Origin: a bacterium
GTDB taxonomy: Bacteria; Pseudomonadota; Gammaproteobacteria; Burkholderiales; Thiobacillaceae
NCBI GenBank assembly: GCA_009772925.1
Contig: WOUQ01000012.1
Location: forward strand, 1 to 59,140
DNA: 59,140 bases
Direction: 5' to 3'
Part shown: piece by piece, positions 1 to 59,140 of the stretch
How the letters are laid out: each line of letters opens with the position of its first letter
How positions within the stretch are numbered: position 1 is the stretch's first letter
Made by a program: the position numbers and the translations under genes
Notes under the pieces: model-generated
Databases searched by the model: none
What the model was told of the DNA's origin: nothing
Seen by the model: only the letters and a program-made list of their open reading frames with translations

Positions 1-353
1 GTTCGCCCGAATACAGTCCGGATGTATGGCTGCAATCATTACCCGTCCGCGCCAAACCCAAAACCTCGCTTGGCAAATAGGGGCGTCCATGTATGACGGC
101 AATGCCCCAGCGCCGGTGGAAGGAGCCTCGGCGGGGAGGCCAGCCATGTCCGATCCACGTTTCATCGTCTGGGGTGGCGAGCCGCCATGAACGTTAACCC
201 CTCACCCCGGCTGGGTGAGTGCCAGCGCCCCCCTACGGAACCTGCAACTGCCGGAAATAGGCTGAATGCATTCCGGGGACGTGTAAAGCAATCCGACAAG
301 TATTCTTCCCACCCCCATGGCGGAGGGTGGCGCGCATGTCGACCGCGCGATGT
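1..353. other. Left-edge stretch without a recognised gene
   Basis: A plus-strand frame is open from base 2 to a TGA at 188-190, so it could be the 3' end of a gene that starts outside the window, but its translation (ending in FIVWGGEPP) matches no family I know. A short hairpin with 7-bp arms lies at 201-219. Another, at 309-330, has 6-bp arms and could weakly terminate the minus-strand gene that ends at 354; neither is followed by a run of T. Nothing else is seen. Confidence 0.4.
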
Positions 354-3221
354 TCAGTCGTCCCGCAGGGCGTCCCGCACCTGCTTCAGCAGGGCCTCGG
401 CCTCGGCGCGTTGGGGAAAGGTTTTTTCCCTGAGCAGGAGCGCTTCAAGCATGGGACGCGCCATCTCCAGTTCGCCCAGTTTCACCAGGGTGGCGGCCAG
501 GTGGTAGCGGATGACGGGGTTGTCCGGCGCCAGCAGCATGGCCTGCTGCAGCAGTTCCAGACCGCGCCGTGTCTGGCCGCGGTTCACCAGCATCCAGCCG
601 AGCAGATCGGCGGTTTCGGCGTTGCGCCCGCTCTTCTGGTAGGCCTGCTCGGCATAACCGACGGCGCGGGCGTCGTTCAGGGCGTGCAAGGAACTGCTCA
701 TGCCGACCAGGGCCGCCACGTTGCCCGGTTCCACTTCCAGCGCGGCCTGGAATTCGGCCTGGGCCTCGCGCGCCTGCCCGGCGCGCAACTGGCTGTAGCC
801 GAGATACAGGCGCGTGGGCACGTCGCGCCCCGCATCGCGCAGCCAGGAAGCCCGCAGGGCGCGGGCCTGGTCGGCCTTGCCGGACTGGGTCATGGCCTGG
901 TGCAGGCGCACGAACAGGGAGCGGCTGCGCTGCAGCCTGAATGCCTGGGTGTAAGCCTTGAGGGCGTCGGCGTGGCGTCCCAGGGCCGTTTGGCTGTCTC
1001 CCTCCAGGGCATGGCCTTGCCAGATGGCGGGGTGGCGTTGCTGGAGTTCGCGCGTCAGGCGGATCGCCTCCTGGTGCTTGCCGCCGGCCTGGACAAGGGA
1101 GGCCAGGGCGATGGCGGCGTCCGGGTAGTCCGGCTGCAGGCGCAGGGCCCGTTCCAGGGATTCCCGTGCGGCCACGGAGTGGCCGGCGGCGGCCTGGGCG
1201 GTCCCCAGCTTGTAGTGCGCCCGCGCGGAATCCAGCGCCACCTGGGTCCACTGCAGATAGCTGTACAGCGCGTTGTCCCGGTCGCCGTTCGCCAACTGGA
1301 CGTCGCCGTGCAGTTCCAGGGCCACGGGATTCCTGGAGTCCAGGTCAAGCAACTGTCTGGCCCAGGGCAGGGCCTTGGCCGGTTCGTTGCCGGAGAGATA
1401 GTGGCGCGCGAGCAGCAGCCTGGGCTGCCGCTCGGCCGGGGCGGCGGTCGCGGCCTTGTGCAGCCAGGCCGTGTAGTCCTTGCTCTGGCCGCGCGATCTG
1501 GCCAGTTCGGCCAGTTCCAGCATGGCCTGATGGTTGTTGGGGTCGTGCCGGAGCAGGGCCTCGTATCGCTTGGCGGCGGCATCGGGTCGGCCTTGCAGGA
1601 TATCCAACTGCGCCAGGCTTTTCGCGGCGGCCAGATTCGCGGGCTGCACCGCCAGGGCCTGCTCGAAACTGCGGCGTGCGCTCGCCATGTCGTTCTTGCC
1701 CAGATGGGCCATGCCTTTGAGATGATGGGCGATGCCTTCCTTCGGGAAACGCTGGATCATGGTGTCGGCGGCCGCAAGCGCATCGTCGAACGCCTTGCGC
1801 ATCAGCAGGGTGGTGACGCGCAGCGATTCGGTTTGCAGGGGAAGCGCTTGCATGCTGGCGGCGGCTTCGAGCTCGCGCGCCGCCCCGGCGCTGTCGCCGG
1901 CGCGCATGCGCCACAGCCCGGCCTTCGAGCGCAGGCTCGCGTCGTCGGGCAAGAGTTTGGCCGCGCGGCTCATGAAGGCGGCGGCCTGGTCGGGCTTGCC
2001 CAGCAGCAGGTAGGCCTCGCCGGCGGCGGCGAGGGCCTCGGGATGAGGCGCGCTTTCCTTCAGGAGAGGCTCCAGGACCGCCAGGGCGCCCTCCGGTTGC
2101 CCGGTCTTCAGTCGGCTGTGCGCCAGGGGCAGGCGGATTTCATGGTTGTCCGGTTGCCACAGGAGCACCATGGACAGATCCTTGTCCACCTGCCGGTATT
2201 GTTCCAGGCGGTAGGCGACGAAGCCTGAGAGCAGGCGGCTGGGCTGGTGCTCCGGTGCCTGGGCGACCACGCCCTGGATGACGTTCTGCGCCTCGGCAAG
2301 GCGGCCGTCGCGATAGGCGAGCAAGGACTCCAGGTAGCGCACCATGAGGTTGTTGGGCGCACGCTTCTTGAGTTCCTGCAAATCCTCCATGGCCTCGGCC
2401 TTCTTGCCCGCCGCCAGCCGCATCAGGGCGCGGGTGACCCAGGCGGGGACGAAGGCGGGATCGGTGGCGATGGCCTCGGCATAGGCCGCCTCGGCGCCGG
2501 CCAGGTCCTTCATGGCCTGGGCCAGTTCACCCTTGAGCATGAAATTTCGGGTGTTGCGCGGATCCAGAGCGAGGGCCGCGTCCAGATGGGCACGGGCGGA
2601 CCGGAAGTCCTGTTTTGCCATGGCGCACTTCACCAGCCCCCACAGGGCTTGCAGATCGCGGGGGTCGCCTTCGTGCGCGCGCTGGAACAGCGGGCAGGCT
2701 TCCCCGTGCCGGCCGAGGCCGAGCAGGGCATCCGCCTGGATGCGCTCGGCCTGGGCACGGTCCGGGCCCTCCCCGAAGCGTTCCGGCTGGAGTTCCTGCA
2801 ACACCTTGTCGAACTTGTTCTGCAGCAGCAGGGCCTCGGCGAGCGGCAGGGCGAGGACGCGCTTCTTCAAGCCGAGCCCCCGCGCCACCTGCAATTGCTC
2901 TTCCGCCTCGCTGCCCATGCCCTGTTTCAGGTAGAGCCGCGCCAGTTCGAGGCGAGCCTGGGGGTTACGTGGATTCACGCGCAGGGCGTTCTTGTACTGG
3001 ATCACGGCCGCCGCCGCCTCGCCCTTTGTCAGGGCGGCTTCGGCACTGGCAAGGTATTCCTGTTCGGAGCGGGGAGTTTGTCGATTCCAGAAGTGCAGCG
3101 CGACAGCTCCCGCCAGCGCAAGGACCAGCAGCAAGGCGCCGTATTTCAGGAATTTCACGGCGGGATGGGGCGGCTCCTCGTCTTCCAGGCCCGGTGGCAG
3201 GATGGGCTCATTCGGATTCAT
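354..3221 (-). CDS. PrsT-like TPR-repeat protein of the PEP-CTERM/exosortase type
   Basis: This 955-residue protein is almost entirely tandem TPR helices, recognisable from repeated patterns such as KNALRVNPRNPQARLELARLYL. It begins with a short cytoplasmic tail (about 1-26) and one membrane segment (about 27-45), so the repeats should lie outside the cytoplasm. Length and repeat wording match the PrsT family, which usually sits with exosortase genes and is thought to help export or assemble exopolysaccharide and PEP-CTERM proteins. Family members are often described as lipoproteins, but no lipobox cysteine is visible here. The ATG follows a good GGGGAGA site. No exosortase gene is in the window, so it is an orphan here. 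The role is inferred from family only. Confidence 0.75.
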   Translation of the reverse strand: MNPNEPILPPGLEDEEPPHPAVKFLKYGALLLVLALAGAVALHFWNRQTPRSEQEYLASAEAALTKGEAAAAVIQYKNALRVNPRNPQARLELARLYLKQGMGSEAEEQLQVARGLGLKKRVLALPLAEALLLQNKFDKVLQELQPERFGEGPDRAQAERIQADALLGLGRHGEACPLFQRAHEGDPRDLQALWGLVKCAMAKQDFRSARAHLDAALALDPRNTRNFMLKGELAQAMKDLAGAEAAYAEAIATDPAFVPAWVTRALMRLAAGKKAEAMEDLQELKKRAPNNLMVRYLESLLAYRDGRLAEAQNVIQGVVAQAPEHQPSRLLSGFVAYRLEQYRQVDKDLSMVLLWQPDNHEIRLPLAHSRLKTGQPEGALAVLEPLLKESAPHPEALAAAGEAYLLLGKPDQAAAFMSRAAKLLPDDASLRSKAGLWRMRAGDSAGAARELEAAASMQALPLQTESLRVTTLLMRKAFDDALAAADTMIQRFPKEGIAHHLKGMAHLGKNDMASARRSFEQALAVQPANLAAAKSLAQLDILQGRPDAAAKRYEALLRHDPNNHQAMLELAELARSRGQSKDYTAWLHKAATAAPAERQPRLLLARHYLSGNEPAKALPWARQLLDLDSRNPVALELHGDVQLANGDRDNALYSYLQWTQVALDSARAHYKLGTAQAAAGHSVAARESLERALRLQPDYPDAAIALASLVQAGGKHQEAIRLTRELQQRHPAIWQGHALEGDSQTALGRHADALKAYTQAFRLQRSRSLFVRLHQAMTQSGKADQARALRASWLRDAGRDVPTRLYLGYSQLRAGQAREAQAEFQAALEVEPGNVAALVGMSSSLHALNDARAVGYAEQAYQKSGRNAETADLLGWMLVNRGQTRRGLELLQQAMLLAPDNPVIRYHLAATLVKLGELEMARPMLEALLLREKTFPQRAEAEALLKQVRDALRDD

Positions 3222-3264
3222 GTGTCTCCCCTGGAAGAGAGCAAAGCGCTCTCAACGCGCTGAA

Positions 3265-4524
<1,260 letters not shown>

Positions 4525-4725
4525 GGTGGCTTTGCGGTGGGGAGATGCGCCGGCTGGGTCCGGGCTGGTCCGCGATGGATGCTGAGCGCGGGCCGGAGAA
4601 TCCGGAGAGGGGTGACGCTGGAGGGAGGGTGCGCCCGGCAGAACAGCGGAGTCGTTGACGCTTTAGCGTTTACGAATCCGGCGTGCTCCTTGCGAGTACA
4701 CCGGGCGCGGCAAAACTAGCGGAAT

Positions 4726-5052
4726 TCAGATGTTGCTGTCAACGAAGGCGGTGAGCTGGGATTTGGACAGCGCGCCGACCTTGGTGGCTTCGACGTTGCC
4801 GTTCTTGAAGATCATCAGGGTGGGAATGCCGCGGATGCCGTACTTGGGCGGCGTCGCCTGGTTCTCGTCGATGTTGAGCTTGCAGACCTTGAGACGGCCG
4901 GCGTATTCACGGGCAACCTCGTCGAGGATGGGGGAGATCATCTTGCAGGGACCGCACCAGTCGGCCCAGTAGTCCACCAGCACGGGCATGGGGGATTGCT
5001 GGACTTCCTGCTCGAAAGTGTCGTCGGTGACGTAATGGATGTGTTCGCTCAT
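4726..5052 (-). CDS. trxA: Thioredoxin 1
   Basis: This 108-residue protein carries the WCGPC redox motif at 32-36 and the cis-proline segment [11 protein letters not shown], so it is a complete classical thioredoxin reducing cytoplasmic disulfides. The start was set at the ATG at 5052 (MSEHIHYV), which gives the standard family length. A longer open frame continues upstream across the divergent fdxA region but has no homology and overlaps that promoter region. rho follows downstream on the same strand. Confidence 0.97.
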
Positions 5053-5159
5053 GGAGAACCTCTGAGGAATGAAGGAGGATCGCTTCGGAAAGAAAAGCCG
5101 GGAGGCTGGATGTACGGCTTGGGAAGGCTGCCGGAAGGTCGACTTGGAGGGGCGACTCA

Positions 5160-5190
5160 TTGACGGTTTGCTGCGGTTCCCCGCTATGCT
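5160..5190 (+). promoter_or_regulatory. Possible sigma-70 promoter of fdxA
   Basis: TTGACG at 5160-5165 and TATGCT at 5185-5190 resemble -35 and -10 boxes, with a long 19-base spacer. They lie 28 bases before the fdxA start, in the divergent trxA/fdxA gap. This is sequence resemblance only. Confidence 0.35.
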
Positions 5191-5217
5191 AGCGAAAAAG
5201 TTTTGACGAGGAAAGTT

Positions 5218-5541
5218 ATGACCTACGTTGTGACCGAAAACTGCATCCGCTGCAAATACACCGATTGCGTCGAAGTCTGCCCGGTGGACTGCTTCCACGA
5301 GGGCCCGAACTTCCTGGTCATCGACCCGGAGGAATGCATCGATTGCAACCTGTGCGTGGCGGAATGCCCGGCCGAGGCCATCTTCCCGGAGGACGACGTG
5401 CCCGACAGCCAGCGCGGTTTCATCGCCCTCAACGCCGAGCTGGCGAAGCTCTGGCCGGCCATCACCGAGAAAAAGGATGCGCCCGCCGACGCCGACGCGT
5501 GGAATGGCAAGGCGGGCAAGATGGATCTGCTGGAGCGGTGA
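5218..5541 (+). CDS. fdxA: 7Fe ferredoxin FdxA
   Basis: This small electron carrier has two cluster sites. Cysteines at 9, 12, 17 and 21 form a C-x2-C-x4-C-x3-CP pattern, and those at 40, 43, 46 and 50 form a standard C-x2-C-x2-C-x3-CP pattern, the arrangement of [3Fe-4S][4Fe-4S] ferredoxins. The ATG at 5218 was preferred over an in-frame TTG at 5203 because GAGGAAAG precedes it at the right distance and families start MTYVVTE. The electron partner cannot be told from the neighbours. Confidence 0.95.
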
Positions 5542-5575
5542 ACGCCAGTAGTGACTAACAAGTAGCGAGTAGCGA

Positions 5576-5658
5576 GTTGTAGGGTGCAATAACCCAAGGG
5601 CATTGCACCAACCCGGCATCGATTCGGTGCAATACGCTGCGCAATTGCACCCTACAAC
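5576..5658. repeat. Palindromic dispersed repeat, 83 bp
   Basis: The ends are a perfect 15-bp inverted repeat (GTTGTAGGGTGCAAT at 5576-5590 and its complement at 5644-5658). A second nested 8-bp pair, ATTGCACC and GGTGCAAT, lies at 5602-5609 and 5626-5633. The layout is that of a small non-coding miniature element. It sits between the convergent ends of fdxA and the aminotransferase gene and could form a strong hairpin in either transcript. Confidence 0.75.
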
Positions 5659-5667
5659 GACCTCCCG

Positions 5668-6798
5668 CTATTTGCCCAGCACCGCCGCCAGCGCCTTCAG
5701 GCAGTACTCCACGTTCTCGCGCCGGGCCGAGGCCCCCATCAGGCCGATGCGCCAGATCTTGCCGGCCAGCGCGCCCAGGCCGGCGCCGATCTCCAGGTTG
5801 AATTCGTTGAGCAACCGGGCGCGGGCGGCGGCGTCGTCGACGCCGGCGGGGAAGGTCACCGAATTCAACTGCGGCAGCCGCTCGCCTTCCGGCACGATGA
5901 ATGCCAGACCCAGCCTCTCCAGGCCCGCTTTCAGGGCCTCGTGCTGGGCACGGTGACGGGTCCAGGCGTTCTCGATGCCTTCCTCCGCCAGCATCACCAG
6001 GGCTTCGTGCAGGCCGTAGAGCGGATTGATGGGCGCGGTGTGGTGGTAGGTGCGCTTGCCCTCGCCGCTCCAGTAACCCAGCACCAGGTTGAGGTCCATG
6101 AACCAGCTTTGCACCGGGGTCTTGCGCGCCTTGACCTTTTCGATGGCCCGCTCGGAGAAGGTCACCGGCGACAGGCCCGGCGTGCAGGACAGGCATTTCT
6201 GGCTGCCGGAATAGGCGGCGTCGATACCCCACGCATCGATGAGCACCGGCGTGCCGCCCAGGGAGGTGACGCAGTCCATGAGGGTCAACGCCCCGTGCCT
6301 GCGGGCAATGGCGCTCAAGGCGGCGGCGTCGGACTGGGCGCCGGTGGAGGTCTCGGCATGCACGAAGGCCAGCAGCTTCGCGTCCGGGTTGGCGGCGAAG
6401 GCGGTTTCCACCTTGTCGGGATCCACGGCGCGGCCCCAGGCGTCTTCCACCACCACCGCCACGCCGCCGCTGCGCTTGACGTTCTCCAGCATGCGTCCGC
6501 CGAACACGCCGTTGATGCAGACGATGACCTGGTCGCCCGGCTCCACCAGGTTCACGAAACAGGTCTCCATGCCCACGGAGCCGGGGCCGGAGACCGGGAA
6601 GGTGAGCTTGTTTTCGGTCTGGAAGGCATAGCGCAGCAGGCTCTTGGTCTGCTCCATCATGTCCGAGAAGGCCGGGTCCAGGTGGCCGATGGTCGGCCGC
6701 GCCATGGCGTCCAGGATGCGTTGCGGCACGTCGGACGGACCGGGACCCATGAGAGTGCGGCGGGGCGGCTGGAACGAGGCGATGCGGGGAGCTTGCAT
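5668..6798 (-). CDS. PLP-dependent class V aminotransferase (alanine/serine-glyoxylate type)
   Basis: The 376-residue protein has the N-terminal [10 protein letters not shown] signature and the PLP lysine in SGSQKCLSC (about K201), typical of alanine-glyoxylate and serine-glyoxylate aminotransferases. These make glycine from glyoxylate, a step useful in phosphoglycolate salvage. The ATG at 6798 was chosen because GGAG lies 9 bases before it; the longer frame needs a TTG at 6813. selD lies upstream on the same strand but the gap of about 90 bases does not force an operon. Substrate preference (alanine, serine or another amino donor) cannot be read from the sequence. Confidence 0.88.
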
Positions 6799-6888
6799 GA
6801 TGGACGACTCCAAACGGGAACCTCGTGATTCTAGTGTCTCAAGCCATCAGTTTCGTCATGTTCTACTCGCCGCGTGGCGCCTGACGCG

Positions 6889-7962
6889 CTACGCCTCCAC
6901 CACCACGCGCGCCGGCCCCGCTTCCAGGCCGCCGATCACCACCGCCTGCGTGAAGCCATGCCGGCGGAACACGTCCTTCACCGTCGCCACCGCATCCGCT
7001 TCGCAGGCCACCATGAGGCCACCGCTGGTCTGCGGATCGGTGAGCACGGCTTTCTGCCAGTCGGCGCAGCCGGTGAACAACTCCACCCCGCCGCCATAGC
7101 TGGCCCAGTTGCGTCCGCTCGCGCCGGTGACGAAGCCGGCCCCGGCGAGATCGGCGGCGCCGGGCAACAGGGGCAGATCGGCGAAACGGACACGCGCGCT
7201 CAGGCCCGAGCCGCGCGCCAGTTCCAGGGCGTGGCCGAGCAGGCCGAAACCGGTCACGTCGGTCATCGCATGCACCTCGTCGAGGCCGCCCAGCTCGGTG
7301 CCCGGCGTGTTGAGGCGGGTGGTGGAGTCGATCATCGCCCGGTAGCCCGCCGCCGGCAGGCAGTCCTTCTTCAGGGCGGCGGAATAGATGCCGACGCCCA
7401 GGCCCTTGCCCAGGATGAGCACGTCGCCGGCCTGGCCGGCGTTGTTCTTCTTGACGCGGCGCGGGTCCACCACGCCGATCGCCACCAGGCCGTAGATCGG
7501 CTCCTGCGAATCAATGGAATGGCCGCCCGCGACCGGGATGCCCGCCTCGCGCGCCGCCGCCTCGCCGCCCGCGAGGATGGCGCGGATGGTTTCCGGCGCC
7601 AGTTTGTCCAGGGGCATGCCGACCAGGGCCAGCGCGAACAGCGGCCGGCCACCCATGGCGTAGACGTCGGAAATCGCGTTGGTGGCGGCGATGCGTCCGA
7701 ACTCGTAGGGATCGTCGACGATGGGCATGAAGAAGTCGGTGGTGGCGACGATGGCCTGGCTCTCGTTGAGCTGCCACACCGCCGCGTCGTCGGAGGACTC
7801 GGTGCCCACCAGCAGGTCGGGAAAGCTGGAGGCCAGGCCCTTGGCGAAGGGCGTGTCGGCGAGGATTGTCTCCAGCACCGCCGGGGCGATCTTGCAGCCG
7901 CAGCCGCCGCCGTGGGAGAGATGGGTGAGACGGATGGGGGGCGAGATAGTGGGCGCGGACAT
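6889..7962 (-). CDS. selD: Selenide, water dikinase (selenophosphate synthase)
   Basis: SelD makes selenophosphate from selenide and ATP for selenocysteine or selenouridine formation. The glycine-rich SHGGGCGCK segment carries the catalytic cysteine (about C21) and lysine (about K24), matching C17 and K20 in E. coli, so this is the cysteine rather than the selenocysteine form. The 357-residue length and the ATP-binding motifs ([21 protein letters not shown]) are normal. No selA, selB, tRNA-Sec or mnmH is in the window. No convincing ribosome site precedes the ATG. Confidence 0.96.
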
Positions 7963-8019
7963 GGGGATCGATTGGGTGGAGAGAAAAAAGGACTGGCTTA
8001 TGCGATGAGGGGGAAGGCT

Positions 8020-9528
8020 CTATCCAAGGCCTTGGCGTCGCGCGGGGAGCCGCCAGGCCAGAGCCAGCAGTCCCAGTGCGCCCAGCACCGCCGGCCAATT
8101 GCCGAGGACGAGATAGGGCGTGTCGCCGGTCCGTCCGCGGGCCTCGCCGTGCAGGGTACCTACGATGAAAGGCGCCAACTGCGCGCGGACACGGCCCTTG
8201 TCATCCAGGATGGCGGTGATGCCGGTGTTGTTGGCGCGCAGTTGCCAGCGACCCGCTTCCAGGGAGCGCATGGCGCCGATCTGCAGGTGTTGCCAGGGGG
8301 CGAGGCTCTCGCCGAACCAGGCGTCGTTGCTGACGTTGACCAGCAGGGTGGAGGTGCGCGCGGCGGCGATGCGTTCCTCGCCGAAGGCATCCTCGTAACA
8401 GACGTTGACGGCGAGCTTCTCGCCGGCTGCGGCCAGGGGAGGCTGGTCGGGGTCACCGCGGCCGAAGTCGCCCAGGGGGATGGACATCAGATCCACCGCC
8501 CAGCGGAAGCCGAACGGCACGAATTCGCCGAAGGGCACCAGGTGCGCCTTGCGGTACACCCCTTCGGGCGAGGCGCCCAGCGTCAGGATGCTGTTGTAGT
8601 AGCGTCCCGGCCCGGCGTCCTCGGGGATGCCCAGGACGATGTCGCCGTCACGGGTGCGGGCGTGCTCCGCGAGCAGGTCCAGGTAATCGCGCGGCACGGC
8701 GGAACGGAACAGGGGCAGGGCGGTTTCCGGCAGGACGATGAGGCGGGCGTCGCTGGCCAGCACCGCGCGGGCATAGTGGCCGAGGGTGGCTTCGAGCTTC
8801 TCCGGGCGGAATTTGAGGTCCTGCGCGATGTTGCCCTGGAGCAGGGCGACCCGCACCGGGGCGGCGGTGGGGCGGGTCCAGTCCACGCTATGCAAGGCCA
8901 GGCCGGCAAGCCAGAGAACTGCCAGCCCCGCGAGGGCTGGGAGCCTGGATTGCCCGACTCTACCGGCGCGGGGCACGATGGCAGCGATCAGGCCGGCGCT
9001 GAGGGCGGCCAGCAGGGACACGCCATAGACGCCAAGGACCGGCGCGAATCCGGCCAGGGGGCTGTCCGGGGCCTGGGAGTAGCCCAGGGCCAGCCAGGGA
9101 AAGCCGGTGAAGATCCAGCCGCGCAGCCATTCCCCCAGCACCCAGGCAGCGGGCAGGGCCAGTGCGACGCGGCCCCGGCCCGGCGTTGCAAGGCGCGCTG
9201 CGGCGGCCAAAGCCAGGGCCGGGAACAGGGCGATGAAGGCGCAGAACAGCAACGTGGCGAGCACGGCCAGGGGCACGGGCATGCCGCCGTAGGTGGAAAT
9301 GCTGACGTAGATCCAGGACACGCCGGCGAGGAACAGGCCGAGGCCGTAACTCCAGCCGAGCAGGAAGGCATGCCAGGGCGTGGCCGCGCGGGCCAGGTGG
9401 AACAGGCCGGCCAGGCTGAGGATGGACAGCGGGTACCAGCCCAGCGGGGCGAAGCCGGCCACCGCCAGCGCGCCCAGCAGGGCGGACAGGAGGGGGGCTA
9501 GCGCCGGGGCGAAACGTCGGGCGTACAA
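8020..9528 (-). CDS. lnt: Apolipoprotein N-acyltransferase
   Basis: Lnt adds the third acyl chain to bacterial lipoproteins in the inner membrane. A hydrophobic N-terminal half is followed by a nitrilase-like domain. The catalytic triad is visible as E268 in VLPETA, K327 in YRKAHLVPFGEF and C377 in NVCYEDAFGEE. The start was placed at TTG 9528, five bases after the stop of the upstream MoaD-like gene, giving 502 residues; no ATG lies in a suitable place and E. coli Lnt begins at the same relative position. The longer upstream open frame is a read-through of the preceding gene's shadow. Confidence 0.93.
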   Translation of the reverse strand: MYARRFAPALAPLLSALLGALAVAGFAPLGWYPLSILSLAGLFHLARAATPWHAFLLGWSYGLGLFLAGVSWIYVSISTYGGMPVPLAVLATLLFCAFIALFPALALAAAARLATPGRGRVALALPAAWVLGEWLRGWIFTGFPWLALGYSQAPDSPLAGFAPVLGVYGVSLLAALSAGLIAAIVPRAGRVGQSRLPALAGLAVLWLAGLALHSVDWTRPTAAPVRVALLQGNIAQDLKFRPEKLEATLGHYARAVLASDARLIVLPETALPLFRSAVPRDYLDLLAEHARTRDGDIVLGIPEDAGPGRYYNSILTLGASPEGVYRKAHLVPFGEFVPFGFRWAVDLMSIPLGDFGRGDPDQPPLAAAGEKLAVNVCYEDAFGEERIAAARTSTLLVNVSNDAWFGESLAPWQHLQIGAMRSLEAGRWQLRANNTGITAILDDKGRVRAQLAPFIVGTLHGEARGRTGDTPYLVLGNWPAVLGALGLLALAWRLPARRQGLG

Positions 9529-9533
9529 ACGGC

Positions 9534-9797
9534 TCAGGCCATGCTGAAGGCGACGAAGGCAATCTCGTCGCCGCTCTGGACAGGGGTGGATGCCTCGGAA
9601 AACTGCTTGTTCACGGTGATCTTCATACTCTCGCGCGGTTTCTCGAACACCACCGTCCAGTTCTCGCCGCGCCGGGCGAGGTGGGCCATGAGGCCCTGAA
9701 TGTCGTGGATGGTCCGGGGCAGGAACAGGATTTCGCTTTCCCGCCCGAGCATTTCCGCCAGGTGGCCGAAGTAGAGGATGGTGATCTGACCGTTCAT
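9534..9797 (-). CDS. MoaD/ThiS-family ubiquitin-like protein lacking the C-terminal GG
   Basis: The 87-residue protein has the beta-grasp wording of MoaD (ITILYFGHLAEMLGRES near the N-terminus, SGDEIAFVAF near the end). MoaD and ThiS proteins act as sulfur carriers through a C-terminal glycine pair made into a thiocarboxylate. Here the chain stops at FSMA, just where ...PPVSGG would normally follow, so it cannot be a conventional sulfur carrier. A GAGG site precedes the ATG at 9797. It is the gene immediately before lnt with a 5-base gap, so probably co-transcribed. A sequencing slip near 9534 is an alternative to true loss. Confidence 0.75.
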   Translation of the reverse strand: MNGQITILYFGHLAEMLGRESEILFLPRTIHDIQGLMAHLARRGENWTVVFEKPRESMKITVNKQFSEASTPVQSGDEIAFVAFSMA

Positions 9798-9904
9798 GGT
9801 GCGCCTCGCTTGCTGAAGTGGCCGGCATTTTACGCCGGCCGGCCGGCGTGCCTCGCCTGCCCGTTCGGGGGAGGCGGGACGGGAATCGGGGATAATCCGG
9901 CCCC

Positions 9905-12148
9905 ATGTTTGCCGCCGCCGCATCCGACCTCCTCGACGCCCTCAATCCCGAACAGCGTGCCGCCGTCACGGCGCAGGGCTCCACCCTGGTGCTGGCCGGG
10001 GCCGGCTCCGGCAAGACGCGGGTGCTCACCACCCGCATCGCCTGGCTGGTGCAGACCGGCCAGGTCTCGCCCATGGGGCTGATGGCGGTGACCTTCACCA
10101 ACAAGGCGGCGAAGGAGATGCTGACGCGGCTGACCGCCATGCTGCCGATCAACACGCGGGGCATGTGGGTCGGCACCTTCCACGGCCTGTGCAACCGGCT
10201 GCTGCGCGCCCATCACCGCGAGGCGGGCCTGCCGCAACTGTTCACCATCCTGGATTCCAGCGATCAGCTTTCGGCGGTGAAGCGCTGCCTGCGGGCCCTC
10301 AACGTGGATACCGAGAAGTACGACCCGCGCAAGCTGCAAAGCTTCATCAACCAGAACAAAGAGGCGGGCCTGCGCGCCGACAAGGTGGAGGCCTGGGATC
10401 CCTACACCCGCCGCCTGTGCGACTACATGGCCGAGTACGACGCCCAGTGCCAGCGCGAGGGGGCGGTGGATTTCGCCGAACTGCTGCTGCGCGCCTACGA
10501 GCTGCTCAGCCGCAACGCCCTGCTGCGCGAGCATTACCAGCAGCGCTTCCGCCACATCCTGGTGGACGAGTTCCAGGACACCAGCCGCCTGCAGTACCTG
10601 TGGCTGAAGCTGCTGCAGGGGCCGGGCACGGCGCTCTTCGCCGTGGGCGACGACGACCAGTCCATCTACGCCTTCCGCGGCGCCAACGTCGCCAACATGG
10701 CCCTGTTCCTGGAGGAGATGGGCATTGCCGCGCCCATCAAGCTCACCCGCAACTACCGCTCGCTCTCCACCATCCTGGACGCCGCCAACGCCGTCATCGC
10801 CCATAACCAGGGGCGCCTGGGCAAGGACCTGTGGACCGATGCCGGCCAGGGGGAGTTGATCCGCCACTACGAGGCCAACGACGACGGCGAGGAAGCCCGC
10901 TTCGTCGTCGAGGAGATCCAGAGCCTGAAGCGGGAGGGCGAGTCCTTCCTCGACATGGCGGTGCTCTACCGCTCCAACGCCCAGTCGCGCAGCCTGGAAC
11001 ACGCCCTGTTCTCCGTCGGCATTCCCTACCGGGTCTACGGCGGCCTGCGCTTCTTCGAGCGCGCCGAGATCAAGCACGCCCTCGCCTACCTGCGTCTCGC
11101 CGCGAACCCGGAGGACGACAACGCCTTCCTGCGGGTGGTGAACTTCCCTGCCCGGGGCATCGGCGCCCGCTCCCTGGAAGGGCTGGATGCCGACGCGCGG
11201 GCGGCGGGCGGCAGCCTGTGGGCGGCGGCCTGCAAGGGGGGAAAGAAGTTCGAGCCGTTCGTGCGCCTGGTGGATGAATTGAACCGTCATTCCGGCGTTT
11301 ATCCCGCTGCCGGGGAAGGCCGGAATCCAGGCATTTCAGCCGAATCGGATGGGCAAGACGAAGCACTGGATCCCGGCTTGCGCCGGGATGACGGCGCCAG
11401 CCGGTTGCCGCTCACTGAACTGGTCGACCACGTGGTGGCCCGTTCCGGCCTGCTGGAGTACTACCAGAACGAGAAGGACGGCGAGGATCGGGTGGAGAAC
11501 CTCAACGAACTGGCCAATGCCGCCGCCGCCTTTGCCGCCGACAGCGACGAGCAAAGCCTCGCCGCCTTCCTCGCCCACGCCGCCCTGGAGGCGGGCGAAC
11601 ACGAGGCGGCGCAGGGCCAGGACGCGGTGCAATTGATGAGCGTGCATGCCGCCAAGGGCCTGGAGTTCCACACGGTGTTCATCACCGGCCTCGAAGAAGG
11701 CCTGTTCCCGCACGAAAACGCGCTGGCCGAGCAGGGTGGCATCGAGGAGGAGCGCCGCCTCATGTACGTGGCCATCACCCGCGCCCGCCGCCGGCTCTAT
11801 CTCAGCCATGCGCGCATGCGCATGCTGCACGGCCAGATGCGCTACGGCCTGCCCTCGCGCTTCCTGGAGGAGTTGCCGGAAAGCCTGGTGCGCTCCCTCT
11901 CCATGCGCCTGGCGAACCCGCCCCCCGCCTTCCGCGAAGCCGTCGCCCACTATGCGCCGCCCGCCGTGCCCCGGCGGCAGGCGGACCTGCCCTTCAAGGT
12001 GGGCAGCCGCGTCAGCCACCCCAAGTACGGCGAGGGCGTGGTGGCCGGCTACCAAGGCCAAGGGCCGGACACCGAAATCAGCGTGGAATTCCCCAAGCTG
12101 GGACGCAAGGCATTCATCCTCGATTACGCCCGCCTACAGGCCGCCTGA
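9905..12148 (+). CDS. uvrD: UvrD/PcrA-type superfamily 1 DNA helicase with an in-frame repeat insertion
   Basis: This ATP-driven 3'-5' helicase of mismatch and excision repair has Walker A GAGSGKT near residues 35-41, DEFQDTS (motif II), GDDDQSIYAFRGA, and motifs V/VI near the C-terminal third (MSVHAAKGLEF, YVAITRA). The C-terminal Tudor-like tail (VGSRVSHPKYGEGVV) that binds RNA polymerase is present. The chain is 747 residues; residues 461-497 are encoded by a palindromic dispersed repeat, leaving about 710 residues without it. The insertion falls in the 2B subdomain between MTLIDAL-like and PLTELVDH-like helices, where a surface loop could tolerate it. Confidence 0.95.
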   Translation: MFAAAASDLLDALNPEQRAAVTAQGSTLVLAGAGSGKTRVLTTRIAWLVQTGQVSPMGLMAVTFTNKAAKEMLTRLTAMLPINTRGMWVGTFHGLCNRLLRAHHREAGLPQLFTILDSSDQLSAVKRCLRALNVDTEKYDPRKLQSFINQNKEAGLRADKVEAWDPYTRRLCDYMAEYDAQCQREGAVDFAELLLRAYELLSRNALLREHYQQRFRHILVDEFQDTSRLQYLWLKLLQGPGTALFAVGDDDQSIYAFRGANVANMALFLEEMGIAAPIKLTRNYRSLSTILDAANAVIAHNQGRLGKDLWTDAGQGELIRHYEANDDGEEARFVVEEIQSLKREGESFLDMAVLYRSNAQSRSLEHALFSVGIPYRVYGGLRFFERAEIKHALAYLRLAANPEDDNAFLRVVNFPARGIGARSLEGLDADARAAGGSLWAAACKGGKKFEPFVRLVDELNRHSGVYPAAGEGRNPGISAESDGQDEALDPGLRRDDGASRLPLTELVDHVVARSGLLEYYQNEKDGEDRVENLNELANAAAAFAADSDEQSLAAFLAHAALEAGEHEAAQGQDAVQLMSVHAAKGLEFHTVFITGLEEGLFPHENALAEQGGIEEERRLMYVAITRARRRLYLSHARMRMLHGQMRYGLPSRFLEELPESLVRSLSMRLANPPPAFREAVAHYAPPAVPRRQADLPFKVGSRVSHPKYGEGVVAGYQGQGPDTEISVEFPKLGRKAFILDYARLQAA
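11284..11394. repeat. Palindromic repeat inserted in frame in uvrD
   Basis: The 111-bp segment starts CCGTCATTCCGGCG and ends CGCCGGGATGACGG, inverted copies of one another with one mismatch. Internal CCGGAATCCAG and CTGGATCCCGG form a second inverted pair. This is the layout of the common bacterial 'GTCATTCC...GGAATGAC' repeats. The length is exactly 37 codons and no stop is created; the encoded string ends LDPGLRRDDG, a peptide typical of translated copies of this repeat type. Confidence 0.88.
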
Positions 12149-12203
12149 TTCAAGTTTCCCGCCGCCGGTCCGTAAGAGCGGGCATACACACTGGCCGACC
12201 GGC

Positions 12204-13121
12204 ATGAATCGACAACGCCGCACTTTTCTAGGGCTGACCGCTCTCGCCTGGGTCCCCGGCGCGCTTTCGGGCTGCGAGCGGGAACCGGCTCCCAGTCTGC
12301 CCGAATACGCCGTGCGCCCCGCCGCCGACAGCGGTCGGGTGTTCCGCTTCGGCGTGCATCTGGGGCACCACCCGCAGAAGCTCGACCAGGCTTTCTCCCC
12401 GCTGATGGCCTACCTCAGCCGGCGCATTCCCGGCAGCCGCTTCGAACTGGAGGGCGCCAGCAGCTTCCCCCACTTCGAGGCCAAGCTGCGCGAACGCCAA
12501 CTCGATTTCGCCATGCCCAACCCCTACCAGGCCTTCCTGGCGCTGGACTGGGGCTACCGCGTCATCGCCCAGGCCGGCGACAGCGAGGATTTTCGCGGCG
12601 TTTTCATCATCCGCAAGGACAGCGGCATCCGCGTGCCCGCCGATCTCAAGGGCAAGGCGGTGGCCTATCCGGCGACCACCGCCCTGGCCGCCGGCATGAT
12701 GCCCCGGCTGTGGCTGGCCAAGCAGGGGCTGGACGTGAACCGCGACATCGAGAACCGCTACGTGGGCTCGCAGGAGTCCGCCATCCTCAACGCCTACCTG
12801 GGCGAATCCGCCGCCGGCGCCACCTGGCCGCCGCCCTGGCGCGCCTTCCAGAAGGCGCATCCGGAGGAGGCGTCGCAGTTGCTGGCGATCTGGGAGACGC
12901 CGCCCCTCATCAACAACGCGGTGGTGGCGCGCCAGGACCTGCCGGAGGACCTGGTGGCGGCAGTGCGCGATCTCCTCACCCGCCTGCACGAATACCCGGA
13001 TGGCCAGCGCGTGCTGGCGGCCATGGAAACCTCGCGCATTCGTGCCGCCGTCAACGCCGACTATGAGGTGGTGCGCCGTTTCATCGCCGAGTACGAAACA
13101 CGCGTGGGACCCAGGCCATGA
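12204..13121 (+). CDS. PhnD-like periplasmic binding lipoprotein
   Basis: The 305-residue protein has a signal peptide with a twin-arginine-like start (RQRRTFLG) and a lipobox ending at C24 (GALSGC), so it should be a membrane-anchored lipoprotein. The mature part has the type 2 binding-protein pattern of phosphate/phosphonate receptors (FRFGVHLGHHPQKL; QLDFAMPNPYQAF; VPADLKGKAVAYP). No ABC permease or ATPase lies nearby. The next gene, 46 bases on, is a membrane PAS-GGDEF-EAL protein, so it more likely feeds a signal to that sensor than serves uptake. The ligand is unknown. The start at 12204 was chosen to give a proper signal peptide. Confidence 0.82.
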   Translation: MNRQRRTFLGLTALAWVPGALSGCEREPAPSLPEYAVRPAADSGRVFRFGVHLGHHPQKLDQAFSPLMAYLSRRIPGSRFELEGASSFPHFEAKLRERQLDFAMPNPYQAFLALDWGYRVIAQAGDSEDFRGVFIIRKDSGIRVPADLKGKAVAYPATTALAAGMMPRLWLAKQGLDVNRDIENRYVGSQESAILNAYLGESAAGATWPPPWRAFQKAHPEEASQLLAIWETPPLINNAVVARQDLPEDLVAAVRDLLTRLHEYPDGQRVLAAMETSRIRAAVNADYEVVRRFIAEYETRVGPRP

Positions 13122-13167
13122 TCTTCGACGCCCGCCCCATCCTTGCGGTCCCGCACGGGAGAGCCCG

Positions 13168-16011
13168 ATGAGCCTGCGCCACATGCTGTTCGGCAGCCTG
13201 CGCCGGCAGCTGGTGTTCGGCGTGGCGGTGGTGCACGCGGTGATGATGAGCCTGTTTGTCTGGGATCTTTCGCTACGCCAGCAGGAATTCCTGCTGGCCC
13301 GCCAGACCGAGCAGAGCCAGAGCCTGGCGGACACCCTCGCGGTGTCGGCCGCCGCCGGCCTGCTGGCGCGCGACAGCGCCGGCCTGCAGGAGCTGGTGGA
13401 CGCCCACGCCAGCTATCCGGGTATCGTCTTCGTCATGCTGACGGATGCCGCAGGCCGCGTCCTTGCCCACAACGAGCCGGGCCGGCGCGGCCTCTATCTG
13501 GCCGATACCGCCAGCCAGCGCATGCTCGCCGCCGAGCGCGCCCTGACGCTCGCACGCGGCACGGAACTGGTGGACAGCGCGACGCCGGTGGTGATCAACG
13601 GCAAGCGCCTGGGCTGGGCGCGTGTCGGCCTGTCGGCCGGCGTTACCCGTTCCAGGCTGGACGCGGTGACGCGGGATGGCCTCCTCTATACCGGCGCGGC
13701 CATCCTCATCGGCGCCATGCTGGCCCTGTGGATGGGCCGCCGCCTGACGCGCAAGCTGCACCTCATCCGCGGCGCCGCCGAGGCGGTGCGCGCCGGCGAC
13801 CACGCCGCCCGCGCCCGCGTCACCGGCGACGACGAGGCCGCCGTGGTGGCGCTGGGCTTCAATGACATGCTGGACACCCTGGCCGCGCGCGAGGCGGAAT
13901 TGAAGAACGCCCAGGAGCGCCTGGCTGCCAGCGAGGAACGTCTGGAGCTGGCCCTGCGTGGCGCCAACGACGGCATCTGGGACTGGGACATCGCCAGCGG
14001 CAGGGTCTTCTTCTCGCCGCGCTGGAAGAGTCTGCTGGGCTATGCCGAGGACGAGATCGGCGACAGCGTCGACGAATGGAAACAGCGGGTCCACCCGGAT
14101 GACCTGGAGGCGACACTGGCCGAAGTGCAGGCGCACCTGGAGGGCAAGACCCCCGCCTATCAGAACATCCATCGCATGCGCCACAAGGACGGCCACTGGG
14201 TGTGGATCCTCGATCGTGGCGCCTGTCACCGCGATGGCATGGGCACCGCCGTGCGCATGGTGGGCACGCATACCGACGTCAGCGAACGCATCGCCCTGGA
14301 GCGCGCGCTGTTCGATGAAAAGGAGCTGGCCCAGGTCACCCTGGCCTCCATCGGTGACGGCGTGCTGACCAGCGACCGCGAAGGCCGCGTCAGCTTCCTC
14401 AACCCGGTGGCGGAACGCCTCACCGGCTGGAGCAACGCCGAAGCCCTGGGCCGCCCGGTGGACGAAATCCTGTCCCTGGTGCGCGAGGACACCGGCGAGG
14501 CGGCGCCCAATCCGGTCGACCTCTGTCGCGAGGAAGACCGGGTGGTGGGCATGAGCTCCCACACCCTGCTGGTGAACCGCGCGGGCGAACAACTCGCCAT
14601 CGAGGATTCGGCGGCGCCCATCCGCGACCGCGACGGCAATCTGGCCGGCGTCGTGCTGGTCTTCCACGACGTCACCGACAAGCGCGTGATGACGCGGGAA
14701 ATGGCCTGGCAACTGGCCCACGACGGCCTGACCGGGCTGTTCAACCGGCGCGAATTCGAGCGCCGCCTGGGCGAACTGCTGGGCCAGGCGGAGACCAATC
14801 CGACGGACACGCGTCATGCCATGCTTTACCTGGATCTCGACCAGTTCAAGATCGTCAACGATACCTGCGGCCACCTGGCCGGCGACGAACTGCTCAAACG
14901 CCTGTCGCAGCTGATGCAGGGCCACGTGCGCGGCGACGATACCCTGGCGCGCCTGGGCGGCGACGAGTTCGGCCTGCTGCTGCGCGCCTGCCCCCTGGAT
15001 AAGGCGCGCGAAATCGCCGAGAAACTGCGCGCCCTGGTGCGTGATTTCCGCTTCGTCTGGGAAAACCGCGAGTTCGAGATCGGCGTGTCCATCGGCCTGG
15101 CGCCCATGCACGGCGCCGGCCAGACCCTGGTGGAGGTGATGACGGCGGCCGACATGGCCTGTTACGCGGCCAAGGAGAAGGGCCGCAACCGCATCCACGT
15201 GCATTTGCCGGACGACGAGGACCTCAACCGCCGGCGCGAGGAACTGCACGCCGCCAGCGGCATCCGCGCCGCCCTCGCGGCCAACCGCTTCGAGTTGCAC
15301 GGCCAGGAGATCCGTCCCCTGCAGGGCGCCGGCCGCGCGCATTACGAGGTGCTGCTGCGCCTGCGCGACGAGCGCGGCGAACTGCTGTCGCCCGCCGTCT
15401 TCATCCCCGCCGCGGAACGTTTCGGCCTGATGGGCGAGGTGGACCGCTGGGTGGTGCGCGAAAGTTTCCGCTGGCTGGGCGAACTGCCGCACGTGGACCT
15501 GTCCATCAACCTGTCCGGCCTGTCCCTGCAGGACGACGGCTTCGCCGCCTTCGTGCTGCGCGAAATGCGTGCCCAGGGCGTGGACCCCACGCGGGCCTGC
15601 TTCGAAATCACCGAGACCGCCGCCATCTCCAACCTCGGACGGGCGCTGGCTTTCATGCGCGAGATGAAGGAGAAGGGCTTCCGCTTCGCCCTCGACGATT
15701 TCGGCGCCGGCATGTCCTCGTTCTCGTATCTGAAGAACCTGCCGGTGGATTACCTGAAGATCGACGGTGCCTTCGTGCGCGACATCGTCACCGACCCCAT
15801 CGATCGCGCCTTCGTCGAGGCCATCCACCGCATCGGCCAGGTCATGGGCAAACAGACCATTGCCGAATTCGTGGAGAACGACGCGATCCTGCGCGAGCTT
15901 CACTACATCGGCGTCAATTACGCCCAGGGTTACGGCATCGCCCGGCCGCTGCCGCTGGAGCAACTGCGCCCCGCGGGACCGCGCCTCATCGCCGCCAGAA
16001 CGCGGGGGTGA
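13168..16011 (+). CDS. Membrane PAS-PAS-GGDEF-EAL cyclic-di-GMP enzyme
   Basis: The 947-residue protein has two membrane segments (about 12-33 and 166-186) bracketing a periplasmic domain, a HAMP-like linker, two PAS domains (roughly 255-375 and 380-505), a GGDEF domain and an EAL domain. GGDEF (597-601) is intact and preceded by an RxxD inhibitory site (588-591). The phosphodiesterase side has EVLLR (727-731), FEITE, DDFG (843-846), LKIDG and TIAEFVE, so both activities look possible. The upstream binding lipoprotein is a likely periplasmic input. The last 26 bases overlap, on the opposite strand, the end of a trkH gene, which encodes its final residues. Confidence 0.93.
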   Translation: MSLRHMLFGSLRRQLVFGVAVVHAVMMSLFVWDLSLRQQEFLLARQTEQSQSLADTLAVSAAAGLLARDSAGLQELVDAHASYPGIVFVMLTDAAGRVLAHNEPGRRGLYLADTASQRMLAAERALTLARGTELVDSATPVVINGKRLGWARVGLSAGVTRSRLDAVTRDGLLYTGAAILIGAMLALWMGRRLTRKLHLIRGAAEAVRAGDHAARARVTGDDEAAVVALGFNDMLDTLAAREAELKNAQERLAASEERLELALRGANDGIWDWDIASGRVFFSPRWKSLLGYAEDEIGDSVDEWKQRVHPDDLEATLAEVQAHLEGKTPAYQNIHRMRHKDGHWVWILDRGACHRDGMGTAVRMVGTHTDVSERIALERALFDEKELAQVTLASIGDGVLTSDREGRVSFLNPVAERLTGWSNAEALGRPVDEILSLVREDTGEAAPNPVDLCREEDRVVGMSSHTLLVNRAGEQLAIEDSAAPIRDRDGNLAGVVLVFHDVTDKRVMTREMAWQLAHDGLTGLFNRREFERRLGELLGQAETNPTDTRHAMLYLDLDQFKIVNDTCGHLAGDELLKRLSQLMQGHVRGDDTLARLGGDEFGLLLRACPLDKAREIAEKLRALVRDFRFVWENREFEIGVSIGLAPMHGAGQTLVEVMTAADMACYAAKEKGRNRIHVHLPDDEDLNRRREELHAASGIRAALAANRFELHGQEIRPLQGAGRAHYEVLLRLRDERGELLSPAVFIPAAERFGLMGEVDRWVVRESFRWLGELPHVDLSINLSGLSLQDDGFAAFVLREMRAQGVDPTRACFEITETAAISNLGRALAFMREMKEKGFRFALDDFGAGMSSFSYLKNLPVDYLKIDGAFVRDIVTDPIDRAFVEAIHRIGQVMGKQTIAEFVENDAILRELHYIGVNYAQGYGIARPLPLEQLRPAGPRLIAARTRG

Positions 16012-17473
16012 GCACCACCAGCAGGGTGAACAGTTCCAGGCGGCCGAGCAGCATGGCGAAGCTGCACACCCAGGTCTGGAAATCGGAAAGCATGGCGTAG
16101 TTGCTGGCGGGCCCCACCTGGCCGAGGCCGGGGCCGGTGTTGTTGATGCAGGCCACCACGGCGGAGAAGGCGGTGAGCACGTCCAGGCCGGTGAAGGAGA
16201 GAACGAAGGCAAGCAGGACAATGGACGCCACGTAGGTGAAGAAGAAGGCCAGCACCGCGTACATCACCTTGTCGGGCACCACCTGCTCGCCCAGGCGGGT
16301 GTTGATCTGGGCACGGGGATGCAGGACGTGACGCAACTCCCGGTGGATCTGTTTGTACAGCAGTATGGCGCGCATCATCTTGATGCCGCCTCCGGTGGAG
16401 CCGGCGCTGGTAGAGAAGCTGCACAGGAACAGCAGCCAGAGCCCGGCGTACAGCGGCCATTGCGCGAAGTCGGCGGTGGCCAGGCCGAGGGTGGTGGCCA
16501 TGGAAACCACGCTGAAGGTGGTGTCGCGCAGGGCGCCGGGAAAGTCCGCATAGACGCCCTGCGCCCACAGCAGGAGAGCCAGGCCCAGGCAACTGCCCAA
16601 CACTAAGCCCAGGTACCAGCGGATTTCCGGATCGAGCCGGTAGGGCGACAGGCTGCGGCCGCGCAGGGCCAGGAAGTGCATGGCGAAGTTCATGCCCGCC
16701 AGCAGGGCGAACAGCACGGTGATGAGTTCCAGGGGCAGGGACTGGAAATAGCCGAAGCTGGCGTCGTGCGAGGAGAAGCCGCCCAGGCCCATGACCGAGA
16801 AGGCGTGCACCACGGCATCGGCCGGGGTCATGCCGAACAGCCAGTAGAGGCCGATCAGGATGAACGTGAGCAGGATGTACACCTTCCACAGTCCCTTCGC
16901 GGTTTCCGCCATGCGCGGCGTCAGCTTGTCGTCCTTCATCGGGCCGGGGGTTTCCGCACGGAATAGTTGGCGGCCGCCCACCCCCAGCAGGGGCAGCACC
17001 GCCACCACCAGTACGATGACACCGAGGCCCCCCAGCCAATGCAGTTCCGCGCGCCAGATGTGGATGGAGGCCGGCAGGCTGTCGAGGCCGACCAGCACCG
17101 TGGCGCCGGTGGTGGTAAGGCCCGACATGGCCTCGAAATAGGCGTCGGTGAAGGACAGTTGGGGCAGATGGAACAGCAGCGGCAGCGCGGCGAACAGCGG
17201 GGTGAGCAGCCAGGTGAGCACCACCAGCAGGATGCCGTCGCGCGACTTCAGCTCGCGTTTCCAGGGCCGGCCGATGAGCCACAGGAGGATGCCGGCCGCA
17301 AGGGTGATGAGCACCGCCTCGTCGTAGGCCCACTGGGCCTCGTCGTCGGACAGTTCCGACACCGTCAGGGGCAGCAGCATGGCCAGGCCGAATACGCCGA
17401 TGATCATGCCCAGCACGTGCAGGATGGGGAGAACCGTGTGGGGGCGGGCGGCCGCCACCGCGAAGGATTTCAT
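15986..17473 (-). CDS. trkH: Trk potassium uptake channel subunit TrkH, second tandem copy
   Basis: TrkH is the membrane pore of the Trk potassium system, gated by TrkA. This 495-residue copy has the pore signatures TTGATVL, FSVMGLGGFSSHDAS, AGSTGGGIK and NNTGPGLGQVGP in order and about ten membrane helices. The start is the ATG at 17473 (MKSFAVAA), which overlaps the TGA of the first trkH as ATGA, showing translational coupling. Its last 72 bases are identical to those of the first copy, including the stop. The 3' end overlaps the EAL gene on the other strand by 26 bases. Confidence 0.95.
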   Translation of the reverse strand: MKSFAVAAARPHTVLPILHVLGMIIGVFGLAMLLPLTVSELSDDEAQWAYDEAVLITLAAGILLWLIGRPWKRELKSRDGILLVVLTWLLTPLFAALPLLFHLPQLSFTDAYFEAMSGLTTTGATVLVGLDSLPASIHIWRAELHWLGGLGVIVLVVAVLPLLGVGGRQLFRAETPGPMKDDKLTPRMAETAKGLWKVYILLTFILIGLYWLFGMTPADAVVHAFSVMGLGGFSSHDASFGYFQSLPLELITVLFALLAGMNFAMHFLALRGRSLSPYRLDPEIRWYLGLVLGSCLGLALLLWAQGVYADFPGALRDTTFSVVSMATTLGLATADFAQWPLYAGLWLLFLCSFSTSAGSTGGGIKMMRAILLYKQIHRELRHVLHPRAQINTRLGEQVVPDKVMYAVLAFFFTYVASIVLLAFVLSFTGLDVLTAFSAVVACINNTGPGLGQVGPASNYAMLSDFQTWVCSFAMLLGRLELFTLLVVLTPAFWRR

Positions 17474-18930
17474 CGCCGCCAGAACGCGGGGGTGAGCACC
17501 ACCAGCAGGGTGAACAGTTCCAGGCGGCCGAGCAGCATGGCAAAGGTGCACACCCAGGTCTGGAAATCGGTGAGCACCGCGTAGGTGGATGCCGGGCCGA
17601 CCTGGCCGAGGCCGGGGCCGGTGTTGTTGATGCAGGCCACCACGGCGGAGAAGGAAGTGAGCACGTCCATGCCGGTGAAGGACAGCACGAAGCTCAGGCT
17701 GACGATGGAGGCCACGTAGATGAACAGGAAGGCGAGCACCGCGTAGACGATCTTGTTGGGCACGATCTGCTCGCCCAGGCGTACCGGCAGTTGCGCGTCC
17801 GGGTGGATCAGCTTCTTCAGCTCGCGGTACACCTGCTTGTACAGCAGCATGGCGCGCATCATCTTGATGCCGCCGCCGGTGGAGCCGGCGCTGGTGGAAA
17901 AGCTACACAGGAACATCATCCACAGCCCGGCGAAGAAGGGCCATTGGCCGTAATCCGTGGTGGCGAAGCCCAGGGTGGTGGCCACCGAAATGGTGTTGAA
18001 CAGGGCGTAGCGCAGCGCCTCGGAGAAATCCAGGTAGATGTCGCGCTGCCACAGCAGCAGGGCCAGGACGAAGCCGCTGATCAACACGAAGCCGAGGAAC
18101 CAGCGAATCTCCGGGTCGTGCCGGTAGGACAGCAGGGTACGGCCGCGCAGGGCGGCGAAGTGGGTGGCGAAGTTGATGCCGGCGATGAGGGCGAAGAGGC
18201 CCACGGCGACCTCGATGGCGACGGAATCGAAGTAGCCCAGGCTGGCATCGTGGGAGGAAAAGCCGCCCAGGCCCATCACCGAAAACGCGTGCACCACCGC
18301 GTCGAAGAAGGACATGCCCAGGGCCCACAGCACGCCGATGCAGGCCAGAGTGAGGAGGATGTACACCACCCACAGCCCCTTGGCGGTTTCCGCCATGCGC
18401 GGCGTCAGCTTGTTGTCCTTCATCGGCGTCGGCATCTCGGACTTGAGCATCTGGCGGCCGCCCACCCCCAGCAGGGGCAGCACCGCCGCCACCAGGACGA
18501 TGACGCCGAGGCCGCCGATCCAGTGCAACTGGGCGCGCCACAGGTTGATGGAGTTGGGCAGGTGATCGAGGCCCGACAGCACCGTCGCGCCGGTGGCGGT
18601 AAGCCCGGACATGGCCTCGAAGTAGGCGTCGGCCACGGACAGGTCGGGCATGTGCAGGAGCAGGGGCAGGGTGGCGAAGGCGGGCAGCACGCTCCAGGTC
18701 AGCACCACCAGCAGGATGCCGTCGCGCGTTTTCAGCTCCCGCCGCCAGTGGTGGCCCAGCAGCCAGAGCAGGAGACCGGCGGACACCGTGATCAGTGCCG
18801 CCGGCTCATAGGCGTTTTCGGCGCCGTCCTGGGTGATCTCGGCGAGCAGCAGGGGCGCCAGCATGGACAGGCCGAACACCAGGATTATCATGCCCAGCAC
18901 ATGCAGGATGGGGAGCAGGCGGCGCAGCAT
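17470..18930 (-). CDS. trkH: Trk potassium uptake channel subunit TrkH, first tandem copy
   Basis: This 486-residue copy lies 6 bases after trkA and directly before the second trkH. It shows the same four pore-region signatures (ATGATVL, FSVMGLGGFSSHDAS, AGSTGGGIK, NNTGPGLGQVGP). The two proteins are clearly paralogues, with many scattered substitutions in the N-terminal half and high conservation at the C-terminus. One TrkA with two channel subunits suggests either two channels differing in affinity or ion preference, or a mixed dimer, since TrkH works as a dimer. These last points are inference. Confidence 0.96.
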   Translation of the reverse strand: MLRRLLPILHVLGMIILVFGLSMLAPLLLAEITQDGAENAYEPAALITVSAGLLLWLLGHHWRRELKTRDGILLVVLTWSVLPAFATLPLLLHMPDLSVADAYFEAMSGLTATGATVLSGLDHLPNSINLWRAQLHWIGGLGVIVLVAAVLPLLGVGGRQMLKSEMPTPMKDNKLTPRMAETAKGLWVVYILLTLACIGVLWALGMSFFDAVVHAFSVMGLGGFSSHDASLGYFDSVAIEVAVGLFALIAGINFATHFAALRGRTLLSYRHDPEIRWFLGFVLISGFVLALLLWQRDIYLDFSEALRYALFNTISVATTLGFATTDYGQWPFFAGLWMMFLCSFSTSAGSTGGGIKMMRAMLLYKQVYRELKKLIHPDAQLPVRLGEQIVPNKIVYAVLAFLFIYVASIVSLSFVLSFTGMDVLTSFSAVVACINNTGPGLGQVGPASTYAVLTDFQTWVCTFAMLLGRLELFTLLVVLTPAFWRR

Positions 18931-18936
18931 GGACGG

Positions 18937-20310
18937 TCAGAAGAAGCCGAAGCCCACCTGGAACAGCTTTTCCACCTTGGGAATCATGCGTTTGTTGGGC
19001 ACGAACAGGATCAGGTGGTCGTCGGCCTGGATGATGGTGTCGTGGTGGGCGATGATGACCTGGCTGCCGCGCAGGACCGCGCCAATGCTCACGCCTTCCG
19101 GCATCTCCACCTGCTCGATGCGCCGGCCCACCAGCTTGGAGGCTTTCTCGTCGCCGTGTACCACGGCTTCCAGCGCCTCCGCCGCGCCCCGGCGCAGGCT
19201 GTGCACCACCGCCATGTCGCCACGGCGGATGTGGGTGAGCAGCGGACCGATGGTGGCCTGGGCGGGAGACAGGGCGATGTCGATCTCGCCGCCCTGCAGC
19301 AGATCGACGTAGGTGGAGCGGTTGATCAGCGCGATCACCTTGCGGGCGCCCAGCCGCTTGGCCAGCAGCGAGGACATGATGTTGTCCTCGTCGTCGTTGG
19401 TCAGCGCGCAGAACACGTCCATGTCCTCGACGTTTTCCTGCAGCAGCAACTCCTCGTCGGTGGCGTCGCCGGTCAGCACCAGGGTTTTCTTCAGGCTGCT
19501 GGCGAGCCGCTCGGTGCTCTTCTTGTTGCGGTCGATCAGCTTCACCTGATAGTCGCCCTCCAGGCTGCTGGCCAGGCGCTGGCCGATGTTGCCGCCGCCG
19601 GCAATCATCACCCGCCGCACGCTTTTGTCGCCGCGGCGCATTTCCTTCATCACCGCGCGGATGTTCTCGGTGGCGGCGATGAAGAAAATCTCGTCGCCGT
19701 CCTGGATGACGGTGCGGCCCTCCGGCACGATGGTGCGGTCGCGCCGGAAGATGGCGGCGACGCGCGCGTCGAGGCCGGGCAGGTGCTTCTGCAGGTCGCG
19801 CAGTTCGTGGCCCACCAGGGGGCCGCCGGCGCGCGCCTTCATCGCCACCAGGCGCGCGCGGCCGCCGCCGAAGTCGACCACCTGCAGGGCCTCCGGGTAG
19901 TCGATGAGCTTGCGCAGGTAGTCGGTGATCTCCTGCTCCGGGGCGATGACGTGGTCGACGCCGAAGTGCTCGGCGTCGAACAGCTGCGCGTGCTTCGTGT
20001 AGTCCAGGGCGCGGATGCGGGCGATCTTGGTGGGGATGTTGAACAGGGTGCCGGCCAGCTTGCAGGCGACCATGTTGGTCTCGTCGTTGAGGGTGACGGC
20101 CACCAGCATGTCGGCATCGTCGGCGCCGGCCTGACGCAGGACGCTGGGATGCGAGGCCTGGCCGCAGATGGTGCGCAGGTCGAAACGCTCCTGCAGGTTG
20201 GCCAGCTTCTCCGCGTCCAGGTCCACCACCGTCAGGTCGTTGCCTTCGCGCACCAGATGCTCTGCCAGGTTGGAGCCGACCTGGCCGGCGCCGAGGATGA
20301 TGATTTTCAT
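18937..20310 (-). CDS. trkA: Trk system potassium uptake regulatory protein TrkA
   Basis: TrkA is the cytoplasmic RCK ring that binds NAD(H) and ATP and gates TrkH. Two Rossmann modules are visible: MKIIILGAGQVG at residue 1 and RRVMIAGGGNIG near residue 230, each followed by a TrkA-C domain. The start at 20310 gives 457 residues, one less than E. coli TrkA; a longer upstream frame runs into the kdp leader and is not used. It is the first gene of a three-gene trkA-trkH-trkH unit and is divergent from the kdp operon. Confidence 0.97.
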   Translation of the reverse strand: MKIIILGAGQVGSNLAEHLVREGNDLTVVDLDAEKLANLQERFDLRTICGQASHPSVLRQAGADDADMLVAVTLNDETNMVACKLAGTLFNIPTKIARIRALDYTKHAQLFDAEHFGVDHVIAPEQEITDYLRKLIDYPEALQVVDFGGGRARLVAMKARAGGPLVGHELRDLQKHLPGLDARVAAIFRRDRTIVPEGRTVIQDGDEIFFIAATENIRAVMKEMRRGDKSVRRVMIAGGGNIGQRLASSLEGDYQVKLIDRNKKSTERLASSLKKTLVLTGDATDEELLLQENVEDMDVFCALTNDDEDNIMSSLLAKRLGARKVIALINRSTYVDLLQGGEIDIALSPAQATIGPLLTHIRRGDMAVVHSLRRGAAEALEAVVHGDEKASKLVGRRIEQVEMPEGVSIGAVLRGSQVIIAHHDTIIQADDHLILFVPNKRMIPKVEKLFQVGFGFF

Positions 20311-20390
20311 GATGCGACGGGATTCGTGTGTGCGGGGCGAATGGTAGTCCCGTGCCCAGGACCAAGCCATAGGCAAAGCGCCTGGTCACG

Positions 20391-20433
20391 CATTCTTAAT
20401 GCAATCTTTATGTCCCATCTTTCAATCTTAGTG
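20391..20433 (+). promoter_or_regulatory. Tandem CNATCTT repeats in the kdp leader, candidate KdpE operator
   Basis: Four related 10-11-base units lie in a row: CATTCTTAATG (20391), CAATCTTTATG (20402), CCATCTTTCA (20415) and CAATCTTAGTG (20423). Spacings of 11 and 21 bases place the first, second and fourth on one helix face, as expected for an OmpR-family response regulator such as KdpE. They stand 60-100 bases before the first kdp ORF. A similar unit, CAATCTTTACG, recurs at 25684. Binding is inferred, not shown. Confidence 0.5.
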
Positions 20434-20494
20434 CCGTTTTTATCCATGCCTGCCTACATTCCAAGGCACTAACGCAGTGTTATGGGAGCTACTC

Positions 20495-20584
20495 ATGGAT
20501 CTGATCTACCTGGCCCTCGGTGTCCTGTTCTTCGCCCTTTCCACTCTGCTCGTAGTCCTGTTTGAAAAACTCAGGAGCCGCTGA
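20495..20584 (+). CDS. 29-residue membrane mini-protein at the head of the kdp operon
   Basis: This short ORF encodes a single hydrophobic helix (MDLIYLALGVLFFALS...) ending in a basic tail EKLRSR. GGGAGCT precedes the ATG. Its stop overlaps the start of the next mini-ORF (TGATG), so translation is coupled. Similar one-helix peptides sit before kdpF in other proteobacterial kdp operons as far as I recall; the function is unknown. It may be an additional small Kdp subunit or a leader peptide. Confidence 0.65.
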   Translation: MDLIYLALGVLFFALSTLLVVLFEKLRSR

Positions 20585-20676
20585 TGGACATCCTCTACCT
20601 CATCGCCCTCATCGCCACCCTGGGCGTGTTCGCCTACCTGGTGGCCGTCCTGTTCTTTCCGGAGTACTTCTCATGA
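20584..20676 (+). CDS. kdpF: KdpF-like small subunit of the Kdp potassium pump
   Basis: This 30-residue single-helix peptide (MDILYLIALIATLGV..., ending FFPEYFS) matches KdpF in size, position and its conserved proline-glutamate end. KdpF stabilises the KdpFABC complex. Its stop overlaps the kdpA start (ATGA), as usual. Confidence 0.8.
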   Translation: MDILYLIALIATLGVFAYLVAVLFFPEYFS

Positions 20677-22481
20677 CTGGCAACGGCACCTTTCAACTGG
20701 CCCTCTACCTGGTGGCCCTGATCGGCCTGGCCTGGCCGCTGGGCCTATATATGGCCCGCATCTACCAGGGCGAAATACCCGCTTTCATGCGCTGGCTGAA
20801 GCCGGTCGAGAACCGGGTCTACCGTCTCGCCGGCGTCAGGCCGGACGACGACATGCCCTGGACCCGCTTCGCCTTCGCCATGATCGCCTTCAACCTGCTG
20901 GGCTTCCTGGCGGTCTATCTGCTGCAGCGCTTCCAGGGTTGGCTGCCCCTCAACCCGGAAGGCCTGGCGGCCGTCACGCCCGACTCGTCGTTCAACACGG
21001 CGGTGAGCTTCGCCACCAACACCAACTGGCAGGGCTACGGTGGCGAGACCACCATGTCGTATCTCACCCAGATGCTGGGCCTTGGCGTGCAGAACTTCCT
21101 CTCCGCCGCCGCCGGCATGGCGGTGCTGGTGGCCCTGATGCGCGGCTTCACCCGCAAGGAGGCGGGCGGCGTGGGGAACTTCTGGGTCGACATGACCCGC
21201 TCGGTGCTCTACGTCCTGCTGCCCCTGTCGCTGATCCTGTCCCTGACCCTGGTGAGCCAGGGCGTGGTGCAGAACTTCGCGGCCTATGAGCGGGCAACCC
21301 TGGTGCAGCCCTACGAGTACGAGGTCACCAAGACCGGCCTGGACGGTCAAGCCATGAAGAACGCGCAAGGCAATCCGGTGATGGAAAAGGCCACGGCCAC
21401 CGAGCAGGTGATCGCCGTCGGCCCGGCTGCCAGCCAGATCGCCATCAAGCAGCTCGGCACCAACGGCGGCGGCTTCTTCAACGTCAACTCCGCGCATCCC
21501 CTGGAGAACCCGACGCCGCTTTCCAACTTCCTGGAGGTCCTGGCCATTCTGATCATCCCGGCCGCCCTGTGCTTCACCTTCGGCCGCTTCGTCGGCGACC
21601 TGCGCCAGGGCGGGGCGATCCTCGCCGCCATGACCGTGGTGTTCACCGCCCTCCTGGCGGTAGCCGTGTGGGCCGAGCAGGCCGGCAACCCCCTGTTCGA
21701 CCGCCTGGGCCTCGATACCCAGGCCTCGGAGCTCCAGGCCGGCGGCAACATGGAAGGCAAGGAGACACGCTTCGGCGTGGTCAACTCCGCCCTCTGGGCC
21801 ACCGCCACCACCGCCGCCTCCAACGGCTCGGTGAACTCCATGCACGATTCCTTCACCCCCATCGGCGGGATGGTGCCGATGTGGCTGATGCAGCTGGGCG
21901 AGGTGATCTACGGCGGCGTCGGCTCCGGTCTCTACGGCATGATCGTGTTCGCCCTCATCGGCGTCTTCATCGCCGGCCTGATGATCGGCCGCACCCCCGA
22001 ATACCTGGGCAAGAAGATCGAGGCCTTCGAGGTGAAGATGGCCGCCGTGGCCATCCTGGTACCACCCCTGGTGGTGCTTGCGGGCGCGGCGCTGGCGGTG
22101 AGCCTGGAGGTCGGCCGCGCCGGCATCCTCAACCCCGGCGCGCACGGCTTCTCCGAGGTGCTGTACGCCCTGTCCTCGGCCGGCAACAACAACGGCAGCG
22201 CCTTCGCCGGTTTGAGCGCCAACACGCCCTTTTACAACACCCTGCTCGGCTTCGCCATGCTGTTCGCGCGCTACTGGCTGATCATCGCGGTGCTGGCCAT
22301 TGCCGGGTCGCTGGCGGCGAAGAAGATCGTGCCGGCCTCCTCGGGCACCCTGCCCACCCATACCCCGCTGTTCGTGCTCCTGCTGATCGGCACCGTGCTG
22401 CTGGTCGGCGCCCTCACCTTCATCCCCGCCCTGGCGCTGGGGCCGGTGGTGGAGCACCTGCAGATGATCGGCGTGAAATAA
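20673..22481 (+). CDS. kdpA: Potassium-transporting ATPase potassium-binding subunit KdpA
   Basis: KdpA is the channel-like subunit that selects potassium in the KdpFABC pump. The 602-residue chain has the repeated filter-like loops NTNWQGYGGETTMS, LGTNGGGFFNVNSAHP, TTAASNGSVNSMHDSF and SSAGNNNGSAFAGL, all intact. The start at 20673 (MTGNGTFQ) overlaps the kdpF stop. It is somewhat longer than the E. coli protein (557), as in many betaproteobacteria. Confidence 0.98.
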   Translation: MTGNGTFQLALYLVALIGLAWPLGLYMARIYQGEIPAFMRWLKPVENRVYRLAGVRPDDDMPWTRFAFAMIAFNLLGFLAVYLLQRFQGWLPLNPEGLAAVTPDSSFNTAVSFATNTNWQGYGGETTMSYLTQMLGLGVQNFLSAAAGMAVLVALMRGFTRKEAGGVGNFWVDMTRSVLYVLLPLSLILSLTLVSQGVVQNFAAYERATLVQPYEYEVTKTGLDGQAMKNAQGNPVMEKATATEQVIAVGPAASQIAIKQLGTNGGGFFNVNSAHPLENPTPLSNFLEVLAILIIPAALCFTFGRFVGDLRQGGAILAAMTVVFTALLAVAVWAEQAGNPLFDRLGLDTQASELQAGGNMEGKETRFGVVNSALWATATTAASNGSVNSMHDSFTPIGGMVPMWLMQLGEVIYGGVGSGLYGMIVFALIGVFIAGLMIGRTPEYLGKKIEAFEVKMAAVAILVPPLVVLAGAALAVSLEVGRAGILNPGAHGFSEVLYALSSAGNNNGSAFAGLSANTPFYNTLLGFAMLFARYWLIIAVLAIAGSLAAKKIVPASSGTLPTHTPLFVLLLIGTVLLVGALTFIPALALGPVVEHLQMIGVK

Positions 22482-22490
22482 GGAATCGCC

Positions 22491-24566
22491 ATGCACAAGA
22501 CACAATCCCTCTACGATCCCGCCCTCATGAAGGCGGCGGCCTGGGACGCGGTGAAGCGCCTGTCGCCCCGCCACCAGGTGAAGAACCCGGTGATGTTCGT
22601 GGTCTGGCTGGGCAGCCTGCTCACCACCGGCCTGTTCGTCCAGGCCCTCGCCGGTGAAGGCGAGGCCCCGGCCGGCTTCATCCTGACCGTCACCCTCTGG
22701 CTCTGGTTCACCGTGCTGTTCGCCAACTTCGCCGAGGCCATGGCGGAAGGCCGGGGCAAGGCCCAGGCTGCGGCCCTCAAGGGCATGAAGCGGATGGTCC
22801 TGGCCAAGCGGCTGAAGGAACCGCGCCACGACGCCGCCACCCACGTGGTCAACTCGGAGGAGTTACGTAAAAACGACCTGGTGCTGGTCACCGCCGGCGA
22901 GGTCATCCCCGGCGACGGCGAGGTGATCGAGGGCGTGGCATCGGTGGACGAGTCGGCCATCACCGGCGAGTCCGCTCCGGTGATCCGCGAGGCCGGCGGC
23001 GACTTCTCCGCCGTCACCGGCGGCACCCGGGTGCTGTCCGACTGGCTGGTGATCCGCATCGCCGTCAACCCGGGCGAGACCTTCCTCGACCGCATGATCG
23101 CCATGGTGGAAGGCGCCAAGCGCCAGAAGACCCCCAACGAGATCGCCCTCACCATCCTGCTGGTGGCGCTGACCCTGGTGTTCCTGCTGGCCACCGCCAC
23201 CCTGCTGCCGTTCTCGCTGTTCTCCGTCGAGGCGGCCGGCAGCGGCCAGCCGGTCAGCGTGACCGTGCTCACGGCCCTGCTGGTCTGCCTGATCCCCACC
23301 ACCATCGGCGGCCTCTTGTCCGCCATCGGCGTCGCCGGCATGGGCCGCATGATGGCCAAGAACGTCATCGCCACCTCCGGCCGCGCCGTGGAGGCGGCCG
23401 GCGACGTGGACGTGCTGATGCTGGACAAGACCGGCACCATCACCCTGGGCAACCGCCAGGCCAGCAACTTCCTGCACGCCGCCGGCGTGCGCGAGGTGGA
23501 CCTGGCCGACGCCGCCCAGCTGGCATCCCTGGCCGATGAAACTCCGGAAGGCCGCAGCATCATGGTCCTGGCCAAGCAGAAGTTCGCCCTGCGCGGCCGG
23601 GACATCCAGGAGCTGGGCGCCCATTTCGTCCACTTCACCGCCCACACCCGCATGAGCGGCGTCGACCTGGAAGGCCGCGAGATCCGCAAGGGCGCTGCCG
23701 ACGCCATCCGCGCCTGGGTAACCAGCCTGGGTGGCCAGTTCCCGGTCGAGGTGGACAACCTCGTCGATCAGGTCGCCAAGCGCGGCTCCACCCCCCTGGT
23801 GGTGGCCGAGACTGTCAACGGCCAGGCTCGCGTCCTGGGCGTGGTGGAGCTGAAGGACATCGTCAAGGGCGGCATCAAGGAGCGCTTCGCCGAGCTGCGC
23901 CGCATGGGCATCAAGACCGTGATGATCACCGGCGACAACCGCCTCACCGCCGCCGCCATCGCCGCCGAGGCAGGGGTGGACGACTTCCTGGCCGAGGCCA
24001 CGCCCGAGGCCAAGCTGAAGCTGATCCGGGAATACCAGGCCCAGGGACGCCTGGTGGCCATGACCGGCGACGGCACCAACGACGCCCCGGCCCTGGCCCA
24101 GGCGGACGTGGCGGTGGCCATGAACACCGGCACCCAGGCCGCCAAGGAGGCGGGCAACATGGTGGACCTGGACTCCAACCCCACCAAGCTGATCGAGGTG
24201 GTGGAGACCGGCAAGCAGATGCTCATGACCCGGGGCTCGTTGACCACCTTCAGCATCGCCAACGACGTGGCCAAGTACTTCGCCATCATCCCGGCCGCCT
24301 TCGCCACCACCTACCCGGCGCTGAACGCCCTTAACGTCATGCAGCTCGCCACGCCCGCCAGCGCCATCCTGTCGGCGGTGATCTTCAACGCCCTGATCAT
24401 CGTCGCCCTGATCCCGCTCGCCCTGAAGGGTGTCAAGTACCGCCCGCTCGGTGCCGGCACGCTGCTGCAACGCAACCTGCTGGTCTACGGCTTGGGCGGC
24501 CTGGTGGTGCCCTTCATCGGCATCAAGGCCATCGACCTCGTGCTGGTCGGCCTGAATCTCGCCTAA
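22491..24566 (+). CDS. kdpB: Potassium-transporting ATPase ATP-binding subunit KdpB
   Basis: KdpB is the P-type ATPase subunit that powers Kdp uptake. The phosphorylated aspartate is D312 in DKTGTIT, and the actuator TGES loop and the [12 protein letters not shown] hinge are present. At 691 residues it has normal length. It begins 9 bases after kdpA. Confidence 0.98.
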
Positions 24567-24577
24567 GGAGTCCAATC

Positions 24578-25150
24578 ATGCTGAAAGAACTCAAACCTGC
24601 CCTGCTCATGCTCGCCCTGATGACCGTGGTCACTGGCGGCTTCTATCCCCTGGTGGTCACCGGCGTCGCCCAGGCTGTCTTCCCCCACCAGGCCAACGGC
24701 AGCCTGATCGAACAGGACGGCAAGGTGGTGGGCTCGGAACTCGTCGGCCAGCCCTTCACGGCCCCGAAATACTTCTGGCCCCGCCCCTCCGCCACCGGCC
24801 CCGTGCCCTACAACGCCGGCGCCTCCAGCGGCAGCAACCAGGGCCCTCTCAACCCGGCCCTGGCGGACGCGGTCAAGGCCCGCATGGAGGCCCTCAAGGC
24901 CGCCGCCCCCGAAAACACCGCGCCCATCCCCGTGGACCTGGTCACCGCCTCCGGCAGCGGCCTGGACCCGCACATCAGCCCGGCCGCGGCCGAGTACCAG
25001 GTGGGCCGCGTGGCACGCGCCCGCGGCCTCGATCCGGCCGACCTACGCGCCCTGGTGGCCAGGCACACCGAAGGCCGCCAACTGGGCGGCCTGGGTGAGC
25101 CCCGGGTCAACGTGCTGACCCTCAACCTGGCCCTGGATACGCAGCCCTGA
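24578..25150 (+). CDS. kdpC: Potassium-transporting ATPase subunit KdpC
   Basis: KdpC is the single-helix subunit that raises ATP affinity of KdpB. The 190-residue protein has one N-terminal membrane helix (about 8-30) followed by a periplasmic domain with the family strings [22 protein letters not shown] and [13 protein letters not shown]. It starts 11 bases after kdpB with AAGGAG upstream. Confidence 0.97.
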
Positions 25151-25220
25151 GCATGGTCGCCAGGCTGGATATCCGTCCGTTGATCTGTTGCTCCCCCCAC
25201 AAAGGGAAAAGGACGCCTGC

Positions 25221-25670
25221 ATGAACCGGATCGCCCCCTACCTGGAGCGTGAGGACATCCTCCTGGATGTCGATGTCGCCAGCGCGGCGGAGTTGTTCGC
25301 CGCCATCGACCGGCATATGGCGGCGCGTCATGGCCTGCCACCCGACAGCGTGGAGGGAGGCCTGAGACGGCGCGAGCAATTGGCCTCGACTGGTCTGGGT
25401 CAGGGCTTTGCCATCCCCCATTGCCGGGTGCTCAAGTTGGACCGCGTGGTAGCCGCCTACGTGCGTCTCAGGACACCGCTTCCCTTCGCCGCCCCGGACG
25501 GTCTGCCGGTGTCGGAATTCCTGGTTCTGCTGGTGCCCAAGCAGGCCTCGGACGAGCACCTGGAGATACTGGCCGACGCCGCCCGCCTGTTTTCAGACCA
25601 GGATTTCCGCGCCAGCCTGCGCCGGAGTGGCGATGCCGCGCTGGTCCAGCGCTACTTTACCGAAGCCTGA
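25221..25670 (+). CDS. PTS EIIA domain protein (fructose/PtsN type) within the kdp operon
   Basis: The 149-residue single-domain protein has the EIIA-Fru/Ntr fold signatures, with the phosphorylatable histidine at about H67 in QGFAIPHCRV. No PTS permease domains are nearby, so a transport role is unlikely. In E. coli the related EIIA-Ntr (PtsN) binds TrkA and KdpD according to its phosphorylation state; this copy lies between kdpC and kdpD and close to trkA, so a dedicated potassium regulatory role is a reasonable inference. AAAAGGA stands before the ATG at 25221. Confidence 0.85.
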   Translation: MNRIAPYLEREDILLDVDVASAAELFAAIDRHMAARHGLPPDSVEGGLRRREQLASTGLGQGFAIPHCRVLKLDRVVAAYVRLRTPLPFAAPDGLPVSEFLVLLVPKQASDEHLEILADAARLFSDQDFRASLRRSGDAALVQRYFTEA

Positions 25671-25683
25671 GACAGGCCTAAGA

Positions 25684-25726
25684 CAATCTTTACGGTTTCC
25701 CGGCCGATCATTACGACATCTTGATG
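25684..25726 (+). promoter_or_regulatory. Possible internal KdpE-type sites
   Basis: CAATCTTTACG at 25684-25694 matches the leader repeats at 20402 in nine of its first ten bases. A second ATCTTGATG lies at 25718-25726, 32 bases away. They are in the 101-base gap before the next gene, so an internal regulated promoter for the downstream half of the operon is possible. Confidence 0.3.
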
Positions 25727-25771
25727 CTTGGCCCACTAGGCTGGATTCGTCATAACCACCTTGAGAACGGC

Positions 25772-26113
25772 ATGAGTACTCCACAACCAGAACAGTATCC
25801 CCCCATGCGGGGAGAACCCGTTTGCATAGGCATCGCCCTGACGGGCGAGGCCATACAGGTTGTCACCCGCGCCGGTGGCCGGGAGATCGGCCAGGGTCTT
25901 TTCCCGGCCACAGCCATCGGCACCGCCGCCCTGCTCAGCTATCTGACCGACTGGCAGGCGCCCCTGCGTCTGGCCGTGGCCACCGCCGGCGCCGCCGCCC
26001 TGGGCCTGGCCCTGGCCATCGGCGCCCAGCACGACCGGGAGGTGTTCCTGGTCTCGGCCCAGGCCGTCCACGTCGTGTCGGACCTCGCCCGCTATGCCGA
26101 ACGGGCCATCTGA
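25772..26113 (+). CDS. Small protein resembling the N-terminal RNase H-like domain of IS110 transposases
   Basis: I do not recognise a named family. The 113-residue chain follows the IS110 N-terminal pattern strand by strand: CIGIALTGEAIQVV for GIDVSK..LDVA, LLSYLTDW for the helix, LRLAVATAGAAALGLAL for the E.TG.Y..L stretch, and FLVSAQAVHVVSDLARYA for VVNP..V..FA. The catalytic aspartate and glutamate positions are alanines and the rest of a transposase is absent. If the match is real it is a domesticated, inactive domain. The start at 25772 (MSTPQPEQ) is preferred to an upstream ATG at 25721. It sits between the EIIA gene and a zinc-binding mini-gene. Confidence 0.6.
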   Translation: MSTPQPEQYPPMRGEPVCIGIALTGEAIQVVTRAGGREIGQGLFPATAIGTAALLSYLTDWQAPLRLAVATAGAAALGLALAIGAQHDREVFLVSAQAVHVVSDLARYAERAI

Positions 26114-26126
26114 CAGCAACCACACC

Positions 26127-26306
26127 ATGGCGATCCATATCTGCCCAGTCTGCGGCAAGACGCACGCGGTGAGGCCGTCCCATCAGGCGGTGGCCTACGG
26201 GCGCCAGCTGCGCTGCTACTGCGCCTGCGAGCTGGAACACCGCCGCCGCGTGCGCAGGCAGCTGCTGGCGGCCTGCGCAACGCGCAGGCTGGATAGACTA
26301 GACTGA
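26127..26306 (+). CDS. 59-residue putative zinc-binding protein
   Basis: The mini-protein has a CPVCGK pair at 6-9 and a CYCAC cluster at about 31-35, enough ligands for one zinc ribbon, followed by an arginine-rich C-terminal helix (HRRRVRRQL). It begins 13 bases after the previous gene and ends 4 bases before the next, so it belongs to the operon. It resembles short zinc-ribbon proteins but no family is named. It could bind nucleic acid or a partner protein. Confidence 0.55.
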   Translation: MAIHICPVCGKTHAVRPSHQAVAYGRQLRCYCACELEHRRRVRRQLLAACATRRLDRLD

Positions 26307-26310
26307 GCCC

Positions 26311-27960
26311 ATGCCCGCCCTTGACCAAGACCGGCCCCTGATCCGCCATTTCCGCCAGATCCTGCTCTGGCCCCTGCAGCTGGAAGTCCTGTCGGACGCG
26401 GAGGGGGCGGCACAGCCCTGGACCGGCCTTGAGAAGGCCGACAGTCCCTGGAGCCGGGTCGAATGCGATGTCACCCATGACCCGATCGCAACCCAGGAGC
26501 GGCAATACAAGGAATTCGTGACCTTCCTGCCCTATGTGCAGCGCTTCCTCTACGGCGAAAGCCGCTCCCGCGGGGTCAGGCCGGACGATGCACCGAGCGA
26601 CTCGCCCATGCAGGTCTTCCGGCGCAGGGACGTGGCCGGCCTGCGCATCACGCTGCGGCGCGGCGACATCCCCATCCAGCTCAGCGTGGCCCATGTCGAT
26701 CTGCACTTCTTCTTCGACATCGACGTGGTGCTTCTCACGGTGGAGGTCCACACGGACGACCTGCCTTGGAGCACCGCCCTGGAACTTCTGCACCGCTTCG
26801 GACGCGCCTACCCCTCGGGCTGGGACGAAGCCGGCCAGGGTGTGCACAACGCCTACCGGACGGAATGGCTGGGGGCGGACGGGGCCGTGCTGGCCAAGTC
26901 CGATTCCGACAACCGCGAGAAATTCCTGTCGTTCGTGTGCGAGCATCGCGCCCCCTGCATCGCCTCCCACTGGGCGTTTCTGCTTCGACCATTGATTTTG
27001 GAGCACGCCGCCGAGGAGGGGGCGGTGCGCTATCGCCAGCTCGAATACCACCGCATGCCGGTGATGGCCTACCTGGCCATGGACGATCCCCGCGCCCTGA
27101 CGTCGGATGACTTCGTCCATCTGGGCCTGATCAATGCCTTCCGCCCCGGCGATCCCCTGCCGCGCCGGGATCCGGCAGTGGCCGAGTTCGAGGACCGCTA
27201 CTGCGACGACCGCTATTGGACGGACAGCGAAGCCGGTCCCAACACGCGGGCCATATGCACGGGCAACACCTTGATGCTGGTCGGCGAGGCCGGTTCGAGC
27301 TACTTCCGCAACGAGGTGCATGGCATGCTGGCCCAGTTCCGGCACCAGTTCCTGTTGCTGTTCCTGATCGCCCATTTTCACCGCGCCACGCTGCTGGTCT
27401 TTTCCGACCGCCTGGTGGATGCCATCAACGACCTGGATATCCGCGACGCCCGATCCCAGCTGCGTTTCAGGAAACGGATCCGGGACAATTTCGAGGCTTT
27501 CCTGCGCTTCACCCACCGCTACTGGTTCCATGAACTGTCCGAGCGTGCCCAGGTGCAGGGACTGTTCTGCCGCTGCGCCACCCATCTGGGCAACGATACC
27601 AAGTACCAGGACGTCAAGGAGGAAGTGCGCGACATGAGCCAGTACCTGGACAGCGACACCCAGCGGCGTCAGTCCAACACGGTGATCCGGCTCACCGTGG
27701 TGACCACCTTCGGCCTGATCGGCACGGTAGCCACCGGTTTCCTCGGCATGAACCTGCTTGCCGAAGCCGACGCTCCGTTCGCGGTGAAGCTCGGCTATTT
27801 CCTGGCCGTCATGCTGGCCGCCTCGCTGCTGACCCTGTTCACCGTCGCCAAATCGAGGCCCCTGTCCGATTTCCTGGAGTCGCTGGCGGAGGGACGCACG
27901 GGAACCAGGGCGGTGTTCGCGTCCCTGCGGCGCATCCGGAGCAAGCGGGAGGGCTCATGA
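26311..27960 (+). CDS. CorA-like two-helix membrane protein in the kdp operon
   Basis: The 549-residue protein ends with two membrane helices (about 456-478 and 492-513) separated by GMN at 479-481, the signature of the CorA/MRS2 2-TM-GxN family of magnesium channels. The large N-terminal region (about 1-400) is longer than in CorA and has the string HVDLHFFFDIDVVLLTVEV, which recalls the CorA cytoplasmic sheet. The C-terminal tail after the second helix is also unusually long. It overlaps kdpD by ATGA. CorA-type transport is the family function; here a divalent-cation or charge-balancing role beside potassium uptake is a guess. Confidence 0.75.
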   Translation: MPALDQDRPLIRHFRQILLWPLQLEVLSDAEGAAQPWTGLEKADSPWSRVECDVTHDPIATQERQYKEFVTFLPYVQRFLYGESRSRGVRPDDAPSDSPMQVFRRRDVAGLRITLRRGDIPIQLSVAHVDLHFFFDIDVVLLTVEVHTDDLPWSTALELLHRFGRAYPSGWDEAGQGVHNAYRTEWLGADGAVLAKSDSDNREKFLSFVCEHRAPCIASHWAFLLRPLILEHAAEEGAVRYRQLEYHRMPVMAYLAMDDPRALTSDDFVHLGLINAFRPGDPLPRRDPAVAEFEDRYCDDRYWTDSEAGPNTRAICTGNTLMLVGEAGSSYFRNEVHGMLAQFRHQFLLLFLIAHFHRATLLVFSDRLVDAINDLDIRDARSQLRFRKRIRDNFEAFLRFTHRYWFHELSERAQVQGLFCRCATHLGNDTKYQDVKEEVRDMSQYLDSDTQRRQSNTVIRLTVVTTFGLIGTVATGFLGMNLLAEADAPFAVKLGYFLAVMLAASLLTLFTVAKSRPLSDFLESLAEGRTGTRAVFASLRRIRSKREGS

Positions 27961-30668
27961 ACGCGGACCTGGACAATCGCCCCAACCCGGATGAACTGCT
28001 GGAGAAGGTGCAGCGGGAAGAGGCCCAGGCGGCCCGTGGCAAGTTGAAGCTCTTCTTTGGCGCCTGCCCCGGGGTGGGCAAGACCTATGCCATGCTCGTC
28101 GCCGCGCGCACGGCCTTGGACCAGGGGGTGGACGTGGTGGTGGGGGTAGCGGAGACCCACGGACGCGCGGAGACCGCCCGGTTGCTGGAGGGACTGGAGG
28201 TCCTGCCGCGCCGGACCGTCGCCTACCAGGGCCGCGAACTGCAGGAATTCGACCTGGACGCCGCCCTGGCGCGCAAGCCGGCTCTGATCCTGGTGGACGA
28301 GCTGGCCCATTCCAACGTGGCCGGCTCGCGACACCCCAAGCGCTGGCAGGACGTGGAGGAGCTGCTGGACGCCGGCATCGACGTGTACACCACGGTCAAC
28401 GTGCAGCACCTGGAGAGCCTCAACGACATCGTCGGCGGCATCACCGGCATCCAGGTGCGCGAGACCCTGCCCGACCGGCTGTTCGAGCAGGCCGACGAGG
28501 TGGCCCTGGTGGACCTGCCGCCGGACGACCTCTTGCAGCGCATGAAGGAGGGCAAGGTCTACCTGGCCCACCAGGCGGAGCGGGCGATCCGCAACTTCTT
28601 CCGCAAGGGCAACCTGATCGCCCTGCGCGAACTGGCCCTGCGCCGCACCGCCGACCGGGTGGACGTGCAGATGCGCGAGTACCGCGCGGACCAGGCCATC
28701 CGCGAGGTGTGGCAGGCCAAGGAACGGTTGCTGGTGTGTGTCGGGCCCGGCGCCGGCGGCGACCGCCTGGTGCGCGCCGCCGCGCGGCTGGCGGCCAGCC
28801 TGCATGCCGACTGGATCGCCGCCTACGTGGAAACGCCACGCCTGCAGCGCCTGTCCGAGGCCAATCGGGACAAGATCCTGAAGACCCTGGCCCTGGCACG
28901 GGAACTGGGCGCCGAGACCGCCACCCTGTCCGGCCCGGAGGGCGCCCCCACCCTGCTGGCCTATGCCCGCGCCCGCAACGTCTCCAAGCTGGTGGTGGGC
29001 AAGAGCCTGCGCACCGGCGTCTCGCGCCTGCTGCGCGCGCCGCTGTCGGACCGCCTGTCCGCGTTGGCCGACGATGTGGACGTCTACGTGGTGGCCCACG
29101 AGGAAGAAGCGCGTCCTACGGACAAGCCGGTCAGCATGCCCCTGGACCTGGGGCCGGAGCCCGCCAGCAAGCGCCGCTGGGCAAGCTACGCCTGGGCCGC
29201 CGGGGTGTGCGTGGCGACCACCGTGCTGGCCCGGCTGGTGCTGCCCTGGTTCGATCTGGCCAACCTGATCATGCTCTACTTGGTGGGGGTGGCGTGGGTG
29301 GCCGCCCAGCACGGCCGGGGGCCGGCCGTGCTGGCCTCGGTGCTGTCGGTGCTGGCCTTCAACTTCTTCTTCGTGCCGCCGGTCCTGTCCTTCACCGTGG
29401 CCGACACCCGCCACCTGCTTACCTTCGTCATCATGCTGGCGGTGGGCCTGACCATCAGCACCCTGGCCGCCAACTTGCGCTACCAGGCGCGCATCGCCTC
29501 CTACCGGGAGCGGCGCGCCCGGGCGCTGAACGATCTGGGCCGGGAACTGGCCGGCGCGCTGCTGGTGGAACAGATCGTCGAGACCGCCCGCAACCATCTC
29601 GAAGGACTATTCCAGTCCAAGGCCTGCATCCTGTTGCCCGACGCCCACGAGAAGGTGCATTCGCCCACCCCCCTGCCCGGCCACAAGGACCTGCCCCTGG
29701 ACCCGGCCATCGCCCAGTGGGTGTACGACCACCAGCAGCCCGCCGGCATGGGCACCCAGAGCCTGGCGGGCGCGCCCATGCACTACCTGCCCCTGAAGGC
29801 GCCCATGCGCACGCGCGGCGTGCTGGCCCTGCAACCAAGCCAGAAGCGCCTCCTGTTCCTGCCCGAGCAGACACGCCTGCTGGAGACCCTGGCGGCGCAG
29901 ATCGCCCTGGCCCTGGAGCGGGTGCACTACGTGGAGGTGGCCCAGGATGCCCTGGTGCGCATGGAATCCGAGCGGCTGCGCAACAGCCTGCTCGCGGCCC
30001 TGTCCCACGACCTGCGCACGCCGCTGACTGTGCTGGTGGGCCTGGCCGATTCCCTGCCTCTAGCCGGCCCGCCCCTGCCCACCGCCCAGGCGGAGATCGC
30101 CCAGGCCATCCGCGCCGAGGCCCTGCGCACCAGCACCCTGGTCAGCAACCTGCTGGAAATGGCCCGCCTGCAGCAGGGCGAGGTGCGACTGAAGCGGGAA
30201 TGGCTGCCCCTGGAGGAGGTAATCGGCGCCGCCCTGCAGGACCTGGCCGGCCCCCTGGCCCGGCACGCGGTGCGAGTGGACCTGCCCGCCGACCTGCCCC
30301 TGCTTGAACTGGACGCCACCCTCATGGAGCGCGTGTTCTGCAACCTGCTGGAGAACGCCGCCAAGTACACCCCGCCCGGCAGCCAGATCGAGGTCACCGC
30401 CCGCCAGGAGGGGGAGACGGCCGTGATCAGCGTGTCCGACAATGGCCCCGGTCTGCCGCCAGGCCGGGAGGAAGCACTGTTCGAGAAATTCACCCGCGGC
30501 CAGGAGGAATCGGCGGTGGCCGGTGTCGGCCTGGGCCTTGCCATCGTGCGCGCCATCGTCCAGGCCCACAAAGGCACGGCGCGCGCCGAGAACCGGCCCG
30601 AGGGCGGCGCCCGCTTCATCATCACCCTGCCGGCGGGCGAGCCCCCGGAAGTGCAACAGGAAGCCTGA
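27957..30668 (+). CDS. kdpD: Osmosensitive potassium channel histidine kinase KdpD
   Basis: KdpD senses low potassium and osmotic stress and phosphorylates KdpE. The 903-residue chain has the N-terminal KdpD domain with Walker A GACPGVGKT (35-43) and VDELAHSN, a USP-like domain, four closely packed membrane helices (about 400-500), a GAF region and the kinase core with phosphorylated H684 in SHDLRTPL, N-box NLLENAAKY and G-boxes. All elements are intact. Its stop overlaps the kdpE start. Confidence 0.98.
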   Translation: MNADLDNRPNPDELLEKVQREEAQAARGKLKLFFGACPGVGKTYAMLVAARTALDQGVDVVVGVAETHGRAETARLLEGLEVLPRRTVAYQGRELQEFDLDAALARKPALILVDELAHSNVAGSRHPKRWQDVEELLDAGIDVYTTVNVQHLESLNDIVGGITGIQVRETLPDRLFEQADEVALVDLPPDDLLQRMKEGKVYLAHQAERAIRNFFRKGNLIALRELALRRTADRVDVQMREYRADQAIREVWQAKERLLVCVGPGAGGDRLVRAAARLAASLHADWIAAYVETPRLQRLSEANRDKILKTLALARELGAETATLSGPEGAPTLLAYARARNVSKLVVGKSLRTGVSRLLRAPLSDRLSALADDVDVYVVAHEEEARPTDKPVSMPLDLGPEPASKRRWASYAWAAGVCVATTVLARLVLPWFDLANLIMLYLVGVAWVAAQHGRGPAVLASVLSVLAFNFFFVPPVLSFTVADTRHLLTFVIMLAVGLTISTLAANLRYQARIASYRERRARALNDLGRELAGALLVEQIVETARNHLEGLFQSKACILLPDAHEKVHSPTPLPGHKDLPLDPAIAQWVYDHQQPAGMGTQSLAGAPMHYLPLKAPMRTRGVLALQPSQKRLLFLPEQTRLLETLAAQIALALERVHYVEVAQDALVRMESERLRNSLLAALSHDLRTPLTVLVGLADSLPLAGPPLPTAQAEIAQAIRAEALRTSTLVSNLLEMARLQQGEVRLKREWLPLEEVIGAALQDLAGPLARHAVRVDLPADLPLLELDATLMERVFCNLLENAAKYTPPGSQIEVTARQEGETAVISVSDNGPGLPPGREEALFEKFTRGQEESAVAGVGLGLAIVRAIVQAHKGTARAENRPEGGARFIITLPAGEPPEVQQEA

Positions 30669-31372
30669 TGGACGAACCGCGCCCGCCCGCCGCCAGCGTC
30701 GTGGTTATCGAGGACGAACCGCAGATCCGCCGCTTCTTGCGCACCGCCCTGGAGGCCGAGGGCTGCGTGATGGCCGAGGCGGACACGGCGGCGCGCGGCC
30801 TGGTGGAAGCCGGCACGCGCAAGCCCGACCTGATCATCCTGGACCTGGGCCTGCCGGACCGAGACGGCGTGGAAGTAGTGCGTGACCTGCGCGCTTGGTC
30901 CACGGTGCCCATCCTGATCCTTTCGGCGCGGGTGGACGAGAGCGACAAGGTGGCGGCCCTGGACGCGGGCGCCGACGACTACCTGACCAAGCCATTCGGC
31001 GTCGCCGAACTGCTAGCGCGGGTGCGCGCCCTGCTGCGCCGCCGCCGCGCCGCGCCGGGGGACGAGCCTGTCGTGAGGTTCGGTGACGTCGCCGTGGATC
31101 TGTCCCGCCGCCAGGTCACCCGCCACGGCGAGGAACAGCACCTGACGCCCATCGAATTCCGCCTGCTCGCCCTGCTCATCGCCAACGCGGACCGGGTGCT
31201 GACCCACAGGCAACTGCTGCGGGAAGTGTGGGGGCCGAGCCATGCCGAGGACACCCACTATCTGAGGGTTTACATGACGAATTTGCGTCGCAAGCTGGAG
31301 AGCGATCCCACCCTGCCTCGCCATTTGCGCACCGAAACCGGGGTGGGCTATCGCCTGGTGCTGGAGCCATGA
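30668..31372 (+). CDS. kdpE: Response regulator KdpE
   Basis: The 234-residue protein has a receiver domain with phosphorylated D59 in IILDLGLP and the switch lysine in DDYLTKPF, followed by an OmpR-type winged helix (TPIEFRLLALL, LRVYMTNLRRKLE). It overlaps kdpD by one base (TGATG). It activates kdp transcription; the direct repeats at 20391-20433 are its likely target. The gene converges on ntrX with a 16-base gap and no visible terminator. Confidence 0.97.
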   Translation: MDEPRPPAASVVVIEDEPQIRRFLRTALEAEGCVMAEADTAARGLVEAGTRKPDLIILDLGLPDRDGVEVVRDLRAWSTVPILILSARVDESDKVAALDAGADDYLTKPFGVAELLARVRALLRRRRAAPGDEPVVRFGDVAVDLSRRQVTRHGEEQHLTPIEFRLLALLIANADRVLTHRQLLREVWGPSHAEDTHYLRVYMTNLRRKLESDPTLPRHLRTETGVGYRLVLEP

Positions 31373-31388
31373 AAGCCAGCCATCGATG

Positions 31389-32648
31389 TCAGGCCTTTTC
31401 CTTCGCCGGCGCCTCGATGCCCAGCTGCTTGACCTTGCGGTACAGGTTGGTGCGGTCGAGGCCGGCGCGTTCGGCGGCGCGGCTCATGCCCCAGTGGCAT
31501 TCCGCCAGCAGGGCTTCCAGATAGGCCTTCTCGAAGGCGTCGCGGGCGTCCTTCAGGGGCAGGTGGAGCATCAGTTCGATGCCGGCCGGACCGGTGGCCT
31601 TGGCCGGCTTGCCGAGAATGGCTTCGACGTTGGCGGGCTGCACTGCTTCCCGCGTTTCCTCCAGGGCCAGGCGTCCGGCCAGGGCGTCCAGTTCCGCCAG
31701 GTTGCCGGGCCAGTCGTAGGTGGCGAGCAGCGCCAGGGCGGCGTCGCTGAATACGCGCGGCGGAATCAGCAGGCGCGCGCAGGCGTCCTCCAGCATGCGC
31801 GCGGCGAGTTCGGGAATGTCCTCGCGGCGCGCGCGCAGGGGGGGGAGTTCCACCACCGCATGCGCGAACTGGTCGTGCAGTTCGCGCAGCAGCTTGCCCT
31901 CGGCCATCATCTGCGCGGGCGGACACTGGCAGGCCGCCACCACGCGCGTGGCGAACTCGGCGCGGCGGGCGACGAGCAGGGCGAGACCCTTCTGCTGCAT
32001 GGAAGACAGGGCCGCCATGTCCGGCACGAACACCAGGCCGCCCTTGGCGCGCAGCAACAGGTCGGTGGGACGGTCGGCGAGGAGGGTGGCATCGTCCACC
32101 TGGACGAAGGCCCCATCGGGCGGCGTCAGGAATTGCGCGACGCGGTCCTCGCCGATGCCCGGCTCGCTCAGCAGCAGCACCGGCAGACCGGCGCTGGCCG
32201 CCAGGTGCAGGCGCTGGGTGAGGCGCTTGATGGCCTCGCCGCGGCCCAGCGCCTCCAGGCTGCCGGAAGTGATGGGTGAGCCGCGCCGGGTTTCCATGGC
32301 CTTGCGCACGGTTTCCAGCAACTGCTTGTAGGCCACCGGTTTTTCCAGGTAGTCGAAGGCGCCCAGGCGGGTGGCTTCCACCGCCGTGTGCACGGTGCCG
32401 TGGCCGGACATCATCACCACCGGCATGGTCAGGCGGCCCTGCGTCTTCCATTCCTTGAGCAGGGTGACGCCGTCCACGTCGGGCATCCAGATATCCAGCA
32501 GCACCAGGTCGGGCACCTTGGCGTCGAGGGCGGCGCGGGCCGCGGTGCCGTTCTCGGCGGCGCGCACCTCGTAGCCTTCCTCCTCCAGGATTTCCCGCAT
32601 CAGCTCGCGGATACCGGGCTCGTCGTCCACCACCAGTATTTCAGGCAT
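31389..32648 (-). CDS. ntrX: NtrX-like response regulator with degenerate AAA+ domain
   Basis: The 419-residue protein has a receiver domain (D52 in LLDIWMPD), a central region in the position of a sigma-54 AAA+ domain, and a Fis-type helix-turn-helix (MSRAAERAGLDRTNLYRKVKQLG). The central domain lacks a usable Walker A (it reads SEPGIGEDRV), lacks the Walker B DE and has no GAFTGA loop, so it should not activate sigma-54 RNA polymerase by ATP hydrolysis. NtrX proteins of other groups can also lose GAFTGA. It follows ntrY by three bases. Confidence 0.87.
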   Translation of the reverse strand: MPEILVVDDEPGIRELMREILEEEGYEVRAAENGTAARAALDAKVPDLVLLDIWMPDVDGVTLLKEWKTQGRLTMPVVMMSGHGTVHTAVEATRLGAFDYLEKPVAYKQLLETVRKAMETRRGSPITSGSLEALGRGEAIKRLTQRLHLAASAGLPVLLLSEPGIGEDRVAQFLTPPDGAFVQVDDATLLADRPTDLLLRAKGGLVFVPDMAALSSMQQKGLALLVARRAEFATRVVAACQCPPAQMMAEGKLLRELHDQFAHAVVELPPLRARREDIPELAARMLEDACARLLIPPRVFSDAALALLATYDWPGNLAELDALAGRLALEETREAVQPANVEAILGKPAKATGPAGIELMLHLPLKDARDAFEKAYLEALLAECHWGMSRAAERAGLDRTNLYRKVKQLGIEAPAKEKA

Positions 32649-32651
32649 GAC

Positions 32652-34805
32652 CTATCCTTTCTCGTCGTCCAGGATGGGCAGTCGCACGCAGATGCGCGCG
32701 CCACCGCCCTCCAGATTAACCACCTCGATCTCGCCGTGGTGTTCCTCGACGATCTTTTTTACCACCGGCAGGCCCAGACCGGTACCCCGCGGTTTGGTGG
32801 TGGCATAGGGTTCGAACATGCGCTCGCGCAGTTCCTCGGGAAAACCCGGGCCATTGTCCTCCACCGTGAGGGCGATGCGCTCGCCCTCCAGGAGGGTTTG
32901 CACGCGGATGTGGGGGGCCGGATGCTCGTGCAGGGCTTCCTGGGCGTTCTTCAGCAGGTTGACCAGAACCTGGCGCAACAGGGAGGCATCGCCCGCCACC
33001 GGCGGCAGCCGCTCGGCCAGATGCGTCTCGATGGGCAGATCGCCTTCGTAGAGATGCAGCACCTCCCGCGTCAGCGTGTTGAGATCGACCCGCTCGATGC
33101 GCGGCGACGGCAGGCGGGCGTATTGCGCGAAGGCATCGACCAGGCCCTTGAGGGCGGCGACCTGGCCGACGATGGTGGCGGTGGCGCGCGTCAGGGTGTC
33201 GCGCGCGGCACCTTCCAGACGGTCCGCCAGCTTGGCTTCGAGCCGTTCGGCGGAAAGCTGGATGGGCGTGAGGGGGTTCTTGATCTCGTGCGCCATGCGC
33301 CGCGCCGCCTCGCCCCAGGCGGCATCGCGCTGGGCGCGGATGAGCTGGGTGACGTCGTCCAGCACGAGCACGTAATCCGGACGCTCGTCGGGTGACAGCG
33401 GCGTGCCGCGCACCAGCAGGCTGCGTTTGCCCCGCGGCGTGACCAGATCCACCTGCTCGCGCCAGGCCTGGGTCGGCGAAGCCCGGAAATGGCGCGCCAT
33501 TTCCGCGGCGAAATGGCCCAGGCCCTCCGGTTCCGGCGCAGCATCCGCGCCCGCGTCGGCCAATCCCCAGGCGGCCAGGGGGCGGCCCTCCAGATCGGCG
33601 CGTTCCACCCCCAGGATGGCGGCGGCGGCGGGGTTGGCCAGGCGCACGTCGAGGTTGGGCTCCAGGGTGACCACGCCGGCGGTGACGCTGGACAACACGC
33701 CTTCGAGATAGGCGTTCGCCTCCAGCAGCTTGTCGTGGCTTTCCTCCGCCGTGGCGCGGGCCTCGGCCAGTTGCCGGGTCATGCGGTTGAAGGATTGCGT
33801 GAGCATGCCCAGTTCGTCGCGACGGGCGGTGTCCGGCACCAGGGTGAAGTCGCCGCGCGCCACCGCGCGGGTGCCGCGCGCCAGCGCACGCAGCGGCGCG
33901 GCCAGGCGCTCGGAGAGCAGGAAGGCGAGGCTCAGCGCGGAAAACAGCGCCAGGGTCAGGGCCATGGTCAGGGAAATGCCGTACAGCCGCTTCAGGCCCA
34001 GGCGGGAGAGCAGCAACTCCTGATAGCCCTGGTGCGCCTCCTCCACCTGCTGGGCGTCGCGCGCCAGCGGGCCGGGCACCGGCTGCGTCACCTGCAGGAT
34101 GCGCAGGCGCTCGCGCAGGGCCAGCAGGGGGACGGGGGCCACCACGTGCACGTCGATGCCGCCCTGGGCATTGGCGGTGAGGCGTGACCAGGGCTGCAGC
34201 AGGCGCGCCTGCCAGAGCGCGCCCTGCTCCACCGGCGGCGGCAGCAGGGCGTCGCTCCTGCCCGAGGAAAAGCCCAGCAGGCGGCCCTGCTCGTCGAGCA
34301 GGCCGACTTCCAGCAAGCCGGAGGCCTCGCGCAAGTCGTCCAGGCGCGCGACCTGCAGGACCAGGGGGATGTCACCGAGCTGGCGGGCCATGTGTTCGCT
34401 CTTCGTCACCATTTCCCGCTGCACGTGTTCCAGCGCCGAACGGCCCAGGGTGAGGCCGCCCTCCAGCGCGGTCTCCATGCGCACGTCGAACCAGGATTCG
34501 ATGGAGCGCACCAGGAACTGCACGGACACCGCGTACACGACGCTGCCCGGCAGCAGCGCCATCAGGCTGATGACCAGGAAGAAACGGGCGGTGAGTTTGG
34601 CGCCGAAGACGCCGGCGCGGATGCGCCGCACCAGCACGAAGGCCTGGTAGGCGATCAGGGTGACGAGGCCGACGATGGCCGCCGCCGTGGCCACCAGCAG
34701 GGTGGGCAGATGCCCGGCGAAGAAGGCGGTGTTGTCGGCCGCGGCCACCAGCAGCGCGATGAGGGCGGTGCCCAACAGCAGGCTGGCGGCCACCAGGTAG
34801 ATCAT
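32652..34805 (-). CDS. ntrY: NtrY-like membrane histidine kinase
   Basis: The 717-residue kinase has three N-terminal membrane helices in the first about 110 residues, a periplasmic part, a further helix and HAMP (RLAAPLRALARGTRAVARGDF), a PAS domain and a kinase core with the H-box MAHEIKNPLTP, N-box NLLKNAQEAL and DNGPGFPEE. It should phosphorylate the adjacent NtrX. NtrYX systems respond to nitrogen, redox or envelope cues depending on the species. Confidence 0.93.
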   Translation of the reverse strand: MIYLVAASLLLGTALIALLVAAADNTAFFAGHLPTLLVATAAAIVGLVTLIAYQAFVLVRRIRAGVFGAKLTARFFLVISLMALLPGSVVYAVSVQFLVRSIESWFDVRMETALEGGLTLGRSALEHVQREMVTKSEHMARQLGDIPLVLQVARLDDLREASGLLEVGLLDEQGRLLGFSSGRSDALLPPPVEQGALWQARLLQPWSRLTANAQGGIDVHVVAPVPLLALRERLRILQVTQPVPGPLARDAQQVEEAHQGYQELLLSRLGLKRLYGISLTMALTLALFSALSLAFLLSERLAAPLRALARGTRAVARGDFTLVPDTARRDELGMLTQSFNRMTRQLAEARATAEESHDKLLEANAYLEGVLSSVTAGVVTLEPNLDVRLANPAAAAILGVERADLEGRPLAAWGLADAGADAAPEPEGLGHFAAEMARHFRASPTQAWREQVDLVTPRGKRSLLVRGTPLSPDERPDYVLVLDDVTQLIRAQRDAAWGEAARRMAHEIKNPLTPIQLSAERLEAKLADRLEGAARDTLTRATATIVGQVAALKGLVDAFAQYARLPSPRIERVDLNTLTREVLHLYEGDLPIETHLAERLPPVAGDASLLRQVLVNLLKNAQEALHEHPAPHIRVQTLLEGERIALTVEDNGPGFPEELRERMFEPYATTKPRGTGLGLPVVKKIVEEHHGEIEVVNLEGGGARICVRLPILDDEKG

Positions 34806-34817
34806 GCGCAGCCTATC

Positions 34818-35387
34818 TCAGTACTTGAAGCTGCGTTCCTGCCAGCCCGAATCCAGCTGCCAGCGGGCGGACGAGGCCAGGGCGTTGACCTGGAGCGGCT
34901 TCGGCAGCTGGGCGATGTCCAGGTACATGCGGATGTAGGCGCGGTGGTTGGATTTCTTCCTGGTCTGATTGACGTTCAGCACCACCCAGTCGCGCAGGTC
35001 GCCCGCGGCGCGCAAGGCGTCTTCCAGGCTGTCGTGGGCGGAAAAGCTGCCCTGTATGGTCACGTAGAACTGCCGCAGCAGGGCGTTGTAGGACACGCGC
35101 ACCGGCCGTTGCAACTCGATGAGGTCTTCCGCCAGCCAGTAATCACGTTCCCGCTGCACCTCGAAGGCCTGCACGAAGCTGAGCTGCACGCCGCGCATGA
35201 GGGCTTTTTCCAGGGTCCCGGAAAGCTGGACGTCGAACTGGCCGGAGAGGATGAACTGCTCGCCCTTCAGGACGATGTCCGCCTTCGCAAGCTGGATGCT
35301 TTCCGCCCGCGCCATGGGCGCCACCGCCAGGGCCATCAGGCCGGCCGCGGCGCGCAGGAGGAAATCACGTCTTGTGCAGGCGGGCAT
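34818..35387 (-). CDS. DUF4390 exported protein with Tat-like signal
   Basis: The 189-residue protein matches the DUF4390 family, found between rsmB and ntrY in betaproteobacteria. The N-terminus (CTRRDFLLRAAAG..., cleavage near AARA/ES) looks like a twin-arginine signal. The ATG at 35387 was chosen because it gives the signal a normal length; an ATG at 35399 is equally possible. It overlaps the rsmB stop by 23 bases. The function is unknown; the gene position suggests an envelope role linked to NtrYX. Confidence 0.82.
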   Translation of the reverse strand: MPACTRRDFLLRAAAGLMALAVAPMARAESIQLAKADIVLKGEQFILSGQFDVQLSGTLEKALMRGVQLSFVQAFEVQRERDYWLAEDLIELQRPVRVSYNALLRQFYVTIQGSFSAHDSLEDALRAAGDLRDWVVLNVNQTRKKSNHRAYIRMYLDIAQLPKPLQVNALASSARWQLDSGWQERSFKY

Positions 35388-36630
35388 AAAAGAATCCATC
35401 GGTATCCGGGCCGGGCAGCAACTGACCCGCGCGCGCGCCGGGCAACTCGGGGAGATCGAGGCGCGCGTCGGCGTGGCGCGCGGCAAAGGCCATCATCTGC
35501 GCCTGGTTTTCGGCGCGGAACAGGCTACAGGTAGCGTATAGCATTGTGCCACCCGGTTTCAGGAGCGGCCACAAGGCATCCAGCAGGCGCGCCTGTTCCT
35601 TCGCCAGTTGTTGCATATCCTCGGCACGTTTCAGCCATTTACCGTCCGGATGGCGGCGCGCCACGCCGGAGGCGGTGCAGGGCGCGTCGAGCAGAATGCG
35701 GTCGAAGGGTCGGCCGTCCCACCAGGCGGCGGGCTCGCCCGCGTCGGCAACCTGCAGGCTGGCGTCGAGGCCGAGGCGGTCGAGGTTCTCGCGCACCCGT
35801 CGCAATCGTGTTGCGTCGTTGTCCAGCGCCAGCAGATCGAGGTCGGCCAGTTCCAGCAGGTGACCGGTCTTGCCGCCCGGTGCCGCGCAGGCGTCGAGGA
35901 CGCGCATGCCGTCGCGCGCATCGAGTAGCGGCGCCGCCCATTGCGCGCCGACATCCTGCACCGACAGCAGGCCGGCGGCGAAGCCGGGCAGCTCGGCGAC
36001 CGGCAGGGGGCGCTCGAGGGTCAGTGCCCAGGGTCCGGTCTGTCGCGCCGCGATGCCGGCCGCGTTCAGCGCGGCCAGACGTTCCTCCGGGCTGGCGCGG
36101 CGGCGGTTGACGCGCAGGGACATGCACGGCGGCGTGTTCTGTGCGCCCACGATGCTTTCCCAGGCATCGGGATATTCCTCGCGCAGGCGGCGCAGCCACC
36201 AGGCGGGAAAGTTCCAGCGCGCCTCGGGCAACCGCTCGGCCTCGGCGGCCAGTTCCTCGCGGCGACGCTGGAAGTTGCGCAGCACGGCGTTGGCGAAGCC
36301 GCGCGCGGCGGGTTGGCGGCGCGCGGCCAGTTCGACGGTGGCATGCACCACGGCGTAGGCCGGGGTTTCGCCCAGCTCCAGTTCGTGCAGACCGGTCAGC
36401 AGCGCGCCGAGCAGCTCGGGCGGGCGCAAGGGTCGGTCGGTCAGGCGCGAGAGGTAGTAACGCAGGCTGCCGGCGCGGCGCAAGACGCCGTAGGCCAGGT
36501 TGGCGGCGGACGCGCGGGCCGGCGCGTCACCGTCCTCGGCGCGGCTCTCGGCAAGCGCCTGGGAAAGGCTGCGGTGGTCCAGGAGAACGTGGTTGATCAG
36601 CCTGGCCGCCAGGGCGCGCGCATCGGTCAT
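35365..36630 (-). CDS. rsmB: 16S rRNA (cytosine-967 C5)-methyltransferase RsmB
   Basis: The 421-residue enzyme has an N-terminal NusB-like domain (LAARLINHVLLDHRSLSQAL) and a NOL1/NOP2/Sun methyltransferase domain with the SAM site DACAAPGGKTGHLLEL and two catalytic cysteines in DAPCTASG and YATCSLF. Its length fits E. coli RsmB. It is the first gene of the rsmB-DUF4390-ntrY-ntrX run. Confidence 0.96.
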   Translation of the reverse strand: MTDARALAARLINHVLLDHRSLSQALAESRAEDGDAPARASAANLAYGVLRRAGSLRYYLSRLTDRPLRPPELLGALLTGLHELELGETPAYAVVHATVELAARRQPAARGFANAVLRNFQRRREELAAEAERLPEARWNFPAWWLRRLREEYPDAWESIVGAQNTPPCMSLRVNRRRASPEERLAALNAAGIAARQTGPWALTLERPLPVAELPGFAAGLLSVQDVGAQWAAPLLDARDGMRVLDACAAPGGKTGHLLELADLDLLALDNDATRLRRVRENLDRLGLDASLQVADAGEPAAWWDGRPFDRILLDAPCTASGVARRHPDGKWLKRAEDMQQLAKEQARLLDALWPLLKPGGTMLYATCSLFRAENQAQMMAFAARHADARLDLPELPGARAGQLLPGPDTDGFFYARLHKT

Positions 36631-36661
36631 GGGTTCGGGCTCCCCGCGGTGGGGGCGGTTG

Positions 36662-36827
36662 CTAGTGTTTACTTGCAGAGGTCTGCGTCAACACCGAGAG
36701 CCCCTTGGCGCCCCGATCGCAAGGCGCGAACCGCAGCCATAGCCCAGCTATGGCGAGGATTCGCAACACAGCGAGCGGGGATGCCAAGCGGATCGAATGT
36801 AGCAAGACTTCTGCAAGTAAGCACTAG
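36662..36827. repeat. 166-bp palindromic miniature element
   Basis: The ends are 23-bp inverted copies (left starts CTAGTGTTTACTTGCAGA; right ends TCTGCAAGTAAGCACTAG) with two mismatches. Inner parts also pair, CTTGGCGCCCCG with the later GGGATGCCAAG and GCCATAGC with GCTATGGC at the centre, so almost the whole element can fold into one long hairpin. It contains no ORF and fills the rsmB/GGDEF gap. Confidence 0.8.
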
Positions 36828-36840
36828 GCGGGACAGGGGA

Positions 36841-37818
36841 TCAGGCGGCGACCTTGATGGCGTTGCGGCCGCCGTCCTTCGCCACGTAGAGCGCCTCGTC
36901 GGCGCGGCGCAGCAGGGCATGGCCGTTCTCGTCGCCGCGCAGGGTGGCGATGCCGGCGCTGAAGGTGGTGTTGATCTGCTTGCCCTCGAAAACCAGCGGA
37001 CTCTTGCTCATCAGCTGCTGCAGGCGGGCGAGGACGAAATGGGCGCCGCGCGCGTCGGTGTCCGGCAGGATGAGGGTGAATTCCTCGCCGCCGTAACGCA
37101 CCAGGGCATCGGACTTGCGCAGCACGGCCTTGATCAGGCCGGCGAAGTGCACCAGCATCTGGTCGCCCGCCTCGTGGCCGTGCTGATCATTCACCTTCTT
37201 GAAGAAATCGAGGTCCACCATGGCCAGGCTGAGCTTGACGCCCAGGCGCTGGGCGCGGGCGATCTCGCGCATGAGGGTCTGGTCCAGGCCGCGCCGGTTG
37301 AGTGCGCCGGTGAGGGCATCCTCATTCAAGAGCTGACGGGTTTCCGCCAGTTCCTCCTGCATCGAGGTGAGTGCCTGGCGGGTTGCCACGAGGTCCTTGT
37401 GGCTGGCCTCGACAGTGTGCTGGATGCCACCGGCCTGCATGACCACGGTGGACAGCAGGCGCAGGATCTCGTTCTTGTCGCGGCTGCTCTTCAGGCTGGT
37501 GACGTTGCCGGTGAGGTCCTTGTTCTTCTCGCCGATGTCCTTGGCCAGCGTCGCCGTCTTGTCGGTCACCTCCTGCAGCATCTGACGCAGCATGCCCATC
37601 ATCTCGGCGACGAATTCCTTGCCAGGCTGGGTGTGCTCCTCCAGGGGCGGAGGCGCTTCCGTCACCACCGGCGCGGCTGGCTGTGCGGCGATGGCCGGGC
37701 GGGGCAGCCCGGAAATCTCGTAGTAAAGGCGCTCGTAGTTTTCCGGCGTAGGGGGTTCCCCGGTCTCCTTGAGCCGTTGCATCACGGTCATGCCGATGAC
37801 GTTGGGGGTCTGCGCCAT
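36841..37818 (-). CDS. GGDEF-domain diguanylate cyclase
   Basis: The 325-residue protein makes cyclic-di-GMP by its C-terminal GGDEF domain: YGGEEF is intact and an RKSD inhibitory site lies five residues before it. The N-terminal half has no membrane helix and shows a proline-rich linker and a helical, possibly coiled-coil stretch (about 75-160, with repeated SMQEEL/ETRQLL patterns), suggesting a soluble dimer. It is divergent from mpl with a 101-base gap. Confidence 0.92.
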   Translation of the reverse strand: MAQTPNVIGMTVMQRLKETGEPPTPENYERLYYEISGLPRPAIAAQPAAPVVTEAPPPLEEHTQPGKEFVAEMMGMLRQMLQEVTDKTATLAKDIGEKNKDLTGNVTSLKSSRDKNEILRLLSTVVMQAGGIQHTVEASHKDLVATRQALTSMQEELAETRQLLNEDALTGALNRRGLDQTLMREIARAQRLGVKLSLAMVDLDFFKKVNDQHGHEAGDQMLVHFAGLIKAVLRKSDALVRYGGEEFTLILPDTDARGAHFVLARLQQLMSKSPLVFEGKQINTTFSAGIATLRGDENGHALLRRADEALYVAKDGGRNAIKVAA

Positions 37819-37919
37819 GTTTGAGCGGGGGTAAATGGGATTTTGGAAGCCATTATCGGCGAAGTGGCGACATTCTTTAACCCATCGGATAATCGCCCGG
37901 CTACATCACATTCGACGCC

Positions 37920-39290
37920 ATGCACATCCATATCCTGGGAATCTGCGGCACCTTCATGGGAGGGCTCGCGCTGATCGCGCGACAGGCCGGCCACACCGTC
38001 ACCGGCTGCGACGCCAATGTCTATCCGCCCATGAGCACACAGCTGGAAAGCCAGGGCATCCGCCTGATCGAGGGTTTCGGCGCCGAGCAGATCGATCTCG
38101 CGCCCGATCTCTTCGTGGTCGGCAACGTGGTGGCGCGCGGCCGGCAGCCCTTGATGGAGGAAATCCTCAACCGCGGCCTGCCCTACACCTCGGGTCCGCA
38201 GTGGCTGGCGGAGAACATGCTGCGCGACAAGTGGGTGCTGGCGGTGGCCGGCACGCACGGCAAGACCAGCACGGCTTCCATGCTGGCCTGGATTCTGGAG
38301 GACGGCGGCCTCGACCCGGGCTTCCTGATCGGCGGCGTGCCCATGAACTTCGGCGTCTCCGCGCGGCTTACCGACAGTCCCTTCTTCGTCATCGAGGCGG
38401 ACGAGTACGACACCGCCTTCTTCGACAAGCGTTCCAAGTTCGTGCACTACCGGCCACGGACGGCGGTGCTCAACAACCTGGAATACGATCACGCCGACAT
38501 CTTCCCCGATCTGGCGGCCATCGAGACGCAATTCCACCATCTGGTGCGTACCGTGCCGGGCAACGGCCTGCTCGTCGCCAACGGCGGCGAGCACAACGTC
38601 CTGCGCGTATTGGGGCGCGGCTGCTGGACGCCGGTCGAGTATTTCGGCGGGCCCGGGTTCGGCTGGAAAGCCGTTGCCGTGGACGCCGAGTCCTTCGACG
38701 TCAGCCTCGACGACCGCCCCGTCGGCCGCGTTACCTGGAACCTGCAGGGCGAGCACAACCGCCTCAACGCCCTGGCGGCCATCGCCGCCGCCCGCCACGC
38801 CGGCGTGCCCGCCGCCGGCGCGGTCGACGCCCTGAGCCGTTTCGTCAACGTGAAGCGGCGCATGGAGGTGCGGGGTGTCGCGGCCGGGGTCACCGTCTAC
38901 GACGATTTCGCGCATCATCCCACCGCCATCGCCACCACCCTGGCCGGCCTGCGCGCCAAGCTGGATGCCGGGGGGCGGCCGGCGCGCATCCTGGCGGTGC
39001 TGGAGCCGCGCTCGAACACCATGAAGCAGGGGGTGATGAAGGACGCCCTGCCCGCCAGCCTGGCCCAGGCCGACCGCGTGTTCTGCTACACCGGCGGCCT
39101 CGACTGGGACGCGGCGCTGGCCCTCGCCCCGTTGGGTGCCAAGGCCGCCACGCATGGCGATCTGGATTCCCTGGCGGAGGCGGTGGTCGCTGCCAGCCGG
39201 CCCGGCGACCACGTGCTGGTGATGTCCAACGGCGGCTTCGGCGGCATCCACTCCAAGCTGCTGGCGCGGCTGGCCGGCGCGGCGGGCTGA
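37920..39290 (+). CDS. mpl: Mpl murein tripeptide ligase
   Basis: Mpl re-uses cell-wall tripeptide by joining it to UDP-N-acetylmuramate. The 456-residue chain starts MHIHILGICGTFMGGLA, as in Mpl, has the Mur ligase ATP loop GTHGKTS at 111-117, and ends with the Mur C-terminal domain (VYDDFAHHPTAI). Length equals E. coli Mpl (457). Confidence 0.96.
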   Translation: MHIHILGICGTFMGGLALIARQAGHTVTGCDANVYPPMSTQLESQGIRLIEGFGAEQIDLAPDLFVVGNVVARGRQPLMEEILNRGLPYTSGPQWLAENMLRDKWVLAVAGTHGKTSTASMLAWILEDGGLDPGFLIGGVPMNFGVSARLTDSPFFVIEADEYDTAFFDKRSKFVHYRPRTAVLNNLEYDHADIFPDLAAIETQFHHLVRTVPGNGLLVANGGEHNVLRVLGRGCWTPVEYFGGPGFGWKAVAVDAESFDVSLDDRPVGRVTWNLQGEHNRLNALAAIAAARHAGVPAAGAVDALSRFVNVKRRMEVRGVAAGVTVYDDFAHHPTAIATTLAGLRAKLDAGGRPARILAVLEPRSNTMKQGVMKDALPASLAQADRVFCYTGGLDWDAALALAPLGAKAATHGDLDSLAEAVVAASRPGDHVLVMSNGGFGGIHSKLLARLAGAAG

Positions 39291-39407
39291 CGGACATGAT
39301 TTTGAGAAGATGCCCCGGAACATGAAAATCATGTCCGTTTCCCTCACCCCCAGCCCCTCTCCCGCTTGCGGGAGAGGGGAGCTTCGAGAAGTCGCTTCGC
39401 GACTTTC
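39291..39407. repeat. Composite repeat A: hairpin plus 67-bp conserved block
   Basis: Immediately after the mpl stop, CGGACATGATTTT (39291-39303) pairs perfectly with its complement at 39325-39337, followed by TTT, so it may also terminate mpl. The 67-bp block at 39341-39407 starts CCCTCACCCCCAGCCCC and ends CGCGACTTTC and carries two short hairpins of its own (CTCTCCCGC/GCGGGAGAG, and AAGTCGC/GCGACTT). A nearly identical block (three differences) occurs at 46277-46343, also after a hairpin. Confidence 0.8.
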
Positions 39408-39420
39408 GTATTAATCCGCC

Positions 39421-40539
39421 ATGGACGCGCCGGAGCTCGAGCGGATACCAACCGAGGCCGGCTGCGAGCTCCGCTTGCGCGGCGCCTGGTGCATCGACCA
39501 GCTGCCACGCGTGGACCACCTGCTGGCCGATCTGAACGTGCCGCACGATCGCGAGGTGCGCGTCGACGCCGCCGGCCTCACGCGCCTGGACAGCGCCGGC
39601 GTCATGCTTTTGGTGAACCGCCTGCGCGCCCAGGGCGTGGTTTGGTCCGCCGTCCGCCTGGAGCATTTCAATCCCGCGCAGATGGCCCTCATCCACCTGG
39701 TGGCTGAACGCCTCGACGCGCGCCCGCGGCCGCCGCGCCGGCGCTACCGCTGGCGGGCCTTCGCCAGACACCGCGGCCGCGCGCTGGCTACCCGCATGCT
39801 CGGCCAGGCCGCTTTCCTCGGGCGCATCGCCGAGGCGCTGCGGGACCTGGCGCGGCGTCCACGCCTGCTGCGTCACCGCGAACTGGTCGTGCAACTGCAG
39901 GCCGTCGGCCTGACGGCCCTGCCCATCATCATGCTGATGACCTTCCTCATCGGCGTGGTGTTCGCCTTCCTCCTGGGGGTGCAGGTGCAGAAGGTCGGCG
40001 CCAACATCTTCGTGGTGGACGGCATCGGCCTGGCGGTGGCGCGCGAGCTCTCGCCGATGCTCACCGCCATCCTCATCGCAGGCCGTTCGGGGGCGGCCTT
40101 CACCGCGCAGATCGGCGCCATGAAAGTGACCGAGGAGATCGACGCCATCTCCACCCTGGGCCTCTCTCCCATCCAGGTGCTGGTGCTGCCGCGCCTGTTC
40201 GCCATCGTCCTCGTCCTGCCCCTGCTCACCTTCGTCGGCGATGTCATGGGCATTCTCGGCGGCGCGGTGGTGGCGGCCAGCCAACTGGACGTCACCTATC
40301 ACACCTTTTTCGAGCGCCTGAAGGCGGTGCTGCCCGTCGGCACCGTGCTGTTCGGCCTCTACAAGGCGCCGGTGTTCGCCGCCGCCATCGCCTTCATCGC
40401 CTGCCGCAACGGTTTCGCGGTGACCCGCGACGCGCGCAGCGTCGGTGCCTACACCACCGCCACGGTGGTGCAGAGCCTGGTGGCGGTGATCCTCATCAAC
40501 GCCGCGTTCGCCGTGCTCAACCCGGATATTCCGCGATGA
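39421..40539 (+). CDS. MlaE-type lipid ABC transporter permease with N-terminal STAS domain
   Basis: This 372-residue protein fuses a STAS domain (about 1-100, with DSAG at 57-60 as in MlaB) to an MlaE permease (from about residue 130; ELSPMLTAILIAGRSGAAFTAQIG signature). MlaE is the membrane core that moves phospholipids across the envelope. In E. coli the STAS part (MlaB) is a separate gene. It heads a permease-ATPase-MCE-lipoprotein run. No strong ribosome site is visible before the ATG, which follows the repeat by 13 bases. Confidence 0.92.
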   Translation: MDAPELERIPTEAGCELRLRGAWCIDQLPRVDHLLADLNVPHDREVRVDAAGLTRLDSAGVMLLVNRLRAQGVVWSAVRLEHFNPAQMALIHLVAERLDARPRPPRRRYRWRAFARHRGRALATRMLGQAAFLGRIAEALRDLARRPRLLRHRELVVQLQAVGLTALPIIMLMTFLIGVVFAFLLGVQVQKVGANIFVVDGIGLAVARELSPMLTAILIAGRSGAAFTAQIGAMKVTEEIDAISTLGLSPIQVLVLPRLFAIVLVLPLLTFVGDVMGILGGAVVAASQLDVTYHTFFERLKAVLPVGTVLFGLYKAPVFAAAIAFIACRNGFAVTRDARSVGAYTTATVVQSLVAVILINAAFAVLNPDIPR

Positions 40540-41288
40540 ACGAGGCCGTCCTGCGCGCCGAGGGCGTGCGCACCCGTCTGGGCGGCGAGTGGCTGCACCG
40601 GGGGGTCAGCTTCGCGGTGCCGCGCGGGCAGGTGGTCGGCCTGATCGGCGCCAGCGGCACCGGCAAGAGCGTGCTGCTGCGGGAATGCATCGGCCTCTTG
40701 CGTCCCGACGAAGGCCGCGTGCACCTGTTCGGCGAGGATCTGTGGTCGCTGCCGCTCAGTCGCCTCAACCAGGTGCGGCGCCGTTTCGGCGTGCTGTTCC
40801 AGGAAGGCGCCCTGTTTTCCTCGCTGAGCGTGGCGGAGAACGTGGCCATTCCCCTGCGCGAGCACACCGACCTGCCGGCGCGCTTGCGCGACGAACTGGT
40901 GGCCATGAAGATTCGCCTGGTGGGCCTGCCCATGGAGGCGGCGCACAAGCGGCCCAGCGCGCTGTCCGGCGGCATGAAGAAGCGTGCCGCCCTGGCTCGC
41001 GCCCTGGTCATGGAGCCGGAGCTGCTGTTCCTCGACGAACCGACCTCCGGCCTGGATCCGATCAGCGCGCGCGAGTTCGACCATCTGTTGCGCGTACTGT
41101 GCGACAGTCTGGGACTGACGGCGCTGATCGCCACGCACGACCTGGACACGCTGTGGGGCATGGTGGACCGCGTCATCGTGCTCTACGGCGGCCAGGTCGT
41201 CGCCGACGGGCCGGTGCCCGAGGTGGCGGCCGGCGAGCATGAATGGATACGATCCTATTTCGCCGCCCATGTGAAGGAGAGGGGCTAG
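40536..41288 (+). CDS. MlaF-type ABC transporter ATPase
   Basis: The 250-residue ATPase has Walker A GASGTGKS (38-45), signature LSGGMKKRAALARAL, Walker B LLFLDEPTSGLDP and the H-loop ATHD, all intact. The MKKR variant in the signature is typical of the Mla/Ttg2 class. It overlaps the permease by ATGA and should drive lipid transport with it. Confidence 0.94.
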   Translation: MNEAVLRAEGVRTRLGGEWLHRGVSFAVPRGQVVGLIGASGTGKSVLLRECIGLLRPDEGRVHLFGEDLWSLPLSRLNQVRRRFGVLFQEGALFSSLSVAENVAIPLREHTDLPARLRDELVAMKIRLVGLPMEAAHKRPSALSGGMKKRAALARALVMEPELLFLDEPTSGLDPISAREFDHLLRVLCDSLGLTALIATHDLDTLWGMVDRVIVLYGGQVVADGPVPEVAAGEHEWIRSYFAAHVKERG

Positions 41289-42260
41289 ATGGAATCCGAA
41301 GCGAGATACGCCCTGGTCGGCGCCGGCCTGCTGATCCTGCTGCTGCTGCTGGGGGGCGCCCTGTATTGGCTGCGCGGCGGCGAGGGTCCGGAGGTGCGGC
41401 GCTACGTGGTGTATTTCCAGAACCAGTCGCTGGAAGGCCTGCAACTCAACAGCCCGGTGCGCATGCAGGGTATCAAGGTGGGCAAGGTGGCCGATTACAT
41501 CATCCTGCCCAACCAGGCCAAGACCGTGCGCGTGCTGCTCGAGGTGGACGCCCGCACGCCGGTGCTGGAGGGCGTTCAGGCGGTGGTGGCGCGCAACCTG
41601 GTCACCGGCCTGGCGGCGGTCAGCCTGAACAATCCCGGCGACGGCGGCACGCCGCTGCGCGCGGTGCCGGCCGGCGAGAAATATCCGGTGATCGGCGAGG
41701 GCGAGCCGGACATGGCGCGCTTCGCCCGCACTGTCGAAGGGCTGGGCCAGTCCGGCCAGGAAAGCCTGGAACGCCTCAATCGCCTGCTCTCGGATGAAAA
41801 CCAGCAAGCGATTGCCACCAGCCTGGGCGAATTTGCCGGCCTGGCCGGCGAACTGCGCCGCGATGTCGGTACGCTGGCGCCGGAACTGGTCGCCACCCTG
41901 GAGGCCTCGCGCCGCGCCGCGCAGAAGCTGGAGGTGCTGGGCGACGAGCTGGGACCTGTCGTACGCGAGGGCGGCCAGGCCGTGCAACGCGCCGGGCAGC
42001 GTCTGGACAGCCTGGCCGGCGAGGCGGAGGCCACCCTGAAGACCACCCGCGCCACCCTGGGCAGCCTCGATGCCGGCCTGCGCGACCTGCGCATGGATCT
42101 GCGCCTGAGCGCCGACCTCGGCCTGCAGGAGATCCAGCACACCGCCCAGGCTGTGCGCGCCGCCGGCGAGTCGTTGCAGACCACCAGCCGCGATTTTGCC
42201 GATCCCGGCCGCATCCTGTTCGGCCCCAACAAGGGCGAACTCGGCCCCGGCGAGCGATAG
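41289..42260 (+). CDS. MlaD/MCE-domain lipid-binding protein
   Basis: The 323-residue protein has one N-terminal membrane helix (about 10-27), an MCE domain (about 38-115) containing VRMQGIKVGKV, and a long helical C-terminal region. It starts directly after the ATPase stop. MlaD proteins form rings that carry phospholipid through the periplasm; the long C-terminal helices recall PqiB/YebT-like tunnels more than short MlaD, but only one MCE domain is present. Confidence 0.92.
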   Translation: MESEARYALVGAGLLILLLLLGGALYWLRGGEGPEVRRYVVYFQNQSLEGLQLNSPVRMQGIKVGKVADYIILPNQAKTVRVLLEVDARTPVLEGVQAVVARNLVTGLAAVSLNNPGDGGTPLRAVPAGEKYPVIGEGEPDMARFARTVEGLGQSGQESLERLNRLLSDENQQAIATSLGEFAGLAGELRRDVGTLAPELVATLEASRRAAQKLEVLGDELGPVVREGGQAVQRAGQRLDSLAGEAEATLKTTRATLGSLDAGLRDLRMDLRLSADLGLQEIQHTAQAVRAAGESLQTTSRDFADPGRILFGPNKGELGPGER

Positions 42261-42271
42261 GGAGATCCGGC

Positions 42272-42892
42272 ATGCGCGCCTACCGTTGCGTCCTGCTCGC
42301 CGCGCTCGCGGCCGGTCTGTTGTCGGCCTGCGCCAACCTGGGCGGCCGCCCGCAACCCGTCAGCCACTTCGTGCTGGAGATCCCGGCCGCCGCCACCGCG
42401 CAGCCGACCGGCGACCGTGGCGGCGTGCTGCTGTTGCGCGACACTGAATCGCCGGGGGTGTTCCAGAGCGTGCGCCTGGTCTACAGCCGGACGCCGGGCA
42501 CCCTGGCCTATTACCAATATGCGCGCTGGAGCGACGCGCCGTCGCGCAGCCTGAACGCGCGGCTGCGCCAGCGCCTCAACGACACCGGACCGTTCGCGGC
42601 GGTGGTGCCGCTGGGCGCCGGGGTGCGCGCGGAATACCAGTTGAATACCCGCCTGCGCGAGTTTTTCCACGATGCCGTCCATCCCCCCGGTGTCGCCCGC
42701 GTCGCCCTCGAGGCCGAGCTGGTGCGGCGCGAGGATGGCCGCCTGCTCGCCCGCGAACTGTTCCGCGCCGAGGCGCCCGCCGCCAGTTACGACGCGGCCG
42801 GGGCGGCGGTGGCGCTGGGCGCGGCCAGCGGCCGCCTGCTGGACGAACTGGCGGTCTGGCTGGCGCGGGTGCGGCCGGCGGATGCCCGGTAA
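42272..42892 (+). CDS. ABC-type transport auxiliary lipoprotein (PqiC-like)
   Basis: The 206-residue protein has a lipobox ending at C20 (LLSAC) and the ABC_trans_aux pattern (SHFVLEIPA, LRQRLNDTGPF, YQLNTRLREF). Such outer-membrane lipoproteins accompany MCE transporters, like PqiC in E. coli. GGAG lies before the ATG. It is the fourth gene of the operon. Confidence 0.88.
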   Translation: MRAYRCVLLAALAAGLLSACANLGGRPQPVSHFVLEIPAAATAQPTGDRGGVLLLRDTESPGVFQSVRLVYSRTPGTLAYYQYARWSDAPSRSLNARLRQRLNDTGPFAAVVPLGAGVRAEYQLNTRLREFFHDAVHPPGVARVALEAELVRREDGRLLARELFRAEAPAASYDAAGAAVALGAASGRLLDELAVWLARVRPADAR

Positions 42893-42924
42893 AATGGACG
42901 CTTCCGTCCGCGCGTTCGCCTCCC

Positions 42925-43482
42925 ATGCTCCTCTACATCCATGGCTTCAATAGCTCCTCCCGTTCCGGCAAGGCCGGCGAAATGGCCGCCTGGATGGCCG
43001 ATCGGGGACTGGCCGAGGCCTACGCCTGTCCCGATCTGCCGCACCGCCCGGCCGCGGCCATCCGCCTGCTGGAGGACGTGATCGCCGCCAGTCGCGGTCC
43101 CGCCAAGCTGATCGGCAGCTCCCTCGGCGGCTTCTACGCCACCTGGCTGGCGGAGCGGCATGGCCTCAAGGCGGTGCTCATCAATCCCTGCGTGGCCTGC
43201 GACGCCAAACTCGCCGCCTACGTCGGGCAGACCCAGCGCAACTGGCACAGCGGCGAGGAATACACCTTCAGCGCGCAACACGCCGCCGAACTCGACTCCC
43301 TGCGCGTGCCGGCCATCAGCCGCCCCGAACGCTACCTGCTGCTGGCGGAAACCGGCGACGAGGTGCTCGACTACCGCGAGGCGCAGGCCTACTACGCCGG
43401 CGCCCGCCAGGAAATCTTTCCCGGCGGCGACCACGGTTTCACCCGCTTTGCCGACTGCCTGCCGGCCATCCTGGCGTTCTGA
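42925..43482 (+). CDS. YqiA-type alpha/beta hydrolase (esterase)
   Basis: The 185-residue single-domain hydrolase has the N-terminal LLYIHGFNSSS, the nucleophile S66 in GSSLGG and the histidine in GGDHGF, typical of the YqiA/UPF0227 group. These are small esterases of uncertain substrate. It lies between the lipid-transport genes and the RNB ribonuclease with 2 bases to the next gene. Confidence 0.9.
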   Translation: MLLYIHGFNSSSRSGKAGEMAAWMADRGLAEAYACPDLPHRPAAAIRLLEDVIAASRGPAKLIGSSLGGFYATWLAERHGLKAVLINPCVACDAKLAAYVGQTQRNWHSGEEYTFSAQHAAELDSLRVPAISRPERYLLLAETGDEVLDYREAQAYYAGARQEIFPGGDHGFTRFADCLPAILAF

Positions 43483-43484
43483 CC

Positions 43485-45323
43485 ATGTATCTACTGTACG
43501 AGGAAGACGGCGACATCAAGGCCGGCACCATCCTGGCCGACAACGACGCCTCGCTGCAGGTGGAGTCCCAGCACGGCAAGCGCGCCAAGGTCAAGGCGGC
43601 GCACGTGCTGCTGCGCTACGCCGCGCCGGCGCCGGGGGAGGTCATGGAGCAGGCGCGCGCCGGCCGCGAGGGGATCGACCTGGACTTCCTCTGGGAAGTC
43701 GCCGGCGAGGCCGAGTTCGCCTTCGACGAGCTGGCGCGCGAGTACCACGGCCGCGCCCCCACGGCGCCCGAGTCGACCGCCATCCTGCTGGCCCTGCACG
43801 GCGCCCCCATCTTCTTCCACCGCAAGGGCAAGGGCCGCTACCGCGCGGCGCCGGCGGACGTGCTGGCGGCGGCCAAGGCGGCGGTCGAGCGCAAGGCGCG
43901 CGAAGCCGCCCTGCGCGCCGAGTGGACCGCCGAACTGGTCGCCGGCCGCTTGCCCGAGGCCCTGCGTGGCAAGGTGTTCGAGCTGGCGCACAAGCCGGAC
44001 AAGAACAGCCTCGAATACAAGGCGCTGGCCGACGCCTGCGCGGCCAGCGGGCTGTCGGCCGCGCGCCTGCTGGACCGCTGCGGCGCGATTCCCAGCAGCC
44101 ATGAATTCCACCTGCAGGCCTTCCTGCTCAGCCACTTCCCGCGCGGCGCCGGCTTCGCCGAACTGGCGCCGCCGCCGCCGCCGCCCGCGCTGCCGGCGGG
44201 GGACGCGCCGGCCTTCAGCATCGACGACGCGGCCACCACCGAGATCGACGACGCCTTCTCGGTCATCTTCCGGCCCGATGGCGGCGCCCGCGTCGGCATC
44301 CACATCGCCGCGCCGGCCCTGGGCATCGCTCCCGGCTCCGAGCTAGACCGGGTGGCGGCCACGCGCCTGTCGACGGTGTACATGCCCGGCGACAAGATCA
44401 CCATGCTGCCGGAGGGCCTGATCGCCCAATACACCCTCGCGGAAAACCGCGAGTGCCCGACGCTGTCGCTGTACGCCGAGGTGGCGCCGGACCATGCCAT
44501 CCTCAGCCTGACCACCCAGGCCGACGTGGTACGTATCGCCGCCAACCTGCGCCACGAAACCCTCGAGCCCCTGTTCAACGAAGCCAGCATCGGCGCCGGC
44601 GGGCCGGACTATCCGTTCCGCCGCGAACTGGAATGGCTGTTCGGCTTCGCCCGCGCCCTCGAGGCCGGGCGCGGCAAGGCCGACCAGGTGCAGCGCAACG
44701 ACTACGTCTTCAAGGTGGAGGACGAGCGGGTGGAGATCCTCACCCGCGTGCGCGGAAATCCCATCGACAAGCTGGTGTCGGAACTGATGATCCTGGCCAA
44801 CAGCCGCTGGGGCGAAATGCTGGCGCAGCAGGGCGTGGCCGGCGTGTATCGCGCGCAGACCGCCGGCAAGGTGCGCATGACGCTGAAACCGGCGCCGCAC
44901 GAGGGCCTGGGCGTGTCGCATTACGCCTGGAGCACTTCGCCCCTGCGCCGCTACGTGGACCTGCTCAACCAGCGCCAGATCCTCGCCGTCGCGCGCGGCG
45001 AGGCGCCACCGCATGCCGGCAACGACGCCATGCTGTTCGCCGCGGTGCGCGATTTCGAGCTGGCCTACGATGCCTACGCCGAATTCCAGCGCGGCATGGA
45101 GCGCTACTGGTGCCTGCGCTGGCTGCTGCAGGAGCGGGTGGCGGAGGCCGACGCCACTGTCTGGCGCGAGAATCTCATCCGCTTCGACAAGCTGCCGCTG
45201 GTCGCCAGGCTCACCGGCGCGCCCACGCTGAACCCTGGTGACCGGGTGCGCGTCGCGCTGGAGAACATCGACCTGCTGGACATCGATCTGACATGTCGCT
45301 ATCTGGCACCGCTGAGCGCCTGA
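43485..45323 (+). CDS. RNB-domain exoribonuclease (RNase II family)
   Basis: The 612-residue protein has the RNB catalytic patch with clustered aspartates in FSIDDAATTEIDDAF (I246-D256 region) and the HYAWSTSPLRRYVDL motif. It is shorter than RNase II (644) and RNase R, and its N-terminal RNA-binding part is not of the plain cold-shock type. It should degrade RNA 3'-5'. It overlaps tonB by 31 bases, a rare long overlap that couples the two. Confidence 0.92.
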   Translation: MYLLYEEDGDIKAGTILADNDASLQVESQHGKRAKVKAAHVLLRYAAPAPGEVMEQARAGREGIDLDFLWEVAGEAEFAFDELAREYHGRAPTAPESTAILLALHGAPIFFHRKGKGRYRAAPADVLAAAKAAVERKAREAALRAEWTAELVAGRLPEALRGKVFELAHKPDKNSLEYKALADACAASGLSAARLLDRCGAIPSSHEFHLQAFLLSHFPRGAGFAELAPPPPPPALPAGDAPAFSIDDAATTEIDDAFSVIFRPDGGARVGIHIAAPALGIAPGSELDRVAATRLSTVYMPGDKITMLPEGLIAQYTLAENRECPTLSLYAEVAPDHAILSLTTQADVVRIAANLRHETLEPLFNEASIGAGGPDYPFRRELEWLFGFARALEAGRGKADQVQRNDYVFKVEDERVEILTRVRGNPIDKLVSELMILANSRWGEMLAQQGVAGVYRAQTAGKVRMTLKPAPHEGLGVSHYAWSTSPLRRYVDLLNQRQILAVARGEAPPHAGNDAMLFAAVRDFELAYDAYAEFQRGMERYWCLRWLLQERVAEADATVWRENLIRFDKLPLVARLTGAPTLNPGDRVRVALENIDLLDIDLTCRYLAPLSA

Positions 45324-46225
45324 GGCAGGCCTTCGCCGCCGACCCCTACGTGCCGCTGAGCTCGGCGGACTGGGACGACCGTTTCACCAAGGCCATCCTG
45401 GTCTCGGCCATCCTGCACGTGCTGTTCATCTTCGGCATCCAGTTCAAGGCCGCCAACCCCAAGCTGTTCGAACCTGCCGGGCTGCCCCTGGAGGTGGTCC
45501 TGGTCAACGCCAGGACCGAGGCGAAGCCGCTCAAGGCCGACGTGCTGGCGCAATACAACCTGGACGGTGGCGGCAACGTCGACGAGGATCGCCAGGCGAA
45601 ATCGCCGCTGCCCGCCTCGGAGCGGGAGCAGAAGATGAGCGCCGAGGCGGAGTTCAACACGCGCGTGCAGGCCCTGGAACGGCAGACCCAGGCCATGCTG
45701 CAGCAGCTCAAGTCGGATTACGCCACGCCCGCGCAACAGCCGGTGGCCGCGCCGGATCCGCGTCCGCCCTCGCCGGTGCCGGCGCCCGCCGACCTGGTGG
45801 CGCGCAGCCTGGAAATGGCCAAGCTGCAGGCGCGCATCGACCAGAACACGGACGAGTACCAGAAGCGCCCCCGCCGCATGTTCGTCGGTGCCCGCGCGCA
45901 GGAATTCACCTTCGCGCAGTACGTCGAAGACTGGCGGCTGAAGGTGGAGCGGGTGGGCAACATGAACTATCCCGAGGCAGCCAAGCGCAACCGCCTGTAC
46001 GGCACCCTGGTGCTGACCGTCAACATCCACGACGACGGCAGCCTGGAGTCCGTCCAGATCGAGCGTTCCTCCGGCTCGAAGATTCTCGACCAGGCCGCCA
46101 TCAACATCGTCGAGATGGCCGCCCCCTACGCCCGTTTCCCGGAAGCCATGCGCAAGAAGGTGGACATCCTCGGCATTACCCGCAGCTGGTCGTTCACCCG
46201 TTCCGATCAACTGACGAGTCAGTAA
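45293..46225 (+). CDS. TonB-family energy transducer
   Basis: The 310-residue protein has one N-terminal membrane helix (about 34-53), a proline-rich middle (PRPPSPVPAPA) with coiled-coil character around residues 105-190, and a C-terminal TonB domain (MNYPEAAKRNRLYGTLVLTV). TonB energises outer-membrane receptors with ExbBD, neither of which is nearby. The start at 45293 lies inside the RNB gene. Confidence 0.88.
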   Translation: MSLSGTAERLRQAFAADPYVPLSSADWDDRFTKAILVSAILHVLFIFGIQFKAANPKLFEPAGLPLEVVLVNARTEAKPLKADVLAQYNLDGGGNVDEDRQAKSPLPASEREQKMSAEAEFNTRVQALERQTQAMLQQLKSDYATPAQQPVAAPDPRPPSPVPAPADLVARSLEMAKLQARIDQNTDEYQKRPRRMFVGARAQEFTFAQYVEDWRLKVERVGNMNYPEAAKRNRLYGTLVLTVNIHDDGSLESVQIERSSGSKILDQAAINIVEMAAPYARFPEAMRKKVDILGITRSWSFTRSDQLTSQ

Positions 46226-46242
46226 CCCGACTTATGCTGGGA

Positions 46243-46343
46243 TAACGGCCATGTCCTTGAGAAGGCATGGCCGTTACCCTCACCCCCAACCCCTCTCCCG
46301 CTTGCGGGCGAGGGGAGCTTCGAGAAGTCGCTACGCGACTTTC
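46243..46343. repeat. Composite repeat B: hairpin plus 67-bp conserved block
   Basis: TAACGGCCATG (46243-46253) pairs perfectly with CATGGCCGTTA (46266-46276) right after the tonB stop. The 67-bp block at 46277-46343 is the second copy of the block at 39341, with three base differences. Both hairpins carry TTGAGAAG in the loop although their stems differ. Confidence 0.8.
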
Positions 46344-46354
46344 ACGTTTACAGG

Positions 46355-46380
46355 GCTGATCGAATAAAATCAGCGTTTTC
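46355..46380 (+). terminator. Weak terminator-like hairpin before fbp
   Basis: GCTGAT at 46355-46360 and ATCAGC at 46369-46374 form a 6-bp stem followed by GTTTTC. It could end the mla-tonB transcript. The stem is short, so confidence is low. Confidence 0.35.
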
Positions 46381-46403
46381 TAATATTCATCCGAGGAACC
46401 GCC

Positions 46404-47411
46404 ATGCACACCGGCACCACGCTCACCCAGTTCATCATCGAGGAACAACGCCACATCGCAGGCGCCACCGGCGATTTCACCGCCCTGCTGAACGACCTGG
46501 TCACCGCCATCAAGGTCATCTCCAACACCGTCAACAAGGGTGCCCTGGTGGGCGTGATGGGCGCGCTGGACAGCCAGAACGTGCAGGGCGAGACGCAGAA
46601 GAAGCTGGACGTGATCACCAACGACATCATGATCCGCACCAACGAGTGGGCCGGCCACCTGGCGGGCATGGCCTCGGAGGAGATGGACGAGGTCTACCCC
46701 ATCCCCCACCGCTATCCCTTGGGCAAGTACCTGCTGGTGTTCGACCCGCTGGACGGTTCCAGCAACGTCGACATCAACATCTCGGTCGGCACCATTTTCT
46801 CCATCCTGCGCGCGCCGGTGCCCAACCGCGCCGCCGCCGAGACCGACTTCCTGCAGCCCGGCGTCAGGCAGGTCTGTGCCGGCTATGCGCTGTACGGTTC
46901 CTCCACCATGCTGGTGCTGACCATGGGTCACGGCGTCAACGGCTTCACCCTGGACCGGGAAGTGGGCGAGTTCATCCTCACCCATCCGGACATGAAGATT
47001 CCCGCCGACACCAAGGAATTCGCCATCAATGCCTCCAACCAGCGCTTCTGGGAACCGCCGGTGCAGCGTTACGTGGAGGAATGCCTGCAAGGCAAGGAAG
47101 GCCCGCGCGGCCGCGACTTCAACATGCGCTGGGTCGCCTCCATGGTGGCCGAGGTGCACCGCATCCTTACCCGCGGCGGCATCTTCATGTATCCGCGCGA
47201 CACCAAGGACCCGGGCAAACCCGGCAAGCTGCGCCTGATGTACGAAGCCAACCCGATGAGTTTCATTGTCGAGCAGGCGGGTGGCGCCTCATCGACCGGC
47301 TACGAGCGCATCCTGGATATCGCGCCGGAGGGATTGCACCAGAGGGTGCCGGTGATCCTGGGCTCGAAGAACGAGGTGGAGGTGGTGGTGGGGTACCACG
47401 GACAGCACTGA
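46404..47411 (+). CDS. fbp: Fructose-1,6-bisphosphatase class 1
   Basis: FBPase removes phosphate from fructose 1,6-bisphosphate in gluconeogenesis and the Calvin cycle. The 335-residue protein has the metal-binding DPLDGSSN (from D114) and the C-terminal [12 protein letters not shown], all intact; GAGGAA precedes the ATG. Codons 249-335 are a second version of a sequence also present at 48135-48395. This intact tail uses AGG, TTG and ATT codons that are rare in the rest of the gene, and no terminator follows, so the tail may be of foreign origin. Confidence 0.95.
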
Positions 47412-47427
47412 CTTCGGCGGGCGCGAC

Positions 47428-47847
47428 CTACAACAGCGTGAAACCGGCTCCATCCGGCAGGCGGTAGCGGGAGAAATCGGCGACGTCCACGGTCATGATT
47501 TCCAGGATGCCGGTTTCCACGGCTAGCCAATACAGGCTGGCATCCGCCAGGTCCATTTCCCGCTTGCCCGGCTCGGTGTAACGCGTCATCCATTCGATGA
47601 TGTCACCCAGGTGATGGGGATCGAAGGGGTACACCTGGACGCCGCCCAATTCTATCCAGCGCAGCATTTCAAATCGCTGTGGCGGGTCCAGCAGATAGGC
47701 GGCCTCCACCACGCACGGCCAGGTGGTCAGCAGCCGTAAGCCGTGCTCGCCCAGATCACGTAAAAGCCCGTCAAAGCGGGCATGGTGCTTGTCATCCGGG
47801 GCGAACAGGGCCAGCAGCGGGCCGGCGTCAAGCAGAACGTTGCGCAC
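47428..47847 (-). CDS. PIN-domain toxin (VapC-like)
   Basis: The 139-residue protein has PIN ribonuclease features: the first acidic residue D7 in [13 protein letters not shown] in VVEAAYLL, and the later acids in EMDLADASLYWLA and TVDVADF. Such toxins cut tRNA or rRNA until bound by the antitoxin. It overlaps the upstream antitoxin by 20 bases. The stop lies 17 bases from the fbp stop, convergent. Confidence 0.88.
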   Translation of the reverse strand: MRNVLLDAGPLLALFAPDDKHHARFDGLLRDLGEHGLRLLTTWPCVVEAAYLLDPPQRFEMLRWIELGGVQVYPFDPHHLGDIIEWMTRYTEPGKREMDLADASLYWLAVETGILEIMTVDVADFSRYRLPDGAGFTLL

Positions 47848-48067
47848 GCAGTCTGGCCTTGAACCTGTCTCCGGTCGCCTCCGAGGTATCGACCGCTCCC
47901 ATCGGTGTTCCGCTGCGCGCCTCTCGCAGCAAGTCGTAAGGGTTTTTCATGCCCAGTACGCGCTCGATCGCGTCGCGCACGAAATCGCTTTTGCTGATGC
48001 CAAGCCGATGCGCTTCCTGTTCGATACGCGCTTCGACCAGAGGATCCAGTCGCAGGGACAAGGCCAT
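47828..48067 (-). CDS. Ribbon-helix-helix antitoxin (CopG/VapB-like)
   Basis: The 79-residue protein begins [23 protein letters not shown], a ribbon-helix-helix DNA-binding motif with the [14 protein letters not shown] helix, followed by a tail suited to binding the toxin. GGAG lies before the ATG. It is the first gene of the pair and should repress its own promoter through the palindromes at 48087-48111. Confidence 0.86.
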
Positions 48068-48086
48068 GTTGGACTCCGTATGTTTG

Positions 48087-48111
48087 TATTACGGAATACA
48101 CGATATCGTGC
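48087..48111 (-). promoter_or_regulatory. Palindromes upstream of the antitoxin gene, candidate operator
   Basis: GTATTACGGAATAC (48087-48100) has 5-bp inverted arms, and CACGATATCGTG (48100-48111) is a perfect 12-bp palindrome. They stand 20-44 bases before the antitoxin ATG, the usual place for autoregulation by a ribbon-helix-helix antitoxin. Confidence 0.5.
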
Positions 48112-48131
48112 GAGATGTATGGAGGCAAGGG

Positions 48132-48395
48132 GTCGCCGAGGTACACCGCATCCTCACGCGCGGCGGCATCTTCATGTGCCCGCGCGACACCAAGGACCCC
48201 GGCAAGGCCGGCAAGCTGCGCCTGATGTACGAGGCCAACCCGATGAGCTTCATCGTCGAGCAGGCGGGCGGGGCGTCATCGACCGGCTATGAGCGGATTC
48301 TCGACATCCAGCCGGAAGGCCTGCACCAGCGCGTGCCGGTGATTCTGGGGTCGAAGAAGGAAGTGGAAGTGGTAGAGGGGTACCACGACGGCTGA
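48132..48395 (+). pseudogene. fbp: Detached 3' fragment of fbp
   Basis: The segment encodes [14 protein letters not shown]... to a TGA at 48393-48395, corresponding to FBPase residues 249 to the end. It has no start and is cut off from the rest of fbp by the toxin-antitoxin pair. Compared with the intact tail it differs in about five residues (for example Y to C in FMYPRD) and many silent bases, so the two are not a fresh copy of one another. Its codons (CGC, CTG) fit the host, and the terminator follows it, so it may be the original end of fbp. Confidence 0.9.
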
Positions 48396-48415
48396 AGGGC
48401 GGCGCTCTCACCAAG

Positions 48416-48440
48416 AACGGGGCTTAGGCCCCGTTTTCTT
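48416..48440. terminator. Intrinsic terminator, probably original for fbp
   Basis: AACGGGGC (48416-48423) pairs with GCCCCGTT (48428-48435) around a TTAG loop and is followed by TTCTTTC. It lies 20 bases after the fbp fragment and overlaps the stop codon of the converging nucleotidyltransferase gene. Confidence 0.7.
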
Positions 48441-49512
48441 TCTTGGACGCCTCCTCATTGCGTTCCGCAAGAAAGGCCTTGTAGAACAGGTGGGGGATAA
48501 GCAGGTGGAGGGGCATGCGCAGCCAGTGGCCGCGGACGTAGAGAAGCCAACGGCCCATTTCAGACCATGTGTCGGCACAGCTGGCGTGCTGGGGGGCCAG
48601 GGCGCGGCCGAACATGGCATCCATGAACGCCGGCAAGGCGGGGCCCCATGTCTTCCAGGGACCGGCAGGGACAGGGGTATCCAGGATGGCGTTGCAGTAG
48701 CGCAGGGCGTAGTAGAGCGGTCGGGTCAGGTTGAGCTCAGCTGCCCGCTCTTCCAGCTCCGCCCAGAAGCCCGACTCCCGCGCCGGGAATAATCGCAACA
48801 GGGCATCCAGATCGGCCAGATCTCTCAGGCTGTGGTTGTATTCCCCCTCGGTGAACAAGTGTGTTGCGCTATGCAGCAGCATGTCGGTCGGGGCCAGGAC
48901 GTAAAGGTTCGGGTATCCGTCCAGGGCTATAGCCTTGGCGAACAAGAGTTCTGGCTGGCTCTTGATGCGGGCGGTGAGGGGTAGGATGGCATGGTGGAGG
49001 TCTATGACCGTCATGCGCCGGATATGCTGCAACGGCGGAATCTCGTGCATCCACTTGCGGTAATAGCGGTGGTCGTAAGGCGTGTGATGCCCTCCCGCCC
49101 AACCGTGGAAATTCAGGATCTTTTCGGCAGTGGCCAAGTGTGCCGCGGGGACGAGTAGGTCGATGTCCGAGAAGGTCCGGCCGAGTGAGCAGGGCAGCTC
49201 GGACATGACATAGGCGGCGCCCTTGAGGAGCACCACGGGGATATCGCTCCCTTCGAAGGCGGCTTGGATCCTATCCACCTCGAAGCGGACTGCCTGGTTT
49301 TGCCGGTTCGCGACGATGCGGGCGCCTTCCAGATACTCGCCCGGTCTCCCCGAGACGCTGAGGCCTTGCGCCTCTGCCAGCCAAGCCAGTCGGGCGACCA
49401 GGCCCGCTCGCCTGGCCTGTGGTATCAGGATGTCCCACTGGGAAAGGCTCAGGCCTCCGAGCTTCTGGGGATTGCGGAGGATGCCCGCCAACAATGAATC
49501 GCGCGCCAGCAT
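48424..49512 (-). CDS. Nucleotidyltransferase family protein of the HprK-related cluster
   Basis: The 362-residue protein has the minimal nucleotidyltransferase signature: VVLLKGAAYV, then a GRTFSDIDLLVP metal-binding D-x-D block, and a later acid in VIDLHHAI, as in the NTP_transf_5 family. Such proteins may add a nucleotide or phosphate to a protein or peptide. It ends the minus-strand run of exported protein, PqqD-like, kinase and this gene. AGGA precedes the ATG. Substrate unknown. Confidence 0.8.
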   Translation of the reverse strand: MLARDSLLAGILRNPQKLGGLSLSQWDILIPQARRAGLVARLAWLAEAQGLSVSGRPGEYLEGARIVANRQNQAVRFEVDRIQAAFEGSDIPVVLLKGAAYVMSELPCSLGRTFSDIDLLVPAAHLATAEKILNFHGWAGGHHTPYDHRYYRKWMHEIPPLQHIRRMTVIDLHHAILPLTARIKSQPELLFAKAIALDGYPNLYVLAPTDMLLHSATHLFTEGEYNHSLRDLADLDALLRLFPARESGFWAELEERAAELNLTRPLYYALRYCNAILDTPVPAGPWKTWGPALPAFMDAMFGRALAPQHASCADTWSEMGRWLLYVRGHWLRMPLHLLIPHLFYKAFLAERNEEASKKENGA

Positions 49513-49559
49513 GATGGTCCTAACGGCAAGATGCCGCGGATTCTAACTTGGGGGAAGGC

Positions 49560-50483
49560 CTAGCTTGCGGCGGAGGTTGGCGGCGCCAGCCTGGAGAAGG
49601 TCTCCACGGCGTCGTCCAAGCGGCTGTATGCGAAGCTGAAACATTCGCACCGGTCAATGGTGTCGGCCAGGACGCGAAAGCCTTCCTCGCCCAAGGCGCT
49701 GTAATTGAAGGCGCTGTCCGCGAGCTGCATGAAGGCCTCGCCCTTTGGCATGGTGACAAGGCGAGGCGAGGCGCCCGCCTCGTATCTGGGGAAGATCACC
49801 CAGGCAGGCGGGGCCGGTTCATGCGCCCGCCTGACACTGTTGTCCGGGGCACGCAAGTGGGCGACGGTGCCCTTGCTGGTCTCCGTGGCCGGCTCTCCGA
49901 TCACCGCCCCGGGCTCAAAGGCGCGGATGATGTCGATGGACTGGTTCTTCAGGTTGACAGGCCGGGCGATGGGCATGAGCAAGCCGCTGCGACGTGAAAC
50001 CAGCGCCAGTTCGTCCGACAGCAGGCGCCAGCCCCGCTGCACCAGCGCCGCGCAGAGGGTGCTTTTTCCGGAGCCCGGCGGGGCGGGCAGGATGGCCGCG
50101 TGGCCGTTCCGCTCGATGACCCCCGCATGGATGGTCAGGTACTGGTGACAGTGGCTGGAGATGCACCAGTTCAGCCCCCATTCCAGCAGGGCATAGCCGT
50201 GTTGCACGGGCAGGGGCTTGAAGGGGATGTGGCCATCATGGGAGAACAGCACCTGGGGCCGCAACCAGCGCCGTAAGCCTCCTGGCGAAGCCACGGTCAC
50301 ATGAAAGTCAGCGAAACCGTTTTCCTCGCCCAGGGGAAAATTGCCGTACATGAGCGATATGCCGTCCATCACGCTTGGCAGGCCGGTGCGTAGGTTGACG
50401 GTGAACTCGCCCATGCGCAACCGCAGTCCACCCTCGCGGAGCCGGTCGTGCAAGTCAGCGGGGGTCAGTTGGGAGAGAAGCAA
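49560..50483 (-). CDS. HprK-related kinase (HprK-rel-A type)
   Basis: The 307-residue protein resembles the C-terminal kinase domain of HPr kinase: Walker A PPGSGKST at 135-142, preceded by a conserved histidine near 119 (TIHAGV), and followed by LLSDELALV. It is not a true HprK, which works on HPr in the PTS; related kinases act in lasso-peptide and similar gene clusters. It overlaps the PqqD-like gene by 19 bases, so the two are made together. The substrate is not known. Confidence 0.82.
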   Translation of the reverse strand: MLLSQLTPADLHDRLREGGLRLRMGEFTVNLRTGLPSVMDGISLMYGNFPLGEENGFADFHVTVASPGGLRRWLRPQVLFSHDGHIPFKPLPVQHGYALLEWGLNWCISSHCHQYLTIHAGVIERNGHAAILPAPPGSGKSTLCAALVQRGWRLLSDELALVSRRSGLLMPIARPVNLKNQSIDIIRAFEPGAVIGEPATETSKGTVAHLRAPDNSVRRAHEPAPPAWVIFPRYEAGASPRLVTMPKGEAFMQLADSAFNYSALGEEGFRVLADTIDRCECFSFAYSRLDDAVETFSRLAPPTSAAS

Positions 50484-50737
50484 GTACGGCTCAACAGGCC
50501 CTTGGTCTGCAGTTCGCCCACGACCGCATGCAGGTGTGCCAGAAACGCCTGATCAGCCTTGACGCCGACTTGGCGAGCGATGGAAACGGCCATGCGCTCC
50601 AGATCCCAACTGCCCTCCGTAGCCGCCAAGAGGACCTGCGCGGCCAGGCCATTGACCAAGTGGGTGTCGCCCGAGCGAAGGGCATGGACGACGCACTGAT
50701 CGTCCCAGCAACGGATCTGCATCAGGGGCTGCGACAA
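50465..50737 (-). CDS. PqqD-like protein (RiPP recognition element type)
   Basis: The 90-residue protein fits the PqqD fold, with a variable N-terminal strand region (CVVHALRSGDTHLVN) and helices up to VVGELQTKGLL. PqqD-type domains bind the leader of a peptide and present it to modifying enzymes. It is co-transcribed with the HprK-like kinase and is 4 bases from the exported-protein gene. No radical SAM enzyme or cyclase is nearby. Confidence 0.75.
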   Translation of the reverse strand: MSQPLMQIRCWDDQCVVHALRSGDTHLVNGLAAQVLLAATEGSWDLERMAVSIARQVGVKADQAFLAHLHAVVGELQTKGLLSRTCFSPN

Positions 50738-50741
50738 GGGC

Positions 50742-51407
50742 TCAGAAGACGGAGCCAGGATCGTTCAGGTAGGCTTTGATGGTGTCCGCGTACCATTTCT
50801 TGCCTGCCGTGGGCGCGAAGAAACCGTTGCGTGCGAATTCGTCCTCGATGCCGCGGACACTGGGGTCGGGGCCAATGGCCTGGATGACACCTCCGTACTT
50901 TCCAGAAGCCGCATTGAGTAGGCCCGCGACGAACCACTTGGCAAGATCTGCTGGACCAGGAAATGGTGCATTTGGTGTTAAGCCATTCAGGACTTCCCAC
51001 AAGCTGTAGGACTGATTGTTGCCCTTGGCCATGTTGAGGAATGGACCTGCCGTAAAAAGCGGATGGAACGGGTCGCTAGGTTTAATGCCTGGGTTCCCGG
51101 TGCCAGGCCAAGCTTGATTTTGCTGCACTTGGCCACCGTTGTTTTTGGGGGCATTGTCAATCCACCACTGCGGGGTTTGTGGGGAGCATCCGGTTGTAAT
51201 GGGGTTGTGCTGGCTATGGTTACCCGATCCTGCAGCGGAGGGGGTCAGGCAGGTCGCACCCAGCACCGGCCGGCTGGCCAGGGTGGCCAGAACCACCGGG
51301 GCGGCGAGTCCGGCTTTGCCAAACGAGCGGCGGGATTGATCCACGGTGGGGGAGTTCTGCTGAACGTCCCTGGGGAGATCCGGTTGAGGGTGTTGTTGCT
51401 TGTTCAT
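50742..51407 (-). CDS. Tat-exported protein of unknown function, possible substrate of the cluster
   Basis: No family is recognised. The 221-residue protein has a twin-arginine signal near residues 25-51 with SRRSFGKAG and a hydrophobic core ending LGA. The mature part has only two cysteines (53 and 74), is rich in proline, glycine, asparagine and tryptophan, and ends LNDPGSVF. GGAG precedes the ATG. It opens the operon and the 5' leader is AT-richer than the surroundings. As the only exported small protein in the cluster, it is the natural candidate for modification by the kinase and nucleotidyltransferase. Confidence 0.6.
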   Translation of the reverse strand: MNKQQHPQPDLPRDVQQNSPTVDQSRRSFGKAGLAAPVVLATLASRPVLGATCLTPSAAGSGNHSQHNPITTGCSPQTPQWWIDNAPKNNGGQVQQNQAWPGTGNPGIKPSDPFHPLFTAGPFLNMAKGNNQSYSLWEVLNGLTPNAPFPGPADLAKWFVAGLLNAASGKYGGVIQAIGPDPSVRGIEDEFARNGFFAPTAGKKWYADTIKAYLNDPGSVF

Positions 51408-51551
51408 GCTCGTGCTCCACGATGGCTTGTCTGGATACTAGCAAGCCATGTGCCATGATCGCAAACCCCAATAATTCCGCGCCCTCCGGAGGTTGGCAAC
51501 ACAGCTTAGTAGCGATTTACCCGAACAATGTAAAGAATTTCGACACTCGGA

Positions 51552-52493
51552 CTAGGGTTCAGCACCCAGGCCGCTGAACCGGCCAATACTCAGGCGTTCA
51601 ACCCCAGACAGGTCGGTCAACGCTGTAACACGGGTGAATCCGGCTTGACGCAGGAGTGTCTGACAAGAATCCTTTTGGTCAAAGCCGTGCTCGATCAATA
51701 GCCAGCCGCCTTGGACCAGGCGGGCAGGAGCCCCGACGATGATGGCGCGAATCGCGTCCAGGCCGTCATATCCGGAAACAAGGGCGCCGACAGGTTCACC
51801 TAGCAGGTCTCCTCGCCGCAGGTGCTCGTTTCCTGAAGTGATGTAGGGCGGATTCCCGACGATCATGTCGAAATTTTTTACACTCAGATCGGCATACCAG
51901 TCGCTCAAGATCCAGGTGATCTGGTCCGCGCCGAGGCGGCGTGCGTTATCCCGCGCCACGGCGAGGGCTTGGGCGGAGGCGTCGAGGGCGCTGACTTCAG
52001 CCCGCGGTCGTTCCAGCGCCAGGCTGATGGCGATGCAGCCGCTGCCGGTGCCGAGGTCGAGGACGCGCGCGGGGCGCTCCGGCGGCAGGCGGTCCAGGGC
52101 GGCTTCCACCAGCAATTCGGTTTCCGGGCGGGGAATGAGCACGTCGGGCGTGACGCGGAAGACGCGGCCGTAGAACTCGCGCTCGCCCAGGATGTAGGCG
52201 ACCGGCTCGCCGCCGGCGCGGCGGGCGAGCAGGGCTTCGATGGCCACGGTCTGGGCCGGGCTGAGCGTGTCGCGGTCGTGGGCGATGAGCCAGGAGCGTT
52301 CGACGCCGAGGCCGCGGGCGATGAGGATTTGCGCTTCCAGGCGGGCTTCGCGGCGTTCGAGGCCGAGCGCGGCTTGCAGGCGCGCGGCGGCTTCGCGCAT
52401 CAGGTCGGCGACGCGGGGAGCCGTGCCCGGCCGGCCCTCTCCCCCGGCCCCTCCCCCCGGGGGGGAGGGGAGAACGTCGGCCTCGCGCCTCAT
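51552..52493 (-). CDS. prmC: Release factor glutamine methyltransferase PrmC
   Basis: PrmC methylates the GGQ glutamine of release factors. The SAM site VLDLGTGSGCIA and catalytic NPPYITSG are intact. The ORF from ATG 52493 begins with about 25 residues encoded by a GC palindrome (DVLPSPPGGGAGGEG), not part of the family; an ATG at 52400 (MREAAARLQA) fits E. coli PrmC better. It lies just after prfA, as usual. The last third of the gene (51552 to about 51930) is visibly lower in GC than the first part. Confidence 0.9.
   Translation of the reverse strand: MRREADVLPSPPGGGAGGEGRPGTAPRVADLMREAAARLQAALGLERREARLEAQILIARGLGVERSWLIAHDRDTLSPAQTVAIEALLARRAGGEPVAYILGEREFYGRVFRVTPDVLIPRPETELLVEAALDRLPPERPARVLDLGTGSGCIAISLALERPRAEVSALDASAQALAVARDNARRLGADQITWILSDWYADLSVKNFDMIVGNPPYITSGNEHLRRGDLLGEPVGALVSGYDGLDAIRAIIVGAPARLVQGGWLLIEHGFDQKDSCQTLLRQAGFTRVTALTDLSGVERLSIGRFSGLGAEP
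52448..52470. repeat. GC-rich hairpin between prfA and prmC
   Basis: CCCCTCCCCCC (52448-52458) is complementary to 52460-52470 with one base between, a nearly perfect short palindrome of the CTCTCCCCC...GGGGGAG type. It is part of a low-complexity stretch (about 52436-52475) read in frame by the longer form of prmC. Confidence 0.65.
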
Positions 52494-52497
52494 CCGT

Positions 52498-53580
52498 TCA
52501 CTCTTCCCCGGCCAGGGCGGCGAGCAGTTCGGCCTGGTGCTCGGCGGTGAGGGCCTGGATCAGTTCGTCCAGCTCGCCTTCCATGACGAAGCTCAGCTTG
52601 TACAGCGTCAGGTTGATGCGGTGGTCGGTGACCCGGCCCTGCGGGAAGTTGTAGGTGCGGATGCGGTCGGAGCGGTCGCCGGTGCCGATCAGGCTCTTGC
52701 GCGTGCTGGCATCCTTCGCCTGGGCTTCCCGGTCGCGCTGGTCCTTCAGGCGGGCCGCCAAGACCGACAGGGCCTGGGCCTTGTTGCGGTGCTGTGAGCG
52801 GTCGTCCTGGCATTCCACCACCAGGCCGCTGGGCAGGTGGGTGATGCGCACGGCCGAGTCGGTCTTGTTGATGTGCTGGCCGCCGGCGCCGCTGGCGCGG
52901 AAGGTGTCGATGCGCAGGTCGGCGGGGTGGATGTCGATCTCGCCGGCCTCGGCCGCTTCCGGCATCACCGCGACGGTGCAGGCGGAGGTGTGGATGCGGC
53001 CCTGGGCCTCGGTCTCCGGCACACGCTGGACGCGGTGGCCGCCGGATTCGAACTTGAGTTTGGAATAAGCGCCAGTGCCTACGATGCGGGCGATGACCTC
53101 CTTGTAGCCGCCCACCTCGCCTTCGCTTTCCGAAACCACTTCCACCTTCCAGCCCTGGCGCTCGGCGTAGCGCGCGTACATGCGGAACAGGTCGCCGGCG
53201 AACAGGGCGGATTCGTTGCCGCCGGTGCCGGCGCGGATTTCCAGGAAAATGTTGCGCGCGTCGTTGGGGTCCCTGGGCAGCAGCAGGACTTGCAGTTGCT
53301 CGTCCAGTTCGGCGAGGCGGGCCTGCGCCGCCTCGATTTCCTCCTGGGCGAAATCCTTCATGTCCGGATCGGACAGCAGGCTTTCGGCGGTGGCCAGATC
53401 AGCGCGGGCCTGCTGCCAGGCCAGGTAGTGCTCCACCACCGGGGTGATATCTGCGTGTTCCTGGTTGAGCTTGCGGTACTGGGCGAGGTCCGCCGTGGCG
53501 CGCTCGTCGGCCAACAGGCGATCGAGCTCCTCGCGGCGCAGGGCGAGATGTTCGAGTTTCGCTTGCAGGCTGGGTTTCAT
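52498..53580 (-). CDS. prfA: Peptide chain release factor 1
   Basis: RF1 ends translation at UAA and UAG. The 360-residue protein has [16 protein letters not shown] with the catalytic GGQ, and the start [10 protein letters not shown] at 53580 gives normal family length. It follows hemA on the same strand. The upstream extension to 53616 is rejected since it runs into the palindrome. Confidence 0.97.
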
Positions 53581-53589
53581 GGGAATGTT

Positions 53590-53645
53590 GTAGGAGCGGC
53601 CTTGGCCGCGATCCACCGTGCAATCGCGGCCAAGGCCGCTCCTAC
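53590..53645. repeat. REP-like palindrome at the end of hemA
   Basis: GTAGGAGCGGCCTTGGCCGC at 53590 onwards pairs perfectly over 23 bases (53590-53612) with 53623-53645. This is the common GTAGGAGCGGC repeat type. The hemA stop codon TAG (53642-53644) is contributed by the right arm. Confidence 0.85.
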
Positions 53646-54895
53646 TCGTTGTGCAGGTTGTAGAGGCGGGACACCAGCCGGGCCAGTTCTTCCCGCTCGC
53701 TTTCTCTGGCGGAATTGAGGGCGTGGCTGGGGTCGTGCAGCAGCTTGTTGAGCAGGCCGCGGCTGAGGGCTTCCAGCACGGCCTGCGGGTCGTCGCCCTT
53801 CTGCAGGGACTTGTGCGCCTTTTCCAGTTCGTGGCGGCGCAGGCGCTCGCCGTGGTCGCGCAAGGAACGGATCACCGGCACTGCCTGGCGGGTGTCAATC
53901 CAGTGCATGAACTCGTGCACGCGGGCGGCGATGATGGCCTCCGCCTGGGTCACCGCCGAGGCGCGGTTGTCCTGGCCGGCGCGCACCACTTCGCCGAGGT
54001 CGTCGACGGTGTAAAGAAATACGTCATCCAGCTCGCCCACCTCGGTTTCGATGTCGCGCGGCACGGCCAGGTCGACCATGAATATGGGCCGGTGTTTGCG
54101 CGCCTTGACCGCACGTTCCACCAGGCCCAGGCCGACGATGGGCAGGGGGCTGGCGGTGGAGGTGACGAGGATGTCGAAATCGGGCAGCAGGTCCGGCAGG
54201 TTGGTCAGGGCCGCCGATTCGCCGCCGAACTTGCTGGCCAGATCGCGCGCACGTTCGATGGTGCGGTTCACCACCATCAGGCGACGGGGGTTGCGGGCGG
54301 CGAAGTGGGTGGCCACCAGTTCCACCATTTCGCCGGCGCCGATGAACAGCACGGCCTGGTCGGCAATCGAGGGGAAGATGCGTTCCGCCAGGGTGACCGC
54401 GGCGGCGGACATTGACACCGTGCTGGCGCCGATCTCGGTGGCGGTGCGCACTTCCTTGGCCACCGAAAAGGTGCGCTGGAACAGCTTGTTGAGCAGCAGG
54501 CCGAGGGTGCCGGTGTCGTGGGCTTTCTCCGCCGCCTGCTTCATCTGGCCCAGGATCTGGGTTTCTCCCAGCACCATGGAATCCAGGCCGGAGGCGACGC
54601 GGAAGGCGTGGTTGGCGGCCTGCTGATGCGGCAGCAGGTAGAGGTAGGGCTTCACATCCCGGGGCGGCAGGCCGTGGAAATTCGCCAGCCACTCGGCAAC
54701 CCCCTCGGGTTCCTGGGTGTTGCAGTAGATCTCGGTGCGGTTGCAGGTGGACAGGATCGCCGCCTCGCGCGCGATGCGGCGGGCGCCGGTCACGTCGAGC
54801 AGGGCCCTGGGCAGGATGTCGGGCGGAAAGGCCACCCGCTCCCGGATGGAGACGGGAGCGGTGTGGTGGTTCACGCCGCAGGCAAAAAGCTGCAT
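53642..54895 (-). CDS. hemA: Glutamyl-tRNA reductase
   Basis: HemA makes glutamate-1-semialdehyde for haem synthesis. The catalytic cysteine is C51 in [10 protein letters not shown] and the NADPH site is [11 protein letters not shown]. At 417 residues it equals the E. coli protein. It heads hemA-prfA-prmC. Confidence 0.97.
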
Positions 54896-54975
54896 TCCGC
54901 TGTCAAATCAAGGAATTGAGGGCGCGCATTGTACCCCGAAGCCGCCCGCGTGGCCTTGCCCGCGGGCAAATGGCT

Positions 54976-55881
54976 TCACAACGGCGCGGCGCCGTACGTC
55001 ACGCTCATGCAGTGGCTTTCCCCGGCCGGGATGGAGACGGCGTTCTCCAGGGCGTTGGCGGATTCCACGCAGACCATGCGCCGCCAGCCGTCCGGACCGA
55101 AGTCGCCCATCTTGTCGGCCTTCTCGGCCCAGGGTGTCCACACCACGGTGGAGCGGCTGCCGGATTTGGCGATGACGATGCGGCGCTTGAGGCGGGCATC
55201 GACGATCTCGCAGGGGGCTTCGGTGTCCACGTAGACGCGATCCACTTCGCCGCTGAAGGTCACCGGGCCGGCCTGGGTATGGCGGGTAGAGCCGGCCACC
55301 TTGTCGAGATAGCCAGTGTTTTCCAGGCCGGTGACCTGGATGTCGGCGATGTCACCGATGTGCAAATAGGTGTGCAAGGCCTCGCCGATGCTGACCGCTT
55401 CCGTGTCCAGGTTGGTGGTGACCAGGTCCAGCCTGAGGCGGTTGCCGACGGTGACGGTGAGTTCCAGGCGGGTGGCGTGCGGCCACTGGGCATGGGTCTG
55501 CTCGTTGGGCATGAGCATCAGGGTCAGCCTGGTTTCGCCAGAATCAAGCGAGGCGCTGGCGGTGACCTGCCACATCACGGTACGGGCGAAGCCGTGGCCG
55601 GGGAAACCGCTTTGCGTGGCGTGCGGGCCGAACCAGGGCCAGCACACCGGGGCGCCGCCGCGGATGGACTTGCCCGGCGCGAACTTGGCGTAGTCGGACA
55701 GCCAGACCACCGGCTCGGCCTGATCCTTGGGCCGGAAGGTGGTGACATGGGCGCCTTGCAGGCAGACATAGGCGGTGCCCTGGGCGTTGTCGATCTCGGC
55801 AAAGGTGAGGCCGCCGGGGCCTTCGATGAATTTGAGTTGGTCGGCGATGCCGAAGCGGGTGTTGAGGTCGGCGAGGGTCAT
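54976..55881 (-). CDS. D-hexose-6-phosphate mutarotase (YeaD-type aldose epimerase)
   Basis: The 301-residue protein has the galactose mutarotase fold wording of YeaD: RGGAPVCWPWFGPH near the middle and the catalytic histidine in LHTYLHIGDI. It interconverts anomers of glucose 6-phosphate. It is upstream of hemA on the same strand with an 80-base gap. Confidence 0.9.
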   Translation of the reverse strand: MTLADLNTRFGIADQLKFIEGPGGLTFAEIDNAQGTAYVCLQGAHVTTFRPKDQAEPVVWLSDYAKFAPGKSIRGGAPVCWPWFGPHATQSGFPGHGFARTVMWQVTASASLDSGETRLTLMLMPNEQTHAQWPHATRLELTVTVGNRLRLDLVTTNLDTEAVSIGEALHTYLHIGDIADIQVTGLENTGYLDKVAGSTRHTQAGPVTFSGEVDRVYVDTEAPCEIVDARLKRRIVIAKSGSRSTVVWTPWAEKADKMGDFGPDGWRRMVCVESANALENAVSIPAGESHCMSVTYGAAPL

Positions 55882-55921
55882 GCCAGGGTCTCCCGGGGAG
55901 TGGAAAGGAAGGAAATCCGCA

Positions 55922-56230
55922 TCACGCGGCGAAGAAAACGATCCAGTTGGCGGCGATCATGGCCAGGGCCGGCAGCCTGAAGAGCGGAGCGGTGAGCTTC
56001 AGATAGCAGACGAGGTAGAACATCGTGGCGATGAAGTTGAAGGGCAGCCAGCTCAGGGTCTTGACCCAGGGGCCGGCGGCCGGGTCGGCGGCGACGCCCC
56101 ACATGCCCCAGACGAACAGCCCGTTGACCAGCATGCCGACCAGCAGGAAGCCGAGCCAGTTGACGAAGCGCGGGCGGTCTGCCGGGGAATCTTCGGCGGT
56201 GTCGGGATGGTCCGGGTTTGGGGAAGGCAT
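55922..56230 (-). CDS. Small three-helix membrane protein of unknown function
   Basis: The 102-residue protein has a charged acidic N-terminus (about 1-20) and three membrane helices (about 22-44, 61-79, 83-102). No family is recognised. It lies between the mutarotase and ilvD on the same strand. Confidence 0.65.
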   Translation of the reverse strand: MPSPNPDHPDTAEDSPADRPRFVNWLGFLLVGMLVNGLFVWGMWGVAADPAAGPWVKTLSWLPFNFIATMFYLVCYLKLTAPLFRLPALAMIAANWIVFFAA

Positions 56231-56302
56231 GGGTTGGGGACGCGGATGTACGACGGGAGGGGGCCCCGTGGGTCACCCCCTGTGCGCGATGCAATGCCGC
56301 GG

Positions 56303-58210
56303 TCAGCCCTTCCTTTCCACCTGCGACACATCGCGCACCGCGCCGTTGGCGGCGGAGGTGGTCATGGCGGCATACGCGCGCAGGGCGGCGGAGACGGCAC
56401 GATCGCGCTTGACCGGCTTCCAGGCCTCGGCGCCGCGGGCGTCCATGGCGGCGCGGCGGCGGGCCAGTTCGGCCTCGGGCACGTCCAGGTGGATGCGCCG
56501 GTTCGGGATGTCGATTTCGATGACGTCGCCCTCCTGCACCAGGCCGATGGCGCCGCCCTCCGCCGCTTCCGGCGAGACGTGGCCGATGGACAGGCCGGAG
56601 GTGCCGCCGGAGAAACGGCCGTCGGTGATGAGGGCGCAGGACTTGCCCAGGCCCTTGGATTTCAGGTAGCTGGTGGGATAGAGCATCTCCTGCATGCCGG
56701 GGCCGCCGCGCGGCCCTTCGTAGCGGATCACCACCACGTCGCCGGCCTGTATGCGGTCGGCCAGGATGGCTTCCACCGCCGCGTCCTGGCTCTCGAAGAT
56801 GCGGGCGGGGCCGCGGAATACGCGCAGGGTGGAGGTGGGCACGCTGGTGGTGTAGCGCAGTTGCTCCACCTCGAACATGCTCTCGTCGATGCCGGCGGTC
56901 TTGACGATGCAGCCGTCCTCGGCCAGGTTGCCGTAGAGCACGGCCAGGCCGCCGTCCTGGGAATAGGCGTGGGCCTTGTCGCGGATGCAGCCGGCGCCCC
57001 GGTCCAGGTCCAGTTCCAGATAACGCCGTTCCTGGCTGAACGCCACCTGGGTGGGCACGCCGCCCGGCGCCGCCTTGTAGAACTCGAACACCGACACGTC
57101 GTGCGCCTGCATCACGTCCCACACCTGCAGGGCCCCGCCCAGGGTCTTGCTGTGCACCGTGTGGCATTCGCGGTGGATGAGCCCAGCCCGGTCGAGTTCG
57201 CCCAGGATGGCCATGACGCCACCGGCCCGGTGCACGTCCTCCATGTGGTAGAGCTGGGTGGAAGGCGCCACCTTGGCCAGGTTGGGCACCTTGCGCGAGA
57301 GCCGGTCGATGTCCGCCATGGTGAAATCCACGCCCGCCTCGCGCGCCGCCGCCAGCAGGTGCAGCACGGTGTTGGTGGAGCCGCCCATGGCGATATCCAG
57401 GCACATGGCGTTCTCGAAGGCCTGGAAATTGGCGATGGCGCGGGGCAGCACGGAGGCGTCGTCGCCCTCGTAATAGCGCTTCGCCAGCTCCACGGCCAAC
57501 CGCCCGGCGCGCAGGAACAGGGCCTTGCGGTCGGCGTGGGTGGCCAGCAGCGAGCCGTTGCCGGGCAGGGCGAGGCCCAGGGCCTCGGTCAGGCAGTTCA
57601 TGGAATTGGCGGTGAACATGCCCGAGCAGGAACCGCAGGTGGGGCAGGCGGAGCGCTCGACGGCTTCCACTTCCTCGTCGGAACACTTGCTGTCGGCGGC
57701 CTGCACCATGGCGTCGACCAGGTCCAGTTTGATGGTCTTGTTGTTCCAGACGACCTTGCCCGCTTCCATCGGCCCGCCGGACACGAACACGGCCGGGATG
57801 TTGAGGCGCAGGGCGGCCATCAGCATGCCGGGGGTGATCTTGTCGCAGTTGGAGATGCACACCAGCGCGTCCGCGCAGTGGGCGTTCACCATGTATTCCA
57901 CGGAATCGGCAATGATCTCGCGGCTGGGCAGTGAGTACAGCATGCCGCCGTGGCCCATGGCGATGCCGTCGTCGACGGCGATGGTGTTGAATTCCTTGGC
58001 CACGCCGCCAGCCGCCTCGATCTCGCGCGCCACCAGTTGGCCCAGGTCCTTCAGGTGCACGTGGCCGGGCACGAACTGGGTGAAGGAATTGGCCACGGCG
58101 ATGATGGGCTTGTCGAAATCGCCATCCTTCATGCCGGTGGCCCGCCACAGGGCGCGGGCGCCGGCCATGTTGCGACCGTGGGTGGTGGTGCGGGAGCGGT
58201 ACTGGGGCAT
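56303..58210 (-). CDS. ilvD: Dihydroxy-acid dehydratase
   Basis: IlvD makes the 2-keto acids of valine, leucine and isoleucine synthesis with an iron-sulfur cluster. The 635-residue chain has cluster cysteines in [13 protein letters not shown] and [19 protein letters not shown] and the family end. It is divergent from lgt with a 55-base gap; GAGG precedes the ATG. Confidence 0.97.
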
Positions 58211-58231
58211 GGGGGAAAACCTCTGCTGGCT

Positions 58232-58237
58232 ATAATC
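58232..58237 (+). promoter_or_regulatory. Possible -10 box of lgt
   Basis: TATAAT stands 28 bases before the lgt ATG in the short ilvD/lgt gap. No matching -35 box is visible at the usual distance, and lgt has no clear ribosome site. Confidence 0.35.
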
Positions 58238-58265
58238 CAGGGCATTTTATCCCAGGCATGCCGTT

Positions 58266-59051
58266 ATGCTCGTCCATCCCCAGTTCGATCCCATCGCCGT
58301 CGCCCTCGGCCCCCTCGCCGTGCGCTGGTATGGGTTGATGTACGTGCTGGCCTTCGCCGCCTTCATCCTGCTCGGGCGCTGGCGCGCGCGCGCTTATCCG
58401 GAGCGGGGCTGGAAAGCCGCCGAACTGGACGATCTCCTGTTCTGGGGCGTCATTGGCGTGGTCGTGGGCGGCCGCCTCGGCCAGGTGCTGTTCTACGATC
58501 CTGCCTATTACCTGGCCAATCCCGCCGAAATCCTGGCGGTCTGGAGGGGTGGCATGTCCTTCCACGGCGGCCTCCTCGGCGTGCTGCTGGCGCTGGCCTG
58601 GCATGCGCGCAAGACTGGCCGGTCGTTTCTGGAAGTGGGCGATTTCGTCGCCCCCCTGATTCCCCTGGGCCTCATGCTCGGGCGCATCGGCAACTTCATC
58701 AACGGCGAACTGTGGGGCCGCCCGGCCGACCCCACCCTGCCCTGGGCCATGGTCTTCCCCCAGGTCGACGCCCTGCCGCGCCATCCTTCCCAGCTCTACC
58801 AGGCCGGGCTGGAGGGCCTGCTGCTGTTCGTCATCCTCTGGCTGTACACCCGCGCGCCGCGTCCCGTGGGCGCCGCCTCGGGCCTGTTCCTGGTTGGCTA
58901 CGGCGGCTTCCGCTTCCTCGCCGAGTATTTCCGCGACCCGGACCCCGGCATCTTCGGCCATTCCGACGTGGTCAGCATGGGCCAGTGGCTGTCCCTGCCC
59001 ATGATCCTGGCCGGCCTCTGGCTATGGACCCGCGCCCGCCAGCCGCGTTGA
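58266..59051 (+). CDS. lgt: Prolipoprotein diacylglyceryl transferase
   Basis: Lgt attaches diacylglycerol to the lipobox cysteine in the inner membrane, the step before Lnt. The 261-residue protein has seven membrane helices, the family start [20 protein letters not shown], the SFHGGLLG histidine and [13 protein letters not shown] arginine motifs. It is complete. Confidence 0.96.
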
Positions 59052-59140
59052 CTCATAATAAAAGGTAACCGGAGGTCAGATACGTTGCCTCACATTGGTG
59101 GTAACCGAGACCAATGAGAAGACGACTTTCAATTTAGCCT

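Follow-up and report, generated by a model that had tools for sequence, protein, structure and literature searches.

Four genes of a Thiobacillaceae contig with features of a leader-guided modification operon for a Tat-exported protein

Four genes on the minus strand of the window, the whole 59,140-nucleotide stretch of DNA that was analysed, may constitute a leader-guided protein-modification operon acting on a Tat-exported protein, a reading to which we give an even chance of being right. The genes and the features on which the argument depends are listed below.

48424-49512, minus strand: NTP_transf_5 nucleotidyltransferase-like enzyme, 362 residues, PF14907 match
49560-50483, minus strand: HprK-related kinase A, 307 residues, TTG start, TIGR04352 match
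50058-50081, minus strand: kinase P-loop PPGSGKST, residues 135-142, aligned with that of solved HprK
50465-50737, minus strand: PqqD-like protein, proposed recognition element, 90 residues, TTG start, TIGR04353 match
50742-51407, minus strand: exported protein, proposed substrate, open reading frame of 221 residues with SRRSFGKAG
51186-51251, minus strand: residues 53-74 of the exported protein, proposed modification region with Cys53, Ser57, Ser61, Asn63, Ser65 and Cys74
51258-51332, minus strand: residues 26-50 of the exported protein, twin-arginine signal and proposed leader, with the small residue Gly50 at the proposed -1 position
51291-51308, minus strand: residues 34-39, LAAPVV, an LxxPxV version of the recognition motif found in lasso and PQQ leaders

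From these features we infer binding, phosphorylation, an added group and an order of steps. The exported protein would be made with a twin-arginine signal that doubles as a RiPP-type leader. The PqqD-like protein would bind the hydrophobic part of this signal (LxxPxV...TLxSxP) and present the protein to the HprK-like kinase, which would phosphorylate a conserved serine just past the signal (Ser57 or Ser61) once or several times. The NTP_transf_5 enzyme would then add a group to the phosphate, the likeliest being a sugar donated by a nucleotide-sugar. Once released, the decorated protein would exit via Tat, and signal peptidase would cut off the leader. As to biological role, our guess is an envelope or surface protein carrying a phosphosugar.

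The gene set and its families

All four open reading frames are present as the closely spaced minus-strand run described in an earlier note on this DNA. The overlap of 19 bases that it gave for the kinase and PqqD-like genes (50465-50483) holds for the TTG start; in named homologues the two genes most often overlap by 4 bases. The note had stated that there are NCBI families named HprK-related kinase A and HPr-rel-A PqqD. Both exist and both are matched in NCBIfam: the kinase scores 396.6 bits against TIGR04352 (curated cut-off 200) and the 90-residue protein 41.7 bits against TIGR04353 (curated cut-off 35), though a Pfam search did not match the latter as PqqD. Assignment of the fourth product as an NTP_transf_5-type enzyme is borne out by PF14907 (186.8 bits, gathering cut-off 31.2, E 6.6e-55). 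In agreement with the same note, the four genes include none for a protease, cyclase or radical SAM enzyme. By family search, the window reading frames adjoining the set encode FBPase, a ribbon-helix-helix protein and a PIN protein, while the remaining window neighbours are named by reading alone. In promoter and terminator scans, sites were no more numerous than in shuffles.

The exported protein and a leader common to three product classes

Neither NCBIfam nor Pfam has a family that the exported protein matches at E up to 1, and its Tat signal is therefore read from the sequence. Searches of known families with this protein and six homologues returned nothing over cut-off, the PDB sequence search with its profile gave a single chance-level match (E 0.94), and the fold search with its model (pLDDT of only 69) reached a best E of 3.2. 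The pattern of a Tat signal (twin arginine, hydrophobic stretch, small residues at -3/-1) is seen by reading in the window protein and is conserved in its family; no curated Tat model matches at E up to 1. Across 124 aligned proteins, Arg occupies positions 26 and 27 in 98-99%, and Thr42 (81%), Leu43 (80%), Ser45 (84%) and Pro47 (75%) are also retained, with Ala or Gly at position 50 in 99%. Just beyond the signal, conservation in 102 proteins that were not fetched via the window gene amounts to 99 for Cys53, 95 for Ser57, 96 for Ser61, 77 for Asn63, 83 for Ser65 and 95 for Cys74.

The LxxPxV of the window leader is a variant of the recognition motif reported in PMC12710340. A relaxed motif, [YWL]xxPx[LVIAFY], is found in 30 of 143 family leaders (the window's included) and in 1 of 37 control Tat signals, the motif having been defined on the test family itself and the search spanning 150 residues in family proteins versus 44 in controls. 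The strict lasso motif [YW]xxPx[LVIAFY] is present in none of the 143 leaders of the window class, and the loosest form, any residue followed by xxPx[LVI], is present in 88 of the 143, yet also in 9 of the 37 controls. These controls were the recognisable signals from 57 loci (22 of 27 NapA, one a misread frame, and 15 of 30 MsrP). NapA control signals have a strong positional conservation of their own; ordinary Tat-signal conservation was rejected as the sole explanation for the resemblance between leaders, with the control being an imperfect one.

Three otherwise unlike kinds of product, encoded beside the same enzymes, are headed by the same leader, in which a Tat signal carries an additional motif. 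Products of the window type carry the conserved serines in CxxxSxxxSGNxS. Those of a second type end in CxxS, placing the conserved serine at the opposite end of the protein from the window type, which counts against the main reading. The third type consists of short Gly-Ser peptides with a lasso-type YxxPx[LVI] motif within the leader: in 23 of 24 the strict [YW]xxPx[LVIAFY] motif lies inside the Tat signal, and in 23 of 24 the Gly-Ser follows the twin arginine by 27-30 residues. Three of the short peptides were scanned against NCBIfam, with no match over cut-off. The kinases group largely by substrate class.

The PqqD-like protein has a predicted leader-binding fold

The single-chain AlphaFold model of the PqqD-like protein (pLDDT 86) has the order E-E-E-H-H-H. 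The top nine Foldseek matches in the PDB all fall on TbiB1 or another lasso B1 protein, each with its leader, or on a sactipeptide enzyme, and PqqD itself is at rank 12; the E-values are modest (best 1.1e-3, none at 1e-3 or below). The protein is thus predicted to have a RiPP-recognition, or leader-binding, fold that is closest to lasso B1 proteins solved with leaders.

This prediction bears on an unlikely alternative, in which the PqqD-like protein serves chiefly as a NapD-like Tat signal chaperone holding back export, while the kinase and the NTP_transf_5 enzyme need no help from it to act on the protein or on a bound cofactor. The fold predicted here is that of RiPP recognition elements. 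The known binding motif in the leaders of 23 of the 24 short peptides also argues against this alternative, and chaperone and leader-guiding roles could coexist. In its favour, the recognition motif of BsfA can be changed without loss of phosphorylation: alanine changes in YxxPxL left the reaction unaffected (PMC10368454), a result that also counts against the main reading. NapD-NapA is like the present system in that a small cytoplasmic protein binds a Tat signal before export (PMC3712460). It is unlike it in having no partner kinase and, probably, in the fold family of NapD.

The kinase and the NTP_transf_5 enzyme

In the alignments, the presumed catalytic residues of both enzymes do not vary. 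In the kinase, His119, Lys140, Asp157 and Glu158 are present in 56 of 56 aligned relatives, a set limited to kinases of 250-345 residues (56 of 60 kept). The second Asp of the lasso-kinase His-Lys-Asp-Asp, which is the fourth catalytic residue, is Glu in all 56. The NTP_transf_5 residues Lys97-Gly98, Arg112, Asp116 and Asp118 (Lys-Gly...Arg...Asp-x-Asp) are present in 45 of 45 aligned relatives of 320-420 residues (45 of 59 kept); this enzyme has no sequence relative in the PDB at E up to 1. Identity with a metabolic HPr kinase was rejected: alignment to HprK is confined to the P-loop core, and the gene company of an exported protein, a recognition element and an NTP_transf_5 enzyme also speaks against it.

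The same enzyme trio acts on serine in lasso and linear peptides (PMC9266682, PMC10368454, PMC13381572). BsfK phosphorylates Ser3, a reaction that BsfB1 speeds (PMC10368454), and LppK polyphosphorylates Ser3 in a linear peptide (PMC13381572, 2026). PsmN adds a hexose to phosphoserine in pseudomycoidin (PMC9266682, PMC8498205). The NTP transferase of the closest known system, LppN, showed no activity in its test host (PMC13381572), which counts against the main reading. The earlier note had proposed that the set phosphorylates or nucleotidylates a protein substrate; nucleotidylation is the less likely half of that proposal because PsmN, the one relative of the NTP_transf_5 gene that has been studied, adds hexose to phosphate (PMC9266682). 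A second improbable alternative combines single or multiple phosphorylation by the kinase with addition of a nucleotide, instead of a sugar, by the NTP_transf_5 enzyme, as a reversible control or as an anchor for another group. The NTP_transf_5 fold family is that of nucleotidyltransferases, a nucleotidylated intermediate is not excluded for PsmN (PMC9266682), and the LppK, PadeK-like and PsmK kinases polyphosphorylate (PMC13381572, PMC9266682), all of which fit such a scheme. Against it stands PsmN, the one relative whose product has been seen, which gave hexose on phosphate (PMC9266682, PMC8498205).

Co-occurrence across genomes

Judged from gene neighbourhoods, the four genes are a real unit. 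Rare co-occurrence in other genomes had been named in the earlier note as a finding that would speak against the proposal. On the contrary, 76 of 80 named loci have the full set, as do 37 of the 40 loci in a sample drawn evenly by class; the PqqD-like assignment in both covers reading frames of up to 170 or 180 residues. Of the 41 genomes in which a kinase exceeds the cut-off, 37 also match the exported-protein profile, versus 47 of 369 genomes overall; if the two were independent, about 5 genomes would be expected by chance. The exported-protein and PqqD-like profiles were iterated on reading frames from the same loci, so that their weak members rest partly on position. Starts were set at the first ATG, GTG or TTG, and many reading-frame lengths are overlong as a result. 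The exported protein is not detectable at some loci (L121, L284).

It is very unlikely that the kinase trio acts on a different target, with the exported protein a functionally unlinked passenger of a conserved chromosomal region. In favour of this, the set has a prmC-like neighbour in 29 of 80 named loci and a glutaredoxin-like one also in 29, marking a stable region where passengers could persist. Against it, the same leader type recurs across three gene orders (among the class-draw loci), other surroundings and unlike mature proteins.

Relation to known systems

More tentatively than for the window itself, leader-guided modification may extend to a widespread system of Pseudomonadota in which a Tat signal serves as RiPP leader, the enzyme trio attaches a phosphosugar both to whole exported proteins and to short Gly-Ser peptides, and Tat with the general signal peptidase replaces a dedicated exporter and leader peptidase. 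If true, RiPP-style leader recognition would be extended from small peptides to whole exported proteins, a single signal would serve both modification and Tat export, and secreted proteins of bacteria would have a new type of modification on serine. TIGR04352 and TIGR04353 gain a testable function, substrate and site, PF14907 gains a setting, and the short peptides offer a candidate RiPP family ready for study.

The window kinase and PqqD-like protein exceed the cut-offs of the HPr-rel-A system in NCBIfam, where only the parts are named; the present analysis adds an exported substrate, a leader motif and a link to NTP_transf_5. Literature searches found no paper naming HPr-rel-A, HprK-related kinase, TIGR04352, TIGR04353, HprK_rel_A or GAK system, none naming NTP_transf_5 or PF14907, and none combining at least three of PqqD, HprK, Tat signal and RiPP; a term search of the RRE-Finder paper found neither HPr nor kinase.

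The lasso peptides paeninodin, pseudomycoidin and BsfA likewise combine an HprK-like kinase and a nucleotidyltransferase with a recognition element (PMC9266682, PMC8498205, PMC10368454). Compared with these phosphorylated or phosphoglycosylated lasso peptides, the substrate here is no small lasso precursor, and a lasso cluster was rejected, as the macrolactam cyclase and the B2 leader peptidase are absent from the four genes. DUF2063/DUF2282 systems also pair a recognition element with exported precursors, and differ in having Sec instead of Tat signals and in that no specific leader motif is reported for them (PMC12710340).

The LPP systems of Bacillota share with the present set a discrete recognition element, an HprK-like kinase, an NTP transferase and a core without macrolactam cyclase (PMC13381572). 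Unlike here, LPP clusters have their own SipW-like signal peptidase and MsbA-like exporter, with precursors of 35-200 residues (PMC13381572), whereas in the window the leader is a Tat signal, the four-gene set has no dedicated signal peptidase or exporter, and the substrate has 221 residues with a C-terminal domain that also occurs in other secreted proteins. By reading, no SpI-like signal peptidase or MsbA-like exporter was noticed in the 26 commonest neighbour clusters of the 80 loci. In LPP, the phosphorylated Ser3 adjoins the leader, and the leader motif is YxxP (PMC13381572), a motif that the short-peptide arm here has as well.

Conservation of the four-gene set

The four open reading frames (ORFs) described in the earlier note are confirmed at their positions in the window:

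50742-51407, minus strand: putative exported protein with a Tat-type signal read from the sequence (221 residues)
50465-50737, minus strand: PqqD-like protein (90 residues)
49560-50483, minus strand: HprK-related kinase A (307 residues)
48424-49512, minus strand: NTP_transf_5 enzyme (362 residues)

The PqqD-like and HprK-like assignments made there also hold, as the two proteins score above the NCBIfam TIGR04353 and TIGR04352 cut-offs, respectively, and the product of the last gene matches PF14907, in agreement with its proposed NTP_transf_5 type. The names of both NCBI families carry neither a reaction nor a substrate. The exported protein has no family match in NCBIfam or Pfam. One kinase in this genome exceeds the TIGR04352 cut-off; a second match, on contig C1, scores 26.5 bits, far under it.

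The window's class was sampled evenly (369 genomes), and 41 of these genomes carry a kinase above the cut-off. The co-occurrence survey suggested by the earlier note, performed on stretches around the kinase from 40 of these genomes other than the window's own, reveals all four genes in 37. The three exceptions each miss one gene: the exported protein (L082), the NTP_transf_5 enzyme (L084) or the PqqD call (L087), with L082 and L084 located at contig ends. One collection scan yielded at least 585 confirmed candidates; in the best 80, all named loci, the set is complete in 76 and the exported protein present in 79. A profile of the exported protein (A2) matches 47 genomes of the class draw, including 37 of the 41 kinase-bearing genomes (counted by hand); of the other ten, five have loci encoding short peptides and five have neither. 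Twenty further loci were fetched from relatives through the exported protein, and these contain the complete set in 16 cases and the kinase with the NTP_transf_5 gene in 19.

Three gene orders are observed: that of the window (exported protein, PqqD-like protein, kinase, NTP_transf_5 enzyme), one with the exported protein last (15 of the 20 fetched loci), and one in which the NTP_transf_5 gene is divergent from the other three (six class-draw loci). Five loci (L092, L100, L103, L105 and L106) have paired, adjacent exported-protein genes, where a single enzyme set may serve two substrates; in L106, the kinase is absent within 16 kb.

The remaining ORFs of the best 80 of at least 585 loci were clustered, and the 26 commonest clusters, several of which are antisense frames, were named by reading; no further member of the module is apparent among them. 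The commonest neighbor is an NtrC-like response regulator (37/80), mostly on the opposite strand, and the set is flanked by prmC-like (29/80), glutaredoxin-like (29/80) and prfA-like (28/80) genes. In the window, two of these lie upstream of the set:

51552-53616: prmC and prfA

Enzymes of known type

The predicted model of the PqqD-like protein (pLDDT 86) has three strands and three helices in a layout typical of recognition elements. The highest-ranking PDB structures are those of TbiB1 and a second lasso B1 protein, both with leader peptide, and of a sactipeptide enzyme; PqqD ranks 12th. Foldseek gives probabilities of 0.98-1.00 to the first nine ranks and 0.97 to PqqD, and the E-values run from 1.1e-3 to 0.16, all above 1e-3. 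Alignment of the kinase profile with solved HprK covers the P-loop core (E 7e-4), and His119, Lys140, Asp157 and Glu158 are identical in 56/56 aligned relatives. Lasso-peptide kinases reportedly require His-Lys-Asp-Asp (PMC9266682); the window's kinase differs in the last of these positions, which holds Glu158. In the NTP_transf_5 enzyme, Lys97-Gly98, Arg112, Asp116 and Asp118 are kept in 45/45 aligned relatives.

Three classes of proposed substrate

When 124 non-redundant exported proteins are aligned, the Tat signal is followed by CxxxSxxxSGNxS...C and then by a domain marked by the motifs SPGYWK, W and LLNA, of which SPGYWK is degenerate in the window's protein. Among 102 proteins not fetched via the window's protein, Cys53 is conserved in 99, Ser57 in 95, Ser61 in 96, Asn63 in 77, Ser65 in 83 and Cys74 in 95. 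Because larger secreted proteins without a Tat-type leader (L300, L301 and L303; ORFs of 290-630 residues) also have the GYWK...LLNA C-terminal domain close to their end, the leader and serine region are the operon-specific part. The predicted structure of the exported protein is weak (pLDDT 69) and has no match better than E 3.2 in a fold search.

A second class lacks SGN. In a draw across the phylum, 46/249 genomes carry a kinase above the cut-off, 41 of them outside the window's class. Of 12 such out-of-class loci inspected, ten have an exported-protein profile match beside the kinase and PqqD-like gene; an exported protein was recognized by eye in L283, and L284 showed none. The leader is common to these proteins, which lack the SGN motif. 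C-x-x-S-[FLIA] is present near the C-terminus of 14/15 SGN-less proteins (hand-picked, several from the window's own class; absent in L062), and by eye it is absent from L083 and L285, outside the 15.

The third class consists of short Gly-Ser peptides, which A2 also detected as short ORFs sharing little except the leader. They span ~56-149 residues with the pattern SRRxFLKKxAYVAPAxLTLxAxPxxAxxGS... (L193 9653-11178, L195 5876-9203, L192, L196, L197 and L288-L297). Many lie next to genes for a PqqD-like protein, an NTP_transf_5 enzyme and an HprK-like kinase that scores under the TIGR04352 cut-off. Up to three occur per locus, with extra copies elsewhere in the same genomes. A profile built from 12 of these peptides (A4) gives 23 strong matches (E ≤1e-8) in 11/369 genomes; 11 of the 23, in eight genomes, lie within ~3 kb of a sub-cut-off kinase (counted by hand), and one more match (G353) adjoins PqqD-like and NTP_transf_5 genes at a contig end.

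On a kinase tree of 48 rows, with several long branches and unsure deep joins, the substrate-class labels need five changes (minimum 3; shuffled mean 24.5). The first-group kinases of L083 and L090, whose substrates lack SGN, are placed among those of the second class, and the L298 kinase lies outside the short-peptide group. The enzyme set may serve other substrates too. Five more loci (L200, L201, L204, L205 and L206) pair HprK-like kinases with a PqqD-like and/or NTP_transf_5 gene; no Tat-leader peptide was found in them with the first profile.

The Tat signal as a proposed leader

The motif RR-x13/14-[TS][LVI]-x-[SA]-x-P-x-x-[AG] is present in 85/144 family proteins versus 0/37 NapA/MsrP signals of the same class, having been defined on the family, which was searched over 150 residues and the controls over 44. 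In the short peptides, the lasso-type motif [YW]xxPx[LVIAFY] lies inside the signal in 23/24 distinct sequences (11/12 of those not used to build A4), and Gly-Ser follows the twin arginine by 27-30 residues in 23/24 and by 35 in the other. This strict Y/W motif is found in 0/143 family leaders; the relaxed [YWL]xxPx[LVIAFY] is found in 30/143 versus 1/37 controls, including the window's leader (L34-A-A-P37-V-V39), and the loosest form in 88/143 versus 9/37. YxxP to LxxP is described as a usual variation (PMC12710340). Based on these counts, the short peptides fit the known recognition sequence outright, and the window's class has drifted from it. A further minus-strand ORF of the window (34818-35486) has a Tat-like start (RRDFLLRAAAGLMALAVAPMARA) without the TLxSxP motif.

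Proposed modification before export

Known relatives of these enzymes target serines in linear precursors. BsfK is reported to phosphorylate Ser3, accelerated by the recognition element BsfB1, and to remain active when YxxPxL residues are altered (PMC10368454). LppK is reported to polyphosphorylate Ser3 of a linear peptide; its clusters also encode a recognition element, together with an NTP transferase described as inactive in the test host (PMC13381572). PsmK, then PsmN, reportedly yield phosphoserine, then one or two added hexoses (PMC9266682, PMC8498205). By analogy, the recognition element would hold the Tat signal, the kinase would phosphorylate Ser57 or Ser61, the NTP_transf_5 enzyme would extend the phosphate, and the finished protein would be exported through Tat. 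Tat is described as carrying folded proteins and having a signal-binding chaperone (PMC3712460), which fits modification ahead of export. In our judgement, phosphorylation of the exported protein is probable and likelier than a sugar step, which is possible without being expected.

In the open-licence PMC literature (paywalled articles and preprints may contain further reports), TIGR04352 and TIGR04353 are named in zero papers searched, and no precedent was found for a whole Tat-type exported substrate, a merged signal and leader, or short Tat-leader peptides. A term search of the paper on linear polyphosphorylated peptides (PMC13381572) returned none of twin-arginine, Tat, Proteobacteria or Pseudomonadota.

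Within 46404-48395 of the window, the fructose-bisphosphatase gene has a second, partial copy of its 3' end inside ORF 47949-48395, which lies after a pair of genes:

47828-48067, minus strand: small ribbon-helix-helix protein, preceding the partial copy
47428-47847, minus strand: PIN-domain protein, paired with the ribbon-helix-helix protein

The arrangement looks as if this toxin-antitoxin-like pair had been inserted, duplicating the end of the fructose-bisphosphatase gene.
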